Shown piece after piece: positions 1-64,000 of a stretch of 64,000 nt of DNA. Every line of letters begins with the position of its first letter. Position 1 is the first letter of the stretch. The DNA is taken from IMG/VR virus record IMGVR_UViG_3300044568_004391, positions 1 to 64,000 of that record. One strand, given 5' to 3'. The notes under the pieces were generated by a model. That model had not been told where the DNA came from. It ran no database searches and saw only the letters and a list, made by a program, of their open reading frames with translations. This DNA comes from a virus. The position numbers and the translations under genes were made by a program.

Positions 1-279
1 CATTTTCGTTTGAACGATATAAAGTGTTTTGTCCATAATAATGAAGATGATAATTTTTTAAAAATACTTTTTTATGGATTTGAAGAAATAAAAAACTTTA
101 ATCTAAAATATGAAGATAGTGTAAAAAACTTTTCTATTGATAATTGGAGTGAAATTATTATAGACCATAAAAATTTAAATAATATAAATATTGAATATAA
201 TGGTAAAAATTATAATCTATTGGAAGATTTGAATAAAGTCAAAAATTCTAAATACATAATTAAGAAAAAAAATGATTAA
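1..279 (+). CDS. Hypothetical protein, 5' end outside window
   Basis: The reading frame is open from the first base of the window, so the true start probably lies upstream. A TTG at position 10 is the only in-window start candidate and is not convincing. The visible 92 residues are rich in Asn, Lys, Asp and Ile, with no recognised domain or membrane segment. The stop codon overlaps the start of the next gene by 8 bases, which suggests co-transcription with the methyltransferase and glycosyltransferase that follow. Function unknown. Confidence 0.75.
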   Translation, partial: HFRLNDIKCFVHNNEDDNFLKILFYGFEEIKNFNLKYEDSVKNFSIDNWSEIIIDHKNLNNINIEYNGKNYNLLEDLNKVKNSKYIIKKKND

Positions 280-1117
280 CATAGAAATTACAAAGACAGA
301 TGGAAATCTAAGTTTTAAAGTGGAACTTGATAAATTTACAACTTCAATAATAGGTGAGGATAAAAATTTAAAAGTAAGATTTTGTAAACTAGGATGTGAA
401 GATTATTGGGAACATAATATAGGTCCTGGTGTTTGGGTTACATTTAATACAGGATGGGTTACTGTTTATGATCTACAATTAATTTGTGATGATGAGGTTA
501 TTTACGAACATAAATTTGATTTCTTACTTTATGGTTCTGATTTAGAAAAGTTTTTTAATTTATATTGTAAAATAAACAAAAATACACGAGGTATTGTTGT
601 TGGATCCCATGATGGAACATTTGGTCATTGGGTTTTTTCAGTATTGAATCAAGAAACTTCGGCAATAATCATTGAGGGTTCTAATGAACAATATTTGAAA
701 CTTAAGAAAATGTATTCTGATAAACCAAAAAACATATTAATCAACGAAATTGTAACCAAGGACGGTGAAGATGTTGTTTGGTATAAAGGTGGTGAAGGAT
801 ATACTGATTCAATTATTTCGGAAGTACCAAACAAGTATATGAAGCCCGAACAAATTTCATCTGAGCTAAGAAAAACTAAAACTTTAAATGAAATTATTGA
901 AAAATATAATTATCAAGAATATGATTGGTTACATACTGACTTAGAAGGTTATGACGACAAATTAATAATGTCTTTGAAATATTTACCTAGGATAATTATA
1001 TTTGAAAGTAATCACATAAAAGAAAATGAAGATTATGGATTACTTTGTAATTTTTTGAGGGAAAAAGGATATATGATCAGAGATTTTGACGGTGATACTT
1101 TAGCAATTAGAAATTGA
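272..1117 (+). CDS. FkbM-like SAM-dependent methyltransferase
   Basis: 281 residues. The N-terminal ~100 residues are beta-rich and unassigned. From about residue 105 the protein reads like an FkbM-family O-methyltransferase: a nucleotide-binding loop GSHDGTFG (111-118), an acidic strand end AIIIEGSNEQ (131-140), and the family-typical D-x-E-G-Y in HTDLEGYDD (221-229). FkbM enzymes methylate sugar or polyketide hydroxyls. The gene overlaps its upstream neighbour by 8 bases and is coupled through TTGA to a glycosyltransferase, so a sugar target is plausible. The family call comes from motifs; the substrate is inference. Confidence 0.72.
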   Translation: MINIEITKTDGNLSFKVELDKFTTSIIGEDKNLKVRFCKLGCEDYWEHNIGPGVWVTFNTGWVTVYDLQLICDDEVIYEHKFDFLLYGSDLEKFFNLYCKINKNTRGIVVGSHDGTFGHWVFSVLNQETSAIIIEGSNEQYLKLKKMYSDKPKNILINEIVTKDGEDVVWYKGGEGYTDSIISEVPNKYMKPEQISSELRKTKTLNEIIEKYNYQEYDWLHTDLEGYDDKLIMSLKYLPRIIIFESNHIKENEDYGLLCNFLREKGYMIRDFDGDTLAIRN

Positions 1118-2064
1118 AATTTGTCTCAGCCCAACCCGACGTTCCGTACTTTCATTGGCAATGTGAAATCTATGGATATAATTTTCAAAGATTAGGTATT
1201 GATCCGAATGATATTGTGATGTTGTTTGGACTGCAGGGTGATGAACCTTCTGATGGTTTAAAAAAACTCGCCGAAAAATACAACGTTCACTTTTACAAGG
1301 ACACAAGAAACAGGAAATATTATCCACCCTCTCTGAAACCCCATCTTATATGGAAATATCTGAAGGATAACCCAACGGATAAGTTTTTTCTTCATGACTC
1401 TGACATACTTTTTAGAAAACTTCCCGATTTTTCAAGATTCAATGATGATAAAATTTATTTGAGTGATACAAAAAGTTATATAGGATATCAATATCTTTTG
1501 GATTGTTGTCAGAGATATAAAGAAAAATTCCCTCAGACTCAAGACAGGGAATTGATCAGATGGATGATGGATGAGGTTGGAATTCCGATTGATTTGATTG
1601 AAAAAATGGACGAAAATGCGGGAGGTGCTCAATATACATTCTCAAATCAAGATTGGAGAGTATGGAAGAAAATCGAAAGGGACGCTCAATCGATTTATGA
1701 TAAGATGACGATGTACCAAAAGGTATATCCGTTGTCAAACAGTCCTGTTCAGTTTTGGACCGCTGAGATGTGGGCGGTCTTATGGAATTTGTGGTTCTTT
1801 GAATATGAAACCAAAATCACCAAAGAACTTGATTTTTCTTGGGCTTCAGATAATAGACAATTGTTGATGACCAAGAATATATTCCACTGTGCAGGTGTTA
1901 CCAAAGAGACCAAAGAGGGTAAATTTTATAAGGGTGATTTTATTGAAAAAAACCCAATCGATTTACTAAAGAACGATTCAACTTATTTTGACTATGTGTC
2001 AACAAATTCTGCAAGTTTTTTTTATATTCAAGAAATGAAAGATTTTGTTAGGAAAATGGAATAA
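1114..2064 (+). CDS. Putative glycosyltransferase
   Basis: 316 residues. Start is TTG, embedded as TTGA in the stop of the preceding gene. The HDSDILF motif (94-100) follows a run of hydrophobic residues and resembles the metal- and nucleotide-sugar-binding DxD of GT-A glycosyltransferases. Downstream AGGAQYTF and tryptophan-rich stretches fit an acceptor or sugar pocket. No signal peptide or membrane segment, so it would act in the cytoplasm. It lies directly before the Thr/Pro-rich virion proteins, which makes them or a cell-surface glycan candidate acceptors. Function inferred from the motif only. Confidence 0.62.
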   Translation: MKFVSAQPDVPYFHWQCEIYGYNFQRLGIDPNDIVMLFGLQGDEPSDGLKKLAEKYNVHFYKDTRNRKYYPPSLKPHLIWKYLKDNPTDKFFLHDSDILFRKLPDFSRFNDDKIYLSDTKSYIGYQYLLDCCQRYKEKFPQTQDRELIRWMMDEVGIPIDLIEKMDENAGGAQYTFSNQDWRVWKKIERDAQSIYDKMTMYQKVYPLSNSPVQFWTAEMWAVLWNLWFFEYETKITKELDFSWASDNRQLLMTKNIFHCAGVTKETKEGKFYKGDFIEKNPIDLLKNDSTYFDYVSTNSASFFYIQEMKDFVRKME

Positions 2065-2097
2065 AAAAATACTTATTAAGAAAACAATTCAATCTGA

Positions 2098-4311
2098 ATG
2101 GCATTAGTCAATTGTTATAGGTGGGAAAAGTGTACAGACTCTTCGTCGTACATATGGGTTTCTACCGCTTATACAAGTCCTGATAATGTCGTTTATTACA
2201 GTGGTGAATGTTATGAAGTAAATTATTCAGTTACTGATTTTCAAGAACAGGTAATAATTTCAGCAAGTACATTTTATTCTGATTGTCCTACTTGTTTATC
2301 TTTGAATCCCTCGGCAACACCGACTCCAACACAGACTCAAACACCAACAATAACACCAACCTTAACGAGAACTACTACACCGACACCAACCATAACAAGG
2401 ACTCTTACCCCTACTAAAACATCAACACCAACAGTTACTCCCACTATAACCCCTACTGTTACGTCAGGTTTGGTTTCTGCAATTTTTAGTAATTGTTGCA
2501 CTGGTGATCTGATATATGCATTAACATATCCTTGGATCAATACTAGTTCTGAAATTGTTGTTGTTAGTGGTGGGACTTGTTTCAGGTTTGTTGAATATGA
2601 TGGTAATAACAACGGTGTTGACTACTTAGTTGACTTACAATATGTAAGTTGTTCGTTTTGTTTGGGTAATTATCCCTGTTTTCCAACACCTACCCCTACA
2701 GTTACTCCAACCATAACACCTAGTCCTTTACCTTGTAGTGATACTTCTTTTATATCTACACTCAGTGATTGTTATGAGGATTTTTGTATCTCGAATTTGG
2801 AAGGTCCATTATCTGTCTATAACGGAACATATAATCTTATAACGGGTACTGAATTATATAATTTACCTTACTACGAAAATACAGGAGGTACAGGTTACGT
2901 TTATTTCAAAGTAAATAAATGGTGTTTGTCTGATACACCAGGAGGATCGTGTATCATACAAGGTCAAAATAATCCATTGGATCCATGTCCTGCATTCCAC
3001 GAGAGTTTTTTCTATTCAGGTATTTGTATAACAACAACTACAACTACAGACCCGTGTAATGTTATTGATTTCAATGCGGTTTTCAATTGTGAAACCCCAA
3101 TAAATACCGCAACATTAACCCCAACACCTACCCCAACTCCAAGTCCTACCCCTTATGTTGATCGTTGTAGAGATGTTGGATTGACCGCAATTACTTATAC
3201 CACCACCACAACTACACTTCCTGTAACATCACCAACACCCACACCAAGCCCTCAACCACCGATCACAATTAGTGGAACTGTTGATTTTGAAATCTGTTGT
3301 TCTGATTTCATTTGTCCGGAAGTTTATAAGTTAAGAAATTGTACATCGGGTGAAATATTCTATGTTTCTCAAAGACTAATCGACTCGAGTGAAACGTATG
3401 TCCAAACAGGTCAAACATTTGATGCGATTGTTAATGGTAATAGAATTTGTTATGAATATTTGGGAAGAGAGTTGGGATCACCAAACATTTATTTGGATGA
3501 AATACTTTCAATTTACAACGAATGTGATCTTTGTCTCGTAACACCCACACCAACAGTTACACCAACATTAACTCAGACACCAACTGTCACACCGACTTTA
3601 ACACAGACACCTACGGTTTCGAGTTCATTTAGTACAGTAACACCAAGTATTACAACTACCCCGTCAAAAACACCAAAACCGACATCTACACCTACACCTA
3701 CCGTAACACCAACTCCACCTCATAAAATCTATGTGTATCAAGCATGTTCACCTGTCACCACTGCTTATGATTTAGTAATTCAGACAGTCGAGGTGACGGG
3801 TGTTACTTTAAATCAAACATTCAGAACAGGATACAATCAACCATGTTTCCAATATCTTGGAGAATATAATTTAGGTGAGTACTTTGTTAATCCTCAACTC
3901 AATGCTTTCGAATATACAGGAAATTACTTTGGTAATATAAATCCTTATTATGTTTTTGAAAGTTGTAACCAATGTCAGAATCCATTCCAATTCTCAATAA
4001 GAAGAGGAAATACAAACAATAATACAATATACTCATACCAGTTAAGACAGTCATATGACCAAGTAAACTATACCTCTGTGAATCTTGGATTTTTCTTCGA
4101 AGGTTCTATGTACATAAGAGTACAAAATCCCACTTCATCACAGGCGGGTCCACCTGCAAAATTCACAACATTAAGAATTTACGATGATGACACAAACGAA
4201 TTGTTGAATACATATAATTTAAATAATGTAACTTCTTATGAATTCCCTTATACTTTATTAAGGAATATCAGAATTGAAGTAACAATAAACCAACCAACGT
4301 CAGAAGGATAA
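2098..4311 (+). CDS. Virion surface protein with cysteine modules and Thr/Pro linkers
   Basis: 737 residues. Compact cysteine-bearing beta modules alternate with mucin-like linkers of Thr-Pro with Val, Ile, Asn and Gln. Module 1 spans residues 4-66 and ends DCPTC; a linker covers 71-122; module 2 is about 125-188 and ends SCSFC. Further modules end ECDLC and SCNQC. Each module has an early C or CC, a mid GxC(Y/F), and a final aromatic-xxCxxC. The C-terminal ~100 residues are beta-rich and lack linkers. No signal peptide, as expected of a phage particle protein. It heads a run of four such genes. Fibre or decoration protein is inference; the architecture is seen directly. Confidence 0.82.
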   Translation: MALVNCYRWEKCTDSSSYIWVSTAYTSPDNVVYYSGECYEVNYSVTDFQEQVIISASTFYSDCPTCLSLNPSATPTPTQTQTPTITPTLTRTTTPTPTITRTLTPTKTSTPTVTPTITPTVTSGLVSAIFSNCCTGDLIYALTYPWINTSSEIVVVSGGTCFRFVEYDGNNNGVDYLVDLQYVSCSFCLGNYPCFPTPTPTVTPTITPSPLPCSDTSFISTLSDCYEDFCISNLEGPLSVYNGTYNLITGTELYNLPYYENTGGTGYVYFKVNKWCLSDTPGGSCIIQGQNNPLDPCPAFHESFFYSGICITTTTTTDPCNVIDFNAVFNCETPINTATLTPTPTPTPSPTPYVDRCRDVGLTAITYTTTTTTLPVTSPTPTPSPQPPITISGTVDFEICCSDFICPEVYKLRNCTSGEIFYVSQRLIDSSETYVQTGQTFDAIVNGNRICYEYLGRELGSPNIYLDEILSIYNECDLCLVTPTPTVTPTLTQTPTVTPTLTQTPTVSSSFSTVTPSITTTPSKTPKPTSTPTPTVTPTPPHKIYVYQACSPVTTAYDLVIQTVEVTGVTLNQTFRTGYNQPCFQYLGEYNLGEYFVNPQLNAFEYTGNYFGNINPYYVFESCNQCQNPFQFSIRRGNTNNNTIYSYQLRQSYDQVNYTSVNLGFFFEGSMYIRVQNPTSSQAGPPAKFTTLRIYDDDTNELLNTYNLNNVTSYEFPYTLLRNIRIEVTINQPTSEG

Positions 4312-6312
4312 ATGCCGTATTTTCTAAATATATCACAAATATTAGGTACACCTCCTTTCAACGTTTATGTTTGTGACGAATTTGGTTCGAATTGTGAATT
4401 TATTGAGACAATAAATGAATCTGATTTACCATTTTCTTTCCAATTACCGTCGGCTTTTACAGAATCATCTTATTGTGTGTCAATTATTGATGATCTTGGT
4501 TGTGATATAAATAACTGTATTGCTGTAACACCAACTAATACACCGACCAATACTATTACACCCTCTATCACACCAACAATCACGGTGACTCCAAGTCAGA
4601 CAAGACCAATCGTTTATTATGCAGGTGTTGAGTGTTGTGATGGAACAATTATTCAATTATATGATATAAATGGAGATGATATAGTAAATGATGGTGAGTT
4701 TTTCTATTTATCAGGTTTTTCAGTTTCAGATCCAAGTCAGATTATAACAGGATGTTATGAAATAAGAACAACGTTGTCTGGTGGAACAATTTATGAGGTA
4801 GAAATTTACGGAGATGGATCTGCTTCACCATATACTGGTTGTTCGGCGTGTTTAACCGACAGAGTTTTGGCGTGTTCATTAACACCAACCCCAACAAACA
4901 CTGAAACACCAACTCCTACTCCAGGTTTGTCACCAACTCCGACACCTACGAATACTCAAACACCAACTGAGACTCCAACCGAGACACCCACAAATACACC
5001 TACAGTCACTCAAACACCGACCAATACACCTACAGTCACTGAAACACCGACTAACACACCTACGACAACTATAACACCAACAAATACAATCACGCCAACA
5101 ATCACAAAAACACCGACACAAACCCCGACAAATACGGTGACTCCAACAATTACTCCAACTCAAACAAGTACACCTGCAAATACTGTAACTCCTACTATTT
5201 CAGAAACACCTACAAATACCCCCACAAATACGGTTACTCCGACCCTGACACAAACGCCTACAAATACCCCCACAAATACGGTCACTCCAACCCTGACACA
5301 AACACCTACAAATACTCCAACGAATACTGTTACACAAACGGTTACTGAGACACCTACCAATACTCCAACTAATACTATTACACCTACTAATACTCAAACA
5401 CCGACTATTACACCTAGTATTACTGCAACAGTAACGTCAACAGTAACTCCAACAGTAACTCCAACTCCGACAAAGACAGTGACGCCAACAACAACTGTCA
5501 CACCCACAAGAACTGTAACACCAACTAATACTCCTCCACTCAACACCTACACTTTCCAATCTTGTGCAACAAAACTGAGACCTGACCTCATAGATGTTGT
5601 GTACAATTATTCGGCTTTTAATTTTACAACTAGTACAGTCTATTCAACAGGGAGTACAGTAGAGGTTTCTATACTCATCAGTGCAGGATGTCCGCTTTGT
5701 AAGTTTTCAGTAGATGAATGTTATTCTGTGATCACATATGACGCATCCAAACCAACCAAGCCTGCGAATTATACAGTAGGAACGACGGCAACATGTGGGG
5801 CTGGTAAGTGTGATTTAACATATATTGGATTACAAGAATGTGGGACTACTGATAAATTTTTGAGTTCGGCTAATATACCAAACTTAACTGCAAATACATG
5901 GACTGTGGGTAGTACCGCAAGAATACCAACAATACTACCGATTGCCCCAACATATCTATCAGGTCATGAATTCTCAGGAGTTTGTTTTCAGATAATAGCA
6001 CCTCAATCATCATTAAATCTATCACAGACTGGAATATTCGGAGATGAATGGGCACAGAATGAAAGTGGTTTCTTAAAAACTTCAAGTTGTGTGAGTACGA
6101 ACTGTGATTCATGTAGAGAAGATGTTATATTAGTCAATACTGATGATTCACCTCAGACGGTTAATTATACTTTATGTGATGGAGTTGCAACATCTTCGAC
6201 TATACCAGCAGGGAATCAAATTACACAAACATCTTGTATTAGTGTAGTTTCGTTTATGAATAATGCACCTGCTACAGGACAGGTATTCTTCTCTGGTGGT
6301 ACGGCATGTTAA
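4312..6312 (+). CDS. Virion surface protein, PKD/SprB-like N-terminus, long Thr/Pro stalk
   Basis: 666 residues, starting immediately after the previous stop. Residues ~1-75 form a domain with [11 protein letters not shown] near the start and a final D-x-x-G-C, the pattern of PKD/SprB-type beta domains. A short linker leads to a cysteine module ending GCSAC (~102-190). Then comes a stalk of over 200 residues (~193-410) made almost only of Thr, Pro, Asn, Val, Ile and Gln, including three 16-residue tandem repeats. The C-terminal ~250 residues are cysteine-rich (CPLC, CDSC). An extended or glycosylated stalk carrying a head domain is inferred. Antisense frames over the stalk are artefacts of the repeats. 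Confidence 0.82.
5209..5352 (+). repeat. 48-bp tandem repeat, three copies, in frame
   Basis: Three consecutive 48-bp units (5209-5256, 5257-5304, 5305-5352) encode 16-residue repeats of the type [16 protein letters not shown]. The first two are nearly identical; the third has diverged, especially at its 3' end. The unit length keeps the frame, so copy number could change stalk length without disrupting the protein. Confidence 0.85.
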
Positions 6313-6315
6313 TAC

Positions 6316-6322
6316 TATTTAT
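6316..6322 (+). promoter_or_regulatory. TATTTAT phage promoter motif
   Basis: TATTTAT with 5 bases between it and the ATG at 6328, in one of the few intergenic gaps of this operon. A transcript would have almost no 5' leader. Confidence 0.5.
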
Positions 6323-6327
6323 GTAAA

Positions 6328-7272
6328 ATGCAAGTAGAAATAACTAACATATCAGGACAGGAACCATACGACATTTTTGTGTGTGATATAGACGCATTGA
6401 ATTGTATTTGGATTGATAATATTTCTGATAGTCAATTACCATTTTATTTCGATATTCCAAGTATATTTCAAACTTATGGAAATAATTTTGTCGTGAAAAT
6501 GGTAGACTCCAATTTATGTCAGTTCACAACTACCTCTACCATGGCGTCACCTACTCCGACACCAACAAATACACAAACACCAACAATTACACCAACAAAT
6601 ACAGCGACACCTACCCTTACACCAACAAATACAGCGACACCTACCCTTACACCTACTAATACAGCGACACCTACCGTTACACCTACCTTTACGAGTACAT
6701 CTACACAAACACCTACACCTACCAAAACATCAACACCTACTACAACACAAACACCTACAGTAACTCCCACAATTACACCAACAATCACAACAACCCCAAC
6801 CAATACGATTACACCATCAGAAACGGCGACATCAACACCAACGCCAACTCTAACACCTACAACTACAGAAACACCCACAAATACTCCAACAAATACAGAG
6901 ACACCTACAAATACACCAACAAACACAGAGACACCTACAAACACTCCAACAATAACGCCTACCACATCAATTACACCAAGTATAACACCTACCATTTCTT
7001 TAACACCGAGTATAACACCTTCTCCGAGATGTGATTGTTATTCGGGAGTTACAATTACATTCGAATGTACTACTGGAATCTGTCCAGGAAGTGCTAATTT
7101 TGGTTTCTATGGTTGTGACCAAGAAACCTATGATGAAGTAACTGTGGATGTAAATGATTCATTACAAGTGAATAGGTGTATGTATTTACCTTCCTTGGAC
7201 GTAGTGTCATATATACCACCTCAATCTTCTTGGTCTTATAGTCTGAGTGGAGCAACAACATGTTGTGAATAA
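6328..7272 (+). CDS. Virion surface protein, SprB/PKD-like domain plus Thr/Pro stalk
   Basis: 314 residues. The N-terminal ~70 residues match the first domain of the gene at 4312 in pattern: [11 protein letters not shown], a second Cys, LPFYFDIP, and a terminal D-x-x-L-C. Residues ~74-235 are a Thr/Pro stalk including a 10-residue tandem repeat. The C-terminal ~80 residues carry eight or so cysteines (CDC, CTTGIC, CDQ, CCE). It is a shorter paralogue of its neighbour. Likely a displayed particle protein; the binding target is unknown. Confidence 0.82.
6591..6680 (+). repeat. 30-bp tandem repeat, three copies, in frame
   Basis: Units at 6591-6620, 6621-6650 and 6651-6680 encode [10 protein letters not shown]-type decapeptides. 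The first two DNA copies are identical and the third differs at a few third-codon positions. This is a coding repeat, not a CRISPR: there are no spacers. Confidence 0.85.
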
Positions 7273-7284
7273 TGAATAAAGAAA

Positions 7285-8979
7285 ATGAGTATATTCAATA
7301 ACATAAACGACTGTTCACCAATAACGATTTTTCCTTTGGGTGTTGAATGTGTATCAACGAATACATCAACACCAATATCTACGGACGGATCTTTGAGTTT
7401 GAATATAACAGGAGGAACACCGCCTTATGATATTACTTGGAGTAATGGTGAATCTTCACCAACCATCTTGAATTTAGCCGCCGGATCATATTCTGCAACG
7501 ATTATTGATTACTATGGTGATTATACAGCATCAACTACTTGTGTTGTTGGATCCGAAACTTTTGATTTATACAAATTCACATCTTGTCCTGATAGTGCAA
7601 CAACAATCTATCTCAGTGCGACAACAACTAATTTGACCGTAGGTAAGATATATCAATTATCTAATTTTATTTCGGGGAGTTGTACAAATATAGTTTTAGA
7701 ATATACAGACTTCATACCCGTTGGATCGCCCGCACAACTTTCTTCACCTTTATATTTGGGGATGAAAAATTTTAGTAATGGAATCACAATTGAATATTAC
7801 TACTCTAATGGAAACATATATGAATACTCATATCCTTCTGTTACTTATTTGGGATCTTATATAAGTATTTTTAATGCTCCTTTACAATTACCGAGTAAAC
7901 AAGATTTAATCTGTAATGGTGTCACCTACGATTCATTTGATTCGACTTGGTTCGCTTATCCAAACATATCTTATTTGGGTAAAACATATACTTTATGGGT
8001 TTTAGCAACGGCAGGTGAATTGGCTAATTCTGAAGGAATTCAAACGGTAGTTTTCTGTTGTGATGACTCTTTGACTCCAAATTGTTGGACTTATTTGGGT
8101 CAGGAATATTATACGGGTCAAACTATATCAAATAACTCGAGCTATTTCTATGATTTTGATTCTTGTGTAGAATGTAATCCATCACTATCCGATGTTCCTG
8201 ACACTATTTGTTTGAATAAGGGAATTCAGACATCACCAACACCCACACCAACGATCACACCAACTCCAACCGTAACTCCAACTTTAACTGCTACACCCAC
8301 TGTCACACCGTCTATCACGCCAAGTACAAGTGCTAATAATCTTGTTTCCTTCTATTCATGTTGTGGATATCAATATTTCAACGTGAATACAACCGAAACG
8401 GTATTCCCAATCGTTCCTAATGTCGGTGACACTCAGATTGTTGTATTTACAAATGAATCATCTGCAAATCCATTCTTAAACAATAAGTGTTTCACAAGGG
8501 TTGCGTTCAATTCTTCATATACTCTGAAGAGTTTAAGTTCGGCAGGAGCGGTTGTCTTTGATAATACAATCTATGGATCTTGTGAAATTTGTGACGGGGT
8601 TTCTCCTTGTATTCCTCCATCACAATCCCAAACGCCTACGGTGACACCAACTCCTACGGTCACACCATCAATAACAGTTACATCCACTCCAACTCTTACT
8701 CCTTTCTTTACACCATCTAATACACCAACAAATACACCAACTCCAAGCTTAACCCCTACAATTTCATTAACACCTTCAATAACCCCTACCAATACTGGAA
8801 CCCCAACACAAACACCTTCTATAACACCAAGTTCTTCGGTTACACCAACTATAAGTCCAAGTCCGACAATAACTCCATCTATAACTCCAACAATTACTCC
8901 ATCCCCTCTCTTCTATTTACAACAGGAAAATGAATTCTATATCCTTCAAGAGGATGGAAGTAAAATAATTATCACCTAA
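7285..8979 (+). CDS. Virion surface protein with SprB-like repeat and cysteine modules
   Basis: 564 residues. Residues ~20-90 closely follow the SprB repeat pattern of gliding Bacteroidota: GSLSLNITGGTPPYDITWSN, then a LxAGSYxxTIxDxxG stretch and a closing Cys. Next come cysteine-rich beta regions with CxxC ends (FDSCVEC), a linker (~318-348), a module ending GSCEIC (~350-435), a second linker (~440-545), and a short tail containing YILQEDGSKIII. The SprB resemblance is read from the motif. A cell-surface-binding role is inference. Confidence 0.82.
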   Translation: MSIFNNINDCSPITIFPLGVECVSTNTSTPISTDGSLSLNITGGTPPYDITWSNGESSPTILNLAAGSYSATIIDYYGDYTASTTCVVGSETFDLYKFTSCPDSATTIYLSATTTNLTVGKIYQLSNFISGSCTNIVLEYTDFIPVGSPAQLSSPLYLGMKNFSNGITIEYYYSNGNIYEYSYPSVTYLGSYISIFNAPLQLPSKQDLICNGVTYDSFDSTWFAYPNISYLGKTYTLWVLATAGELANSEGIQTVVFCCDDSLTPNCWTYLGQEYYTGQTISNNSSYFYDFDSCVECNPSLSDVPDTICLNKGIQTSPTPTPTITPTPTVTPTLTATPTVTPSITPSTSANNLVSFYSCCGYQYFNVNTTETVFPIVPNVGDTQIVVFTNESSANPFLNNKCFTRVAFNSSYTLKSLSSAGAVVFDNTIYGSCEICDGVSPCIPPSQSQTPTVTPTPTVTPSITVTSTPTLTPFFTPSNTPTNTPTPSLTPTISLTPSITPTNTGTPTQTPSITPSSSVTPTISPSPTITPSITPTITPSPLFYLQQENEFYILQEDGSKIIIT

Positions 8980-8982
8980 AAA

Positions 8983-8990
8983 TATTTATA
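8983..8990 (+). promoter_or_regulatory. TATTTATA phage promoter motif
   Basis: TATTTATA ends 3 bases before the ATG at 8994, in the 14-base gap after the Thr/Pro protein gene. Transcription from here would give an essentially leaderless mRNA for the C1q-like fibre gene. Confidence 0.5.
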
Positions 8991-8993
8991 ATT

Positions 8994-9563
8994 ATGCCAG
9001 ATTTACCAATATCATCCTTACCTGAATTAACAGCATTGACGAACAATACAGAATTTGCTGTCGCTTCAAATGGGGTGACTTATAAAGTAAAATCCGTAAA
9101 TTTATCTTCAGGTAATTTGGTTGGGTCTTTTATTTCACTTTCATCTCAAACAGCATCTTCAACTACCGTTGCGTATTCAATGAGTGCTAACACAACAACC
9201 CTTTCAAGTGGAGTTACTGTGGTTGATGGGTCTAAATTTACGGTGGCTTCAGCAGGAACTTTTAATATTCAGTTTTCAGCACAAGTCGAATCTTCAGGTG
9301 GTGGTAATGCTCAGACTGTGGATATTTGGCTTTCCAAAAACGGATCAAATGTTGATTATACAAATACTCAAATTGTAGGTAACTCAAACAACGGTCGTAG
9401 TGTTGCTGCTTGGAACTTCGTTGAAACAAATACATCTGGTGGATTTTTCGAAATAAAATGGAGAGTGGATGATGTTAGATTAGGATTTGTTTATCAAGGA
9501 CCCAACACAAATCCTACAAGACCCGCAATTCCCTCTGTAATCGTAACCGTAACTCAAGTATAA
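8994..9563 (+). CDS. Fibre protein with C1q/TNF-like head
   Basis: 189 residues. An N-terminal ~40-residue module starts MPDLPISSLPEL and includes GVTYKV; it is shared with the next gene and with the tailspike at 37836, and is probably an attachment domain. The rest reads as a C1q-like jelly roll: SAGTFNIQFSAQ, VDIWLSKNG, AAWNF, FEIKW, and a closing PSVIVTVTQV. Such heads trimerise at phage fibre tips. Virion role inferred from domain type and position; the neighbours are also fibre-like. Confidence 0.78.
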   Translation: MPDLPISSLPELTALTNNTEFAVASNGVTYKVKSVNLSSGNLVGSFISLSSQTASSTTVAYSMSANTTTLSSGVTVVDGSKFTVASAGTFNIQFSAQVESSGGGNAQTVDIWLSKNGSNVDYTNTQIVGNSNNGRSVAAWNFVETNTSGGFFEIKWRVDDVRLGFVYQGPNTNPTRPAIPSVIVTVTQV

Positions 9564-9986
9564 ATGTCAGATTTAACAATATCCCAACTCACGAGTGTTG
9601 GATCATTATCCAACCAAGCGTTCTTTCCATTGTCACAAGATGGATCCACATATAAAGTTGCTTTTAGTGCTTTGACCGATTCGATTTCGGGAACGAGTTC
9701 CAATAATTATGTAACAACTGGAATCACCACAAGTCAAACTTTGAGTTGGGACAAACAATATTGGGGAATTTCGGGTACTACAAATGTTGATGTTACTTTA
9801 CCTTCTTTGGCGGGTAAAAACGGATATTTTTTAATCGTAAAGGATGAGGCAGGAATTTGCGGAACATATAGAATTAGGATTACTCCAACAGATGGATTAA
9901 TTGATGGGAGTTCTTATGTTGATATGAACATAAACAATATGTCATTAACTATAATGACAAGAAATAATAATTGGTATATAATATGA
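9564..9986 (+). CDS. Small fibre protein with the shared attachment module
   Basis: 140 residues, starting directly after the previous stop. Residues 1-40 repeat the attachment pattern (SDLTISQLTSV, then DGSTYKVAFSAL). The remaining ~100 residues are beta-rich, with VDVTLPSLAGKNGYFLIVKD and a terminal NNNWYII, a form often seen at the C-terminus of small phage fibre or structural proteins. Overlaps the next gene by ATGA. No catalytic motif. Confidence 0.78.
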   Translation: MSDLTISQLTSVGSLSNQAFFPLSQDGSTYKVAFSALTDSISGTSSNNYVTTGITTSQTLSWDKQYWGISGTTNVDVTLPSLAGKNGYFLIVKDEAGICGTYRIRITPTDGLIDGSSYVDMNINNMSLTIMTRNNNWYII

Positions 9987-11194
9987 GCTACATTTTTAAC
10001 GATCAAATATCATATTCAGATTCAGTCAATTTGGATGCTTTTGGAAGACTTAGAGTCTCTGAATTGACAAGTTTAATTGAGATAAAATATGAACAGGATA
10101 AACTACCAAATCAAGTTGATGAGGTTGTTAATGGAAGTGCGACTTCTACCCTTGAAGCGGTAAACGCATGTGTAATAATGACTGTATCAACAACAGGCGA
10201 TTATGTCATTAGACAATCAAAAGAAAGAGGAATTTATCAACCTGGAAAAAGTCAGTTGTGTGAATTCAGTTTCTCGGATTTTGAATTGGATACCAATGTA
10301 ATTAAACGAGTTGGGTATTTTTCATCTTCAACTGCGGCAACATACGACTCACAATTTGATGGGTTTTTTCTTGAAAGTAATGGTATTAATAATGAAGTAT
10401 CATTTCAAATATGGAAGACAGGAACATTGATTTTGAGTGCGGCGACTGATACTTGGGATTCAAGTCAAGTAGATCCATCAACCATTGATTGGTCAAAAAC
10501 AAATTTGATGGTAGTAGATTTTCAGTGGTTGGGAGTAGGAAGAGTTAGATTTGGATTAAATTTGAGTGGAAATACTTATATCTTCAAAACAAACTCAGGA
10601 ACAAATAACCTTTCTGATGTTTATATGACATCACCTGATCAACCTATAAGATATGAAATTAGATCCTCTGGAGGAACTGGATCATTCCATCAAATATGTT
10701 CTACTATTAGTGATGAAGGAACAAGAAATACAATCAAAAGGACGGGATCATTATCTCAAATAAACACGGTCACCCTATCATCTTCGGGTACTAAATATCC
10801 TTTCATTGGGTTGAGAGCGTCTCCTATTTATGATCAAGTTACAATTCAGTTAACTAACTGCCAAGTACTCAACACATCAAATGATAACTTCTTAGTTACA
10901 GTTGAGATAAATCCAACCATTTCATCAGGTATGACATATTCAAGTGGAAATACTGCTGAATGGCAATACTCTTTAGGTAATGGTGCTCAGACTGTAACAT
11001 CGGATGGTGTGATTATTGCAGGATTCATCGGTGAAGCTGGAACTTCAGCAATAACTAATATAGAGTTAAATGAAAGTGAAATTAAACCTGGAAGAAAAAT
11101 TGATGGTACAGTAGACCAACTTTGGGTATGCATAACACCACTCGGGGCTGCCGCTACATTTATAGGTAGTACCAACTTTACATACGAAAAATAA
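9983..11194 (+). CDS. Virion structural protein (DAFGRLRVS family)
   Basis: 403 residues from the ATG at 9983, which overlaps the preceding TGA; a TTG at 9971 is in frame but less likely. The N-terminal DAFGRLRVSE (about residues 15-24) is a motif I associate with tail or baseplate-associated proteins of large phages. The rest is beta-rich, Ser/Thr/Gly-heavy, with no enzymatic motif. It overlaps the next gene by one base (TAATG). The particle role is inferred from composition and context. Confidence 0.7.
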   Translation: MSYIFNDQISYSDSVNLDAFGRLRVSELTSLIEIKYEQDKLPNQVDEVVNGSATSTLEAVNACVIMTVSTTGDYVIRQSKERGIYQPGKSQLCEFSFSDFELDTNVIKRVGYFSSSTAATYDSQFDGFFLESNGINNEVSFQIWKTGTLILSAATDTWDSSQVDPSTIDWSKTNLMVVDFQWLGVGRVRFGLNLSGNTYIFKTNSGTNNLSDVYMTSPDQPIRYEIRSSGGTGSFHQICSTISDEGTRNTIKRTGSLSQINTVTLSSSGTKYPFIGLRASPIYDQVTIQLTNCQVLNTSNDNFLVTVEINPTISSGMTYSSGNTAEWQYSLGNGAQTVTSDGVIIAGFIGEAGTSAITNIELNESEIKPGRKIDGTVDQLWVCITPLGAAATFIGSTNFTYEK

Positions 11195-12759
11195 TGGCAA
11201 CAAGTAGTTTATCCATATGTAATATTCAATTTGAAAAGTCATCCACGACTTTTAATGGGAAACCTACGTGGGTAAATACTGGTCAAAATTTAACAATAAA
11301 ATGGGATACTACCAATGATTGGTGGTATATAGAGGGTTGGTCTCCAGGTGAACAAATCTTGACAGGAAATACAATCGCACCTATTGGAGAGTGGATTCCT
11401 GTTGGACCGGCAGATTATTTTTATAGTTCTACGGGTGAAGCTTGTGCAGAATGTATTAGTTCATTTATTTGTTTGAGTGATGGAACCACACAATATGAAT
11501 TTGAGGTGACATCAGATATTGTCAATGGAAGAAACACTTGGACTTCAGGAAGTTATACCATACAATGGGATTCGATCAACGCATATTGGTTTGTTAATGG
11601 TTGGGATCAGGAGGGTCAGATAATAAATACAGTAAATATCGACAATCCATTGGGTGCATGGACACAAGTTGGATTGTCTGTACCCCAATCTTGGCTCGCA
11701 ACAAATGAGGCATGTCCTGAAGTTTCTTTTATATCTACAGTTAGTGTTAATAATGTGAGTTGTCAAGGATTCTGTAATGGTAATATTACGATTATACCTG
11801 AGGGAGGACAAAGTCCTTATTTATATTCAATAGACAACGGTATAACATTCCAAAATTCAAATATTTTTAATGGATTATGTGAAGGGACAGGTGAAATAAT
11901 TGTTAGGGATTCTAACGGAGTGGAAATTACTGTACCTTTTGTTTTATTGTACGATTCGGAGGTTTCAAGTTACACACTCAATTTAGTTGAATTTTCAATT
12001 TTATTGATTAATCAAAATAATTATAAGAAAAAACAATACAATTATAATATTGTTGTATCACCTTCTTTACCTTTTGGATCTTCCTTAACATTCAATATCA
12101 AGGGAAAGAATGTAGATACACTCAAAGAACCGGGATCTGCAAATTTCCAACATACATGGACAAAAATAGTGAATGGTGTAACTTCTGTAATACCTGAAAC
12201 AAGTTCACAATCCACATCAAAAACGAGAACTTGTGCTTCTGGACTTCAGAACGAAACAACTACAACTTACAATTATTCACAAAATTTATTAAGTTTAAAT
12301 TCTACAACACCATTTATTCAAGTAATTTGTGTTACAGATATTCAAATAGTGACCAATTCTTCAGATTCTTCTTGTCCAACTTATGCTGAAACAAAAACAA
12401 GTTTACAAGTTTCGAATGTAAAATTAAATAATGTACCTTGTTCAACAATCGTTGTACCACTTACTACGACTAACGAAGATATAATTTATTTACAAGGTAG
12501 TACTTTGTTGACCAATACTGCATTTTCAGTAATGTATTTAAACACACCCGAAGTTGACGGATATTGTGGTGATGCGTATCCTTCATATTCAAACATTATA
12601 TATACAGAACCAAATGTAACAACCTTGAATTCAGGAGTCGTTGTGTATAGTGATTCATCACTTAATAATTACGTACCTTTTGGAACTTACTTCCAACTAA
12701 ATGGTATAGTATATCAAGTTTTTCAAAATGGTTTCCTAACTGTTTATTGTAGTCAATAA
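11194..12759 (+). CDS. Virion protein: duplicated Trp-rich domain plus SprB-like repeat
   Basis: 521 residues. Two ~75-residue N-terminal repeats share the pattern NG-x-x-TW, IxWD, a Trp-rich strand, GW, GxW-x-x-VG and a closing Cys. Residues ~178-250 form an SprB-like unit (VSCQGFCNGNITIIPEGG, SPYLYSIDNG, then NGLCEGTGEIIVRDSNGVE). The C-terminal half is beta-rich and unassigned, with a Cys near the end. It lacks Thr/Pro stalks. Probably a displayed or fibre-linked protein; this is inference. Confidence 0.75.
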   Translation: MATSSLSICNIQFEKSSTTFNGKPTWVNTGQNLTIKWDTTNDWWYIEGWSPGEQILTGNTIAPIGEWIPVGPADYFYSSTGEACAECISSFICLSDGTTQYEFEVTSDIVNGRNTWTSGSYTIQWDSINAYWFVNGWDQEGQIINTVNIDNPLGAWTQVGLSVPQSWLATNEACPEVSFISTVSVNNVSCQGFCNGNITIIPEGGQSPYLYSIDNGITFQNSNIFNGLCEGTGEIIVRDSNGVEITVPFVLLYDSEVSSYTLNLVEFSILLINQNNYKKKQYNYNIVVSPSLPFGSSLTFNIKGKNVDTLKEPGSANFQHTWTKIVNGVTSVIPETSSQSTSKTRTCASGLQNETTTTYNYSQNLLSLNSTTPFIQVICVTDIQIVTNSSDSSCPTYAETKTSLQVSNVKLNNVPCSTIVVPLTTTNEDIIYLQGSTLLTNTAFSVMYLNTPEVDGYCGDAYPSYSNIIYTEPNVTTLNSGVVVYSDSSLNNYVPFGTYFQLNGIVYQVFQNGFLTVYCSQ

Positions 12760-12784
12760 AAAGAGTGAATAATGAAAAATATTG

Positions 12785-12792
12785 TATTTATA
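12785..12792 (+). promoter_or_regulatory. TATTTATA phage promoter motif
   Basis: TATTTATA lies 4 bases before the ATG at 12797, in the 37-base gap after the Trp-rich virion gene. Confidence 0.5.
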
Positions 12793-12796
12793 GAAA

Positions 12797-14965
12797 ATGT
12801 CATATATAGTTAAAAATACAGGAGCAATTATTAATACACGTCTCACTGACGCGGGAAGAAGAAAATTATCTCAAGGTAATTTCAATATCTCTTATTTTCA
12901 AATTGGTGATTCCGAAGTTTGTTATAATTGTACGACCAGTTTGGATGAGTCAACACTTAATATCCTCACACCTCAATATAACGCACAAAATGATTCAGGT
13001 CTCCCTCAGAGTAATAAGGGTCACATAAAATATCCATTTTATCTTGATCCCACCTCAGGTACTACATGGGGAATACCTTTTGAAAATTCAGGAATTGATG
13101 ATTTTTTCAATCAGACGATTTCGAGAGGTCCATTTACAGGAAGTAGTTTCCAAACCTCCACTGCGTACACCACCAACTCTAATTACTCATTTTCTTTTTC
13201 AGGATTATCAGGATCAACAAATTTAGAAATTATATACAATGTTATTTGTGATTCTGATGAACTTCCCCAAGTAGGACAAATCTTAGCACTATTTTATGAC
13301 CCCAATGGTGGATCTGGTTGTGGATCTATAACTGGATCATATATGACAGAATTTTACACAATTACAGGTACTGGTACTACAAGTTTCTTTGTCGATAGAC
13401 CACTTCCAAATTATACCTTGTCGGGAATAAGTGGTGATGCAAAAATCTTTATATACCCGTCCGGGTATACTCCTTATTATGATTCTGTAACACCTGAATC
13501 ATATTGGCCTGATGAAGCATTTGCTTTTGATTTAAATTGTACGATCAGAGATGAAAGACCACTAGTTTGGAATCTTAATATTCCCTGGTCAGAGGATCCT
13601 GCGGGATTGTGGAGTTCTACTTTTGTTGGATACAACAATTTTGCAAGTAGAACTTATCTCGGAACAAAAGAATACTTGGGATATCAAACAAATTCAGCAC
13701 AAAGTGATACGGATTCAACATATTACTTTAATAGTTTTTCTGAAAAGATAATCCTTTCACCGAGTGATCAAAAAGCTATTGGTATTATTCATTATACAAA
13801 CAATGAAATCAATAACAACTATGGTGAGAAATTCGCAACTGAGCCATTCGACCCATCTGATTCGGGAGCGACAGGCCAAGCAAGAAATTTGAAAATCAAA
13901 ATGCCACTTCTTATGTGGCACAAAAATCCAAACAAAACCATTGGTGAAACATTCTATATTGACCCACCCGGTTTTGATGACTTGGATCTTTTGACGCCAT
14001 ACTATATCCGTTCAAATGTGAACAACAATATGAACGATCCAGGATTGAGGTACTATCACCTTTGGGATACACACGAAAATTCTACAGGTTATCCAAATAG
14101 AATTGGAAAAGTATGGCCCGACCTTAAGATTGTCACCATTGACGATGAGGAAATTTTGGCATCTATGTCTTGGATCTCAAAGAGAACTTGGACATTACCC
14201 GCCCCAAGATTATCTCTCACCGCACCAAACCTATGTAATGTTGATGCAGGTGATGATGTTGGTATTATGACAGGAACAGGTCAGACGATGTGGGTTACTT
14301 ATATCTTTGACAATGATTTTGGAACGGCGGGAATGAACTGTAACTATTTTACATCCGTTCAAGGAACCGATCCGAGTTGTCCGCCTGATACTGCGAATGT
14401 CGGAGTTAGATTCGGGGATGAATTCCCATTCTTAAATACCGATTTTGTCACCACCCCGTCGGGATTCTGTGCTAATGAATTCTATATCTTGGCTCAACTT
14501 GTCAATACGGGTGAAAGACCTGTTGCGGATGCGTGGAAACAGATTGACTTCACGGGTGATATTAGTTTGGTTAACGGATTGATTCCTGTAAGTGGAATTA
14601 CCGGTCAAACATTCTTTATTACTCAGGGTAATTACGATGCGGGAACCACATTCAATTTGAATAATTTTATTCCTTTGATTCAAAGTGGAACCACAAGACC
14701 TTATATCAACTTTGGTGATGAATACATTTTCTTCGGAAATGTGGAAACTGATATCCAAGCAACGGTATATGAGATGAGATATTATGTAAATCTACCTTAT
14801 AATCAATTTACTGTATCGACGAATCCCACGTTAAATGGTGATGATATTTACGTTACCGAAATTGGACTTTACGATTCTGACTATGATCTTATGTTTATTT
14901 CGAAGCTTGAATCTCCGCAATTAAGACAAGGGGTTCAACAATTCTTAATAAAGTACGATTTTTAA
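12797..14965 (+). CDS. Large tail/baseplate protein with collar-fibre-type N-terminus
   Basis: 722 residues. The N-terminus contains NTGAIINTRLTDAGRRKLSQ, with LTDAGRRKL at residues 17-25, resembling the N-terminal domain of phage tail-collar fibre proteins. The same segment continues with IGDSEVCYNC. The body is long and beta-rich. A C-terminal part with DIYVTEIGLYD and FLIKYDF also fits fibre-anchoring proteins, whose domains use 'eiglyd'-like strands. Probably a baseplate-to-fibre connector; confident that it is structural, less so about its exact place. Confidence 0.74.
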   Translation: MSYIVKNTGAIINTRLTDAGRRKLSQGNFNISYFQIGDSEVCYNCTTSLDESTLNILTPQYNAQNDSGLPQSNKGHIKYPFYLDPTSGTTWGIPFENSGIDDFFNQTISRGPFTGSSFQTSTAYTTNSNYSFSFSGLSGSTNLEIIYNVICDSDELPQVGQILALFYDPNGGSGCGSITGSYMTEFYTITGTGTTSFFVDRPLPNYTLSGISGDAKIFIYPSGYTPYYDSVTPESYWPDEAFAFDLNCTIRDERPLVWNLNIPWSEDPAGLWSSTFVGYNNFASRTYLGTKEYLGYQTNSAQSDTDSTYYFNSFSEKIILSPSDQKAIGIIHYTNNEINNNYGEKFATEPFDPSDSGATGQARNLKIKMPLLMWHKNPNKTIGETFYIDPPGFDDLDLLTPYYIRSNVNNNMNDPGLRYYHLWDTHENSTGYPNRIGKVWPDLKIVTIDDEEILASMSWISKRTWTLPAPRLSLTAPNLCNVDAGDDVGIMTGTGQTMWVTYIFDNDFGTAGMNCNYFTSVQGTDPSCPPDTANVGVRFGDEFPFLNTDFVTTPSGFCANEFYILAQLVNTGERPVADAWKQIDFTGDISLVNGLIPVSGITGQTFFITQGNYDAGTTFNLNNFIPLIQSGTTRPYINFGDEYIFFGNVETDIQATVYEMRYYVNLPYNQFTVSTNPTLNGDDIYVTEIGLYDSDYDLMFISKLESPQLRQGVQQFLIKYDF

Positions 14966-14972
14966 AATATTT

Positions 14973-15572
14973 ATGTCAAATCAATTAAAAAACAGCCCAA
15001 AGGTGCTTGGCCTTGATATATCAACGAAAACTATTGGATGGGCTCTCTTTGATATTCAACAGAAAAATTTATTGGAGTTAACTCATTTTACACCCCTCCT
15101 TAAACCAGAACCTGAAAATAAAATTGAAGCTCTTATTCATAAGACCCTTCTTTTTGAACAAAAGTTGGTCGGGTATAAGAATTTGGGTATTACCAAAGTG
15201 GTAATTGAAGAACCTCTTCTCAACTCCAACAACACTTATACTGTAGGAACTTTGTTGAGATATAATTCTATGATCACCAAATCTATATTTGATATTTTGG
15301 GATTGGTTCCTGAATATATCTCTACGTATGATTCAAGAAAATTTGCTTTTCCTGAATTGGTTAGAGAAAACGACAAAGGTAAAAAAGTATTGTTTGGAGG
15401 TTACCCAAAAGATATTGACAAGAAGATGTTAATTTGGGAACACGTTGCAAAACAAGAACCTCAAATCAAGTGGTTGTATACAAAAAACAACACTCTTAAG
15501 AAAGAAAACTTTGACCAAGCCGATGCGTATACTTGTGCTCTTGGTTATATGAGAAAAGAAAATATCTGGTAA
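14973..15572 (+). CDS. RuvC-like Holliday-junction resolvase / RNase H-fold nuclease
   Basis: 199 residues. Catalytic acids fit the RuvC/RNase H fold: D15 in VLGLDISTKTIGWALFD, E79/E80 in KVVIEEPLL, and D181 plus D184 in NFDQADAYTCALGY. It would resolve branched DNA during recombination-dependent replication and packaging. It heads the replication block. The ATG overlaps a TATTTATG string, so that motif is probably not its promoter. Fold call confident; exact substrate inferred. Confidence 0.82.
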   Translation: MSNQLKNSPKVLGLDISTKTIGWALFDIQQKNLLELTHFTPLLKPEPENKIEALIHKTLLFEQKLVGYKNLGITKVVIEEPLLNSNNTYTVGTLLRYNSMITKSIFDILGLVPEYISTYDSRKFAFPELVRENDKGKKVLFGGYPKDIDKKMLIWEHVAKQEPQIKWLYTKNNTLKKENFDQADAYTCALGYMRKENIW

Positions 15573-15600
15573 ATTTTGATTTATTGAGTTTGGTTGATTA

Positions 15601-15608
15601 TATTTTTG
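15601..15608 (+). promoter_or_regulatory. Possible Bacteroidota-type -7 element before primase
   Basis: TATTTTTG matches TAnnTTTG. TTG at 15576-15578 lies 22 bases upstream, slightly far for a -33 element. The ATG at 15613 is 4 bases downstream, so a transcript would be leaderless. Confidence 0.4.
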
Positions 15609-15612
15609 TGTG

Positions 15613-16545
15613 ATGAACCCAGAATATGATTACCTTATCGATCTCCTAAATGGTATGTTGGGAAAGTCCCGTAAACACAACGAGGGTACGGGTCAGATTT
15701 CTTATGACTGTCCTGTGTGCTCGTATGACATCAAAGGACTTGAGCGTGGGGATGGGAAGGGAAACTTGGAGGTAAACTATTATAGAAATCTGTATCACTG
15801 CTGGTCTTGTGGGGAAACCAATGACACTCACGGTCACTTGGAACAACTTATAAAGACCTACGGGACCAAAGAAGATCTCAGGACTTATAACCTTTTAAGA
15901 TCAGACAAGAAAGAGATTGTTCAAAAAACCTACAGAAAACCGAAGTTACCCAAAGAGTTCGTTAAGTTCTCCGATCTTCACGACAGGCTCCCTATCAAAC
16001 GGCAATCCTTGAAATATCTGAAAGAGAGGGGTGTTACAGACCAAATGATCAAAGAGTTTAATCTTGGGGTGGCAACAGGTGGATCTTATGTTAATAGGAT
16101 TATAATCCCCTCCTATGACGAAAACAAGGAACTCAATTACTTTGTTGCAAGATCTTTTGTGGGTGATAAACTAAAATACAAAAACCCAACCTATCCAAAG
16201 GAAGAGATTATCTTCAATGAATCCAAAATCAATTGGTTCAATCCGATTTGGATTGTGGAAGGTCCGTTTGATTCTTTGTTTATTCCAAACTCCATTCCTA
16301 TTCTTGGAAAGGTGTTATCGGATAAACTATGGAATCTTTTATATAACAAAGCCACCAGTGTTGTCATCTGTTTGGATGAGGATGCGTGGGAGAATTCCAA
16401 AATGATGTATAATGTGTTAAATGGTGGAAAGCTTGAAGGGAAGGTAAGAATTGTTCACCTTCCAAAGAACAAAGATCTGGCTGATATTCGGGGACAAGTT
16501 CCTGAAGAATGTTGGGTGGATCCTGATAAATTATGGAAAAATTAA
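15613..16545 (+). CDS. DnaG-type primase
   Basis: 310 residues from the ATG at 15613; a GTG at 15610 is in frame. An N-terminal zinc site is formed by CPVC (33-36) and CWSC (63-66), as in primase zinc ribbons. A Toprim-like core follows: IWIVEGPFDSLF with E216, and VVICLDEDAWE with D255/D257. It would make primers for phage replication. Much shorter than bacterial DnaG and lacking a helicase domain. The nuclease gene starts 3 bases after its stop, indicating one operon. Confidence 0.85.
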   Translation: MNPEYDYLIDLLNGMLGKSRKHNEGTGQISYDCPVCSYDIKGLERGDGKGNLEVNYYRNLYHCWSCGETNDTHGHLEQLIKTYGTKEDLRTYNLLRSDKKEIVQKTYRKPKLPKEFVKFSDLHDRLPIKRQSLKYLKERGVTDQMIKEFNLGVATGGSYVNRIIIPSYDENKELNYFVARSFVGDKLKYKNPTYPKEEIIFNESKINWFNPIWIVEGPFDSLFIPNSIPILGKVLSDKLWNLLYNKATSVVICLDEDAWENSKMMYNVLNGGKLEGKVRIVHLPKNKDLADIRGQVPEECWVDPDKLWKN

Positions 16546-16548
16546 ATT

Positions 16549-17316
16549 ATGGATACAATATTAGAATTATCAAAGTTTAACTATATAAAATATTATGATG
16601 AACCTCACGAATATTTTATTGATGGAGTAAAACAAATTTCGGCGACACAATTTCTTGGTAAGTTCAAACCGAAGTTTGAAACCAATCAGATGGCCGAAGG
16701 GTATGCTAGACGGAGGGGGTTGGATAAAGAAAGTGTGATACGGGATTGGGATTTCAAACGAGAATTTTCAACGGTAAAGGGATCCGCATTTCACGAATAT
16801 GTTGAAAATTGGTATGGAAATAAGGTATTCCCTTATAACCAACGGATTGCCGAACAAAAGTTTGGGATTGATGTTGTCAGGGAAGCGTATGATAAATTGA
16901 TTGAGTTGTTTGAAAAATTCTATGAAGATTCCAAAGACAACTTAATTCCGGTAAAGTCCGAACTTGTGGTGGGAGATAGGGAATATGGAATTTGTGGTAT
17001 GGTTGACCAGTTGTTTTATAACAAAAAATATAACGAACTTCAGATTTGGGACTGGAAGACAAACAAGAAGATTGGAACCAAGAATGATTATGGTGAAAAG
17101 TTTTTGGAACCTTTAAACAATATGGATGTTTGTGAATTGAATACCTATAGCCTTCAATTAAATTTATATAAACATATTATTGAAAAGAACACAAACCTTA
17201 AGATTGGAAAACTTTATATCTGTTGGTTCCACGAAACAAACAAAAAGTATGAAGTAATTGAATGTAAGGATTTTTCAGAGGAAATAAACCAACTTGTAAA
17301 GTTAAACAAAATATGA
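16549..17316 (+). CDS. RecB/Cas4-like PD-(D/E)XK nuclease
   Basis: 255 residues. Motifs fit a RecB-family exonuclease: H82 in GSAFHEYVE, E128 in PVKSELVVG, D143 in GICGMVDQLF, and D158-x-K160 in LQIWDWKTNK. Such phage nucleases trim ends in recombination or degrade host DNA. There are no cysteines arranged as a Cas4 iron-sulphur cluster. The stop overlaps the cysteine synthase start by ATGA. Enzyme class confident; role inferred from the primase and gp46/gp47 neighbours. Confidence 0.83.
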   Translation: MDTILELSKFNYIKYYDEPHEYFIDGVKQISATQFLGKFKPKFETNQMAEGYARRRGLDKESVIRDWDFKREFSTVKGSAFHEYVENWYGNKVFPYNQRIAEQKFGIDVVREAYDKLIELFEKFYEDSKDNLIPVKSELVVGDREYGICGMVDQLFYNKKYNELQIWDWKTNKKIGTKNDYGEKFLEPLNNMDVCELNTYSLQLNLYKHIIEKNTNLKIGKLYICWFHETNKKYEVIECKDFSEEINQLVKLNKI

Positions 17317-18218
17317 GATTATCAAATCACGTGGGTTCTACACCATTAATTCAACTTGGTGAGAAACTATTTGCAAAAGCTGAACTTATGAATCCGACGG
17401 GTTCAATTAAAGATCGCCCTGCGGCGTTCATCCTAAATCATGCCGAGAAATTGGACCTGATCGAACCCGGAGACACCATCATTGAGGCTTCTTCAGGAAA
17501 TATGGGAATATCTTTTGCTTGGCTCGCAGCTGAAAGAGGGTATCAATGTAAAATTGTGATGCCGTCCAATATGAGTGAAGAACGGAAAAAGACATTAAGA
17601 TATTATGGTGCTGAGGTTATTGAGGTGGGACCGGGTGATTTTGATGGGGCGATAAAACTCAGAGATGAACTTTCCGAAAAAAACGGATGGTTCAATCCGC
17701 AACAATTTAGTAATCAACTCAACATAAATTGTCATTACGAAAAGACCGGTCCCGAAATCATTTATCAAACACGAACTGACTTCAATTATAGATATCCATC
17801 CATCTCAGCATTTATTTCGGGAACTGGAACCGGTGGAACAATAATGGGTGTTGGAAAAAAATTAAGAGAATATATTTCCGATTTAAAATTAATTGCTGTT
17901 GAACCGGCAGAATCTGCGGTTATGAGTGGGGGTGAACCCGGACTTCACGGGATACAAGGGATCGGAGATGGAAGCAAATTTTTGGTTGATATGGATCAAA
18001 TTGATGAGGTGTTGATTGTTTCCACAAAGGATGCCAAAGAAAAAGCGATTCAAATTGCCAAAGAACATGGATTGTTTGTTGGGATCTCAGCGGCGGCAAA
18101 TGTTCTTGCATCAGAAAGATGGATCGAGAAAAATAATCCTGATTATCCTGTCATTACCATTTTGTGTGATAGAGGTGATAGATATTACAGCAGTCTTGAT
18201 GAATTGGATTTAATTTAA
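17313..18218 (+). CDS. Cysteine synthase (O-acetylserine sulfhydrylase), PLP-dependent
   Basis: 301 residues, full length for the family. It carries the PLP lysine K33 in NPTGSIKDRPA, the substrate loop SSGNMG (60-65), the phosphate-binding GTGTGGT (170-176), HGIQGIGDG (212-220), and GISAAA (257-262) near the pyridine nitrogen site. It would make L-cysteine from O-acetylserine and sulfide. The ATG overlaps the nuclease TGA, and the gp47 gene follows after a few bases, so it is part of a phage operon and not a stray host fragment. CysK and CysM are hard to separate by eye; the HGIQGIG segment favours CysK. Catalytic residues appear intact. Confidence 0.93.
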   Translation: MRLSNHVGSTPLIQLGEKLFAKAELMNPTGSIKDRPAAFILNHAEKLDLIEPGDTIIEASSGNMGISFAWLAAERGYQCKIVMPSNMSEERKKTLRYYGAEVIEVGPGDFDGAIKLRDELSEKNGWFNPQQFSNQLNINCHYEKTGPEIIYQTRTDFNYRYPSISAFISGTGTGGTIMGVGKKLREYISDLKLIAVEPAESAVMSGGEPGLHGIQGIGDGSKFLVDMDQIDEVLIVSTKDAKEKAIQIAKEHGLFVGISAAANVLASERWIEKNNPDYPVITILCDRGDRYYSSLDELDLI

Positions 18219-18229
18219 TATAATTGGAT

Positions 18230-19012
18230 ATGATTAATAAAATTATACATTTCTCGGATTTACATATCCGTCTATATAGGGATCACGATCTTTACCGGTC
18301 CATATTGGAAAGGAGTTTGGAGGAATGGAAAGAACATAAACCCGATCGTATTGTGTTCACAGGAGATTTGGTTCATTCCAAAAATCAGATGACACCCGAA
18401 CTGGTAAGTTTTGTTAGTTGGTTTTTGACAGAATGCTCAAAGATCACCAAGACAATTCTTCTAATCGGAAACCACGACTTCTTGGAAAACAACACTGACC
18501 GTATGGACGCTCTTTCACCGATCATTCAAAACCTACAGAATGACAATATTGTATATTACACTGAGAGGGGGGTTTATAACGATGAAAACATAAATTGGTG
18601 TGTTTATTCTTTGAAAGAACATAACCTTCCACCGATTATTGAACGAGAAAAAAACAAAGTTAATATCGGTCTATTTCATGGACCGATTCAAGGTCTGACC
18701 ACAGATCTTGGACATAAATTTGATGAGGGATTTGAACCTTCGAAGTTTGGTGGGTGTGACTTGGTGATGTGTGGTGATATTCATAAGAGACAGGTTTTTG
18801 ATATTCCAAACGGGAAGAAAGCATATATGGTGGGATCAACCATACAACAGAACTTTGGGGAAAATATCAACAATCACGGATATGGAGTATATGATGTTAA
18901 CGAAGATAAATACGAATTTTTTGAAGTTGAAAATCCAAGATTGTATTTGAACTTCAAAATCACATCAATCGAAGATATTGAACATGGGAGAGAAGAACTT
19001 GTTAACTGTTAA
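18230..19012 (+). CDS. Recombination nuclease subunit, gp47/SbcD/Mre11-like
   Basis: 260 residues from the ATG at 18230; a TTG at 18224 is in frame. The calcineurin-like phosphoesterase motifs occur in order: FSDLHIR (D10, H12), VFTGDLVHS, LIGNHDF, LFHGPI and MCGDIHKR, giving two-metal ligands for Mn-dependent exo/endonuclease activity. It would pair with the gp46-like ATPase encoded at 21445 to resect DNA ends in recombination-dependent replication. Shorter than SbcD, as is usual in phages. The two subunits are separated by five unrelated genes here. Confidence 0.92.
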   Translation: MINKIIHFSDLHIRLYRDHDLYRSILERSLEEWKEHKPDRIVFTGDLVHSKNQMTPELVSFVSWFLTECSKITKTILLIGNHDFLENNTDRMDALSPIIQNLQNDNIVYYTERGVYNDENINWCVYSLKEHNLPPIIEREKNKVNIGLFHGPIQGLTTDLGHKFDEGFEPSKFGGCDLVMCGDIHKRQVFDIPNGKKAYMVGSTIQQNFGENINNHGYGVYDVNEDKYEFFEVENPRLYLNFKITSIEDIEHGREELVNC

Positions 19013-19559
19013 TCTCAAGGAAAGTCAGAAGACAGACCTGATCAAATTTTGTAATCTGAATCAACTTGATATAGAAGAATTTATAACCTTCTGTTTTAAG
19101 AAGGGATATTATATTGAAAAATACGGAAGTTTAAATGAAAATGAAAATGAGGCATACTTAAACAAGAGAATTGAAGATTTGATGGTGGAACTTCAAAAAG
19201 AAAAATCAAAACCACCAAGGATTGAATACATCGAAGTTGAAAAAGTGGTAGAGAAAGAGGTTAAAGTTATTGACGACGATGAATTAAGTGAACTCAATAC
19301 CAAATTAAAAGATTTGGAGAAAGAAAATGAAGATTTGAAAAATAAACTTCAAAGTCATCAAGAAGATTTGGATCATAATGTGAAGTTAAACTCACAAGAA
19401 CTCAAAAATCTTCAAGATAAAGTTAACAATCTCAAAAGAGAACTCGTCATCAAAGACAGAGAACTTGAGAGATTAAATGAAAAAATAAACGACCTCGAAG
19501 ATCTTGCTCGGACAAAAGTTAAGTTCTTAAGGTCATCAAACTTAAACGAAGATTTATAA
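18984..19559 (+). CDS. Coiled-coil protein of unknown function
   Basis: 191 residues from the ATG at 18984, overlapping the gp47 gene by 29 bases. The N-terminal ~50 residues (LTVNLKESQKTDLIKFCNLN) look like a small helical domain. From about residue 85 a long heptad-rich coiled coil (LKDLEKENEDLKNKL and similar) runs to the end. No enzymatic motif. Its place in the recombination operon hints at a structural partner, but that is a guess. Confidence 0.8.
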   Translation: MGEKNLLTVNLKESQKTDLIKFCNLNQLDIEEFITFCFKKGYYIEKYGSLNENENEAYLNKRIEDLMVELQKEKSKPPRIEYIEVEKVVEKEVKVIDDDELSELNTKLKDLEKENEDLKNKLQSHQEDLDHNVKLNSQELKNLQDKVNNLKRELVIKDRELERLNEKINDLEDLARTKVKFLRSSNLNEDL

Positions 19560-19891
19560 TGGAAATTTTAGTGTTGTTTTTTGTTGCGGCTTACGGGATG
19601 TCAAATATCTTGGTTTTTGGATCAATCTTTGATGGGATGAGGAGATTCATTTCAGATATGGGAGCACTACCTTATGTGGGTTTTTTATTTCAGTTTATTT
19701 CGGATTTGTTGGGGTGTATGATGTGTACTTCCACTTGGGTTGGATTCTTCTTTGGTTTATTTGTTATGTCACCATTTTTAATTTTGGTGGGTGTGGATCC
19801 AACATATTCATGGTTCTTTGATGGTATGTTAGCATCAGGTGCAGTATGGGCGATTAATTCAATCGTAGAATGGTTTGAGGAAAATAGATAA
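19559..19891 (+). CDS. Small membrane protein, DUF1360-like
   Basis: 110 residues with three hydrophobic segments (about 1-20, 38-75 and 85-102). The stretch LLGCMMCTSTWVGFFFG resembles the conserved CxxC-x-x-x-W-V/L-G of DUF1360-type membrane proteins. The start shares one base with the stop of the coiled-coil gene (TAATG). Role unknown; no lysis motif is visible. Confidence 0.75.
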   Translation: MEILVLFFVAAYGMSNILVFGSIFDGMRRFISDMGALPYVGFLFQFISDLLGCMMCTSTWVGFFFGLFVMSPFLILVGVDPTYSWFFDGMLASGAVWAINSIVEWFEENR

Positions 19892-19911
19892 AACTTTTTA
19901 AATTAAAAAAA

Positions 19912-20130
19912 ATGCCAAAATCAAGAAAAAGGGGTGGTGAAAAAGCACACCGAGCAAGAGTTCAGACAAGAAACTCAAAATTACAAAACGCTCAAAATAA
20001 ATTCAATCAACTTCTCCGAGAGAATATGATGAAACAAATGGAGGAGATGAAACAAGAAAAACTTGAGGAACCACAAACCGAAACTTTTAGTTTGGGTGAA
20101 TTGAAACAAACAGAGCAGGATATTTATTGA
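19912..20130 (+). CDS. Small basic protein, unknown function
   Basis: 72 residues. The N-terminus is strongly basic (MPKSRKRGGEKAHRARVQTR), the middle is helical with Met/Glu/Lys, and the tail is acidic. The basic head suggests nucleic-acid contact, but no known fold is recognised. It lies 20 bases after the membrane protein gene behind an A-rich leader. Confidence 0.68.
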   Translation: MPKSRKRGGEKAHRARVQTRNSKLQNAQNKFNQLLRENMMKQMEEMKQEKLEEPQTETFSLGELKQTEQDIY

Positions 20131-20142
20131 AAAATAAATTGA

Positions 20143-20376
20143 ATGTTTGAAAATAGATTATATTATATTTTAGATGTTTCTGAAGATAGTAAAATAGATT
20201 TTGATGAAATTTTACAGAAGGATTTAGACTCTTTGAGAAAAAGTCCTGATGGGAGTAGGTGTCTGATTAAAATAGAAGGTTCACCAAAGGGTTTTTTGAG
20301 TACAATCAACTCTTTGAGTGGACCTTTTACGCATTCTCAAATCAGAAATAAACTTAAAAATAAAAATTGGGATTAA
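20143..20376 (+). CDS. Hypothetical protein
   Basis: 77 residues, with LYYILDVSEDSKIDFDEI near the start and GPFTHSQIRNKLKNKNWD at the end. No membrane segment or catalytic motif. It follows the basic protein by 12 bases and precedes the LamG fibre gene by 3 bases, so it is part of the same transcript. Function not recognised. Confidence 0.7.
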   Translation: MFENRLYYILDVSEDSKIDFDEILQKDLDSLRKSPDGSRCLIKIEGSPKGFLSTINSLSGPFTHSQIRNKLKNKNWD

Positions 20377-20379
20377 CTC

Positions 20380-21426
20380 ATGCCTATTCCAAACGTAGTT
20401 CAATTTACGGGTAATACACCACCAGTATCCTCGTTCAAATACAACAATTTTTATTTGGGTGTTCAGAATCAAGATTATGGACCAACGAGTACTACTAATT
20501 TTTGGAATGGTATATCAGTTCCAAATGGAGGATATGTTATTTATTTGAACAAAGCAACTCAAGGACCTTCAATTTATGTTCCCGAAAACGAAGAGGATGC
20601 TTTCAATCTTATGAAGATGATTTATCCCGTACCTTTAAATCCACCTACTTCTTTTTATGATTATCTAATCCAAATATTTGGGGATAATACTCGGACTGAT
20701 GGTGTTATAATTAATAGAAACTATGAAAATATCATTACAGATAATTTATACATATCTATTGATCCAAGTTTTTATATGTGTACCGTTTATAGTGGAGGAA
20801 CACCACCAACTATTAAAAATATGGTTGTACCTAATTTAACAGAGACAAATAATAATCTAAACAATATGGCGGCCAAAAGTAGTGATTTTGGTGGTATTTT
20901 AAGTTTCGATGGTGCGGATGATAAAATATCTATTTTTGATTTTGGTTTTAATACACATCTCAGATTCAGTGGTGATGTAACTTATGAATTTTTTGTTAGG
21001 ATCAAAGAACTCACAGGTGGGACAATTCCGATGTATTACAAATCACCTGTTCACGAAGGATCGCTCAGTGCTAATTCGGCAAACAAATTGGTTTATTCCT
21101 ATGGTGACGGTACAACTGCTCAAACATTTACTTCAACAACAGCATTAACAAATAATAATTGGTATCATATAGTGTTGGTAAGGGATTTAACAGGTACTCC
21201 AAAAAAATTATATTGGTATATTAACGGATCGGAGGATAAAAATGAACCCGCAACTTATAGTAGTGCAGCGACGAGCTCTGAAAGTACAACAATATTCCAA
21301 AACGGTTTTAGTGGTCAAGAATTTGCTTTTGCCGATTTAGGTGTTTTAAGAATTTATAATTCAGCACTAACTGCTGCACAAGTATCACAAAATTTTAACG
21401 CACAAAAAGGTAGATTCGGATTTTAA
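20380..21426 (+). CDS. LamG/concanavalin-like fibre protein
   Basis: 348 residues. An N-terminal ~70-residue module (FYLGVQNQDYG, FWNGI, GGYVIYL) is shared with the LamG protein at 31085 and may attach it to the particle. Residues ~165-345 form one LamG-like jelly roll: GGILSFDGADDKISI, YEFFVRIK, WYHIVLVRD, LYWYINGSE, and a closing LGVLRIYNSALTAAQV. LamG domains bind glycans. It lies between the gp47 and gp46 genes, away from other virion genes. Confidence 0.8.
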   Translation: MPIPNVVQFTGNTPPVSSFKYNNFYLGVQNQDYGPTSTTNFWNGISVPNGGYVIYLNKATQGPSIYVPENEEDAFNLMKMIYPVPLNPPTSFYDYLIQIFGDNTRTDGVIINRNYENIITDNLYISIDPSFYMCTVYSGGTPPTIKNMVVPNLTETNNNLNNMAAKSSDFGGILSFDGADDKISIFDFGFNTHLRFSGDVTYEFFVRIKELTGGTIPMYYKSPVHEGSLSANSANKLVYSYGDGTTAQTFTSTTALTNNNWYHIVLVRDLTGTPKKLYWYINGSEDKNEPATYSSAATSSESTTIFQNGFSGQEFAFADLGVLRIYNSALTAAQVSQNFNAQKGRFGF

Positions 21427-21444
21427 AATTGATTATAATTGGTC

Positions 21445-23841
21445 ATGTATGACTTATTTAATCAACCGAGACAACCCAACTTTACAATGATAGAACAATT
21501 ACAAGGAAAAAACTTGGAGAACCCAACCGTGCAAGTCGTTTGGGAAGATGATTCAGATAGTTTTTCTCAAGAGAGGATCAAGAGAATCAAATCGTATTTC
21601 CAACAGAAGTACAACACCAAAAATGTTAATGTTATTACCAAGATCAAAACCGCTGAAAATATAATTCAGGATGTTGATTTTTCCTTTAATATCACAGATG
21701 AAAACTTCCAAAGGAAGTTAATTACCGAATATCTTAATGAAGAAGACCAAGAATTTATTGATAAGATCACTAATTTTGATAAGTCGGTCAACAATGAAAT
21801 CTCCACTCAAGACAGGGAATATATCCCGTTTAAGAAGTGGTTCTTAAAAAAGATCTCATTCTCAAACTTTCTGTCTTATGGTGAGAACCAAGTATTGGAG
21901 TATTCAGATCTAAATGGTATCACGGTTGTTGAATCCAACCCACCCAACTTCGGAGGTAAAACTATTTTGAGTGTTGACCTTTTGTTGTTTTTGTTCTTCA
22001 ATACTACAACCAAGACTTCCAAGGCTGAGGATATCTTCAATAGATTCTCAAGTTCAGATAAAGTTTCTGTTACTGGCGAAATTGTTATTGATGGAGAGGA
22101 ATATGTGATTTCACGAACGATACAGAGGAGCAAGAAGAGGATGGGGGGTTATAATGTGAAGTCCGATCTTGAATTTTATAAAAGGTTCAAGGACGGATCT
22201 ATGATCAATATGACGGGTGAACAGAGAAGGGAAACGGAGGAGTTTATCAAGAAATCTATTGGTGGTGTTGATGACTTTTTGATGACCATTGTAACTACGG
22301 GATCTAACTTGGAGGGACTTATTGACTCTAAACCAACGGCACGAGGTGAGATCCTAACAAGATTTTTGGGGTTGGATATTCTTAAAGAGAAGGAAGAAAT
22401 AGCTAAGGGTATGTATTCCACTTTTAGTAAACAAATGCTTTCTAACATTTATAATATACAAAAACTCAAAGGGGAAATTGACAACTACAATGAACTTATT
22501 GACTCCAATAAAAAGGCGGTTGGTGACCTTGAAGTTAAGATCAAAGAATGTGAAGAAAGTTTGAAGAAGGGAAAAGATTTCAGGGACGACTTGGTTCAAA
22601 AGAGGAATACCCAAATCAACGAAGATCTTCAGAAGATGTCACAAAGTGAGATTGAACTTGAAATCACAAATTGTGATGTCAAGATTCAAAAACTTAAAAC
22701 TCAGATGGATGAGGTCTATGTTGTTGAACCGAATAAGTTTTATGATGAAAAATCTCACGACGATCTTGTCTCAGAACTCAATCAGTTGATTGCCTCAAAA
22801 CTATTTTTGGAAATTGAGATTGAGAATATGGAAAAAAGGATGACATCTTATTCCGACGGATTTGAATGTGAACATTGTGGATTAAAACTTATTGGATCTG
22901 ATATTTCCAAAACTTTGGAAGGAACCATCTCTGAAAAGAAGGAAGAGTTGGGTAGGATGAATTCAAAGATTGAAACTTGGCAACAAGAAGATTCGGGATG
23001 GAAAAAACTAAAGGAAGATTTTTCTGTTTATGAAAAGAACAAACTGATCAAAGCTCGTTATGAGATTGATATTGAAGGTGAAAACTTGAACAAGAATAAG
23101 TTTGAACAACTTCTTAAGGATTTTATAAAACAACAAAACGCCATCGAGGAAAACAAAAAGATTGATGCTTTGATGATCAAAGCGGATATGAGGATTGAAC
23201 AACTTGATTCTGAAAAGTTGGGTTATAACACAAGGAAAACCACTTTGTTAAACGAGAATGACAAATATGGTGAATCCATCAAGAAAAACCAAGATCTGAT
23301 TGTTAGAATTGAAGATGAGTTTGAAAAAGAAAAGGTATATAAGAAATATCTTGAGTTGTTTGGAAAGAATGGAATTTCCAAAATCATTATGAAGAAGATG
23401 ATTCCGGTTATTAATTCCGAACTTACTAGACTTCTTATGGATTCCGCTCACTTTAGGTTGGAGGTAATTGTAAACGACAAAAACGAGGTTGAGTTTTTGA
23501 TGGTGGACAACGAAACGCAAGTCAAAAAACTTATGGCTTCGGGTTCAGGTTATGAAAAAACAATTGCAAGTCTGGCTTTAAGATCAGTCTTGAGTAGGAT
23601 TTGTTCTTTACCGAAACCTGACGTGGTTGTCTTTGATGAGGTTTTTGGAAAGATCTCCAACGAAAACTTGGATATGGTTTTGGAATTCTTCACCAAGATC
23701 AAGAAATATTTTCCCAAGATTTTTATCATCTCTCACAACGAACTTATTAACCAGTGGGCGGACAATATCGTCAAGGTGGAAAAGAATGAAAATGTCTCAA
23801 GGGTAGTCAGTTCCAAGAATGTCTTATCCCGAATGGTCTAA
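21445..23841 (+). CDS. Recombination ATPase, gp46/SbcC/Rad50-like
   Basis: 798 residues from the ATG at 21445; an in-frame TTG lies 6 bases upstream. The ATPase N-half begins near residue 131 (FLKKISFSNFLSYGENQV) with a P-loop NPPNFGGKT (165-173), the G-x-G-K core shortened to FGGKT. A long coiled coil holds a zinc hook, C475-x-x-C478 (CEHCGL). The C-terminal lobe has the ABC signature MASGSGYEKT and Walker B VVVFDEVFGK near residue 730. It should form a complex with the gp47-like nuclease. A ~130-residue N-terminal extension precedes the usual start of the family. Confidence 0.92.
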   Translation: MYDLFNQPRQPNFTMIEQLQGKNLENPTVQVVWEDDSDSFSQERIKRIKSYFQQKYNTKNVNVITKIKTAENIIQDVDFSFNITDENFQRKLITEYLNEEDQEFIDKITNFDKSVNNEISTQDREYIPFKKWFLKKISFSNFLSYGENQVLEYSDLNGITVVESNPPNFGGKTILSVDLLLFLFFNTTTKTSKAEDIFNRFSSSDKVSVTGEIVIDGEEYVISRTIQRSKKRMGGYNVKSDLEFYKRFKDGSMINMTGEQRRETEEFIKKSIGGVDDFLMTIVTTGSNLEGLIDSKPTARGEILTRFLGLDILKEKEEIAKGMYSTFSKQMLSNIYNIQKLKGEIDNYNELIDSNKKAVGDLEVKIKECEESLKKGKDFRDDLVQKRNTQINEDLQKMSQSEIELEITNCDVKIQKLKTQMDEVYVVEPNKFYDEKSHDDLVSELNQLIASKLFLEIEIENMEKRMTSYSDGFECEHCGLKLIGSDISKTLEGTISEKKEELGRMNSKIETWQQEDSGWKKLKEDFSVYEKNKLIKARYEIDIEGENLNKNKFEQLLKDFIKQQNAIEENKKIDALMIKADMRIEQLDSEKLGYNTRKTTLLNENDKYGESIKKNQDLIVRIEDEFEKEKVYKKYLELFGKNGISKIIMKKMIPVINSELTRLLMDSAHFRLEVIVNDKNEVEFLMVDNETQVKKLMASGSGYEKTIASLALRSVLSRICSLPKPDVVVFDEVFGKISNENLDMVLEFFTKIKKYFPKIFIISHNELINQWADNIVKVEKNENVSRVVSSKNVLSRMV

Positions 23842-23842
23842 A

Positions 23843-23874
23843 TTTGGTTTTTGGGGATTTATTCCTTATCTTTG
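23843..23874 (+). promoter_or_regulatory. Bacteroidota-type promoter of the sigma-factor operon
   Basis: TTTG at 23843-23846, then 20 bases, then TATCTTTG at 23867-23874. It lies in the gap after gp46 and drives the membrane-anchored protein gene at 23893 and the sigma gene behind it. The spacing matches the other host-type promoters in the window. Confidence 0.7.
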
Positions 23875-23892
23875 TAAAATGAATCAAACTTT

Positions 23893-24588
23893 ATGGAATT
23901 TCAGATTTTTGCTCTCGTACTATTATTTATTCCAATAGATTTTTTTTTCATTTATAAAATTTTTCACAAAACCAATATATCTATTAATAAGCCTAAGAGT
24001 ATGAATATTCCGACTCAATCATATATGGTAATCATTTTTGGTGATTTTCACCGAAAAGAACAAAAGATGTCCAATATAATTTATGCTCTTTCCCCGATGG
24101 CTGACTCCAAGAATATTAGATTTGTATATTCTGAATCACATCTTATAGTACACTTCACATCGAGTATGGAGTTTCCTGAACTTCAACGATTGGTTGACCT
24201 TGCCATCCACTCCGAGTGTGACCTTTACCTTTTCTTTAATTACAACGAAAAGTTCGCAGTGAAGATGCAACCCGAAATTTTTACCCACCTCTTCGATTGG
24301 AATAAAGATAGTGAGTCGGTAAATTTAGATCTTAGAGACAACAGCCTTTCAAAGATGGGTTTTGGTCCCAATAACGAGGACATCAAGATTATGATGATGG
24401 GTATTGATTTTGACCCTTTTGCTGGTCTACAAGAAACTTTGTTTAAAAAGCCCAAACCAAAGAAAGTTGAACTACCTTTGGACATGGACTCTATCCTTGA
24501 GAAGATCAGTAAGAGGGGTATTGATTCCCTAACCAAACGAGAAAAAGAATTCTTAAAAAACATTTCCAACAATAATGAAGAAAGTTGA
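23893..24588 (+). CDS. Membrane-anchored protein with DUF6576-like tail
   Basis: 231 residues. A single N-terminal hydrophobic segment (IFALVLLFIPIDFFFIYKIF) is followed by a soluble body with no recognised domain. The tail GIDSLTKREKEFLKNIS resembles the short C-terminal motif of Bacteroidota rhomboid-type proteins (DUF6576). Translation overlaps the sigma factor start by 14 bases, so the two are expressed together. A regulator or anchor of the sigma factor is possible but unproven. Confidence 0.7.
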   Translation: MEFQIFALVLLFIPIDFFFIYKIFHKTNISINKPKSMNIPTQSYMVIIFGDFHRKEQKMSNIIYALSPMADSKNIRFVYSESHLIVHFTSSMEFPELQRLVDLAIHSECDLYLFFNYNEKFAVKMQPEIFTHLFDWNKDSESVNLDLRDNSLSKMGFGPNNEDIKIMMMGIDFDPFAGLQETLFKKPKPKKVELPLDMDSILEKISKRGIDSLTKREKEFLKNISNNNEES

Positions 24589-25384
24589 AACCAAAAACAC
24601 AGGGATTTCTATTAACCAAGAAGAAATCCAAACTTACTTGAAGGATCTTCGCAAGATTGATGTGATGACTCCTCAACGAGAAAAAGAACTTGCGGCTAAA
24701 ATCCTTGAAGGGAACTGTACCCAAAGGGAGATCAAAGAAATTGAACAAGAACTTATCGAGGGTAACCTTCGTTTTGTGATTACAGTTGCCAAACAATATC
24801 AAAATCAGGGTCTTGATATGGCTGACTTGATTGCTGAAGGTAATATCGGACTTATCAAAGCCATCAAAAACTTCGATTGGAGTAAGAACCTCAGGTTTAT
24901 CTCTTATGCTGTTTGGTGGATCCGTCAATCGATTCTTCAATCCTTGAATGAAAATGCCCGCACCATCCGACTACCTGTAAATGTGGTACAAGATCTTCAT
25001 CGAGCAAAGAAAGAGGCGGAGAACGGGATCAAAGAGTTGGAGGACAAATTCAATAGTCTTCCTTCCACTATATCACTCAATGACCATATCAATGATGAAG
25101 GTGATGGACTGATTGATCTTATTGAGAACCACGACTCCCTACGTCCTGACGAGTTTTTTGATGAGAAGGGAACCCTCAGGTCAAAGATGATCAATATGAT
25201 GCAAATCCTTGATGAACGGGAAAAACAAATAGTCGAGGACTATTTTGGTCTTTATGGAACACCTCGTACCTTGGAGGATATCGGAAACGATTTTTCTCTG
25301 ACCAAGGAACGTGTAAGACAGATTAAAGAGAAGGCTTTGAGAAAACTTCGTAATGAATCGTCTGTTCTTTTCGATTATTTGTAA
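24575..25384 (+). CDS. Sigma-70 family factor, primary-type, Bacteroidota-like
   Basis: 269 residues. No region 1.1; region 1.2 near 17-50 (YLKDLRKIDVMT); region 2 at ~60-130 with NLRFVITVAKQYQNQGL, DLIAEGNIGLIKA and SYAVWWIRQSILQSL; region 4 near 204-262 with an HTH (RTLEDIGNDFSLTKERVRQI). The length and wording match the short primary sigma factors of Bacteroidota, with a compressed, acidic region 3. It would direct RNA polymerase to a subset of promoters; TATTTAT is the candidate but this is untested. Driven by the host-type promoter at 23843. Confidence 0.92.
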   Translation: MKKVETKNTGISINQEEIQTYLKDLRKIDVMTPQREKELAAKILEGNCTQREIKEIEQELIEGNLRFVITVAKQYQNQGLDMADLIAEGNIGLIKAIKNFDWSKNLRFISYAVWWIRQSILQSLNENARTIRLPVNVVQDLHRAKKEAENGIKELEDKFNSLPSTISLNDHINDEGDGLIDLIENHDSLRPDEFFDEKGTLRSKMINMMQILDEREKQIVEDYFGLYGTPRTLEDIGNDFSLTKERVRQIKEKALRKLRNESSVLFDYL

Positions 25385-25391
25385 TATCATC

Positions 25392-25399
25392 TATTTATA
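25392..25399 (+). promoter_or_regulatory. TATTTATA phage promoter motif
   Basis: TATTTATA, 14 bases before the ATG at 25414, at the head of the lysis-region operon and just after the sigma gene. Confidence 0.5.
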
Positions 25400-25413
25400 T
25401 ATAAATTAAAGTC

Positions 25414-25698
25414 ATGAGTAAATTTAAAAACTACGTCGATTATGTGATTCTTTTTTTCGTGTTCATCACATTTGTTAGAACATGCGGAATCTCCAATAAG
25501 GTTGAAAAAAATACCGATGAAATTGAATCTATCAAAACAACTCTCACTGAGGTGAAGGATCAAAATGTAACACAAGAAGAACTTACAAATACATTAGAAA
25601 CAACAACATTTTGGCAGACCTTGAGAGTTGAGGAGATTTCAGATAAAGAAAAGATCTCCATAAACGCTCTCCAAGCAAAAGACAAAACAAATAAATAA
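25414..25698 (+). CDS. Single-span membrane protein with coiled coil
   Basis: 94 residues. One N-terminal hydrophobic segment (YVILFFVFITFVRTCG) ends in a Cys, followed by a Lys/Glu-rich helical tail. Size and layout would suit a small lysis accessory or an inner-membrane spanin subunit, and it starts the operon that contains the amidase. The stop shares one base with the next ATG (TAATG). No specific family recognised. Confidence 0.7.
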   Translation: MSKFKNYVDYVILFFVFITFVRTCGISNKVEKNTDEIESIKTTLTEVKDQNVTQEELTNTLETTTFWQTLRVEEISDKEKISINALQAKDKTNK

Positions 25699-26444
25699 TG
25701 AGATCTTGGATCAGGAAAAATTTAAAAACCATCATCACAACGACATTCATCATCCCAATTTTACTGGTTGCATTTGTTTCAATATCCCATGTGACCACAT
25801 TCTATGAGTTATCCAACCCAATCACTTGGGCGATATATCTTTCATTGGCAATTGAGGTTGCAGCGTTGAGCGCTCTTGCCGCGGTCTCAGTGAAATTAGG
25901 AAACTTTGTTTATGTCCCCTTTGGAATTGTTACCCTCATTCAATTTGTGGGTAACATTTTCTTTTCATATAGTTACATAAATGAGACCTCACAGTATTTC
26001 TTGGATTGGATTGGTTTGGTTGGTCCAATTATCGAACCGATGGGTATTGAATCTGATGACATAGTAGGTCACAAAAGATTTTTATCGATTATTTCAGGAG
26101 GATTACTTCCTTTGATTTCTTTGACATTTATTCATATGTTGGTTAAGTATACCAATGAAAACAAACCTGATGCTATTAAGGAACCTATCCCCGTCAAAGA
26201 GATAGATATTGACGAACTATCCAAGTTGGCAGGAAAACAAGAAGTTTCGGATAATGATTTGGCTTACAAACCAACATCTGAAGATCTCGAAAAACTCGAG
26301 AAAATGTTAACCAAAGTTCAACCTGTTGAACCCGTGGTAGAACAACCCAATATCGAAGTAACAATCGAAGCTGTTCAACCCGTTCAACCTGAACAACCAC
26401 AAACCGATAATATAGAAGGGAAAAGATTAGTTTACTCAAAGTAA
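25698..26444 (+). CDS. Polytopic membrane protein, candidate holin-region gene
   Basis: 248 residues. About four hydrophobic segments lie between residues 10 and 155 (ITTTFIIPILLVAFVSI, ITWAIYLSLAIEVAALSAL, YVPFGIVTLIQFVGNIFF, LSIISGGLLPLISLTF). A long cytoplasmic, Glu/Pro/Gln-rich tail follows, with VQPVEPVVEQP-type repeats. The overlap with the amidase gene points to lysis, but it is larger than usual holins and could be a different membrane protein. Confidence 0.72.
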   Translation: MRSWIRKNLKTIITTTFIIPILLVAFVSISHVTTFYELSNPITWAIYLSLAIEVAALSALAAVSVKLGNFVYVPFGIVTLIQFVGNIFFSYSYINETSQYFLDWIGLVGPIIEPMGIESDDIVGHKRFLSIISGGLLPLISLTFIHMLVKYTNENKPDAIKEPIPVKEIDIDELSKLAGKQEVSDNDLAYKPTSEDLEKLEKMLTKVQPVEPVVEQPNIEVTIEAVQPVQPEQPQTDNIEGKRLVYSK

Positions 26445-27040
26445 TGAAAATCAATAAGAAAAATATTCTAATTAGAAACTTTCGTGAGTCAGAAAAAACT
26501 CAAGTTATATTAACTCACACTTCAAGAAATTTCAAAGACTATCTTGAGTCCTTGAAAAATAGATACAACGGAAATTATCTAAAACTCCCACATTACATCA
26601 TCGAAAAGGGAGGTCAGGTTCATCAGATAGTTGAAGATAAAAAGGTTTCGGCTTTTTTTAGAAACAACAAAATAAATTCAAAAGTAATCGTAATCAGTTT
26701 GGAAAATTACGGATGGGTCAGGAAAAATCCATTATCCAATCAATATTCTAACTGGATCGGAGATTCTGTTTCACAAGTCCAAGAAAAGAAATGGAGAAAC
26801 CACAATTTTTGGGATAAGTATAGTGAAAAACAAATTCAATCTTTATCAGACCTTTTAAGATATTTATTTGATAAACATAAAATAGAATCGAACTTCGTAG
26901 GTCACAATGTGAAAATTGATGGTGTTGAAAATTTCAAAGGTGTTACATCACTGAGTAACTACGAGAGACGATCAACAAAATTAAATCCGTCTTTTGATTT
27001 TATAAATTTTAAAAAACAATTTGAAAATGAACCAATATGA
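26444..27040 (+). CDS. N-acetylmuramoyl-L-alanine amidase (endolysin)
   Basis: 198 residues. The pattern fits the Amidase_2/PGRP fold: H25 in VILTHTSRN, LPHYIIEKGGQVHQI (50-ish), the strand VIVISLENYGW (81-91), and H154 in FVGHN as the second zinc histidine candidate. It would cut the amide bond between muramic acid and peptide in peptidoglycan. No signal peptide, so export would depend on a holin. It shares a base with the upstream membrane gene (TAATG). The third ligand is not certain by eye. Confidence 0.8.
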   Translation: MKINKKNILIRNFRESEKTQVILTHTSRNFKDYLESLKNRYNGNYLKLPHYIIEKGGQVHQIVEDKKVSAFFRNNKINSKVIVISLENYGWVRKNPLSNQYSNWIGDSVSQVQEKKWRNHNFWDKYSEKQIQSLSDLLRYLFDKHKIESNFVGHNVKIDGVENFKGVTSLSNYERRSTKLNPSFDFINFKKQFENEPI

Positions 27041-27563
27041 TGAAATAAAGAAAATGTTGAAACTCTCTAAGGGGATGTTGATTGAGCAGGTTGAAGATGA
27101 GAGAATAAATATTGCCAAAGATATTGAAGACAGGATTGAAGATGATGTCAAGACAGAGAAATCTATGGACTTCGAACAAGAATATAGAGTTTCTGGTGGT
27201 TTGATTAGGATGTATGGTGACTCCAAACAGGAGACCGAAATTACCTCGTTGGAGAAAGAAACTTTCCAAGAAACGATGGAAGAGTTTGTCAGTGAAGTAA
27301 CTGAACTCGTTGATTTTGATACACTTATTCTTTATCCGAATACGGTCACATGGTCCGGCAAGATAATTGAATCCAATATAGAGTTTAATATGACTATCGG
27401 AGAAGAAAATGGTGTATACATAAACGGAGATATGATGAAACTAGATGATGAACTTGTCGGACTTATTGAAAAACTTAAGCAGTTTTATGTTAAATTTAAA
27501 ACGAAGTGGGGTAAAGTTCTCGGATCCAGAAAGAAGACCGGACCCGAAGAAGGAAATGAATGA
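27027..27563 (+). CDS. Hypothetical protein in lysis operon
   Basis: 178 residues from the ATG at 27027, overlapping the amidase by 14 bases; an in-frame TTG lies 6 bases upstream. The first half is charged and helical. The middle has a beta-like stretch (LVDFDTLILYPNTVTWSG). The C-terminus is basic (FKTKWGKVLGSRKKTGPE). No membrane segment. No function recognised; co-expressed with lysis genes. Confidence 0.72.
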   Translation: MNQYDEIKKMLKLSKGMLIEQVEDERINIAKDIEDRIEDDVKTEKSMDFEQEYRVSGGLIRMYGDSKQETEITSLEKETFQETMEEFVSEVTELVDFDTLILYPNTVTWSGKIIESNIEFNMTIGEENGVYINGDMMKLDDELVGLIEKLKQFYVKFKTKWGKVLGSRKKTGPEEGNE

Positions 27564-28389
27564 AGAAAAAAAAATCAGGTTGACTGATTTGATCTCAATA
27601 ATCACAATTGTGGTGTTGGGATTTTTTCTTTTAAAAGGGTGTAACGAAGTTGAATATTATAAAGGTCTCAATGACCAAAACACAAAGGCATTAACCGATA
27701 CGGTTGAATACTACAAGGGTAGTTACACCAAGGCGATTTATATCGCAAACAACGAAAGGATGGCGGGAAAAATTGCGGAAAAAGATGAGGAGATACAGAT
27801 TCTTTTAGAAAAAATCAAAAAATTAAAAGCAAAACCTGGAACAGTTATTTACATAGAACCAAAATACAACAATAGTGTTGTTGTAAGTTCAAATCTACAA
27901 CAGGTGAATGATTCAACATATCAATTAACCTTTGCCGATACTAACTTGGTGAGGAGTATTAAAGGTAATGCAAGTATATTCCTTAAAAAACAAACAACTG
28001 AACAGATTGTTGGTAATGAATTAAACTTAACCAATAAATTTTCTCTTTATTTAGAGGAAGACAGTGGAGTTGTGGTAGAAGATAAATTGAATTTTGGATT
28101 GGGTATTTCACTTGTTGAATCGAAAGAAGGATATCAAGAAGTGGTTGTAACTCCACTCTCAAGAGTTGGTGATCAAATGGTGGAAATACCAAAAGATTTA
28201 TTGGATATTCCAATTATAAAAGGACTTAGGATCGAAAAACCACAAGAGGTTATTGAACCCGACTGGTTGGTTAGTTTTGGGTTTTCCGCGGCAGTCGGAA
28301 TAAATCCATTTAATCTCAGACCTGATTTTGTTATTGGACCATCTATTAGTATAGGGAAAAGAATTAATTTGAATTTCAATAAGAAATAA
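27556..28389 (+). CDS. Membrane-anchored protein, candidate unimolecular spanin
   Basis: 277 residues from the ATG at 27556, overlapping the previous stop (ATGAATGA); an upstream in-frame ATG at 27445 would overlap the previous gene heavily. One N-terminal span (LISIITIVVLGFFLLKGC) is followed by a helical region (KIAEKDEEIQILLEKIKKL), a beta-rich body, and a C-terminus of alternating hydrophobic residues (GPSISIGKRINLNF) like an outer-membrane strand. That layout could link inner and outer membranes. Spanin is inference from architecture and from its place after the amidase. Confidence 0.7.
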   Translation: MNEEKKIRLTDLISIITIVVLGFFLLKGCNEVEYYKGLNDQNTKALTDTVEYYKGSYTKAIYIANNERMAGKIAEKDEEIQILLEKIKKLKAKPGTVIYIEPKYNNSVVVSSNLQQVNDSTYQLTFADTNLVRSIKGNASIFLKKQTTEQIVGNELNLTNKFSLYLEEDSGVVVEDKLNFGLGISLVESKEGYQEVVVTPLSRVGDQMVEIPKDLLDIPIIKGLRIEKPQEVIEPDWLVSFGFSAAVGINPFNLRPDFVIGPSISIGKRINLNFNKK

Positions 28390-29570
28390 TGAAAGAGATA
28401 ATAAAAAAGGTCCTTAAAGAAGCTGTAGGTGTTCCTGAAGGAATATATGAAGCGGCTGTGATTTTATACGATGAATTTTTAAAAAATATAGACACTAAAA
28501 TTAAACTTGACGAGGATGGGGAGTTTGAGTTTAATATTCCATTATCAGATCCGATTCAAATATCTGATATGATAGTAAACTCAGCCAAAATAGTATTGGA
28601 GATTATTTCAAAAGATGAAGAAATAGAAACCACATTGATTGGTGCGGGTGTCAAAGCCTCCGATCCCAAAGCAATGAGAGGGGTGGGTAAAAAAATCAAA
28701 TTAGATTTAATTCCAATAGAAAATTCAATAAGAATACAAATTAGTTTTGTGGTTAGTGAAGATAAATTGAATGATTTGAATAAAGAATTGAAGAACTTTA
28801 TTATTGAACCACAAAATAAGAATGTGATTATCCAAGATTTTACTCACGAACTCAAACATTTATATGATGAAGTAAAAAATAGAACGAAAGATTTTGAAGA
28901 ACTTGTGGACTATCAAAGTAGTGTAAGGTTTATTAAGGATCCAAGTATTCCTGTATGTGTTCCGATGAGACAAATGTTTTTCTTACTTTATTATTTCGAC
29001 GTAAATGAGAATTCTGTCAGAGCATCTGAACTTTATTCCATAATGAAAACAAATAATATAACGAAAGAAAAATTTTATGACGAATTCCTTAAAACTTACT
29101 TTTATGAGAATTTATCTATGGCAAGGAACTTTTCCAAAAACTCTTTGGTTGAGGAATTGAAAAATGATTATATGGGGTGTGTGAGTGACATTTACGAAAT
29201 GACTGAAGGACCTGAAACAGAAGACGATTATCAAAAAATAGAATATGTGTTGAATAAATTACCGATGGTTCTTGGTCACGTATCTTCAAACATGTGGCAA
29301 AACATATTTCACGTTTATTCATCAGCACTTGATAAAAAAGGTCCTTTCGAAAAGATGATGATGAAAGTATTGGGTATGGAATCCGAGTTCGATAAACTCG
29401 GAGAAAAATATTTTCCAAGATATATACAAAAATTAAAGAATTTTGCAGAAAATCCTGATAAAATGTATGATCTTATCGAAAAAAAGCTTAAATTTGCGTC
29501 AAATAAAGTTGCAAAGAAAATCGTAAAGGTGTATTCACTCCTACCAAGTGAAAACGAAATAAAAAACTAA
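28389..29570 (+). CDS. HExxH protein, putative metalloprotease
   Basis: 393 residues. H153-E-L-K-H157 within IIQDFTHELKHLYDEV is a zincin-type zinc site preceded by hydrophobic residues, as in known metallopeptidases. The N-terminal ~140 residues are mixed alpha/beta and the C-terminal ~200 mainly helical. The start shares one base with the previous stop (TAATG). Possible targets are particle or host proteins; nothing in the sequence says which. A third zinc ligand is not identified. Confidence 0.72.
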   Translation: MKEIIKKVLKEAVGVPEGIYEAAVILYDEFLKNIDTKIKLDEDGEFEFNIPLSDPIQISDMIVNSAKIVLEIISKDEEIETTLIGAGVKASDPKAMRGVGKKIKLDLIPIENSIRIQISFVVSEDKLNDLNKELKNFIIEPQNKNVIIQDFTHELKHLYDEVKNRTKDFEELVDYQSSVRFIKDPSIPVCVPMRQMFFLLYYFDVNENSVRASELYSIMKTNNITKEKFYDEFLKTYFYENLSMARNFSKNSLVEELKNDYMGCVSDIYEMTEGPETEDDYQKIEYVLNKLPMVLGHVSSNMWQNIFHVYSSALDKKGPFEKMMMKVLGMESEFDKLGEKYFPRYIQKLKNFAENPDKMYDLIEKKLKFASNKVAKKIVKVYSLLPSENEIKN

Positions 29571-29582
29571 AACCAAAATACA

Positions 29583-29717
29583 ATGTCAAACTACATCAAT
29601 TATGAATGGTATGTAAAACAATTCAAGGACCAAAGATTCGAGAAGAAAAATTATGACATGTACAAGAAGTTCTTCGAAGAATTGAATACTCCAAAGAATG
29701 AAAAAGAACCCTCCTAA
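29583..29717 (+). CDS. Small protein of 44 residues
   Basis: A short gene starting MSNYINYEWYVKQFKDQRF and ending NEKEPS, rich in Lys, Tyr and Phe, preceded by an A-rich leader. Its stop codon lies in the left part of an intrinsic terminator, an arrangement seen elsewhere in the window (61507 gene). The coding call rests on composition and position; function unknown. Confidence 0.6.
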   Translation: MSNYINYEWYVKQFKDQRFEKKNYDMYKKFFEELNTPKNEKEPS

Positions 29718-29730
29718 GGAGGGTTTTTTA
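29708..29730 (+). terminator. Intrinsic terminator after lysis operon
   Basis: An ACCCTCC / GGAGGGT stem with a tight TAA loop is followed by six T. It closes the operon that began at 25414 and overlaps the stop codon of the 44-residue gene. Confidence 0.85.
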
Positions 29731-29739
29731 TTATCCGTA

Positions 29740-29746
29740 TATTTAT
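29740..29746 (+). promoter_or_regulatory. TATTTAT phage promoter motif
   Basis: TATTTAT, 19 bases before the ATG at 29766, directly after the terminator, as expected of a new transcription start. Confidence 0.5.
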
Positions 29747-29765
29747 CATTATAAATCAAATTATT

Positions 29766-30008
29766 ATGGCCTTAAGTAAGACAGAAAAAGATCAAATAGA
29801 GGTGATGATCCGAAAGGAAATCAAGGACTTTATGAATGCAAATACGGTCAAACAATTTGAAAATAAACTGATCGATGAGTTAAAAAAAGAAATCAAAAAC
29901 GGAAAATTGGATCGTGATATCAAGGGTATTGTCAGTGATGTTATGATTGATTTTTATCGTTTGATGTGGACAAAACGATCATTTTGGGAACCAGAATTAA
30001 GAAAATGA
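29766..30008 (+). CDS. Small helical protein, possibly virion-associated
   Basis: 80 residues: MALSKTEKDQIEVMIRKEI, then a charged amphipathic helix and the tail YRLMWTKRSFWEPELRK. No membrane segment. The stop overlaps the start of the next gene by ATGA. I have seen similar short proteins in large phages near structural genes but cannot name a family. Confidence 0.72.
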   Translation: MALSKTEKDQIEVMIRKEIKDFMNANTVKQFENKLIDELKKEIKNGKLDRDIKGIVSDVMIDFYRLMWTKRSFWEPELRK

Positions 30009-31084
30009 ATTTCAAACAACAATTCAGTAGTGCATTGACAAAAGCCATCGGAAAAGAAGGTGTTGGTAGAAAAGAGCCATGGGATTTATCAGACCAAAGT
30101 AAAACATTGTCTAAATTGAAAAGGATGATTAAGAACGGAGAAGAAGACGAAATGGAGGTTGAAGGTGAAATGGACGAAGCAACAGGGTCAGGAAGTGCGG
30201 GAGGATATTCGGCACCACTTTTTGGTACGGTCAAAAAAGAGAATGTTACAGAAATGACTACAACAAGTAGTTCGGGTGCTTACATATACTCAAACCCAAT
30301 AAGTAAAAACAAAAAAAAGTCGGAAAATAAGATAGAAACGAACGAAGCGACAACCGCTGCTGAAGTAGGTAGATACGGTGGACCGGCATTCTTAGCAAAA
30401 AACAAAAAGAATTGGAGAGGGAAAGCAAAACCTGCATTCCCCGATGGTAAGTTTGTTCAAGTCAAAGAAGAGTGTAAAACATTTCCATATTGTATTGAAG
30501 GTGGTTTGGAACATATCAATATGACTGAAAGTAAAAAATTGATAGAAGAGAAAAAAGGTGGATTATCAAAAGGAATGACATTAAAAGACATTGCAAAAAA
30601 ACATAATACAGAGTATAACGAAAATTATTACAAAAAACTCCAACAAGAATTTAAAAAGGGTACCAGAGTTGAAAAAGAACATACTGATGATCCAAAATTG
30701 GCACAAAGAATAGCAATGGATCATTTGGTTGAAGACCCCGAATACTACACCAAATTGAAAAAAATTGAGGAGGGAGATGGTAAAAAAGTTGAAGCTAAAG
30801 AAGCGACGACATCCGCATCATCAGGTGCCTATAGTGGTCCAGCATTTTTAGCAAAAAACAAAAAGAATTGGAGGGGAGGTGCAAAACCCATATATTCAGG
30901 TGGTCAGTTTGTTCAAGTTAAGAAAAGATGTAAAACATTTCCATATTGTAATCAAGGTGATATAAACGCACTTAAGTTAACTGAAAATAGATTGTTGGCC
31001 GAGGCGGTTGAAAATGTAAGTAAGAAAACAGGATTGAGTCAGGAAATGATTTTGAATATGATCCTGAAAGAAATTGGAAAATAA
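30005..31084 (+). CDS. DUF5661-type domain flanked by duplicated cysteine motifs
   Basis: 359 residues from the ATG at 30005; an upstream in-frame TTG is less likely. Two copies of a ~45-residue unit share GPAFLAKNKKNWRG, a short linker, F-V-Q-V-K and CKTFPYC (near residues 120-165 and 278-325). Between them is a domain with KGTRVEKEHTDDPKLAQRIA, DHLVEDPEYYTKL, which resembles DUF5661. The N-terminus is Gly/Ser/Lys-rich. It could be a scaffold or particle protein; this is unproven. The duplication is directly visible. Confidence 0.78.
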   Translation: MNFKQQFSSALTKAIGKEGVGRKEPWDLSDQSKTLSKLKRMIKNGEEDEMEVEGEMDEATGSGSAGGYSAPLFGTVKKENVTEMTTTSSSGAYIYSNPISKNKKKSENKIETNEATTAAEVGRYGGPAFLAKNKKNWRGKAKPAFPDGKFVQVKEECKTFPYCIEGGLEHINMTESKKLIEEKKGGLSKGMTLKDIAKKHNTEYNENYYKKLQQEFKKGTRVEKEHTDDPKLAQRIAMDHLVEDPEYYTKLKKIEEGDGKKVEAKEATTSASSGAYSGPAFLAKNKKNWRGGAKPIYSGGQFVQVKKRCKTFPYCNQGDINALKLTENRLLAEAVENVSKKTGLSQEMILNMILKEIGK

Positions 31085-32890
31085 ATGCCAACGGCTAGAC
31101 CATTTGCATATAACACAGGGTCACCTATACCCGGTACATTACAAATTGGTGATTTAGCAATTGGTGTTGACCCATTAGATTATTCAACAAACCCTGGTGG
31201 TGTTCAATGGTGGAATGGACCAGATGAAGACCTTGGATATGTAATTGCTCATCCGACGCCGGCAGGGAATCAACCAAACCCTCTTGGAATTCCAGCCTAC
31301 TTGGGATTTTGGAGATCTGAGTTTTTAACTGAAGCATCTTTTATTGGACTTGCTGAATATGTTTCCAACCAACACGGAGATCCACAAACATTTTTAACAG
31401 GATCAAGTGCTAAAACTTGGTTAAACAATAATGGTTATTGGACTTCATATGACGAGATTCAACCAATTGTTTATTTGGATTCGGGTAATAACTTATCATA
31501 TTCAGGATCTGGTAGTATATGGTACGATTTGGAGGGTGTTAGTAATAACGCAACATTAATAAATACACCAACATATTCATCAAGTTATCAAGGAATTTTA
31601 AGTTTTGATGATACATCATCTGAGTATGCAACAATACCTGACATTGGAGATTTAAATCAATGGACTGTTGAAGTTTGGTTTAGGATTTCTAAATCTTTGA
31701 CGGGTAAAGTATCCTCACTTGTCACCAATCAGTATAATTTATCAACTAAACTAAATTTCAGTGTTGGTACAAACAACGCACCAAGTAGTTATAATCTCGT
31801 TGTTGGTTTTTTTGATGGAGCATGGAGAAACACAACAGGGTTTGTTCCGAGTTTGAATACTTGGTATCAGGTTGTTGGAACTTATGATGGATCGGTATTA
31901 AGACAATATGTAAATGGAACTGCCTCGGGAGGTACATTAAACTACGCCGGAACACCACAGAGTGGTGGAGAGGTAAGATTGATGAGGAGGTGGGACTCAA
32001 CGGTTTCTTCGGGTAACTTAATTGCTGGTGATTTAGCGATTGTAAAAATTTATGATCAAGCTCTTAGTGACTCAGATATATTAGACAGTTATAATAGCAC
32101 ATACACAAGATTTGTAGATCTAACACCTACTCCTACTCCTACTGTAACACCTACTATAACACCGACCATAACTCCAACCCCAACACCTTCACCTTCACCT
32201 GCTGGAGGTATTGTAACAAGTAACTTATTTATGAAGTTAGATGCTACTAACTATACAAGTGGAACGTGGAATGATGAGACAGCCAACGGAAATAACGCAA
32301 CAATTAATGGTGCGACTTGGTTATCAGATGATGGTGGTATATTTGATTTGGATGGTCTAAATGATAACATAAGTATTCCACACAACTCATCCCTGTCACT
32401 ATCCACAACACAACAGAGGACAATTCAGGTGTGGGTCAAATTTGATACATTACCTGCACTTAACACACAAGGACAACCTGTTTTTGGTAAATTATCAAGT
32501 TCATTTGGTTTTGATGGGTATTGGGGTGGATTATTTTCTAACACAGGAACAATTAGAGTTGTGACTAATGGTACTGCGATTCAGAGAGTTACAACATCAA
32601 CCCTTACAATTACAACAGGAACTTGGTATCTTTATACTTTTATATCTCAGATAACTTCAACTTCAAATACAACTAAAGTATATATCAATACTACAGAATA
32701 TGGATCTACGGCACATGGATCAGATACATATACAGAAACAAACCCCTTATATCTTGGATATATAGGTGATGGTGTTTCATCACCATATTTAAATGGTAAA
32801 ATCGGGGCTTGTTATTTTTATACTTCAGGATTATCTTTATCTGATATTACAACAAATTATAACGCAACTAAATCAAAGTATGGTTTATAA
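31085..32890 (+). CDS. Fibre protein with two LamG-like domains and Thr/Pro linker
   Basis: 601 residues. The N-terminal ~70 residues (LAIGVDPLDYS, WWNG, LGYVIAH) match the start of the LamG protein at 20380. A first LamG domain spans about 170-345 (GILSFDDTSSEYATIPD, WTVEVWFRIS, WYQVVGTYDGS, AIVKIYDQALSDSDI). A Thr/Pro linker (~350-378) leads to a second LamG domain (~383-601: IFDLDGLNDNISI, QVWVKFDTL, ITTGTWYLYTFI, GACYFYTSGLSLSDI). Probably a glycan-binding fibre. Confidence 0.82.
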   Translation: MPTARPFAYNTGSPIPGTLQIGDLAIGVDPLDYSTNPGGVQWWNGPDEDLGYVIAHPTPAGNQPNPLGIPAYLGFWRSEFLTEASFIGLAEYVSNQHGDPQTFLTGSSAKTWLNNNGYWTSYDEIQPIVYLDSGNNLSYSGSGSIWYDLEGVSNNATLINTPTYSSSYQGILSFDDTSSEYATIPDIGDLNQWTVEVWFRISKSLTGKVSSLVTNQYNLSTKLNFSVGTNNAPSSYNLVVGFFDGAWRNTTGFVPSLNTWYQVVGTYDGSVLRQYVNGTASGGTLNYAGTPQSGGEVRLMRRWDSTVSSGNLIAGDLAIVKIYDQALSDSDILDSYNSTYTRFVDLTPTPTPTVTPTITPTITPTPTPSPSPAGGIVTSNLFMKLDATNYTSGTWNDETANGNNATINGATWLSDDGGIFDLDGLNDNISIPHNSSLSLSTTQQRTIQVWVKFDTLPALNTQGQPVFGKLSSSFGFDGYWGGLFSNTGTIRVVTNGTAIQRVTTSTLTITTGTWYLYTFISQITSTSNTTKVYINTTEYGSTAHGSDTYTETNPLYLGYIGDGVSSPYLNGKIGACYFYTSGLSLSDITTNYNATKSKYGL

Positions 32891-32912
32891 TTGAATTAAC
32901 CAACTTTGAATA

Positions 32913-32919
32913 TATTTAT
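32913..32919 (+). promoter_or_regulatory. TATTTAT phage promoter motif
   Basis: TATTTAT, 14 bases before the ATG at 32934, in a 43-base gap after the LamG gene. Confidence 0.5.
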
Positions 32920-32933
32920 TAATAAAAATCATA

Positions 32934-34130
32934 ATGAAAAATACAGAATTTGATAACCTCGTTGAAAGACTTCTCAATGAAGCTTTGGACGAAAAAATTG
33001 ATGAGATAAAGTCCAAATTGGAAGTTACGGAGAAAAAAGATGAAAAGTGGATTCAACGTATTGATATGAAGAGAGGATTCTTGAAGAAATACTGTGGTGG
33101 TGAAGTGACTTGTGACTGTGTTGAAAAGGCATTAAAAGAAGGTGGTAAACCAGCAAAACGAGCTAATCTTTACTTGAATATGAACTCTGATAAATGCAAG
33201 AGTTTGCAAAAAGAAAACGAAGCGGATAGATTGTTAACTAAATTGGTTGAAGTAATCAAAGAAGAATTAGGTGAGGAAGAGATGACTGAAGGAAATGCAT
33301 TTTCTGAAGCAAGATGTAAAGCAGGTTGTAAAGGAGGAAACGGAGCTAAGATAGAAGGATTTGATGGAAAAGTAGTTAAAGATTGGTCAGACGATGATAA
33401 AGAATCTTGTGGATGTAAAGATTTGAAGGAATCAAGAAAAAAGAAAATGAAGTTGACTGAAAATGAGTTGATTGATTTAATTGAAAGAATTGTTAAAGAA
33501 GAAAAGGCAAAAGGATTACAGGTTTACAACAAAGTTCACAATGAGGACGGAAAAGAAAATAAACAAGCACTTGATGCGGTTGCTAAAAAAATGAAGGACT
33601 ACACCAAAGATGGATCAAACGGTAAATTTGATATGGATCCCGTAATGTTCCCAAAAGGTAATTTGGAATTGAAAAAAGAGAAAGTTAAGAAGTATACACC
33701 ATCAGAGGCAGTTGAAGAGTATATTGAAGCGTTTGCGTATCCAGGACAAACAAACTTGAGATTTGATGAGATCAAACCTGATGATGAGTTAATTAAAAAA
33801 TATTTGGAGGGTGACTCAACAACAGGAAACGCACAGGTTGACAAAGATGGAAAACCACTTGGTAATGTTACACCTGATGAGGTAGGAAAGAGATTTAAGA
33901 AGAACTATGATGAAAATCTTTATGGTATTGAGCAAGCTGAAGGATCATACAAGAGAGTAACACAACCAGTGGATCTTGCAGGTGATAACACAAAAGATGG
34001 TAAATTACAAAAGAAATCAGACAAAGTTTTGACAAAATTAGAATCGGTTGAAGATAAGAAGGAGAAAAAATTGAACGAGGAACTTGAAAAGATTAAATCA
34101 ATCACAGGTTATAATCAGAAAACACAATAA
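32934..34130 (+). CDS. Cysteine/lysine-rich protein, possibly capsid-associated
   Basis: 398 residues, strongly charged. Cysteine clusters lie near residues 43-53 (CGGEVTCDC) and 124-163 (CKAGCKGG, CGCKD), giving possible metal sites. KLTENELIDLIERIVKEE (around 174) is a helix motif I associate with assembly-related proteins of large phages. The C-terminal half is helical and charged, ending EELEKIKSITGYNQKTQ. No enzyme motif. The transcript ends at the terminator 20 bases downstream. Confidence 0.72.
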   Translation: MKNTEFDNLVERLLNEALDEKIDEIKSKLEVTEKKDEKWIQRIDMKRGFLKKYCGGEVTCDCVEKALKEGGKPAKRANLYLNMNSDKCKSLQKENEADRLLTKLVEVIKEELGEEEMTEGNAFSEARCKAGCKGGNGAKIEGFDGKVVKDWSDDDKESCGCKDLKESRKKKMKLTENELIDLIERIVKEEKAKGLQVYNKVHNEDGKENKQALDAVAKKMKDYTKDGSNGKFDMDPVMFPKGNLELKKEKVKKYTPSEAVEEYIEAFAYPGQTNLRFDEIKPDDELIKKYLEGDSTTGNAQVDKDGKPLGNVTPDEVGKRFKKNYDENLYGIEQAEGSYKRVTQPVDLAGDNTKDGKLQKKSDKVLTKLESVEDKKEKKLNEELEKIKSITGYNQKTQ

Positions 34131-34150
34131 GTTCAAATATAAATCTAAAT

Positions 34151-34182
34151 AAATATTCCCGACTTGATCGGGAATATTTTTT
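34151..34182 (+). terminator. Intrinsic terminator
   Basis: A 12-bp perfect stem (AAATATTCCCGA with TCGGGAATATTT), a 5-base loop CTTGA, then a T run. It ends the transcript of the 32934 gene. Confidence 0.9.
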
Positions 34183-34217
34183 ATGTATAATTTTTAATTG
34201 TTTATTAAAATTATATT

Positions 34218-34703
34218 ATGAGAGAAAAAGCAAGCATCGTGAACACATACGACGAGAGGGAACTTGAAATTTGGTACAAGGCAAATAATATAATTGACGA
34301 GTATTGTGAATTATTTGAAGATTTTATTATTGGACTCTATTTTATAATTGATAAGACGTATTTGGGTCCTGACTCAGAGGGTGGTGTTGAAACAAATATA
34401 GTCTTGAATGATCAGGATATCCGTAATCACTTCGATTGGTGTTGGAGAAAAAACATAGATAATTTCAGAAAAGAAAATATTTTCTTTGAAGAAGAAGGTG
34501 ATCACAAAACATACTTTAATCAGTTTTTCAATGAGACATACTATTACCAAAGTATGGTGGAAATCAAAGAAAGTATCCCTGTTTTTTTCTCTGAACTCTT
34601 TGAATATAAAACAGTAGATACTCAAATTAATTTACAAATGATTGTTGAGATCTACAAAAATCTATATAAGTCTTTACAAAAAACAAATAAACCTAATTTT
34701 TAA
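34218..34703 (+). CDS. Hypothetical protein
   Basis: 161 residues, aromatic- and acid-rich (IGLYFIIDKTYLGP, FDWCWRKNIDNF, FFNETYYYQSMVEI), predicted helical, no membrane segment. It is the first gene after the terminator; the leader is very AT-rich without an exact TATTTAT. Function not recognised. Confidence 0.75.
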   Translation: MREKASIVNTYDERELEIWYKANNIIDEYCELFEDFIIGLYFIIDKTYLGPDSEGGVETNIVLNDQDIRNHFDWCWRKNIDNFRKENIFFEEEGDHKTYFNQFFNETYYYQSMVEIKESIPVFFSELFEYKTVDTQINLQMIVEIYKNLYKSLQKTNKPNF

Positions 34704-34731
34704 GTAAAATAAACCAAAACATTTTTAAAAA

Positions 34732-34914
34732 ATGGAAACATTAGAACAAATCAAGACCTTGGTTGAGAGCTTGAACAACGACGCAACAAAATTCTTTACC
34801 AGCGGAAACAAAAGTGCAGGTACAAGAGCTCGTAAAACTTCACAGGAGATCAAGGCTCTTCTTCAAACTTTGAGAGGTGAAATCTTGGAGGAAAGAAAAA
34901 AGGACAATGAGTAA
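34732..34914 (+). CDS. Histone H1-like DNA-binding protein, Bacteroidota type
   Basis: 60 residues. The core GNKSAGTRARKTSQEIKALL closely follows the conserved segment of the histone H1-like (Hc1-type) proteins of Bacteroidota (GNKAAGxRARKxxxEIxxLL). An acidic N-terminal helix precedes it and a charged tail follows. Such proteins coat or organise DNA. In a phage it could bind packaged or host DNA. The family match is from remembered pattern; the role is inference. It overlaps the next gene by 8 bases. Confidence 0.8.
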   Translation: METLEQIKTLVESLNNDATKFFTSGNKSAGTRARKTSQEIKALLQTLRGEILEERKKDNE

Positions 34915-35089
34915 TATTCAGTTTTTTTTTGATATGATTTTTTATTTTAGTTTGTTGTCAATCTTCAAACTTATATTTGAATTCGTATCGGCTTTGTTTG
35001 ATAGTCCACCCAAAAGGTTGAGACTATCAAACAATTCTCTTATATTTTATGGAGTAACCTTAAGTTACATTTTATCTTATTTAATATGA
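34907..35089 (+). CDS. Small membrane protein
   Basis: 60 residues from the ATG at 34907, with two hydrophobic segments (FFFDMIFYFSLLSIFKLIFEF and SLIFYGVTLSYILSYLI) joined by a basic loop PPKRLRL. It overlaps the H1-like gene by 8 bases and the next gene by 4 (ATGA). Function unknown. Confidence 0.68.
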   Translation: MSNIQFFFDMIFYFSLLSIFKLIFEFVSALFDSPPKRLRLSNNSLIFYGVTLSYILSYLI

Positions 35090-35472
35090 ACTACTTTTTT
35101 TTAGAAAACATTACATATTTTAATAAACTCACAAAGTTGGGAAATTATCTTTGTTTTGAATTTAATTTCCCAACTTCTTGGGAGGTAGACGGAGAACTTG
35201 TCTCTGCATTTAAACACGAATTGAAGAAGGGGGAGAAATTCTACTCACTTTCCCTTTGGACTGAGTTTTCTGATACGCAAGTTTTTTCTATGGAAGAAAC
35301 CGTATCAAAAATTATTAGATACAACAGAGAGTTAGAGGAGAAGGAAAGACTATTCAAGGAAAAGGTCAAAGAACTTCGTAGTATATTTTTGGAAGGAGAC
35401 TTGGATAGTTTGAAGAAGATCAAATTTGAAACAGAGGAATCCATAATAGAATCCGATGAGACGACAAAATGA
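35086..35472 (+). CDS. Hypothetical protein
   Basis: 128 residues. The N-terminal half looks beta-rich (LGNYLCFEFNFPTSWEVDG, FYSLSLWTEF) and the C-terminal half is a charged helix (RELEEKERLFKEKVKELR). No recognised family. Coupled to both neighbours by overlapping codons. Confidence 0.74.
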   Translation: MNYFFLENITYFNKLTKLGNYLCFEFNFPTSWEVDGELVSAFKHELKKGEKFYSLSLWTEFSDTQVFSMEETVSKIIRYNRELEEKERLFKEKVKELRSIFLEGDLDSLKKIKFETEESIIESDETTK

Positions 35473-35599
35473 TCTTGAAAGAGAAAGGAAGGATTTTATT
35501 GATTACATAAAGAAGATTGATAAGTCCGAAATTAAAAATACCACTATTGAACAAAATTTCACGTTATGGCAGAGGATAAAGAAGGTTATGGGATTTTGA
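35456..35599 (+). CDS. Small helical protein of 47 residues
   Basis: ATG at 35456 lies inside the end of the previous gene in another frame. The product reads MRRQNDLERERKDFIDYIKK, then a short segment and LWQRIKKVMGF. The C-terminal LWQRIKKxxGF ending recurs in small phage proteins I have seen. It overlaps the next gene as well. Coding call moderately supported; function unknown. Confidence 0.6.
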   Translation: MRRQNDLERERKDFIDYIKKIDKSEIKNTTIEQNFTLWQRIKKVMGF

Positions 35600-35793
35600 T
35601 TCAGAATTTGGCTGAGGCTTCCGAAAAAATAGTGGAATCCTTTGATAGTGTCGGAAAGATTGAAATCATAGTAAAACTACCGGCAGAAGAGTTGGATAAA
35701 ATCAAAAAATACTTTGGTGAAATTTACCGGATCAATGATAAATATGAATTTGATTTCGGTGATACTAGTTATATTTTTGTCTTGGATAATTGA
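35566..35793 (+). CDS. Hypothetical protein
   Basis: 75 residues: a helix (LAEASEKIVESFDSV), a strand IEIIVKLPAEELDKI, and an acidic C-terminus YEFDFGDTSYIFVLDN. No motif. It runs 29 bases into the 3' end of a convergent gene on the minus strand, and there is no terminator between them. Confidence 0.72.
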   Translation: MAEDKEGYGILIQNLAEASEKIVESFDSVGKIEIIVKLPAEELDKIKKYFGEIYRINDKYEFDFGDTSYIFVLDN

Positions 35794-36397
35794 TTACTTG
35801 TCTATAAAGTAATCCTCTGTCATACCCTTTTTCTTCTAACATATCATAAAGTTCTTTTCTCTGAACTTTGGAGTAGTCAGGAACACATATTGAGTGTTTC
35901 TTTGAACTCATTAAATCATCTTGGAGAATGGAGATTAACCTGTCGGCGTCTTCCATAGTTTTAAGTAAAAACAACTCCATATGATCTTCTGCTTGAAACA
36001 ATACTTTGTTATTCAAGGCAACGAAGCTCAACACGCCGGGAAATCTCTTCACATACTTCAATAGAAGGTCATAGGTGAAGTTTACACCTCTGTCATAACT
36101 CCTGATCACTTCTTCTTCGAAGTACTCTCTTTTCTCACATATAGAGAATTCAGAGTTGTCAAGATCTACTTCAACATTCCTTCCGTACTCATCAACATCA
36201 AATAATTTCTTTTGATTTTTTGGACACAACAAAACCAGTTCGTATTTATATTTTTTTCCGTTCTCAAATTGTTTTGGAAATTTAATGTTGTTATTGTCAA
36301 TTAATTTTTTAAATTTAGTTGACGCACCTTGATAACTCTTGTAGGTACGGATTACTTTTTTTAATTTTTTATTTCTAAATAAGACTATCTTATACAT
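35765..36397 (-). CDS. Minus-strand hypothetical protein
   Basis: 210 residues from the ATG at 36397 (an in-frame ATG at 36418 would enter the dnaJ gene). The N-terminus is basic (MYKIVLFRNKKLKKVIRTYK, GASTKFKKLIDN); the rest is mixed, ending RQVINYPRQKYN. One of five minus-strand genes in the window. Its start codon lies 3 bases from the dnaJ start, so its promoter must be inside dnaJ. Function not recognised. Confidence 0.75.
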   Translation of the reverse strand: MYKIVLFRNKKLKKVIRTYKSYQGASTKFKKLIDNNNIKFPKQFENGKKYKYELVLLCPKNQKKLFDVDEYGRNVEVDLDNSEFSICEKREYFEEEVIRSYDRGVNFTYDLLLKYVKRFPGVLSFVALNNKVLFQAEDHMELFLLKTMEDADRLISILQDDLMSSKKHSICVPDYSKVQRKELYDMLEEKGYDRGLLYRQVINYPRQKYN

Positions 36398-36400
36398 CCT

Positions 36401-37339
36401 ATGGAAGATTTTTATCAAATACTCGGTGTTGAAGAAAACGCGGATAGTACAACCATCAAACGTAAATACCGAGAGTTATCTAAAATATACCATCCCGACA
36501 AAAATCCTCAAGGGGAAGATATGTTTAAAAAAATATCAAACGCTTATGAGGTATTGTCTGACGAAAATAAAAGAAGAGATTATGACTTTAAAAGAAAGAA
36601 TCCATTTGCTGGACAAGGGGGGCCGGGTGGATTTGATCCGTTCATGGAATTCTTCCGAAATCAATCAAGACCTCAAGCACCACCTCGTCCACAACAGCAG
36701 ATGAATATAAGTGTTGGGGTTATTGATGCTTATCTCGGAAATGAAATTGATATGAATTATGCAAGGAATGTGATGTGTGGGTCTTGTAATGGAAGTGGGG
36801 GTGAGAAAAGACCTTGTCAAAACTGCGGATCTTCAGGTTTTATTGTAAGGGAAATTGGAAGTTCTTTCTTCAGACAACGAGTTCAACAACCTTGTCCTGT
36901 ATGTCAAGGGATGGGAAGTCAACTGGTGAATGCATGTTTCGATTGTGGAGGATCGGCAGTTAAGAGAGATATGACAAACTTCAGGATCAAATTACCAAAT
37001 CAAGTTAGTGAAGGACAAAAGATTCGGATGGCAGATGCTGGTGATTATAATCCACAATTCAATATGTATAATGAATTGATAGGTACTATTTCACTTGTTC
37101 CTCAGAATAATTTCAAATTAGAAGGAAAAAACTTTGTCTTTACAAAAGAAATTAACATTAACGATGTCAAAAACGATCCCCACATTATCATCCCACATCC
37201 CGATGGTGAGATGAAGATCAGAATACCAAACAATGGGTCAACAAAAACCCCCTTACGAATAAGGGGGAAGGGGTATGATCCGAACTCAAGTGATTTATTT
37301 GTAAAGTTAGAATTTTTTCTAAATGAATTAATCACTTAA
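36401..37339 (+). CDS. dnaJ: DnaJ-type (Hsp40) co-chaperone
   Basis: 312 residues. J domain 1-62 with H31-P-D33 (YHPDKNP); a short Gly/Pro-rich stretch (~67-100); four zinc-finger repeats (CGSCNGSG, CQNCGSSG, CPVCQGMG, CFDCGGSA); and a substrate-binding C-terminal domain. This is the full type-A layout but shorter than bacterial DnaJ (about 370-380). The last zinc repeat has A instead of the final G. It would recruit host DnaK for folding or assembly of phage proteins. No dnaK or grpE gene is in the window. Confidence 0.92.
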   Translation: MEDFYQILGVEENADSTTIKRKYRELSKIYHPDKNPQGEDMFKKISNAYEVLSDENKRRDYDFKRKNPFAGQGGPGGFDPFMEFFRNQSRPQAPPRPQQQMNISVGVIDAYLGNEIDMNYARNVMCGSCNGSGGEKRPCQNCGSSGFIVREIGSSFFRQRVQQPCPVCQGMGSQLVNACFDCGGSAVKRDMTNFRIKLPNQVSEGQKIRMADAGDYNPQFNMYNELIGTISLVPQNNFKLEGKNFVFTKEININDVKNDPHIIIPHPDGEMKIRIPNNGSTKTPLRIRGKGYDPNSSDLFVKLEFFLNELIT

Positions 37340-37344
37340 CATCG

Positions 37345-37352
37345 TATTTATA
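37345..37352 (+). promoter_or_regulatory. TATTTATA phage promoter motif
   Basis: TATTTATA, 9 bases before the TTG start at 37362, between dnaJ and the Thr/Pro gene. It supports that unusual start. Confidence 0.5.
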
Positions 37353-37361
37353 AATAAAACT

Positions 37362-37811
37362 TTGCCAGGATTTATAGGTCAAATCAACATTGAGGGAGGA
37401 ACCATTACAGGTTCGAGTTACACATACGACGTAATTGTAAAATCCTGCTCTGAAACTGTATGGGTTCAAATTGGTAATTCTGTTCCCTATTCTTCTTTTC
37501 CCGTTTTTTTTGATGTATTTCAAACGTTGGGTGAGACTTATTGTTATGACTATAATGTAATTGAAGAGAATTTTTTAGCTCAATGTGAGGGAACGGTGAA
37601 TTTCCCAACGCCAACACCAACAATAACCCCAACTATTACCCCTACGGTTTCAGTAACTCCGACAATAACACCTACACATACTAAAACTCCAACAAAAACA
37701 CCCACAGTTACACCAACGAGAACTCAAAATTACGATTGTAATGTTCTTGGAACTGAAAACATGGACAACTTATCGGCGGAAAATGGAGATGAATTATGTA
37801 CGCTTCCATGA
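37362..37811 (+). CDS. Small virion protein, PKD-like domain plus Thr/Pro tail
   Basis: 149 residues, TTG start (no ATG in frame near). The N-terminal ~80 residues resemble the first domains of the genes at 4312 and 6328 (YTYDVIVKSC, W-x-QIGNS, SSFPVFFDVFQTLG, final Cys). A Thr/Pro linker follows (~82-123), then a short tail with CNVLGTENMD. It looks like a fibre protein shortened to one domain and a stalk. Confidence 0.72.
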   Translation: MPGFIGQINIEGGTITGSSYTYDVIVKSCSETVWVQIGNSVPYSSFPVFFDVFQTLGETYCYDYNVIEENFLAQCEGTVNFPTPTPTITPTITPTVSVTPTITPTHTKTPTKTPTVTPTRTQNYDCNVLGTENMDNLSAENGDELCTLP

Positions 37812-37835
37812 TAAACGAAAAAAATATAAATAAAA

Positions 37836-40415
37836 ATGCCCACAATCCCAATTTCCTCACTACCCAACTTTGATGAAAACAAGATAGGTACTTGGTTAGT
37901 TATTAATAACTCAGGTGAAACTGAAACCTTTAAAATTCGTAGAGAAGAATTTTTTACATTAAAATCCTATCTCAACGTTCAGGAAATGATTTCTGATCAG
38001 AATATAAATCTGAACGATTACACCGAAACTTATGGTTATTATTTACCCAATGATGGTGGTCAATTGGTTTATCTTATTAAAAATACTGGTACACCCGACG
38101 GTGGATCTGTAATTGAATTGGATAACGGACTATTCGCACATGCTCAATTACCATCTATCCTATCACCAATAATGTGGGGTGGGAAAGTCTTGGATAGTTC
38201 TACTTCTGCAGCAACAACTAACGTTTCTGCTGCTACTAATATGTTTGAATTCATTGCAACAGAAAATACAGCCACTCAAAGTAATGGTAAAAATAGTAGA
38301 AAAGTTAGATTCCCTCAAGGTAATTACTACGTCAACGGAACGATGGTGTTGCCTTCAAAGTTGGGTTCTGGGATCTATGATATTGATTTGAATGGTTGTA
38401 AAATTGTTGGTCTTTCAGCGGCTACGGATTACGCAATATTTCAAAGATTGAAAACCAATATGGATATTGAAACTTACGGATCTATACAAAATTCTTCAGG
38501 GGTTGAATATTTGAATGATAGGGTATTGATTTACAACGGAAATATATATGGACCAAATAGAAATTCAGGAACAATAGGGATTCAGATTCAATGTACCTAT
38601 ACTTCTTCGATTTCAAACATTAACTTTAGTAATTTAGGAACCGGATTGAGTCTTCAGTTTTGTTTGAATACTCAAATATATTCGAATATGTATACATCCT
38701 GTAATTATGGATCATATCTTAGTACTGGAGTTGGTTTTTGGAGTGGTGCAACATCTTCTAATAGTCAATGTAATGTTTCAACAATTAAACAAGATAGACA
38801 TTACTGTACTTATCCTTCACAGGCACCAATATTTATTGGAGGTTCGAGTGGAGTTTCTGTGATTGATTCAATAATAGAGGGTGGGGAAAGCGTCTATGGT
38901 ATTCATTTTAGTGGTATGAACTCAACTGTTGTTAAAGATTTCACAGTTGAAAGATTGCACTTAGAAGTTTCTGACTCAGGATCGAACCAAGGAATTACAG
39001 GTGCTGGAATATTCATTGATTCTCAAGCGGGCGGGGAGGTCAATATACATGGATTGTTTAGTCAATACTCTTACAGTACATTCAACAACGAAAAAAATGA
39101 TTATACAGGTACAACCAACGCAACACCTGGTACTTATATTTTGAGTCAAAGTGATGGTGATTTTACAACCAATGGATCTGGAACGAATTTAACATTTAAA
39201 GTTGTTGTTGGAGGAGGTGGAACAATAACCTCTTGGTCTTTGAGTGGTGATCCATTATCAAGCTCGGGATATAGTGCGGGTGATATTATAACAGTTCCAG
39301 CGGGTACATTCGGAGTGACATCAACTCAAGCTATATTCAAGGTAGATAGGAAAGATATTGATGAAAATGGTAGTATAAAGGCGGGTAATCCTGTTGTTGA
39401 TGCCTCAACATCGAACAGTTCTATGAGACTGAAGTTTCATAGTCTATATTGGCCAACCGGTACAAAAATAAAAGGACCCGTTAGTGATGGTATAGTTTTT
39501 TGGAATTTTGCAGGTTATATACCTGAACAAGTCGCCCAACAGGGTACAGGTTTGAGTAATACGGATTTGCAAGTGACTGATGAATATTGGGTTGCTTGGA
39601 AAAATGACAGTGGTGAGTATGCAGAAGAACAGTATTATAGAATATATTCTGACTCGGTAAATCAGGGTAAACTTGGATTGTCGACTGTTTCTTCATTATC
39701 AAGTTTCAATAGTGTAAATATCTTTCCTGATTTTAATAATCAAAATAAAAAAGCACTTTTTGGACCTAATTTCTTTGATTTCGGAGGAGTTGAATTTCGG
39801 TTTACAAACTCTAATTTGTTTACTGCATTTACAAATTCAGTGTCATTCAGGACAAATGGAGGTAATTTTGATATAACACCCACAGGTGGAGGAGATGTCA
39901 GACTTTTTGACAACGCATATAGATTACCAAAATTATCAGGTAAAACAAATACCACAATCATCAATGATGGATTAGGAACCACCTCATTCGGTTATTTAAG
40001 TGGTCAAATAATCAAAGAAACAATTCTCACGGCAACTACATCTCAATTACAAGAATTGACTGGATCTTTTGCCTTAGTGTCTAACGCTTCAATTACATTT
40101 ACCGCGACTAATACAACACATAAACTTTCGGTTCAAGCTCAAACCCTTAGTACTTCATCTAACAATGTATTTTTTGGTTTGAGTAATAATACGTCAAGTT
40201 ACACTACCTTAGGGGTAAAATATGAAAAATTGGTAAACGTTGCAACAGGACTTCAAAATAATAATGTTAAATGGGTGATTACTGATCTCGTAGTTGGGCA
40301 AAGTTATACGATTAACTTAGCTGGTAAGTTCACAGGTGGTGGTCAATCATATATTGTTTGGGGTGGTAATTCTTCGGGTGGTTATACTGATATAATTATA
40401 ACAATTGAACATTAA
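37836..40415 (+). CDS. Beta-helix tailspike-like protein
   Basis: 859 residues. The N-terminus MPTIPISSLPNFDENKIGTW carries the attachment module shared with the proteins at 8994 and 9564. From ~130 the sequence has the short-strand, Gly/Asn-rich pattern of a right-handed parallel beta-helix (VRFPQGNYYVNGTMVLPS, YDIDLNGCKIVGL, ISNINFSNLGTGLSLQFC, SVIDSIIEGGESVYG). The C-terminal ~150 residues form another beta domain. Tailspikes of this fold bind or cut polysaccharide; no catalytic residues are assigned here. Confidence 0.8.
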   Translation: MPTIPISSLPNFDENKIGTWLVINNSGETETFKIRREEFFTLKSYLNVQEMISDQNINLNDYTETYGYYLPNDGGQLVYLIKNTGTPDGGSVIELDNGLFAHAQLPSILSPIMWGGKVLDSSTSAATTNVSAATNMFEFIATENTATQSNGKNSRKVRFPQGNYYVNGTMVLPSKLGSGIYDIDLNGCKIVGLSAATDYAIFQRLKTNMDIETYGSIQNSSGVEYLNDRVLIYNGNIYGPNRNSGTIGIQIQCTYTSSISNINFSNLGTGLSLQFCLNTQIYSNMYTSCNYGSYLSTGVGFWSGATSSNSQCNVSTIKQDRHYCTYPSQAPIFIGGSSGVSVIDSIIEGGESVYGIHFSGMNSTVVKDFTVERLHLEVSDSGSNQGITGAGIFIDSQAGGEVNIHGLFSQYSYSTFNNEKNDYTGTTNATPGTYILSQSDGDFTTNGSGTNLTFKVVVGGGGTITSWSLSGDPLSSSGYSAGDIITVPAGTFGVTSTQAIFKVDRKDIDENGSIKAGNPVVDASTSNSSMRLKFHSLYWPTGTKIKGPVSDGIVFWNFAGYIPEQVAQQGTGLSNTDLQVTDEYWVAWKNDSGEYAEEQYYRIYSDSVNQGKLGLSTVSSLSSFNSVNIFPDFNNQNKKALFGPNFFDFGGVEFRFTNSNLFTAFTNSVSFRTNGGNFDITPTGGGDVRLFDNAYRLPKLSGKTNTTIINDGLGTTSFGYLSGQIIKETILTATTSQLQELTGSFALVSNASITFTATNTTHKLSVQAQTLSTSSNNVFFGLSNNTSSYTTLGVKYEKLVNVATGLQNNNVKWVITDLVVGQSYTINLAGKFTGGGQSYIVWGGNSSGGYTDIIITIEH

Positions 40416-40585
40416 TTAACCAACCATTGAATCATATCAACAGTTTCTTTTACACCGCAATAAAAGAGATAAAATGTAAAAGCGAATAAAAAGATTTGTT
40501 GAGGTTTTGAAAAAAATTCAGTAAGTGTCTGTTTTTGTTTATTCTTACACTTTTCACAAGGTTTTTTTTGATTTGAATTTGTCAT
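40412..40585 (-). CDS. Small zinc-motif membrane protein, minus strand
   Basis: 57 residues from the ATG at 40585 (an in-frame ATG at 40597 is possible). CEKCKNK near the N-terminus may bind metal, and one hydrophobic segment follows (IFLFAFTFYLFYCGV). It is convergent with the tailspike and overlaps its stop by 4 bases; its 5' end abuts the plus-strand gene at 40599. Function unknown. Confidence 0.62.
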   Translation of the reverse strand: MTNSNQKKPCEKCKNKQKQTLTEFFSKPQQIFLFAFTFYLFYCGVKETVDMIQWLVN

Positions 40586-40587
40586 AG

Positions 40588-40595
40588 TATTTATC
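40588..40595 (+). promoter_or_regulatory. TATTTATC phage promoter motif
   Basis: TATTTATC, 3 bases before the ATG at 40599, overlapping the 5' end of the minus-strand gene. Confidence 0.5.
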
Positions 40596-40598
40596 ATT

Positions 40599-40769
40599 AT
40601 GAAAGATATTATTAAAAGGGTTCTTCATACTTGGAAAGAAGAAACCACCGAAGAGAAATATAAAAAACCAAGGAAGTATAGTAAATCCTATTGTAAATCT
40701 ACACCTTGTTCGGAGATGGGGTTTTCACAAAAGGCATCTTGTAGACCATACAAAAATTGTTATAATTAA
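40599..40769 (+). CDS. Small cysteine-rich basic protein of 56 residues
   Basis: MKDIIKRVLHTWKEETTEEK, then a basic stretch and SYCKSTPCSEMGFSQKASC, RPYKNCY. The four- to five-cysteine tail with MGFSQKASCR recalls small phage proteins I have seen, and the same style as CKTFPYC in the gene at 30005. A zinc site is possible. Coding call supported by the promoter motif and amino-acid pattern. Confidence 0.65.
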   Translation: MKDIIKRVLHTWKEETTEEKYKKPRKYSKSYCKSTPCSEMGFSQKASCRPYKNCYN

Positions 40770-40801
40770 TTTGCCTTTTTGGATTTTATTTCTTATACTT
40801 A
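40770..40801 (+). promoter_or_regulatory. Possible weak host-type promoter before Dam-like gene
   Basis: TTTG at 40770-40773, 20 bases, then TATACTTA at 40794-40801; the -7 deviates from TAnnTTTG in its last two bases. Confidence 0.35.
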
Positions 40802-40819
40802 AATCAAAATATTATCATC

Positions 40820-41662
40820 GTGTTATCCTATATTGGCGGTAAGAGCAAAATCGCACCCAAACTTATTATACCCAACATCCCAACGGATATTGAAACTTTT
40901 ATTGAGATCTTTGGTGGAATGTTTTGGACATTCTTCAATATGGATCTCAAAAAATATCCAAACCTTAATAGGGTTGTATATAACGACTTCAATCCTTTGA
41001 ATTATAACTTATTCAAGTGTGTTCAAAATCCATCTGAATTACTCAAAGCTATTAATTCGATTGATTGTCAAAAGGTTGGAGTTGAAGATACTCCCGAAAT
41101 CTTTAAAGAACAATTTGTTCAATTTCAATCTGAACTATTTAATAAGGAGTTGGTTATTTCGGATTGTGATTATGAACTTGCCGCGAAATATGTTTATATC
41201 TTAACACAAGTTTTCAGTGGATCAAAGCCTGAAACATCGAACTTTATTGACCTCAAAGGAAAATACAAATCCAAGTATTTGACCTTCCGTGATAAGTTGT
41301 CCAAACCTGATTGGATTGATCATTTCTTGAAGATCACAGATGTGGAGAACTTAGATTTTGAGTTGGCGGTAAAGAAATATGATTCGAAGTCAACCTACCT
41401 TTACTTGGACCCCCCCTATTGGAAAACAGAGAACTATTATTCCAATCACGATTTTGATAGGAATGACCATGAGAGACTAGCAAATATTTTGAAGGGTGTT
41501 GAAGGTAAGTTCTCTCTGTCTTATTATGACTTCCCACTTTTGTCGGAATGGTTTCCGAAGGATGAATACCGTTGGGAGTCACAGGAATTTGCGAAAGCTG
41601 CGGCAGCTAAGAAGGGTAAAAAGCAAAATAACGCTGTTGAGTTATTGATTATGAATTATTGA
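40820..41662 (+). CDS. Dam-like N6-adenine DNA methyltransferase
   Basis: 280 residues, GTG start. The alpha-class (D12) order is clear: FxGxG-like motif in SYIGGKSKIAPKL (3-15), an acidic strand (VVYNDFNPLNY), and the catalytic D197-P-P-Y200 in YLYLDPPYWKTENYY. It would methylate adenine in DNA, protecting the phage from host restriction or marking its genome. No nuclease gene is adjacent, so it looks like an orphan. The target site cannot be read from sequence. Confidence 0.88.
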   Translation: MLSYIGGKSKIAPKLIIPNIPTDIETFIEIFGGMFWTFFNMDLKKYPNLNRVVYNDFNPLNYNLFKCVQNPSELLKAINSIDCQKVGVEDTPEIFKEQFVQFQSELFNKELVISDCDYELAAKYVYILTQVFSGSKPETSNFIDLKGKYKSKYLTFRDKLSKPDWIDHFLKITDVENLDFELAVKKYDSKSTYLYLDPPYWKTENYYSNHDFDRNDHERLANILKGVEGKFSLSYYDFPLLSEWFPKDEYRWESQEFAKAAAAKKGKKQNNAVELLIMNY

Positions 41663-41664
41663 TA

Positions 41665-41672
41665 TATTTATA
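41665..41672 (+). promoter_or_regulatory. TATTTATA phage promoter motif
   Basis: TATTTATA, 15 bases before the ATG at 41688, right after the methyltransferase stop. Confidence 0.5.
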
Positions 41673-41687
41673 ATAAAAAATATCGAT

Positions 41688-43133
41688 ATGAAATTTGTTA
41701 AAATTTTAAAGCAACTCATTCTTGAGGCAAAAAACACAGAAGAACTATTAAACACTTATGCTTATGGTGAAAAAAAATCAGACAAAGGTAAGGTTAAAAG
41801 ATCTTTGATGACACCTGAGGAGTTGATGGTGATCATAGCTAATGACCCCACATCAAGGATTAAAGGTCTTCGACCAGAAAATGTTGTCAACCAATTATAT
41901 AACCCAACGATAAAAGATTCTCAAGATTATATTGATCTTGGTCTCGAAGCGGTTGAAAAACCTGGTGATTATACTGAATGGATCATCACACAGTTAAGGA
42001 AATTGGCGATCAAGGTGGACCAAGAGGTTCCATTCAAAGAAAACAGAGAAGCATTTGAAAGAGCCTATCAAAGGGCTAGACGTCTATTTTTTGAAGACCT
42101 ATTTAAAGTGAAACAGGATTTAATTAGATTTCATGCTAATAAAAAGACCGATAGGATTGAGAAAAAAGATATTAATCAATATGCTAACTTTGATGAATTG
42201 GAATCTGTTGTTGCATCACTACCACTAGAGACTGCAACAACAACAAGATCTGAAAGAAGAGAATCCAAAGTTCACCCTGGAGCTGAGATGGTTTTTGAAA
42301 GTCCAAATTGGGATATTATTAAAATTGAAAGACAAGACGAACTTGGAAGAGAGGCGGCTTGTTTCTATGGTGGAAATCAATTGAGAAAAGAAAGAGGAGA
42401 GACCAATTGGTGTACATCAGCACCAAATGCATCTGGACCTTTCAAAAATTACATCAGTAAAGGACCATTATTTGTTTTAATTCCAAAAGGTGGAAACACA
42501 ACGTTTGGCCCTAAAGATGTAGGAGATATTTCAGGTCTTCCTTCAAGAAGATATCAATTCCACTTTGAAGACAAACAATTTATGGATCCAGATGACAGTC
42601 AGATAGATTTGCTTGAATTTTTCGGACCGGGAGGAGAAATGGAAGAACTCAAAGAATTCTTCAGACCCTATTTTGGTAAAATATTCTTGAAGGGTGAAAA
42701 TACCAATAACAAAACTTTTAAATTGGAATATCCTTCAGGTGGAGCATCGAAGTATGCTGCAATTTATGGATTGGATACAATCATCGATTCTATTCCTGAT
42801 TCCATCACCACATTCGAAGTCATCAATAAAAGTAATACACCACTCGATCTAAAAATAGATGAAGATTTTGTGAAAAAATTCAGTAACTTAAAAGCACTTC
42901 ATTTACATAATGCGGTCTCATCACTCCCAAGTAATTTGGGTGATTTGAATCTTAAGTTCTTGGCAGTCACAAACTCAAAAAATATCGATGAAATCCCTCA
43001 ATCAGTTGACAGATTGGTTGAAGATGGAACTCTTACCTTAGCAAGTTTTGCCGGAAGCAATCCAAACTTGAAATTACCAGAAAAACTCCAAAAAGCTCTT
43101 GAAGATGGAGATATTATTGGTTATTTTGGATAA
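41688..43133 (+). CDS. 'WCTS' family protein with leucine-rich C-terminus
   Basis: 481 residues. The middle holds a module also found in the gene at 48767: KKDINQYANFDELE, then EAACFYGGN, NWCTSAP, FKNYISKGPLFVLIPK. From about residue 340 are leucine-rich-type repeats (SIPDSITTFEV, NLKALHLHNAVSSLPSNLGD, LKFLAVTNS). The module resembles a divergent PcfJ core (compare the next-but-one gene). No enzyme motif recognised. Possibly a virion or host-interaction protein; this is speculative. Confidence 0.72.
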   Translation: MKFVKILKQLILEAKNTEELLNTYAYGEKKSDKGKVKRSLMTPEELMVIIANDPTSRIKGLRPENVVNQLYNPTIKDSQDYIDLGLEAVEKPGDYTEWIITQLRKLAIKVDQEVPFKENREAFERAYQRARRLFFEDLFKVKQDLIRFHANKKTDRIEKKDINQYANFDELESVVASLPLETATTTRSERRESKVHPGAEMVFESPNWDIIKIERQDELGREAACFYGGNQLRKERGETNWCTSAPNASGPFKNYISKGPLFVLIPKGGNTTFGPKDVGDISGLPSRRYQFHFEDKQFMDPDDSQIDLLEFFGPGGEMEELKEFFRPYFGKIFLKGENTNNKTFKLEYPSGGASKYAAIYGLDTIIDSIPDSITTFEVINKSNTPLDLKIDEDFVKKFSNLKALHLHNAVSSLPSNLGDLNLKFLAVTNSKNIDEIPQSVDRLVEDGTLTLASFAGSNPNLKLPEKLQKALEDGDIIGYFG

Positions 43134-43144
43134 AAAAGGAACCT

Positions 43145-43423
43145 ATGAACATCGATTGCGAAATTTATATCAAAAATTTTGTAACATTTTTTAACAACAA
43201 CCCAAACGATCTTCGGAATCTGATTGGTGATGTCCAAAAGGACATTTTTTATGGTAAGGTAAGGGATATGGTTCACAAGAAATGTGATGAAGGTGAAGAG
43301 TATATCCTTACGCAACAAGAACTTTTGAAGATATTGGTTGATATTCACAATCAATATTCCAAACCCAAAGACCCCGAACCTTATGTTCAGATGACAAATT
43401 TCGGTCCGTTATTTTTGAATTAA
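43145..43423 (+). CDS. Hypothetical protein
   Basis: 92 residues, helical (YIKNFVTFFNNNPNDLRNLI, KILVDIHNQYS) with one acidic stretch; ends VQMTNFGPLFLN. No recognised family. Four bases separate it from the PcfJ-like gene, so they are probably co-translated. Confidence 0.72.
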   Translation: MNIDCEIYIKNFVTFFNNNPNDLRNLIGDVQKDIFYGKVRDMVHKKCDEGEEYILTQQELLKILVDIHNQYSKPKDPEPYVQMTNFGPLFLN

Positions 43424-43427
43424 ACCC

Positions 43428-44996
43428 ATGAAAAACTACGAGTCATTCTATTTCAAGAGTCTTGGGAACACATGTGCTTTGGAAAAAATTGAAAAGGACG
43501 AATTCTATACTCTATTCAAAGAACCTCTCCTTTTGACTAAGGTTTCTTTAAGTTGGGAGATCATTGATAATGATGATATGGTCAAACTGAAGATGTCCAT
43601 CTTCAACGAAAACAAAAGAATTGAGAGTGTATATTTTAGGAAAGAGATAAAAACTTTGGTTTTTATTTTTAAGAAAAAGACAGGTCTTTTCTATTTTGGT
43701 GAATATACAAAACCATTTAGAAAAAAGAAGATGGTCGGAACTATCAAAACTTTTCCTCAGGTATGTATGACTGACAAATTTATTGGTCAACTGAGGGTTC
43801 TTTTCAAGATGTTACAATCTTCCGATTGGAAGAAGTCTCAATTTGTGAAAGATTATGTTGTAGAATACAGAGGTATTTTGGAAGAATACCAAAACAAAGT
43901 ATTAGACTTCATTGGATACCCAAGAGAAAAGATGAGATTAACGGATTTCGTATTTCTTCTAAAACTTAGAAAGTATGATGTTAAGATTCCAAATAATTGG
44001 ACAACATTTGTTTATATGTACTTACATAAAAAAAATGTAAAATTGAACAATTATAATTTGGTTGATTGTTTCCTGATGAGAAACGATAAAATAGGAAATA
44101 TATATACCAAAAAATATAAAAAGTTTTTCAATACTGCTGACATTACTCCTTTAGATGCGATAAATATAGTCGGCAACCTTAGAATTCTGAAAAGTTTGGT
44201 CGGTCCGGATTATTTTAAAGAATATGATTTGAATGATTTAAAAGAAAATTTGCATGGTTTTTCGTTTTTTAGTAGTCAGTTCATTCAACACATAACAAAT
44301 CAGGATAGATTGAATATACATAGATATATCTTGAAGTCTTTAGAGGTTGGAAATCGTAATTTACTCTCTTTACATGATCACTTGGGTTATATTCATGAAT
44401 TACACGAAAGAATAGGCACAAGTCCAAGATTTGTATTTAAATCATTGGAGGAATTTGAGAATGAACACTATGAATTATCCAATATGGTTCATAAAATGAG
44501 AAATGGGTATATGGTTAGAAATTATGACCCTAAATTTGAAAAACTGTTTTATGATAGTTTTGATGGGTTTGAAGTTAAGTTATTGAAAAATTCAGATGAA
44601 TACGTTGAAGAATCAAACCATCAAAGAAACTGTGTAAAAACATACACAAAAGACAAAGATTGTTTCATTCTTTCCCTCAGAGATAGTGATAATAAAAGGA
44701 TTACTATTGAATATGAAAAAAGTTATAATGGGGTTATACGTAAACAAACTTACGGATTCGCAAATTCACAGGTGGATTTGAATATCTACGGAAAGGCATT
44801 ATCTACGTTGGATACAACAATAGAAAAGTATTTCAAAAAAACAGATGACTTCCAATATGAAATGATCACCAAAACAATAATAAACGAATTTTACCAATAT
44901 ACACATCCCCAAAAAATATCTTGGAAAAATTTGGAAAGGAAGGATTCTTATAGTATCTTTGAAGAAGAAAATTTCAACTTTACAACTAATTTTTAA
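43428..44996 (+). CDS. PcfJ-like protein
   Basis: 522 residues. The C-terminal part (~375-480) follows the PcfJ-like pattern: E-x-NHQRNCVKTYTKDKD, CFILSLRD, ITIEYE, then I-R-K-Q-T-Y-G-FANSQ. The N-terminal ~350 residues are helical and unassigned. PcfJ-like proteins occur on phages and conjugative elements; their biochemical role is not settled. It sits among paralogues with a related YG/WCTS core, suggesting one fold family. Confidence 0.75.
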   Translation: MKNYESFYFKSLGNTCALEKIEKDEFYTLFKEPLLLTKVSLSWEIIDNDDMVKLKMSIFNENKRIESVYFRKEIKTLVFIFKKKTGLFYFGEYTKPFRKKKMVGTIKTFPQVCMTDKFIGQLRVLFKMLQSSDWKKSQFVKDYVVEYRGILEEYQNKVLDFIGYPREKMRLTDFVFLLKLRKYDVKIPNNWTTFVYMYLHKKNVKLNNYNLVDCFLMRNDKIGNIYTKKYKKFFNTADITPLDAINIVGNLRILKSLVGPDYFKEYDLNDLKENLHGFSFFSSQFIQHITNQDRLNIHRYILKSLEVGNRNLLSLHDHLGYIHELHERIGTSPRFVFKSLEEFENEHYELSNMVHKMRNGYMVRNYDPKFEKLFYDSFDGFEVKLLKNSDEYVEESNHQRNCVKTYTKDKDCFILSLRDSDNKRITIEYEKSYNGVIRKQTYGFANSQVDLNIYGKALSTLDTTIEKYFKKTDDFQYEMITKTIINEFYQYTHPQKISWKNLERKDSYSIFEEENFNFTTNF

Positions 44997-44999
44997 ACC

Positions 45000-45143
45000 A
45001 TGAAAAAAGCAGGTTCAGCTCAAGCAGGTCAGTATGTCAGTCGTGGAAAAACTGACCGTCCGGGTATTCATTCGAAATGCCGCACATCAAATCATAAACG
45101 ATCCAAGAACTATAAAAAGACATATCGAGGTCAGGGTCGATAA
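45000..45143 (+). CDS. Small basic protein of 47 residues
   Basis: MKKAGSAQAGQYVSRGKTDR, then HSKCRTSNHKRSKNYKKTYR and GQGR; net charge strongly positive. It starts 3 bases after the PcfJ-like stop and shares a base with the next ATG (TAATG). Probably nucleic-acid-binding; function unknown. Confidence 0.65.
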   Translation: MKKAGSAQAGQYVSRGKTDRPGIHSKCRTSNHKRSKNYKKTYRGQGR

Positions 45144-45460
45144 TGATTGAGTTTTCCGAAGTATTTCAAAGACTTTCAACAGAGTGGAACGAGGTTCCCT
45201 CTGTTTTTTATTTTCAAAACGTTGACAACGACTTTATTGGTGAATACTTAGAAAAGTCGGAAAAGGTTTTTGAGATCTCTGAATTTATAGGTTTAGAAAA
45301 ACAGATAAATGAAGTTTTACTTTCCATAAAGTCAACTTATAATATCTTTATAAAAAGAAATAAAGAACGTAATAATTTTGATATTTATTACATAACACAA
45401 AGATCAAAAGTAGATGAAGTTCTATTTCATATAAATTATAAACTAAGAAAAAAGAAATGA
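45143..45460 (+). CDS. Hypothetical protein
   Basis: 105 residues, beta- and aromatic-rich at the N-terminus (LSTEWNEVPSVFYFQNVDND) and basic at the C-terminus (INYKLRKKK). It overlaps the thioredoxin start by 4 bases (ATGA). No motif; an expression link to redox proteins is the only clue. Confidence 0.72.
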   Translation: MIEFSEVFQRLSTEWNEVPSVFYFQNVDNDFIGEYLEKSEKVFEISEFIGLEKQINEVLLSIKSTYNIFIKRNKERNNFDIYYITQRSKVDEVLFHINYKLRKKK

Positions 45461-45771
45461 TACAAGTTTTAACAAGAGAAGAAGTCCAACAAAAGTTGAG
45501 TAACAAGGAGACATTTATCCTCGATTTTTATGCTGACTGGTGTGGTCCATGCCGTATGTTGGGTCAAAATTTAACAGCTCTTTTGAGTGAGGAAAAAGAT
45601 TTTCCTATCTATAAATTCGATATTGAAGCGGACAGAGAATTTGCTGTCCAACACGGAGTTAGAAGTATTCCGTACATCAAATTCTTCAAAGAAGGTGAAG
45701 AGTTTAAACAAAGGGTGGGTATGGTTTCTAATCAGATCATAAAAGAAGAATATCAAAGTATGTTAAACTGA
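45457..45771 (+). CDS. Thioredoxin
   Basis: 104 residues, full thioredoxin length. The active site W28-C-G-P-C32 follows ILDFYADWCG, and the cis-proline loop is RSIPYIKFFKEGEE. It would reduce disulfides and can supply electrons to ribonucleotide reductase (not encoded in this window). It lies between a hypothetical gene (ATGA overlap) and a glutaredoxin (TGATG overlap), forming a small redox cassette. Confidence 0.93.
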   Translation: MIQVLTREEVQQKLSNKETFILDFYADWCGPCRMLGQNLTALLSEEKDFPIYKFDIEADREFAVQHGVRSIPYIKFFKEGEEFKQRVGMVSNQIIKEEYQSMLN

Positions 45772-46130
45772 TGAATGGTAATTTAATTTTTGTTTACTCT
45801 ATGGAAGGTTGTCCTTGGTGTAAACTCCTTAAAGAAAAGTTGACAGAATCCAATATTGATTTTATTGATCGACCCATTGAAAAATACGATTATGAGTACG
45901 CTAAATTCAAAACCGTCACTAAGAACGATCTTGTTCCTGCGATGGTGATGATGAGGCTTCCACAAGTCCTCAAAGAAGATAGTAAGGCTGAAAAGTTAGT
46001 TTATCTCTGTCCTGACACGGACTTTAAAGACTTGGATGAAGCATTAACTAAAGTAATTGAATTTGTAAACTACCACGAACACGATCTTATTATCGACAAC
46101 GGGTCAAATAATGATCAAGTCGTTGATTAA
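45771..46130 (+). CDS. Glutaredoxin-like protein
   Basis: 119 residues. The active site C14-P-W-C17 in YSMEGCPWCKLL and the cis-Pro segment NDLVPAMVMM fit glutaredoxins. A C-terminal helix and an acidic tail (YHEHDLIIDNGSNNDQ) extend it past the usual length. It probably acts with the thioredoxin on nucleotide reduction or host redox control. The 3' end overlaps a minus-strand gene by 27 bases. Confidence 0.82.
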   Translation: MNGNLIFVYSMEGCPWCKLLKEKLTESNIDFIDRPIEKYDYEYAKFKTVTKNDLVPAMVMMRLPQVLKEDSKAEKLVYLCPDTDFKDLDEALTKVIEFVNYHEHDLIIDNGSNNDQVVD

Positions 46131-46919
46131 TCTATCTTCAGTAATACTGTGAGTCATTTTGAAAGTCATTTCAGAGTGACTCATTTCTTTTTTATACTTT
46201 ATTCTGAAGGACTCAAAGTCGAAATCAAAGTAATCCTCAATTATATTTCTAACATACGATTCTGAATACATTAAATTATCGTAATTGACTATATCGAAAA
46301 GATCTGTTGATGTATTATATCTAAGTTGAATTATGTCATTGATATTATATCGAATTAATTCTTCTGCGATTTTATTAAGATAGTAAACAACTATCCTACC
46401 TGCTTTTGATGACAAACCGTGGTAACCATTTGAATTTTTAAATTTGGGGTTAGTCTTTACAACATATTCAGAGGTTAAAAGATGATTAGAACAATCATAT
46501 AGAGTAATACTACCATCTGTTTCAAAACTATATTTATCAAATCCATTACTCAGGAATTCAGATTCTAATATGGTTTCTTTTTTTGTTTTTGTAGTGTAAC
46601 CTCTATCACTAATATTCACGTAGAAATTAAATCTCTCGACTACTGAACCTACACCGTATTCGATATGATCTACAACACTCAAAGGGTGTTCTAATTCAAA
46701 GTCTTTACCATATTTCTCAAAAAACTTTTGAGATACTTCTCCCATATTTAATATTTCTTTACTGTCACAATTCCCTAAAACAAGGATCATTTTCGAAAAA
46801 GATAAACATTGGAGATCACATAACACTTTGTCATCCAAGAGTTCGAATTCGTCGACAACAAAGTCTACGAAGGTGTTGAGGAGGTGTATGTCTGAATATT
46901 TTGAATATACTAAATTCAT
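46104..46919 (-). CDS. Minus-strand hypothetical protein
   Basis: 271 residues. Mixed sequence with FVDFVVDEFELLDDKVLCDL at the N-terminus, a central beta-like part (ERFNFYVNISDRGY), and a charged C-terminal region (DYFDFDFESFRIKYKK). No recognised family, no signal peptide. It has its own TATTTATA motif upstream (46958-46965 on the minus strand), suggesting independent expression. Confidence 0.74.
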   Translation of the reverse strand: MNLVYSKYSDIHLLNTFVDFVVDEFELLDDKVLCDLQCLSFSKMILVLGNCDSKEILNMGEVSQKFFEKYGKDFELEHPLSVVDHIEYGVGSVVERFNFYVNISDRGYTTKTKKETILESEFLSNGFDKYSFETDGSITLYDCSNHLLTSEYVVKTNPKFKNSNGYHGLSSKAGRIVVYYLNKIAEELIRYNINDIIQLRYNTSTDLFDIVNYDNLMYSESYVRNIIEDYFDFDFESFRIKYKKEMSHSEMTFKMTHSITEDRLINDLIII

Positions 46920-46957
46920 GATTAATTTTTTATAAATTTATTTAATTTAAAATAAAC

Positions 46958-46965
46958 TATAAATA
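46958..46965 (-). promoter_or_regulatory. TATTTATA phage promoter motif, minus strand
   Basis: TATTTATA read on the minus strand, 38 bases upstream of the ATG at 46919. Confidence 0.45.
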
Positions 46966-46968
46966 GAA

Positions 46969-46992
46969 AATGGAGGACAATGTCCTCCATTT
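46969..46992 (-). terminator. Palindromic hairpin, probable terminator
   Basis: AATGGAGGACA and TGTCCTCCATT form an almost perfect palindrome. On the minus strand it follows the 45-residue gene and is trailed by TTTTC, so it probably ends that transcript before the next minus-strand promoter. Confidence 0.7.
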
Positions 46993-47013
46993 CATAAATT
47001 AACCCAAGATCAA

Positions 47014-47151
47014 TTATTGAGCGTCGTTGGATTTATTGTAGTATTTCTCGACAGTCTTTTTGATAACGTCTTGGTTAGTTGACTCAGTTGTTACATTTTG
47101 TGTTTGAACATTCTGAGTTTGGTTTTGTTTATTTTTGCATCCGCAACCCAT
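47014..47151 (-). CDS. Small Gln/Asn/Thr-rich protein, minus strand
   Basis: 45 residues: MGCGCKNKQNQTQNVQTQNV, then TTESTNQDVIKKTVEKYYNK. The N-terminal Cys pair (GCGCK) could bind metal, but the preceding sequence is too short for a lipoprotein signal. Supported by a TATTTATA motif upstream on its strand and a hairpin downstream. Confidence 0.6.
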   Translation of the reverse strand: MGCGCKNKQNQTQNVQTQNVTTESTNQDVIKKTVEKYYNKSNDAQ

Positions 47152-47181
47152 TTTACAATTTTTTTTTGAGGTTTATATACC

Positions 47182-47189
47182 TATAAATA
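47182..47189 (-). promoter_or_regulatory. TATTTATA phage promoter motif, minus strand
   Basis: TATTTATA on the minus strand, 30 bases upstream of the ATG at 47151. It lies near a plus-strand motif at 47223, making a divergent promoter region. Confidence 0.45.
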
Positions 47190-47222
47190 TTAAGATCTTT
47201 CTTTTAAAGTGTAAATCCTTCA

Positions 47223-47230
47223 TATTTATA
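47223..47230 (+). promoter_or_regulatory. TATTTATA phage promoter motif
   Basis: TATTTATA, 13 bases before the ATG at 47244; it starts the 47.2-51.4 kb operon. Confidence 0.5.
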
Positions 47231-47243
47231 AATAAAATTTAAT

Positions 47244-48770
47244 ATGAAATTTTATGATTTTTTGATACTAGAGAATGAGAAATTTAAACAAAAGTTTGAT
47301 TCGGGAAGGTATCGTAAAATAGAGAGTATTGCTCAAAGATCTTTAGATCAAAATGATATAATTGAATTTTTGGGTGAAAATTTAGATTCACTATACGGTG
47401 ATGAACAGTTATTTGAATTGAAGGATTTGATTGTCAATTTCAAACAAGTAAAAGAATTTTTGGATAAGAAGTCTTTGAAGGAGTATAGTTCTTCAGAAGA
47501 ATTGAAACAAGCATTGAATAATTTAAAGAAAGATATGTTAAATTTGAATACATCTGCTGATGTAATTAAAGTTTACGAAGATGAAAATTATGTTTTGGTT
47601 TATCCTGAAAACTTTACCTCCGCTAAATTATATGGGGGTCTGATCAATAATCCATATTCTGTTTCCAAAGATGAAATTAAGTATTTGAAAGAAAAATTAT
47701 ATGGTGTCACTTTCTATTTAATACCCAAAAATGGTAGTGAATTTACTTACAAAATAACATATAAATTTGGAGATGAGTTTATGATATTCGACAAGGGGGG
47801 TACAAGAATCGGAATAAATCGAATTGATAGATCTATTTTACAAAAATGTAGAGACTTTGTTTACGAAAAATTCAAAAAAATAGTTAATATCTTTGAAGAT
47901 GATTATTTGAAAGAAAAATATATTGCTCTTAATTTGGAAGGTATTGAACAAAAAGCTAAACAAAATCAAGACAAACTTAGACAAGAGGACGCCTGGTTTG
48001 GAACCGATATTGGAAACAGAGCAAAGGCGGCTTTCGAATATTCTAAGGATTATCGTAATGCTGGTTTTGAAGAATTACGTGATATTTACGACTTATATTG
48101 GGACGGTTATGCTGAGTTCAGTACAGAACCTGAAGGGGAGGGTGTGGTCTTCAGAGTTTTAAACCAAGAAGAAGCGGACAACGAATCACAACAATATTGG
48201 GAAAGTTATGTTGATGATGTTGATCCGACAGAGGCATTTAGTCGAAGTTATTTAAATCATTTTCTCGATGAAGAAAAAATCAAAGAATATTTTTGGTCAC
48301 TTATGGAGGACCAAATCAAAGATGATCTCGAATCGTATTTCGAAGTTGAAGAATTACCCATCAATTCATACGACCAAAGAAAAATTGATAGGTTAAAAAG
48401 TGAAAAAGATTCCCTTCAACAGGAAATAGATAATGAAGAGATGAGTGATGAGGACATTAAAAGTCATCAAGAAAGAATAGATGAAATTGATTTGGAAATT
48501 GAAGAGATAGAAGAAAATGCTGAAAGGGAACCAACCAGTAATCAGATCGAAGAAAAAATCGATGAAGAATGGTATGATGTATCAAGGGGAAGTTTGATCG
48601 ATTGGATTGAGGATATAGGGTTGGATTTAGGGGATTTTCTAGATACTGAAGCGTTAATCAAAAATTTAATAAGTGACGGTGAATATGGTTCATCATTATC
48701 TACATATGATGGTGATTACAACTATTATAATATGGACGGAAAGGATTATTATGCTTTTAGAATTTCATGA
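47244..48770 (+). CDS. Divergent relative of the 'WCTS' proteins
   Basis: 508 residues. KSLKEYSSSEELKQALNNLK, then VYEDENYVLVYPENF, AKLYGG and GVTFYLIPKNG mirror in order the KKDINQY...YGAN...WCTS...YYIISRK layout of the next gene, but the WCTS core is missing. The C-terminal half has charged helices (IDRLKSEKDSLQQEIDNEEM) and ends in a Tyr/Asp-rich segment. It appears to be a paralogue that lost the core motif. The stop overlaps the next start by ATGA. Function unknown. Confidence 0.7.
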   Translation: MKFYDFLILENEKFKQKFDSGRYRKIESIAQRSLDQNDIIEFLGENLDSLYGDEQLFELKDLIVNFKQVKEFLDKKSLKEYSSSEELKQALNNLKKDMLNLNTSADVIKVYEDENYVLVYPENFTSAKLYGGLINNPYSVSKDEIKYLKEKLYGVTFYLIPKNGSEFTYKITYKFGDEFMIFDKGGTRIGINRIDRSILQKCRDFVYEKFKKIVNIFEDDYLKEKYIALNLEGIEQKAKQNQDKLRQEDAWFGTDIGNRAKAAFEYSKDYRNAGFEELRDIYDLYWDGYAEFSTEPEGEGVVFRVLNQEEADNESQQYWESYVDDVDPTEAFSRSYLNHFLDEEKIKEYFWSLMEDQIKDDLESYFEVEELPINSYDQRKIDRLKSEKDSLQQEIDNEEMSDEDIKSHQERIDEIDLEIEEIEENAEREPTSNQIEEKIDEEWYDVSRGSLIDWIEDIGLDLGDFLDTEALIKNLISDGEYGSSLSTYDGDYNYYNMDGKDYYAFRIS

Positions 48771-49756
48771 CAAAAAATACACTCATTAAAGAAGGAAGGA
48801 GAGAAGATATACTCACCAAAGACCCTGAACAATTCAGAGTACCTTCTGAACAAGAAGTAGATACTCCTTTTCATAAAAAAACAAATTATAAATACTTAAA
48901 TTGGGTCTTCGACCAGTATAACAAAAACGAAGATTATTCATTCGAAGAATTATCCAATATAGTGGAGAGGTTCGATAAGATAAGTAAAAACCTGACCAAA
49001 AAAGACATCAACCAATACAAGGATCTTGATGAACTTTTGAATATCTTCAAATTCTACGGATCGACCAAAGAAGAAAAAAAGTCGGGAAAAAAAGTATTAC
49101 TTGACACGGATGATTTTTTGGTTATTCGACCACTCACCCGTGAAGCATCATGTTATTATGGAGCCAACACCAAATGGTGTACCTCTGCAACTGCGGAGGG
49201 TAAGAACAAATTCGAACAGTATGCTTCCACTGGAAAGTTATATTATATCATATCAAGAAAACCTTTGGATATGAAAAATTGGAATAAGGTGGCGATATAT
49301 GTAGATGATTATTATGGTGGTGAAGTCTTCTATGATAATTTGGATGTCACCATGAACAAACAACAATCAGAAGACTATCTGTCAATTTTATCTTCAGATG
49401 TAATTGAATCCATAAGAAATGATTATTCAAGCGATGAAAATCAGGATAAATGGAGAAACCTAAAAAATGTTTTATACAATTATCCATATGTAAAATTTAA
49501 ATCCAACGGTCATGTAATTGGAATGTGGGGTGAAAATGATAAGTTGAATTTTATAATTGATGATGATGAGTTTTTTGGGATTGTGGATGGAAATAAAGTT
49601 GTTTTTTATTCACAGGACAAACCTATTGTTGAAGAAATAAAAATTGATAATTTTTTGAGATCGGCCGTTTACCGAAATGTAGGAATTCCATTTAAGAATT
49701 TGGTTTATTTATCTTTTGTAAATTTTCTTGTATCTTTTATAAAGAAAATCTATTAG
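48767..49756 (+). CDS. 'WCTS' family protein
   Basis: 329 residues. KKDINQYKDLDELLNIF, then DDFLVIRPLTREASCYYGAN, TKWCTSATAEG, FEQYASTGKLYYIISRK: the same core as in the gene at 41688. A C-terminal ~130-residue part is beta-rich and unassigned. The C/YG-x(6-15)-WCTS-x(8-14)-F-x-x-Y core resembles that of the PcfJ group. No catalytic role can be stated. Confidence 0.72.
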   Translation: MTKNTLIKEGRREDILTKDPEQFRVPSEQEVDTPFHKKTNYKYLNWVFDQYNKNEDYSFEELSNIVERFDKISKNLTKKDINQYKDLDELLNIFKFYGSTKEEKKSGKKVLLDTDDFLVIRPLTREASCYYGANTKWCTSATAEGKNKFEQYASTGKLYYIISRKPLDMKNWNKVAIYVDDYYGGEVFYDNLDVTMNKQQSEDYLSILSSDVIESIRNDYSSDENQDKWRNLKNVLYNYPYVKFKSNGHVIGMWGENDKLNFIIDDDEFFGIVDGNKVVFYSQDKPIVEEIKIDNFLRSAVYRNVGIPFKNLVYLSFVNFLVSFIKKIY

Positions 49757-49770
49757 TCTTGAGAAAAGAA

Positions 49771-50451
49771 ATGTATTTACCATACAACTGGATGTTCAAA
49801 TTACCAGTTGATCTCGAACATAAAAAATATGTTCTACTAGCCACATTTCAGAAATATGATAATGATTTTGATGAACTCAAAATTTATCCTACCTTCACTG
49901 AAATTAGTTTTCATTTTGCCGATGCGATGACCATATTGAATGATGGGAAATTCTTGGCATTCAAAAACGCATTTGAATATACCACTCATAACCTTCAGAT
50001 TGACGAACTACAAGCAGGAGAAGTTCCGAGAGAATTTTATAAGATGGATGACTTCAAAGAATACGTTGAATATTCTAAGTCAACACATATGAAATACTTT
50101 GGATTGTTTGAATCATTATGGAAAAAAGTAAATTGGAGCACCCAAGTCCTGACAAAAGAAAACTTCGACATGTTGTCGTTGGGGAAAGGTTATGTTGATT
50201 TGGTTTACAGAGGTGAAAATCTTTATTTTGTGTATGAAAGAAAGATGAAGTCCCCCAAATCGAATCAATACTATGTTGAAATAAAGGCAATTAAAGACCT
50301 CAACGAAAGGAATGAAATATTACCAGTTTTGGAAGTCAGGACTGATGATTTCTTTCCACTTAATGAGTCTGTATTACCCTGTCTTCAATCAAGGATTAAC
50401 CATATAATTGAAGAGACGTTGAGAATTGATATATTCAAAAAGGTAATATGA
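49771..50451 (+). CDS. Hypothetical protein
   Basis: 226 residues from the ATG at 49771; a TTG at 49759 is in frame and only 2 bases after the previous stop, so it may be used. Starts YLPYNWMFKLPVDLEHKKYV and contains YVDLVYRGENLYFVYERK. Mixed alpha/beta; no known motif. Its stop overlaps the next start by ATGA. Confidence 0.72.
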   Translation: MYLPYNWMFKLPVDLEHKKYVLLATFQKYDNDFDELKIYPTFTEISFHFADAMTILNDGKFLAFKNAFEYTTHNLQIDELQAGEVPREFYKMDDFKEYVEYSKSTHMKYFGLFESLWKKVNWSTQVLTKENFDMLSLGKGYVDLVYRGENLYFVYERKMKSPKSNQYYVEIKAIKDLNERNEILPVLEVRTDDFFPLNESVLPCLQSRINHIIEETLRIDIFKKVI

Positions 50452-50849
50452 GAGAGTTAGATAAGGTTCCTTACGATGAGGAAACCGGCAAATTTTATAA
50501 ACATTTACTTACCTACGCATCAGAGGTTGGATCCATCAAGTTCGAGGTTCAAGATGTTTCGTTATGGAAAAGGAATGAATTGGAAAAGGTTAAGAACGTA
50601 TTCCAACAAGATCTCGTCGAGATAAATGAAAAAATTCAAAGATTAATGGATGATATTGTGTTGAATGATATGATCTATTCGAGCAATATGAACTTCGAGC
50701 CCATAGTCGGTCACACTTATCACCTTTATGAGAATAAAAAAGGTGAAAAATTTCTATCACTTATTGAACCGGAATTGTGGAATATGCCGTATCTTGGCAC
50801 CTACAAACTAAATTCAGACAGGAAATGGGTTTCAATAAAAAATTCTTGA
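50448..50849 (+). CDS. DUF2452-like protein
   Basis: 133 residues. FEPIVGHTYHLYENKKGEKF, LSLIEPELW and YLGTYKLNSDRKW fit the conserved core of DUF2452, a family of unknown function. The N-terminal half is helical (KNVFQQDLVEINEKIQRLMD). Coupled to its upstream neighbour by ATGA. Confidence 0.72.
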   Translation: MRELDKVPYDEETGKFYKHLLTYASEVGSIKFEVQDVSLWKRNELEKVKNVFQQDLVEINEKIQRLMDDIVLNDMIYSSNMNFEPIVGHTYHLYENKKGEKFLSLIEPELWNMPYLGTYKLNSDRKWVSIKNS

Positions 50850-50983
50850 GTGAAGCGTCAATCAAGTCGAGGTTAGAGATGGGTATGAAATTAGAAAAAA
50901 TATTCCATGCCGACTGCTTGATTTTCACAGATGAATATTCCTATAATTTGTATGAGAACTACATTAATAACAAATGGGTATGA
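50825..50983 (+). CDS. Small hypothetical protein of 52 residues
   Basis: Starts at ATG 50825, inside the end of the previous gene. MGFNKKFLSEASIKSRLEMG, then KLEKIFHADCLIFTDEY. Helical, no motif. Overlapping starts and stops with both neighbours support translation. A longer in-frame start upstream would overlap more of DUF2452 and is less likely. Confidence 0.6.
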   Translation: MGFNKKFLSEASIKSRLEMGMKLEKIFHADCLIFTDEYSYNLYENYINNKWV

Positions 50984-51171
50984 ACTACGATAAAAAGTTG
51001 ATCAAAAAGTTGACAAGACCAATTCATATCACTTATATTAGTGACGTATATTTCAAAAACAATATGGATTTAGCTAGAAAAGAGATTCAATCAATGATCG
51101 ATGACGGACTTGTGGTTGAATCCAAATATGGAAAAGACTACTATGTATTAACGGCGAAGACAGATGGATAA
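50974..51171 (+). CDS. Small winged-helix-like protein
   Basis: 65 residues (or 63 from the second ATG). KLTRPIHITYISDVYFKNNM followed by LARKEIQSMIDDGLVVESKY and YYVLTAK is the helix-helix-strand-wing arrangement of a small winged helix (turn 'DDGLVVES', then two strands). Possibly a DNA-binding regulator; the fold call is from pattern only. Confidence 0.6.
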   Translation: MGMNYDKKLIKKLTRPIHITYISDVYFKNNMDLARKEIQSMIDDGLVVESKYGKDYYVLTAKTDG

Positions 51172-51400
51172 TAAAGAAATGGTGAATCACCCGAATCATT
51201 ATGGGGGTGAAAATAACATATACGAAGCGATTAAGGTCATAGACGCTTGGGAGTTGGGGTTCTCTTTGGGTAATACAGTAAAGTACATCTCAAGAGCGGG
51301 GAAGAAGAATTCTGACAAAGAATTAGAAGACCTTAAAAAAGCAAAATGGTATTTGGATCACCATATAAAAAACTTAGAAACCAAATTAAACAATCAATAA
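51164..51400 (+). CDS. DUF3310 family protein
   Basis: 78 residues. VNHPNHYGGENNIYEAIKVI, DAWELGFSLGNTVKYISRAG and a DLKKAKWYLDHHI end fit DUF3310 (T7 gp1.7-like nucleotide kinase relatives and other phage proteins). A nucleotide-related role is suggested by the family, not proven here. It overlaps the previous gene by 8 bases. Confidence 0.85.
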   Translation: MDNKEMVNHPNHYGGENNIYEAIKVIDAWELGFSLGNTVKYISRAGKKNSDKELEDLKKAKWYLDHHIKNLETKLNNQ

Positions 51401-51451
51401 AACCTATATAATTATTAGTTGTAATAAACCAAAAAAAAACAAGTAAAAAAA

Positions 51452-51658
51452 ATGAAAAACCTTCTTTTGATGGCTGCGATTCTTGGACTTGTATCATGTG
51501 GAACCGAAACAACTTGCGATTGTTCACCCGAATGCGCGGCGAAATGCCACGGGGATTCAGTCGTCGTTGACTCTGTCTCTTTGGACACCACAGGTATTGA
51601 GAACGTTGAAGAGCTCTTGGACACGTTGGAGACACTTCCAGCAGCGACACCCGAATAA
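51452..51658 (+). CDS. Small lipoprotein
   Basis: 68 residues. Basic-hydrophobic signal MKNLLLMAAILGLVSCG with lipobox LVSC, so Cys16 would be lipidated after signal peptidase II. The mature part has four more cysteines (CDCSPECAAKC) and an acidic Val/Asp/Thr tail. Phage lipoproteins often block receptor use by competitors, which is a guess here. It is followed by a strong terminator. Confidence 0.8.
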   Translation: MKNLLLMAAILGLVSCGTETTCDCSPECAAKCHGDSVVVDSVSLDTTGIENVEELLDTLETLPAATPE

Positions 51659-51683
51659 TTTTTAACCATTCGGAAAAATTAAT

Positions 51684-51714
51684 TGAGGAGACCTTTTGGT
51701 TTCCTCATTTTTTT
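51684..51714 (+). terminator. Intrinsic terminator overlapping a promoter
   Basis: Stem TGAGGAGACC with GGTTTCCTCA around a TTTT loop (one G-T pair), then seven T. It ends the lipoprotein operon. The -33 TTTG of the next promoter lies in its loop. Confidence 0.85.
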
Positions 51715-51725
51715 GCTTATCTTTG
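51694..51725 (+). promoter_or_regulatory. Bacteroidota-type promoter
   Basis: TTTTG at 51694-51698, 19 bases, TATCTTTG at 51718-51725. It drives the gene at 51746. The -33 element is inside the terminator hairpin upstream. Confidence 0.65.
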
Positions 51726-51745
51726 TGGTATCAAAAAACACACCC

Positions 51746-51982
51746 ATGATGACAATCGCTGAGATGCTTGCAGTTCAAAACCCGATGAAGTGGTCTGCAT
51801 TGGAAAACCCGATTGAACTCAGTCAGGTTTATATCAAATACGCTAGTCGGTGGGTAAATATGTCCGAGATCGAACGACTCATCGATCAGGAAACACCTGA
51901 AGAGTTCGAGTTCATTTTCACACGATCCGAAGACAAAGCAATCGTTGAGACCGTGATTGATATTTGGTCAACACTCAACTGA
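51746..51982 (+). CDS. Small hypothetical protein
   Basis: 78 residues, ATG at 51746 chosen because the host-type promoter lies just upstream and a longer TTG frame would run through the terminator. MMTIAEMLAVQNPMKWSALE, then YIKYASRWVNMSEIERLI and acidic EETPEEFEF-like text. No known domain. Confidence 0.7.
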   Translation: MMTIAEMLAVQNPMKWSALENPIELSQVYIKYASRWVNMSEIERLIDQETPEEFEFIFTRSEDKAIVETVIDIWSTLN

Positions 51983-51993
51983 GTATAGATCGA

Positions 51994-52305
51994 TCACATG
52001 AAGTGTCTTTTAATCTTCTCGTGACTATATTCCATAATGACCTTCCTTACTTTGGGGAGGTCATTTTCATTTAGTTTCATTTTCTTGTTCAGATAATCAA
52101 TCATGTGAACTGTATCTGAATCCACGATTGTGTATTCGGATAAACCGATAGGTTTACTGGTGAAAGACTTCTTAGCTCTATCAAACCAAACCATAGAAAG
52201 GTTGGGAGATTCCAACTCTTCAAAAAACACACAATATCGTTGATCCTGTCTTTCAACGAAAACATTAAACTTTTCATCCAAGATTTTTATAATAGACTTC
52301 TTCAT
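51994..52305 (-). CDS. Minus-strand hypothetical protein
   Basis: 103 residues: MKKSIIKILDEKFNVFVERQ, a beta-like middle (CVFFEELESPNLSMVWFDRA) and a basic C-terminus (HEKIKRHFM). Convergent with the small gene at 51746. No exact promoter motif is seen on its strand. Function unknown. Confidence 0.68.
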   Translation of the reverse strand: MKKSIIKILDEKFNVFVERQDQRYCVFFEELESPNLSMVWFDRAKKSFTSKPIGLSEYTIVDSDTVHMIDYLNKKMKLNENDLPKVRKVIMEYSHEKIKRHFM

Positions 52306-52329
52306 ATTTATAAAATATAGTTTATTTAA

Positions 52330-52337
52330 TATTTATC
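52330..52337 (+). promoter_or_regulatory. TATTTATC phage promoter motif
   Basis: TATTTATC, 3 bases before the ATG at 52341. Confidence 0.5.
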
Positions 52338-52340
52338 AAC

Positions 52341-52790
52341 ATGAAAATTTTAGATATCTTAAAAAGATTGATCAAGGAATATATTCATCCTGATGCTTCA
52401 GTTATATATGAAACAAAACTTAAAGGTAAGGATTTTATATTTTACGATAGTCCACACTTATATGAGATCAGAAAAGATTTTGGAACGGTTAGATTAAAAG
52501 ATATGTCATTGTTAATAGATATATGTAAGAGTACCGTGTTCAAGCTTTATACTCAGTACTATAGGATGAACAAACACTATAGAGAGATTGACGAGTACGA
52601 CCCCAAAAAAATCAGATTTGGAGTTGTAAAGAAGTTTGAAAATAAGGACGTGATGGTGATCATGCAGATTGAGAAGTTTGATAGAAAGGAGGGATTTATC
52701 ATCGTGGTGATAACAATCTTTGATGAGGAGGGTATAACACCAAGATCTTTGGAAAGAAATTATAATACAAGATTTTTCTTGGAAGTTTAA
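52341..52790 (+). CDS. Hypothetical protein upstream of the ncRNA pair
   Basis: 149 residues, basic overall: MKILDILKRLIKEYIHPDAS, a beta-rich body (VMVIMQIEKFDRKEGFIIVV) and the end NTRFFLEV. The last four codons and the stop are part of the 57-bp repeat that also carries the promoter of the first ncRNA. Function unknown. Confidence 0.72.
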   Translation: MKILDILKRLIKEYIHPDASVIYETKLKGKDFIFYDSPHLYEIRKDFGTVRLKDMSLLIDICKSTVFKLYTQYYRMNKHYREIDEYDPKKIRFGVVKKFENKDVMVIMQIEKFDRKEGFIIVVITIFDEEGITPRSLERNYNTRFFLEV

Positions 52791-52809
52791 GAAAAACGCC
52801 TTATATTTG
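52779..52809 (+). promoter_or_regulatory. Host-type promoter of ncRNA 1
   Basis: TTG at 52779-52781, 20 bases, TATATTTG at 52802-52809. Transcription should start around 52814. Confidence 0.8.
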
Positions 52810-52835
52810 TACTGTTAACGATGGTTAACTGGTCG
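52779..52835 (+). repeat. 57-bp direct repeat, copy 1 (promoter and 5' end of ncRNA 1)
   Basis: Identical to 52959-53015 except one base (A at 52827, G in copy 2). It spans the -33 element, spacer, -7 element and first hairpin, and starts inside the coding end of the preceding gene. Confidence 0.9.
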
Positions 52836-52949
52836 TCGGGAGTTTAAATCATTCGTACCGAGACGAGATTATAAAGGATGATTAAAGGTTGATGTACCTC
52901 GATCGGGATGATCAAAAACATTAAAGGACCTTCGGGTCCTTTTTTTTTT
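52814..52949 (+). ncRNA. Structured non-coding RNA 1 (~135 nt)
   Basis: No coding frame, own promoter and terminator. A 5' hairpin pairs GTTAAC (52814-52819) with GTTAAC (52824-52829). A second hairpin pairs ATCATTC (52848-52854) with GGATGAT (52876-52882), extended by TTTAA/TTAAA with a bulge, around a 21-base loop starting GTACCGAG. A conserved GATGTACCTC lies near the 3' end (~52891-52900). The RNA ends at a TTCG-loop terminator. It is related to ncRNA 2. Function unknown; 5' end uncertain by a few bases. Confidence 0.8.
52923..52949 (+). terminator. Intrinsic terminator of ncRNA 1
   Basis: AAAGGACC, loop TTCG, GGTCCTTT, then a run of T. Confidence 0.93.
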
Positions 52950-52958
52950 ATGTGTTTT

Positions 52959-52989
52959 TTGGAAGTTTAAGAAAAACGCCTTATATTTG
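52959..52989 (+). promoter_or_regulatory. Host-type promoter of ncRNA 2
   Basis: TTG at 52959-52961, 20 bases, TATATTTG at 52982-52989, the same layout as for ncRNA 1. Confidence 0.8.
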
Positions 52990-53015
52990 TACTGTTAACG
53001 ATGGTTGACTGGTCG
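52959..53015 (+). repeat. 57-bp direct repeat, copy 2 (promoter and 5' end of ncRNA 2)
   Basis: Matches 52779-52835 at 56 of 57 positions, offset exactly 180 bp. The single change turns an A-U pair of the 5' hairpin into a G-U pair. Confidence 0.9.
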
Positions 53016-53181
53016 CCAGGAGTCTGATTGTCTGTACTGGGACGAGATTATAAAAGATGATCATCGGATATTGAGTTAATCCGTACAATCTCAACGTCAA
53101 GAACCTGGCGATTAGGTTCAGGGGTGATGTACCTCAATCCGATCGGATGGAACACATCGAAGGACCTTCGGGTCCTTTTTT
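52994..53181 (+). ncRNA. Structured non-coding RNA 2 (~188 nt)
   Basis: Paralogue of ncRNA 1 with about 50 extra bases. 5' hairpin GTTAAC/GTTGAC; second hairpin TGATTGTCT (53025-53033) with AGATGATCA (53055-53063) around a 21-base loop matching ncRNA 1 at 19 positions. The extra part adds GAACCT/AGGTTC (53101-53119) and a pairing of ATCGGATATTGAG with CTCAATCCGAT (53133-53143). TCGCCAGG (53013-53020) can instead pair with CCTGGCGA (53104-53111), which excludes the GAACCT stem. Ends at a TTCG-loop terminator. Function unknown. Confidence 0.8.
53160..53181 (+). terminator. Intrinsic terminator of ncRNA 2
   Basis: AAGGACC, loop TTCG, GGTCCTT, then six T; same hairpin as for ncRNA 1. Confidence 0.92.
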
Positions 53182-53186
53182 CGTTT

Positions 53187-53217
53187 TTGGAAATTTAAAA
53201 ACTTCGCTTTATATTTG
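53187..53217 (+). promoter_or_regulatory. Host-type promoter of the dCMP deaminase operon
   Basis: TTG at 53187-53189, 20 bases, TATATTTG at 53210-53217. Its flank (TTGGAAATTTAAAAAC) is a diverged version of the two ncRNA promoters. Confidence 0.75.
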
Positions 53218-53238
53218 TCCTATAAATCCTTTTCACTC

Positions 53239-53358
53239 ATGACAAAAGCACAAGTTAAAATGATGATCGAAATGTCGGATCCTGATTTCGTTTACACGAT
53301 GTTGTTGGATCAGGAATTGGATGATCTTGCGGATTGGGTTGCGGACGAATATTTTTAA
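53239..53358 (+). CDS. Small acidic protein of 39 residues
   Basis: MTKAQVKMMIEMSDPDFVYT, then MLLDQELDDLADWVADEYF. Strongly acidic and helical. It is the first gene behind the third host-type promoter and ends 1 base before the dCMP deaminase start. Function unknown. Confidence 0.65.
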   Translation: MTKAQVKMMIEMSDPDFVYTMLLDQELDDLADWVADEYF

Positions 53359-53359
53359 A

Positions 53360-53803
53360 ATGGAATGGACACACTATTTTCTCCAAATTGCGGAGACAGT
53401 TAAACTAAAATCAAAAGACCAACGCACACAGATAGGTGCGGTCATAGTTGGCGAGGATAATGAGATTGTATCCACGGGGTACAACTCATTTCCTCGTGGT
53501 ATTAATGATGATATTCAAGAACGACAAGAAAGACCCGAAAAATATTATTGGGTGGTTCATGCGGAAATGAATGCAATATTGAATGCTGCTCGTATTGGTA
53601 TGTCCACAAAAGATTGTACGATGTATCTTACTTGTGGTGTGCCGTGTTCAGATTGTTGCAGGGGAATAATTAACTCAGGAATCAAAAGAATATTTGTGAA
53701 GAGGGAAGACACCACCCGTAACCGTGAACATTGGGATGCTCACGCTGCTCGATCACGTGTGATGTTTGAAGAGAGTGGTGTCCAAGTTTGTTTTTACGAG
53801 TGA
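53360..53803 (+). CDS. dCMP deaminase
   Basis: 147 residues from the ATG at 53360. Zinc-deaminase motifs: H67-A-E69 in WVVHAEMNAILNAA and P95-C96-x-x-C99 in TCGVPCSDCC. The N-terminal KSKDQRTQIGAVIV and GYNSFPRGI fit deoxycytidylate deaminases. It converts dCMP to dUMP for thymidylate synthase (encoded at 60407). No separate allosteric domain is evident. It lies in the same operon as the restriction-like gene that follows. Confidence 0.92.
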   Translation: MEWTHYFLQIAETVKLKSKDQRTQIGAVIVGEDNEIVSTGYNSFPRGINDDIQERQERPEKYYWVVHAEMNAILNAARIGMSTKDCTMYLTCGVPCSDCCRGIINSGIKRIFVKREDTTRNREHWDAHAARSRVMFEESGVQVCFYE

Positions 53804-53822
53804 AATTTACTATTTTCTCAGC

Positions 53823-54413
53823 ATGAAAAATTACACAGATAAGGATGTCATCAGCATTCTTGAAAACAACTTTATATCACAACTGTCGAATACAGAATAT
53901 GGTAAAATGATTCAATGTGCTGCGGAAGAATACATCGAACATAGAGTCAATCAAATTGCGGGGGAACCTATTTTGGTAAATGTAACTGACTCCAAAGAGT
54001 TGATGGAAGAATTTCACTATCAAAACAACGGACCAGGTTTCGACAGACTAACCAAGAACGGTAAAAAAATCCAAATCAAATTCAGACAAGTCGATGGTAA
54101 TACACCATACACCAGACAAACTCACTTCTCAAATACAAGGAGACATAGCAAGAAAAACAAAGGGAATGGTGATCAAACCGGTATGATTGCTTATCGTAAT
54201 GATGAGTTTGATTTTGTTTTGGTCATTCTGTGTCATATCAAAGATGGGGTTAGAAAAAACTACAAAGAATGGTCATTTTCTCTAATACCTGTTGATGAAT
54301 TGGTAGATGTTAACAATAGTCCATTTTTACTTGCGAGTATACCTTCAGATAGACTTTACAAATACAAATGTGATGATATTTATATGTTAACAACAAAACT
54401 CAAGGAACTATGA
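53823..54413 (+). CDS. Probable restriction endonuclease (PD-(D/E)XK-like)
   Basis: 196 residues from the ATG at 53823. A short nuclease-like core is seen: GPGFDRLTKNGKKIQIKFRQ, with D74 and Q84-x-K86, in the manner of type II enzymes where Q replaces the usual acid. It is translationally coupled (ATGA) to a DNA methyltransferase, which is the strongest evidence for a restriction role. It would cut unmodified DNA, for example the host chromosome. The Q at the catalytic place leaves some doubt about activity. Confidence 0.65.
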   Translation: MKNYTDKDVISILENNFISQLSNTEYGKMIQCAAEEYIEHRVNQIAGEPILVNVTDSKELMEEFHYQNNGPGFDRLTKNGKKIQIKFRQVDGNTPYTRQTHFSNTRRHSKKNKGNGDQTGMIAYRNDEFDFVLVILCHIKDGVRKNYKEWSFSLIPVDELVDVNNSPFLLASIPSDRLYKYKCDDIYMLTTKLKEL

Positions 54414-55336
54414 ACCAATATATCGTAGGTGATAATATAAACGAATTAATTCGATTAAGGGAGAATAGTTCTATTGTGGATTTGATCTACTTCGATCCAC
54501 CATATAACACAGGAAGAGATTTCGACGATTTCAATGATAAGTACGAAACATATCAATCCTATCGAGAAGATTTTATCAAACCGAGGTTGGAGATTATGAT
54601 TGATTTACTTTCAGATAATGGTGTTATAGTTGTACATGTCGAACCATCGGTTTCTCACCATATCAGAATAGCATTGGATGACGTTTTCGGTGAGAAAAAC
54701 TTTGTCAACGAAATTGTATGGAAAAGCGGTGGGAACAAGAAGTCCACAAAGAAGTTGATGAGATTTCATGACACCATCATCGTTTATTCCAAGAAATCCA
54801 AATACACCTATAATCCTCAATACCTTCCTTATGACGAGGATTACAGAAAAACTAATACCATCAAAAAGGATGATAAAGGTGAATACACGACATCGGCCGC
54901 TCACAACTCACAACCTAATGTAGTCAAAAGACCAAATTTAAGGTATGAGTGGAACGGACACCACAAACAATGGTGGTGGTCTGAAGAAAGAATGAGAGAA
55001 TTACACTCACAGGATAGATTGGAATACAATGAAAACGGAGTGCCAAGGGTAAAAAAATACTTGAAAGAAATGGACGGTATTCCCGTAAGAGATTTGTGGC
55101 TGGATATAAATCAAATACAGGGTAATGAAAAGCTTGATTATGCAACTCAGAAACCAGTCAAGTTACTCGAAAGGATTGTAAAGATGTTTTCAAACGAAGG
55201 TGATTTGGTCTTGGATCCATTTGCAGGTTCAGGAACCACAGGAAGAGCTTGTATTAATACCAAAAGGAATTACATCATGTTGGACATAAATCCGAAGGGT
55301 AGGGAGATATTCGAAGAATCTATAAAATCAAATTAG
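54410..55336 (+). CDS. DNA methyltransferase, beta class, partner of the nuclease
   Basis: 308 residues. D29-P-P-Y32 in LIYFDPPYNTGRDF comes first and the SAM-binding DPFAGSGTT (269-277) last, the beta-class order of type II/III enzymes. GNEKLDYATQKPVKLLERIV before the SAM motif is also typical. It would methylate adenine (N6) or cytosine (N4) and protect phage DNA from the nuclease encoded at 53823. Recognition site unknown. Confidence 0.9.
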   Translation: MNQYIVGDNINELIRLRENSSIVDLIYFDPPYNTGRDFDDFNDKYETYQSYREDFIKPRLEIMIDLLSDNGVIVVHVEPSVSHHIRIALDDVFGEKNFVNEIVWKSGGNKKSTKKLMRFHDTIIVYSKKSKYTYNPQYLPYDEDYRKTNTIKKDDKGEYTTSAAHNSQPNVVKRPNLRYEWNGHHKQWWWSEERMRELHSQDRLEYNENGVPRVKKYLKEMDGIPVRDLWLDINQIQGNEKLDYATQKPVKLLERIVKMFSNEGDLVLDPFAGSGTTGRACINTKRNYIMLDINPKGREIFEESIKSN

Positions 55337-55386
55337 CTGAATTTATTTTAGAAATCATCAAACACGGAAGTATATGAACTTAACAA

Positions 55387-55408
55387 AGTTTTGTTTTAGG
55401 ACAAAACT
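55387..55408 (+). promoter_or_regulatory. Palindromic operator candidate, copy 1
   Basis: AAGTTTTGT, TTTAGG spacer, ACAAAACTT. The left arm holds the -33 TTG and the right arm lies in the spacer, so a bound protein would block the polymerase. A near-identical copy is at 57863. Confidence 0.6.
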
Positions 55409-55420
55409 TAATTATCTTTG
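55391..55420 (+). promoter_or_regulatory. Bacteroidota-type promoter of the fusion enzyme
   Basis: TTG at 55391-55393, 19 bases, TATCTTTG at 55413-55420; the ATG is 5 bases further on, giving a leaderless or nearly leaderless mRNA. Confidence 0.72.
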
Positions 55421-55425
55421 TAATC

Positions 55426-56904
55426 ATGGGAACTCAAGAACTCTATAAGTCAGTCAACGAGAAAGACGTTGAAAATCTCTATCGTCACACCTTGATGAAG
55501 AAATTCAAGGATATGGAGATCACATCACCTTTTGGGTGTGACGGATTTGCAGTATCCAAACAACATAAGATCCGTACTCTTCTTGAGTTCAAAGATGACT
55601 TGAACTTGAATTCGAAATTGGAACAGTCCAAAGTTTTGGCTCAGGCAATCTACTACGTCAAAAAGTTTTACGATAAGGGTCAAATTCCTCCTTCCACAAT
55701 CTTTGTTGGTGATCGTAATGAATGTTTGGCTCTTCACGTCAACAGTCTTTTGAAATACCTTGAGATGGATTTGGATTGGTCGATTGCACCATCTTCCGCT
55801 CACAAAAATGTGGAACTGATTTCCATGTTGATGGATGACCAAGAAGTTTGTCCATTTGTATTCAACTCAGATCACTTCGAACAGTGTATCGACAAGATCA
55901 AAGACCTTACGGATAACATTCAACGTAAAGTAATTGTAACCGATAAAAATATCACTGAGGTCTTTCGTTATTTTGAGGAAAAGATCCTGACCAAAACTTG
56001 TAAACTCTCAACCAACGAGAAGGCAAACCTCTTTGTTCAGCTCTTAGTGAACAACGTAGACAACTATCTCCATCCGTTCGATAAAAGGAAGATGGTTGTA
56101 ACCAAGAGTTTCGGTGAGATTCCTATCGTGTCTCGTGAATCCTTTGTTTCTTTCTTTTCTCACTTTGCGTCTTCGTACTCTCCATCTCAAAAACATAAAT
56201 TGACCGCTGTGGTTGACCGAATTGTTGAGGATGTAACTCGTCGTAAACAAGGTGAGTTCTTCACACCGGCAATTTGGGTTGACAAAGCTCACGAGTACAT
56301 CGCTTCTGTATATGGTGACGATTGGAAAGAAAAGTATGTCGTTTGGGATCCTGCATGGGGAACAGGTAATCTGACCCGTGACTATAAGTTTAAGGAACTG
56401 TACGCTTCAACCTTGAATCAATCTGACATCGATACTGCTAATCAGATGGGGTACAATCCTGAAGCGATGAAGTTTCAGTACGATTTCTTGAATGATGACT
56501 ACGAAAAACTTCCTAAAGGACTTAGGGTTGCTATTGAGGAAGGTCGTCAAATCATTGTGTTGATGAATCCGCCTTATGGTCGAGCATCGAATGGTCGTAT
56601 TGCCGATGGTTCATCGAGAACGGGTATTGCTATGACGAGTTTGCGTGATGAAATGTTGAACGAAGATTATGGTAAATCTGTTCAACAACTTTACACACAA
56701 TTCATGTATAAGTGTAAAAAATATGGTATGAATATTTGTATGTTCTCAAAACCTAATTTCGCAACTGCACCATCATTTGATAAATTTAGAAAAAACTTTA
56801 TGTTAGAGTATGACTTTAGTGGTGGTTTTGTAATGGACGCTTCTGAATTCGCTGACGTAAAATCTTGGCCTTTAACCTTTACTATTTTATCGTTTAAGAA
56901 ATAA
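55426..56904 (+). CDS. Nuclease-methyltransferase fusion, type IIG-like
   Basis: 492 residues. The N-terminus shows a PD-(D/E)XK pattern: D39 in FGCDGFAV and E54-x-K56 in RTLLEFKDD. A helical linker (~60-270) leads to an N6-adenine methylase: DPAWGTGNL (308-316, motif I) and N381-P-P-Y384 (motif IV). This order resembles type IIG enzymes or type I HsdM with an added nuclease. It is shorter than most IIG proteins because the target-recognition part is missing or is the next gene. Base composition changes near 56690. Confidence 0.78.
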   Translation: MGTQELYKSVNEKDVENLYRHTLMKKFKDMEITSPFGCDGFAVSKQHKIRTLLEFKDDLNLNSKLEQSKVLAQAIYYVKKFYDKGQIPPSTIFVGDRNECLALHVNSLLKYLEMDLDWSIAPSSAHKNVELISMLMDDQEVCPFVFNSDHFEQCIDKIKDLTDNIQRKVIVTDKNITEVFRYFEEKILTKTCKLSTNEKANLFVQLLVNNVDNYLHPFDKRKMVVTKSFGEIPIVSRESFVSFFSHFASSYSPSQKHKLTAVVDRIVEDVTRRKQGEFFTPAIWVDKAHEYIASVYGDDWKEKYVVWDPAWGTGNLTRDYKFKELYASTLNQSDIDTANQMGYNPEAMKFQYDFLNDDYEKLPKGLRVAIEEGRQIIVLMNPPYGRASNGRIADGSSRTGIAMTSLRDEMLNEDYGKSVQQLYTQFMYKCKKYGMNICMFSKPNFATAPSFDKFRKNFMLEYDFSGGFVMDASEFADVKSWPLTFTILSFKK

Positions 56905-56908
56905 ATTG

Positions 56909-56916
56909 TATATTTG
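56909..56916 (+). promoter_or_regulatory. Host-type -7 element, weak -33
   Basis: TATATTTG in the 33-base gap between the fusion enzyme and its companion; no clear TTG at the right distance. The ATG is 22 bases further on. Confidence 0.4.
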
Positions 56917-56937
56917 TATTAACAAAAAGAATAAATT

Positions 56938-57846
56938 ATGTTTGATTACGACATCTTAAAGGTTAATGACTTTAACATTCAAAAAGAAGGGGTTAAGAAA
57001 TATTACAGTACTGATGGTTTACGAACTATTAAAGAATGGTATAAAGATGAGGATAGTCCTTCAATAGATTTCCCTGGTTGTTCTAGTGTGTTTAATTTGA
57101 CCAAATCAAATAAATCAACAATTAGAGAGAATAGTGTTGGGTATTTTTATTCTGATAGTAATTCAGTTGAAAAAAACTCACTGAATGTCGGGTTATTTAC
57201 TATGGGGTTTTCTCATGGTCAGGGTAATTCGGTAACTAAGAATAACTTTGTTAAAGTTACCGCATCATTTTCTGCTCGTAGACTCATAGTTCCAAATTGG
57301 ATTAATGAAAAAGACGAATATCTTTGGCCAAATGAAGTTCATGAACAATTTGAACAATTTAATTACGATTCATTGGTTTATTCACTATTTAACAATGCGT
57401 CATATCAATCATCTCTTCGTCAAGTAACCTACAAAGGTAAATTGTGGGATATCAAGAACGAGTTCTTTTGGATGTCCGCAGAACGGATGAAGGAGTTGGC
57501 TGACAACAACGGGTATGATAATCTTTACAACGACGCAAGGACTTCACCCAACCGTCACGTTTACAACCTGTTGTTTGGTGAGGAAAGGATCTACGATAAA
57601 CTCTCTCCTGATGCCAAAGCTGTCTTGGACAAAGCAACAGAACTCGTGGAGAAGTCTATCAAGATGAGGATGATCATGTCCAACGATGAGAACCACCTTG
57701 ACTCATGGGATGCAGGATATGCTCAACTAAAACTTGTTTGGAAGGAGTACTTCTCTGATGACTTCAAGGAGTTCCGTCAACTTTACAAGAATATGGAAGA
57801 CCGCATGAGACCTTTGGTTTACGAACTAGGTTTCCTTATGAAGTGA
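56938..57846 (+). CDS. Companion protein of the fusion methyltransferase
   Basis: 302 residues. SVFNLTKSNKSTIRENSVGY, FTMGFSHGQGNSVTKNNF and SFSARRLIVPNWINEKDEYL read like the middle or C-terminal region of large N6-adenine methylases, though no catalytic motif is present. The second half is helical and ends PLVYELGFLMK. Possibly the target-recognition half of a split enzyme. The first ~480 bases are more AT-rich than the rest. Assignment is tentative. Confidence 0.6.
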   Translation: MFDYDILKVNDFNIQKEGVKKYYSTDGLRTIKEWYKDEDSPSIDFPGCSSVFNLTKSNKSTIRENSVGYFYSDSNSVEKNSLNVGLFTMGFSHGQGNSVTKNNFVKVTASFSARRLIVPNWINEKDEYLWPNEVHEQFEQFNYDSLVYSLFNNASYQSSLRQVTYKGKLWDIKNEFFWMSAERMKELADNNGYDNLYNDARTSPNRHVYNLLFGEERIYDKLSPDAKAVLDKATELVEKSIKMRMIMSNDENHLDSWDAGYAQLKLVWKEYFSDDFKEFRQLYKNMEDRMRPLVYELGFLMK

Positions 57847-57862
57847 TATAAAAACCAAAGAA

Positions 57863-57884
57863 AGTTTTGTTTTACGACAAAACT
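57863..57884 (+). promoter_or_regulatory. Palindromic operator candidate, copy 2
   Basis: AAGTTTTGT, TTTACG, ACAAAACTT, differing from the copy at 55387 in one base of the spacer. It also covers the -33 element of its promoter. The following T run could let it act as a weak terminator. Confidence 0.6.
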
Positions 57885-57896
57885 TTTTTATCTTTG
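57867..57896 (+). promoter_or_regulatory. Bacteroidota-type promoter with operator
   Basis: TTG at 57867-57869, 19 bases, TATCTTTG at 57889-57896; ATG 5 bases later. Confidence 0.72.
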
Positions 57897-57901
57897 TAGT
57901 T

Positions 57902-58162
57902 ATGAAAACTATCACAGAAAAAACGCTGAAGAAATTTGGATTTCAGAAGGAGGAAAGTTATGACACTAACGACGGGGTTCCTGACTTTTACTATTACACC
58001 TTGGATATTGGAAGTCTTTCTTTGATTACCAATACGGATGATATGGCAAAAACTGATGGTTGGATTGTTGAAATCTTTGATCACGGTGACTTTACCGTTT
58101 GTCACAAGAAAGAACTGAAGAAACTTATCAACTCACTTTATTGTATTTTGGACGTAGAATGA
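57902..58162 (+). CDS. Small conserved phage-type protein
   Basis: 86 residues: MKTITEKTLKKFGFQKEESY, then PDFYYYTLDIGSLSLITNTD and GWIVEIFDHGDFTVCHKK. The pattern (acid-rich loop, YYYxLDxG, VExF) recurs in small phage proteins I have seen, without a known function. Starts directly behind a host-type promoter; overlaps the next start by 4 bases. Confidence 0.75.
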   Translation: MKTITEKTLKKFGFQKEESYDTNDGVPDFYYYTLDIGSLSLITNTDDMAKTDGWIVEIFDHGDFTVCHKKELKKLINSLYCILDVE

Positions 58163-58626
58163 ATCACTTCAGATTTTTATCGGTATACAATTCACCGTTT
58201 GTTCGCCCGAAGATCAAATGGTATTTTGGTAAGGTCGCCGTCGGTGTGCCGTATTCTCTTCCGAGAAAACGGTTCGGATTTGACTTTGTTGATCTCGGAT
58301 GGAAAACCAAATGGGATAAGGACGATTTCAGGTTTGAATGGAATCCGATGATCTCGTTTGTATTTTGGAAATGGCAGGTTGCATTGTCCTTTGTTCCTGA
58401 CAATATGGATACATATTGGGAAGCTTGGCTTTATTATGAACTCAGGACCGACAAGACCAAATCCAAGATGGAAAGACTAGCTCAATGCCGAGTTAAATTT
58501 CCGATTACCAACACGACATACAATGGAAATAAAAAATATATCATTGATTGGTATGATTTTATCTTGAAGGAAAAATATCTCGTCGATCATGAGTATAGTC
58601 GCATTTTCAAAAACTCGAAAAAATAA
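58159..58626 (+). CDS. Hypothetical aromatic-rich protein
   Basis: 155 residues from the ATG at 58159; a TTG far upstream would overlap the preceding gene. Very rich in Trp, Phe and Tyr (IKWYFGKVAVGVPYSLPRKR, MISFVFWKWQVALSFV). No clear signal or span, although one stretch is hydrophobic. Function unknown. Confidence 0.72.
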   Translation: MNHFRFLSVYNSPFVRPKIKWYFGKVAVGVPYSLPRKRFGFDFVDLGWKTKWDKDDFRFEWNPMISFVFWKWQVALSFVPDNMDTYWEAWLYYELRTDKTKSKMERLAQCRVKFPITNTTYNGNKKYIIDWYDFILKEKYLVDHEYSRIFKNSKK

Positions 58627-58637
58627 AACTTATAAAT

Positions 58638-58880
58638 ATGAGCACTTGGAATCATAGGGTATTGGCCCAAAAAGAAGGAGATGGAATTTACTTTCAGATC
58701 CACGAAGTATATTATGACAAAGAAGGAAAACCTGATGGGTTTACCAAAGAGGGAATTAGTGTTGGTGGAGATAGTTTGGAAAGTCTGAGTTGGGTTTTGG
58801 AACGAATGAAAGAATGTCTTGACAAACCTGTATTATCCTATAGTGATTTTCCGAATGAATTTAATAGTGAAAAAAAATGA
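58638..58880 (+). CDS. Conserved hypothetical protein
   Basis: 80 residues. MSTWNHRVLAQKEGDGIYFQ, IHEVYYDKEGKPDGFTKE, ISVGGDSLESLSWVLERM and a final DKPVLSYSDF match a small protein found in many bacteria and phages, function unknown. Overlaps the next start by ATGA. Confidence 0.75.
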   Translation: MSTWNHRVLAQKEGDGIYFQIHEVYYDKEGKPDGFTKEGISVGGDSLESLSWVLERMKECLDKPVLSYSDFPNEFNSEKK

Positions 58881-59095
58881 AACAAAGAACCGCAATGCAA
58901 ACCTTGATTCATGAGATAAGCAAATCTCCAATCTCAAATCTGTCTATTTTAAATCTGATTGAAGATTTGCAACTGCTTGAGATGGAAAAGGAACAGATTA
59001 TGGGTGCTTACGATGCCTATGCCGGATTTGCGGTCTGGGGACTTCCTACAGCAGAGGACTACTACAACGAAACCTTTACTACCGACGAGAAATGA
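58877..59095 (+). CDS. Small hypothetical protein
   Basis: 72 residues. MKQRTAMQTLIHEISKSPIS, a helix LNLIEDLQLLEMEKEQIMGA, and GLPTAEDYYNETFT near the end. The last motif occurs in phage small proteins I have seen. Overlaps both neighbours by 4 bases. Confidence 0.7.
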   Translation: MKQRTAMQTLIHEISKSPISNLSILNLIEDLQLLEMEKEQIMGAYDAYAGFAVWGLPTAEDYYNETFTTDEK

Positions 59096-59286
59096 AAGTT
59101 CATGTTGTAACTGCTCAGAACGTATATCAGGGAAACCAACACTCTTATGTGGTCGGGGTATATGATAATTTTGAGGATGCTAAAAAATCAATTGATATTG
59201 AAGAAATGAATAGAGGTGGGAAGTATGAATGTAGGATCGATGATTTTACACTCAATACTATACCTGAAGAACTAACTAGTGATTAA
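59092..59286 (+). CDS. Small hypothetical protein
   Basis: 64 residues: MKVHVVTAQNVYQGNQHSYV, GVYDNFEDAKKSIDIEEM. A beta-alpha layout with a Y-D-N-F-E-D-A-x-x-S turn typical of small phage proteins that fold around a single helix. No function recognised. Confidence 0.7.
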   Translation: MKVHVVTAQNVYQGNQHSYVVGVYDNFEDAKKSIDIEEMNRGGKYECRIDDFTLNTIPEELTSD

Positions 59287-59287
59287 G

Positions 59288-59578
59288 ATGAATAAGAACT
59301 CAGAAAGATACAGGCTTATACTCCACGAGAATTTCAACGATAAAGGTGTGATTGACAGTAAGTATTACACAATCCAAAAGAGAAAAAATATTTTGGGGTT
59401 TTCTTATTGGAAAGACATCAAATCTCAAAAAATAATCAGAGGTAAATTTTTTGAATTTAAAACAACGTTTATGTCGTTGAAAGATGCTCAAAAATTTATT
59501 GATGATGTTTTGTCTCGTGATGTTCCAAGAGATAAAACATTGAAAACGATTATCTATAATAAAACTAAAAAAAATTAA
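59288..59578 (+). CDS. Small basic hypothetical protein
   Basis: 96 residues from the ATG at 59288; a GTG at 59279 is in frame. Basic, aromatic (YYTIQKRKNILGFSYWKDIK, FFEFKTTFMSLKDAQKFIDD). Similar composition to the preceding genes. Function unknown. Confidence 0.68.
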   Translation: MNKNSERYRLILHENFNDKGVIDSKYYTIQKRKNILGFSYWKDIKSQKIIRGKFFEFKTTFMSLKDAQKFIDDVLSRDVPRDKTLKTIIYNKTKKN

Positions 59579-59580
59579 AT

Positions 59581-59748
59581 ATGTCTGAAGTTAATCATAG
59601 TTTATATGAAATATTGCATGATTTATTTCTCGATGCTTATGAGTTGGGTGTAGTTGCAAAGGATATGAATGAAATAGATTATATAAATTTTCGTAAAGAA
59701 TCTATCAACAAATCAATTCAAGAAATAAATAATACTTTAAATAAATAA
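59581..59748 (+). CDS. Small helical protein of 55 residues
   Basis: MSEVNHSLYEILHDLFLDAY, then ELGVVAKDMNEIDYINFRK. Short, helical. The reading frame is open for 56 codons with no competing gene and it sits in the small-gene operon. Function unknown. Confidence 0.62.
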   Translation: MSEVNHSLYEILHDLFLDAYELGVVAKDMNEIDYINFRKESINKSIQEINNTLNK

Positions 59749-59758
59749 AAAACAAAAT

Positions 59759-59983
59759 ATGAAAGCAACTCTGAAGTTTGATTTACCAGAAGATGATCGT
59801 GATTTCCGAATGGCAACCACAGGTAATTCGATGCATACTGTTTTACGGGAAATGGATGTATGGTTGAGGTGTAAAACAAAATATGCACCCGATTCCACGA
59901 GTCAGGATACAATTGATGCGTATGAACGTAGTAGAGAAAGACTTTACCAACTATTGGATCAGTATAATATAGATTTAGAATGA
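59759..59983 (+). CDS. Conserved small phage protein
   Basis: 74 residues. MKATLKFDLPEDDRDFRMAT, then NSMHTVLREMDVWLRCKTKY and AYERSRERLYQLLDQYNIDL are familiar from many phages (a conserved protein of unknown role with L-x-F-x-L-P-E-D). Overlaps the next start by 4 bases. Confidence 0.8.
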   Translation: MKATLKFDLPEDDRDFRMATTGNSMHTVLREMDVWLRCKTKYAPDSTSQDTIDAYERSRERLYQLLDQYNIDLE

Positions 59984-60405
59984 AAAGAATCTACTTAGAC
60001 GACATCAGAACACCGAAACCTGAAACGGGTGATTGGGTCGTTGTTAGAAACTATGATGAGTTTGTAAAGGCTGTAACTTTGATTGGTTTACGGAACATCA
60101 GTTTGATATCTTTAGATCATGATTTGGATGAATCGGCTATGAAAGAATGGTATAATAGTGTTTATCACAACTACACTTTAGATTATAATAACATTACCGA
60201 TAAAACAGGAATGGATTGTGCCAAATGGTTGGTTGAACAATGGTTGAATGGAGAACCTGTAGTACAGGTAATGATCCATTCAGCCAATGCTGTTGGTGGT
60301 GATAACATGATGGGATTTATTAACAACTACAAACATATTCATCGTTTACCTCAGGACTGTAATAGGTGGGTAGTACCTCATGATATGGAAACAATAATTG
60401 AATAA
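59980..60405 (+). CDS. Cyclic-phosphate-type receiver domain protein
   Basis: 141 residues. MKRIYLDDIRTPK with D7/D8, SLISLDHDLDESAM, a helix DCAKWLVEQWLNG and VQVMIHSANAVGGDNM fit the small receiver-like domain (cREC) linked to cyclic-phosphate handling. Such proteins are found with RNA- or nucleotide-signalling systems. In this phage it precedes thymidylate synthase. Enzyme activity cannot be inferred. Confidence 0.7.
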   Translation: MKRIYLDDIRTPKPETGDWVVVRNYDEFVKAVTLIGLRNISLISLDHDLDESAMKEWYNSVYHNYTLDYNNITDKTGMDCAKWLVEQWLNGEPVVQVMIHSANAVGGDNMMGFINNYKHIHRLPQDCNRWVVPHDMETIIE

Positions 60406-60406
60406 T

Positions 60407-61504
60407 ATGAATAATTTAGATAAACAATATCAAGTGCTCCTTCAAGACATTCTTGATAATGGAGTAGAGAAAAAAGATCGTACAGGAACAGGAACCATCT
60501 CAGTTTTTGGTAGACAGATCCGTCATAAGATGAGTGATGGATTTCCACTTCTCACAACCAAGAAGATGGCATTCAAAACTATGGTAACTGAGTTGTTATG
60601 GTTTTTGAGAGGTGATACTAATATCAAATATCTTGTTGACAATAATTGTCATATTTGGGATGGTGATGCTTACAAAAACTATACAAAGTCATTTCTTGGT
60701 TATGAAGATATACCATCTCAAGAATGGTTTATAAATGAAATCAAAAGCAACACAGAATTTGCTAAACGATTTGGTGAACTCGGGCCCGTGTATGGTAAGC
60801 AATGGAGAAGGTGGGAAATAAACGAACCTAAAAATATAGTAAAAACAGAAAATGTTACTTGGCCATATGAACCAAACCCACATACATATCAACAAAGAGT
60901 TGGTTCATTTAAGATAACACAGATAGACCAAATCGCAAACCTAATCAACGGTCTGAAAACAAATCCAGACTCAAGACGATTGATGGTTAATGCTTGGAAT
61001 GTAGGTGAGATTGACCAAATGGTTCTTCCACCTTGTCATTATGGATTTCAAGTTTATACAAGAGAGTTGAGTTTGAATGAGAAATGGGAACAATATACTA
61101 AATCAGGACTAAATATAGAAATAAATGGAACACCATTAGAATTAAAACATATGGGAACTCCATTCTATCCTAAATTATTACCACAACGAGCAATCTCTTT
61201 AATGTGGAATCAACGTAGCTGTGATATTTTTCTCGGAATTCCATTTAATATTGCTTCTTACGGATTATTACTTGAAATAATCGCTAAAGAAGTTAATATG
61301 ATACCTGATGAGTTGATTGGTAATTTAGGCGATGTTCACTTGTATTCTAACCACATTGAGCAAGCTAAAGAACAGATTGGTAGAGAACCATTTCAACTAC
61401 CTAAATTAACTTTAGAACACAGTAGTTTAGATCCTGTTGAGTTAGTTTACAAGTTGGAAGATTATCAATCACACCCAACCATCAAAGCACCTTTATCCAA
61501 TTAA
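60407..61504 (+). CDS. thyA: Thymidylate synthase
   Basis: 365 residues from the ATG at 60407, longer than the usual ~264. Motifs: KKDRTGTGTISVFG, the active-site C210 in LPPCHYGFQVY, and RSCDIFLGIPFNIASYG for dUMP binding. Two insertions account for the extra length (around 135-170 and 220-260). It makes dTMP from dUMP using methylene-tetrahydrofolate, using the dUMP supplied by the dCMP deaminase. Gene order suggests co-regulation with the upstream small genes. Confidence 0.94.
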   Translation: MNNLDKQYQVLLQDILDNGVEKKDRTGTGTISVFGRQIRHKMSDGFPLLTTKKMAFKTMVTELLWFLRGDTNIKYLVDNNCHIWDGDAYKNYTKSFLGYEDIPSQEWFINEIKSNTEFAKRFGELGPVYGKQWRRWEINEPKNIVKTENVTWPYEPNPHTYQQRVGSFKITQIDQIANLINGLKTNPDSRRLMVNAWNVGEIDQMVLPPCHYGFQVYTRELSLNEKWEQYTKSGLNIEINGTPLELKHMGTPFYPKLLPQRAISLMWNQRSCDIFLGIPFNIASYGLLLEIIAKEVNMIPDELIGNLGDVHLYSNHIEQAKEQIGREPFQLPKLTLEHSSLDPVELVYKLEDYQSHPTIKAPLSN

Positions 61505-61506
61505 TT

Positions 61507-61947
61507 ATGATCTTAGTTTGGTTTTTTATTATCCTTTATGGGTTTGTTCTCTTGTTCAGGTTCATGGACTTTATTACCTCACCCATCTATATAATTCATG
61601 GGATGTTCAATAAGAGTAGGTTGGTCAGACAAGATGCATTTAAAGGTTCATTTAGACTGATGAAAGGTATTTTATGGATTTCAATTCCGATTCTTATCTT
61701 TTACTACGACTTCAACAGTAGTAACAAAGAAATGAACTGGTTTGAGTTTTTGTTGTTTATTATTGCTCTTGTGATTTTTTTATACCCCTCCCGTTTGGAG
61801 CCAATGATTTTTAGGTTCTTGAGTATGTTTTATAGTTATGAGGAGATGTTGAATGGGGTTAATAGTATGAAAATAGGAAGCGGTAGTGAGGACAAAAGTA
61901 TCATCAGAAAATATGAGATATTGGAAAAACTCAAACCAAAAGTTTGA
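61507..61947 (+). CDS. Membrane protein
   Basis: 146 residues. Hydrophobic segments at ~2-18 (LVWFFIILYGFVLLF), ~50-68 (GILWISIPILIFYY) and ~78-95 (FLLFIIALVIFLYP); basic loops between. C-terminal half charged. Starts 2 bases after thyA; the stop lies in a terminator stem. Function unknown. Confidence 0.72.
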   Translation: MILVWFFIILYGFVLLFRFMDFITSPIYIIHGMFNKSRLVRQDAFKGSFRLMKGILWISIPILIFYYDFNSSNKEMNWFEFLLFIIALVIFLYPSRLEPMIFRFLSMFYSYEEMLNGVNSMKIGSGSEDKSIIRKYEILEKLKPKV

Positions 61948-61957
61948 GTTTTCATTT
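61927..61957 (+). terminator. Intrinsic terminator after thyA operon
   Basis: AAAACTCAAAC, loop CAAAA, GTTTGAGTTTT, then CATTTTTTT. The TGA stop of the membrane gene is in the right arm. Confidence 0.9.
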
Positions 61958-61980
61958 TTTTTACTTTATTATTAAGAACA

Positions 61981-62877
61981 ATGAATGAATATATTAATCA
62001 AATAGTTTGTGACAACAGCGTTCATTTTATGAGAAATATAATGAATGAGAATTCGATTGATCTTATTATTACCAGTCCACCATACGGCGTTGGTATTGAT
62101 TATGACAGTTGGGATGATGATGAGGAGTTTGAGGATTACAAAAACTTTTCAAGGGAATGGTTGACCGAGGCTTACAGGGTTTTAAAATCTGATGGTAGAA
62201 TTTGTTTGAATATCCCATATGAAATCAATAGACAGAAGAAGGGTGGAAGGATCTTTTTCGCCTCTGAGATTTGGCAGATTATGAAGGAGATCGGATTTGG
62301 TTTCTTTGGTATTGTGGATTTGGAGGAGAGTTCACCACATAGAAGTAAAACTACTGCGTGGGGATCTTGGATGAGTCCTTCAGCTCCTTATATCTATAAC
62401 CCAAAAGAGTGTGTCATCTTGGCATATAAGAACTTATCCAAGAAACAGGTTAAGGGTACACCTGAGTGGCAGGGTGAATATCAGAGGGTTCCAAGTGAAA
62501 AGATTGAGGGTGAGTTCAGAAATAAGTTGGTTTATGATGAGAAGGACAAGAAGGATTTTATGGAACTTGTATTTGGTCAATGGAATTATTTTGCCGATAC
62601 AAGATCTTTGACCAAGGCGACCTTCAGTTTGGATATTCCTTGGAAAGCAATTAAGATCTTGTCATATAAAGAAGATATTATCTTTGATCCATTTAATGGT
62701 AGTGGAACCACGTGTTTGGCGGCGGAGAAACTCGGAAGAAAATGGATTGGATGTGAAATCAGTGAAAACTATTGTGAGGTGGCAAGAAAAAGAATTAAAG
62801 AATATCAGGCAGAAAGAAGCGCTGCCAAAACCTTATTTTGTGATGAAATTAAAACTGGAAGATTTTTGGACATATGA
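61981..62877 (+). CDS. DNA methyltransferase with SPPY motif, probably N4-cytosine
   Basis: 298 residues. S32-P-P-Y35 in IITSPPYGVGID and a C-terminal DPFNGSGTT (236-244) give a beta-class order with SPPY, typical of N4-cytosine enzymes. ATG at 61981 lies 24 bases past the terminator run; a standard promoter is not obvious. It overlaps the PEPCK start by ATGA. No nuclease gene adjoins it. Confidence 0.88.
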   Translation: MNEYINQIVCDNSVHFMRNIMNENSIDLIITSPPYGVGIDYDSWDDDEEFEDYKNFSREWLTEAYRVLKSDGRICLNIPYEINRQKKGGRIFFASEIWQIMKEIGFGFFGIVDLEESSPHRSKTTAWGSWMSPSAPYIYNPKECVILAYKNLSKKQVKGTPEWQGEYQRVPSEKIEGEFRNKLVYDEKDKKDFMELVFGQWNYFADTRSLTKATFSLDIPWKAIKILSYKEDIIFDPFNGSGTTCLAAEKLGRKWIGCEISENYCEVARKRIKEYQAERSAAKTLFCDEIKTGRFLDI

Positions 62878-64000
62878 TAAAGAGATATAATTATTACAAC
62901 GAAGATCTGTATCGGATCGCAATTGACGAAGGGGTAAAGACCACTTCACAAGGGATTCTTTATTTCCCCACCGGCAAGTTCACGGGACGATCTCCCAAAG
63001 ACAGATATTTCTGTGATGGAGAATATGTTGATAAGGTGATAGACAAATCAAGGGAAATCAACCAAATCATATCAAGGGAAACTTATTCTAAACTCAAGAA
63101 TTCTTTGGAAGAACATATCAAGAATTCACCTGTGGAATATAAAACTTCAAGGGTAGTTTGTTATCATAAGAAGTTTCATACTTTGGTTGACCTTCATACC
63201 ACCCATGCATGGGCGAACATATTCTTCAATAATATGACCATCAATGCGACGGGGATACAAGCGGAAGGTGGAGGATTTTTTACCAAGTGGAAGGTTCTTC
63301 ACGGACCGGAGTTTGTTCCCCAAGAAACATACGAAGATCTTAAAAACCCAAACTTTGTCATCATAGATTTTGAGGATAAAACCATCATTATCGGTGGAAC
63401 CAGTTATACCGGTGAGATAAAGAAAAGCATCTTTACCGTTTTAAATACTATCTTTATTGATCACGGAGTTCTTCCGATGCATTGTTCGGCAAATGCAAAC
63501 TCCAAAAATGGAAAAGGGGTTAATCTATTTTTTGGTTTATCGGGAACAGGGAAGACAACTTTATCTTCGGATCCAAATAAGTTTTTTATCGGAGACGATG
63601 AACACGGATGGTTTGAAGATCATATCTTCAACTTCGAGGGAGGATGTTACGCAAAACTTATTAACCTCAAGAAAGAAAACGAACCAATCATTTGGGACTC
63701 CATTCATTCTCCTGATAGATTCAATCATACCAACTGTTCTTTGATGGAGAATATCGTCGTGGACGATGAGAATAACCCCGACTTTTCGGATTCATCAATT
63801 ACGGAGAATATCAGAGCATCATATTCATTGGGACAACTTCCTGAAGAGTTTATGGTAGATGATTTAGGGCTTGGAAAGAATGTCAAAAATATCTTCTTCT
63901 TATCTTTTGATGCTTTTGGTGTCTTACCTCCGATTTCAAAACTTGATTTGGATGACGCAGCAAGATTCTTCAAGATGGGATATACTTCCAAAGTGGCGGG
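62874..64000 (+). CDS. pckA: ATP-dependent phosphoenolpyruvate carboxykinase, 3' end outside window
   Basis: 375 residues visible, no stop reached. FTGRSPKDRY (38-47), IIGGTSYTGEIKK, PMHCSANA, the P-loop GLSGTGKTTLSSDP (221-234), IGDDEHGWF, FNFEGGCYAKL and SFDAFGVLPPISKL match ATP-PEPCK closely and in the right order. It converts oxaloacetate and ATP to PEP, CO2 and ADP, or runs in reverse. The ATG is coupled to the methyltransferase by ATGA, so it belongs to the phage operon. Full length would be ~530-540. Phage PEPCK is highly unusual. Confidence 0.92.
   Translation, partial: MIKRYNYYNEDLYRIAIDEGVKTTSQGILYFPTGKFTGRSPKDRYFCDGEYVDKVIDKSREINQIISRETYSKLKNSLEEHIKNSPVEYKTSRVVCYHKKFHTLVDLHTTHAWANIFFNNMTINATGIQAEGGGFFTKWKVLHGPEFVPQETYEDLKNPNFVIIDFEDKTIIIGGTSYTGEIKKSIFTVLNTIFIDHGVLPMHCSANANSKNGKGVNLFFGLSGTGKTTLSSDPNKFFIGDDEHGWFEDHIFNFEGGCYAKLINLKKENEPIIWDSIHSPDRFNHTNCSLMENIVVDDENNPDFSDSSITENIRASYSLGQLPEEFMVDDLGLGKNVKNIFFLSFDAFGVLPPISKLDLDDAARFFKMGYTSKVA

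Follow-up and report, generated by a model that had tools for sequence, protein, structure and literature searches.

Two proteins encoded at 7285 and 11194 in the window (bases 1–64000 of the 151,984-bp (~152-kb) IMG/VR virus record) each contain an SprB domain, and the SprB arrangement directly upstream of a conserved gene at 12797 is a real and widely conserved feature. We consider it fairly probable that the two correspond to the halves of a two-SprB adhesion protein of the virion surface, here split over two genes and encoded upstream of a probable tail or baseplate gene. This proposal is based on the domains, their position and conservation, an old phage-specific lineage, and virion-annotated homologues in flavophages.

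SprB domains in the 7285 and 11194 proteins

The S1 protein (564 aa; 7285–8979, plus strand) consists of an N-terminal SprB domain (S1; 7348–7548, plus strand), a middle region, PT-rich linkers, and a C-terminal LQQENEFYILQEDG tail. The S2 protein (521 aa; 11194–12759, plus strand) has W-rich repeats followed by an SprB domain (S2; 11731–11934, plus strand) and a β-rich domain. With the Pfam SprB profile (PF13573, curated cut-off 28 bits), a six-frame search over the whole 152-kb record gives exactly two matches, one in each of these proteins, at 7378–7452 for S1 (31.6 bits, E 2.7e-8) and 11737–11841 for S2 (31.2 bits, E 3.7e-8). Both are above the cut-off, which is reached in none of 14 control genomes, and the domains scored in isolation give 31.7 bits (S1) and 29.2 bits (S2). 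In full-length scans, the 7285 protein has no SprB match and the 11194 protein stays below the cut-off at 25.6 bits, and the result therefore depends on removal of the PT-rich parts or on a frame-by-frame search. The PT-rich parts probably hide the domains in the full-length scans.

A sequence-only reading of this DNA had described SprB/PKD-like repeats in five regions, quoting motifs that are indeed present where it placed them. The SprB assignment is borne out for the 7285 and 11194 proteins and fails for the N-termini of the proteins at 4312, 6328, and 37362, which show no SprB profile match, and the PKD component falls away entirely, since none of these proteins gives a match to a Pfam PKD model at E ≤ 10. 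Each window protein contains one SprB domain, and there are no tandem repeats in either. No T9SS signal domain is matched in the S1 and S2 genes, and no hydrophobic signal peptide is seen in their N-termini, as judged by eye.

The structure model of the 11194 protein is confident for residues ~90–430, S2 included. Its best viral Foldseek matches are phage proteins named “SprB repeat [uncultured Caudovirales phage]” in UniProt, e.g., A0A6J5LDA4 (E 8e-16; an automatic label only), and a protein of Polaribacter phage P12002S (8e-6), while a PDB fold search returns low-TM matches only (≤0.17 by query length), which were set aside. By eye, an 80-aa W-rich repeat (NGkxTW..tIxWD...WyieGW..GxI...n..P.GxW..vG) occurs twice before S2, and once in most relatives. 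The C-terminal tail of the 7285 protein, FYLQQENEFYILQEDGSKIIIT (8910–8979), resembles the tails of free-standing 95-aa proteins in relatives, e.g., L012:1775–2053.

The N-termini of the 4312 (E 5.2e-20) and 6328 (E 1.2e-19) proteins, which had been read as weaker SprB variants, are clear members of a separate 65-aa family with the consensus GTSPYDIWVCDxxxxxC...VKIIDxNGC. In the former (4312–6312, plus strand), the domain is followed by a long PT-rich linker and a Cys-containing C-terminus; the latter (6328–7272, plus strand) is a paralogue with the same N-terminal domain, a PT-rich linker, and a short C-terminus. The family, which apparently lacks an existing name, has ~110 matches across the related loci, where it is frequently encoded as a stand-alone protein of 93–99 aa, and in one relative (L008:8872–9954, plus strand) the domain sits at the N-terminus of a fusion with DUF285 that has no PT-rich linker. 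The domain is confidently modeled as a small β-sandwich (pLDDT 87) with no significant fold match in the PDB (best E 0.06; a DUF3244 Ig-like domain gives TM 0.65 at E 0.1). Alignment with SprB by hhalign covers 19 columns at a probability of 92.6, and a few family members match the phage SprB model at E 1e-4 to 9e-3; judged from these comparisons, a relationship with SprB is possible but weak. The PT-rich protein at 37362–37811 (plus strand) lies outside both families; with about 1 bit or less against both models, it was rejected as a variant of either.

Conserved arrangement and link to the virion

Directly downstream of the S2 gene is the anchor gene (722 aa; 12797–14965, plus strand), which shows ~50% identity among relatives, and for which there is no significant database match and no homologue in GenBank phages. 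Through this gene, at least 283 relatives were found in IMG/VR, mostly freshwater, uncultured viruses of Bacteroidota, and 80 loci were fetched; searching IMG/VR directly from the 11194 protein found none. SprB matches are present in all 50 relative records searched, above the cut-off in 45, and these records had been chosen by the anchor and not by SprB. At 90% anchor identity the loci form 42 non-redundant groups, the window among them (11 fetched loci missed by the anchor-recognition motif are left out of this count), and SprB is found just upstream of the anchor in all 42 and absent in none. In 58 of 61 loci, no more than 120 bp separate the end of the SprB gene from the anchor. Both SprB domains reside in a single gene in 36 of the 42 groups and are split over two genes in the remaining 6, the window included. 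The 7285 and 11194 genes thus match opposite ends of a single gene, whether ancestral or the product of a fusion, and the change may have run in either direction. Many relatives also encode a protein in which ~7 SprB domains in tandem are combined with a conserved domain at the C-terminus, the latter absent from the window record. Single-repeat SprB scores in relatives reach 45 bits, and the modules fused to their SprB proteins vary, including DUF285 (LRR-like) and β-propeller families.

The two SprB genes of the window flank a virion structural protein of the phrog_1645 type (9971–11194, plus strand; E 8e-48), with homologues in T4-like cyanophages and matches in 131 GenBank phage records. 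Also between them are two small proteins of 189 and 140 aa (8994–9986, plus strand) that have similar N-termini and no significant family match. S2 homologues in Cellulophaga phage Nekkels_1 and in P12002S are labeled virion structural, which we take as annotation (Nekkels is described in PMC8776804), and in both phages the gene is the second after the tape measure. The phrog_1645 neighbor and these flavophage homologues make it probable, as the sequence-only reading had proposed, that the SprB domains belong to virion proteins of a Bacteroidota phage. Moreover, a profile built from the phage SprB domains matches solved Ig-like virion proteins, namely the neck whisker protein gp24 (9occ, 7.6e-8) and T5 pb10 (5lxk, 7.7e-5), as well as 8zvi (1.5e-4).

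Both ends of the anchor protein weakly resemble the tail-collar fibre domain of P2 gpH (PF12571; hhalign probability 0.7), and with end-joined anchor sequences one of eight members matches PF12571 in register at E 0.061, where the control P2 gpH gives 1e-58. A P2 gpH-type fibre is a lead only. Because of this weak resemblance and the flavophage gene order, we infer that the anchor is probably a tail or baseplate gene. The SprB-type (Ig-like) proteins would most likely be exposed on the outer surface of the virion on flexible PT-rich linkers, where they may act as adhesion modules that keep the particle bound to surface polysaccharide of the Bacteroidota host before DNA injection.

Host, origin of the domains, and alternative readings

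The host phylum is very probably Bacteroidota, since the record encodes a T9SS signal domain, has few Shine–Dalgarno motifs (before 8 of 72 starts), and shares homologues with flavophages. The signal domain, CHU_C (PF13585, E 3.3e-17), ends a secreted 712-aa protein (record 123040–125178, L174:141–2279, plus strand), where it follows GCTDPxAxNYxPxAxxDDGSC repeats. In a whole-record search CHU_C is matched once only, at 124906–125169, and Por_Secre_tail nowhere in the 152 kb. Among 30 records examined for T9SS cargo, the window’s own included, CHU_C occurs in 6 and Por_Secre_tail in 5. Besides pinning down the host phylum, such phage-encoded cargo suggests that phages change the set of proteins secreted by infected gliding bacteria. 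No near-identical DNA or protein relative was found in GenBank phages for the first 25 kb or for 7285, 11194, or 12797.

The record also encodes two secreted M43-type metallopeptidases (L003:10098–11501, plus strand, record position 74098; L005:15616–17724, plus strand, 119616), and a third, similar N-terminus is present at 84001. Five proteins have long PT-rich linkers (2098–8979 and 37362–37811), among them one matching phrog_15511 in the same cluster (2098–4311, plus strand). An FkbM methyltransferase gene (272–1117) lies beside the PT-rich protein genes, and a sugar-gene cluster was noted by eye at 107–118 kb of the record. Given these genes, glycosylation of the PT-rich linkers is conceivable.

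The sequence-only reading had further suggested that the phage took its SprB domains from the host. If they had been captured from a host gliding adhesin, they might mimic it by binding the same ligand, and the setting is suggestive in that the host is a T9SS bacterium and that a phage tandem repeat has its best bacterial matches exclusively in Bacteroidota (80 of 80). The window domains nevertheless group with other phage domains. In a comparison that included 1,070 bacterial repeats, from loci chosen for their similarity to a single tandem repeat, 43 of the 44 S1 domains have a further S1 as nearest neighbor, and 46 of the 54 S2 domains a further S2. A 93-domain tree places the S1 domains, the window's included, in a single clade free of bacterial members (SH-aLRT 99); S2 domains and tandem repeats show clustering there, but neither set is recovered as a single clade. 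On account of these same-position neighbors and the S1 clade, S1 looks old and vertically inherited within phages, and S2 likewise, though less surely. Recent host capture of S1 and S2 was accordingly rejected, within the limits of a bacterial sample picked by one tandem repeat; an ancient common origin of phage and bacterial SprB is possible. Host-derived SprB looks a better fit for secreted proteins of some relatives than for the window genes, which have neither a visible signal peptide nor a T9SS domain match. In one relative (G005; L175:2256–4715, minus strand), a secreted 819-aa protein ending in CHU_C carries two SprB domains whose nearest neighbors are bacterial repeats. The same is true for all 13 clear SprB repeats of a signal-peptide protein in LR756502.1, a 642-kb uncultured phage (L092:4722–9734, plus strand), which could reflect either a recent acquisition or host sequence caught up in the assembly. 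Another relative (G048; L176:886–2172, plus strand) encodes a signal-peptide SprB protein whose nearest counterpart is this LR756502 protein. Further, the E. coli phage protein T5 pb10 reaches 25.5 bits with the SprB profile, about the same as the full-length 11194 protein, and a borderline SprB match is therefore no proof of a gliding adhesin. For the window genes, we regard mimicry by capture as unlikely.

The score of T5 pb10, close to the SprB cut-off, and the decoration and whisker proteins found among the PDB matches also bear on a plainer reading, in which the domains may be mere spacers, generic Ig-like modules that stiffen or stabilize the particle and resemble SprB by convergence or deep ancestry. 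The single-repeat scores and sevenfold arrays of the relatives, near the bacterial SprB pattern, speak against this, and the varied LRR-like and propeller modules fused to the SprB proteins there fit binding better than bracing; a spacer role is rather unlikely. Alternatively, the proteins could act outside the virion, on the surface of the infected cell or secreted from it, in aggregation or superinfection control. Related phages do encode T9SS-secreted proteins, but the window proteins carry no recognizable export signals, their genes flank a virion gene, and their homologues are virion-annotated, so that we consider this very improbable. A dual use of one adhesin module is very unlikely; in this reading, an old virion part would let the particle attach to, or ride on, the gliding surface or SprB filaments of the host, and some phages would in addition make a T9SS-secreted, host-derived SprB protein during infection that changes surface adhesion of the infected cell.

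Comparison with known systems

Ig-like modules on phages are a known kind of feature, and the SprB-type variant and its fixed arrangement were not found described in the literature searched, where we also found no analysis of the position, conservation, or origin of phage SprB. Modular Ig-like virion-associated adhesins of the BACON, PKD, and Big2 types are known from gut Bacteroidota phages, with SprB unmentioned (PMC13370021). The window proteins are likewise modular and Ig-like and from a Bacteroidota phage, but differ in being of the SprB type and from freshwater. That an SprB-type domain keeps a fixed place across this large group of uncultured Bacteroidota phages speaks for a basic step in their adsorption, and S1, S2, and the anchor provide concrete targets for work on these phages, of which the collections searched contain no cultured member.

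As for SprB of Flavobacterium johnsoniae and related Bacteroidota adhesins (PF13573), the isolated S1 and S2 domains score above the curated cut-off and follow the GGtxPYxYxW...aGtYxvxVxD pattern of the family, which in relatives also occurs in tandem arrays of ~7. Unlike the gliding adhesins, the window proteins have a single domain each and show neither a visible signal peptide nor a match to a T9SS C-terminal domain. The domains are also placed in a phage structural cluster and belong to a phage lineage separate from bacterial SprB. By profile, T5 pb10 and the neck whisker protein gp24 carry an Ig-like domain of the same type, and both are located at the virion surface, as the window proteins most likely are. 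In addition, T5 pb10 has an N-terminal domain of its own, its best-scoring model there is Ig_3, and its gene context is different. Close counterparts among cultured phages are Nekkels_1 gp50 and P12002S gp28, which share the S2-type SprB domain; for Nekkels the similarity extends beyond the domain, and for P12002S there is a structural fold match. Their genomes are smaller (50–53 kb) and S1 was not found there, but these cultured flavophages can serve as stand-ins for the S2 domain.
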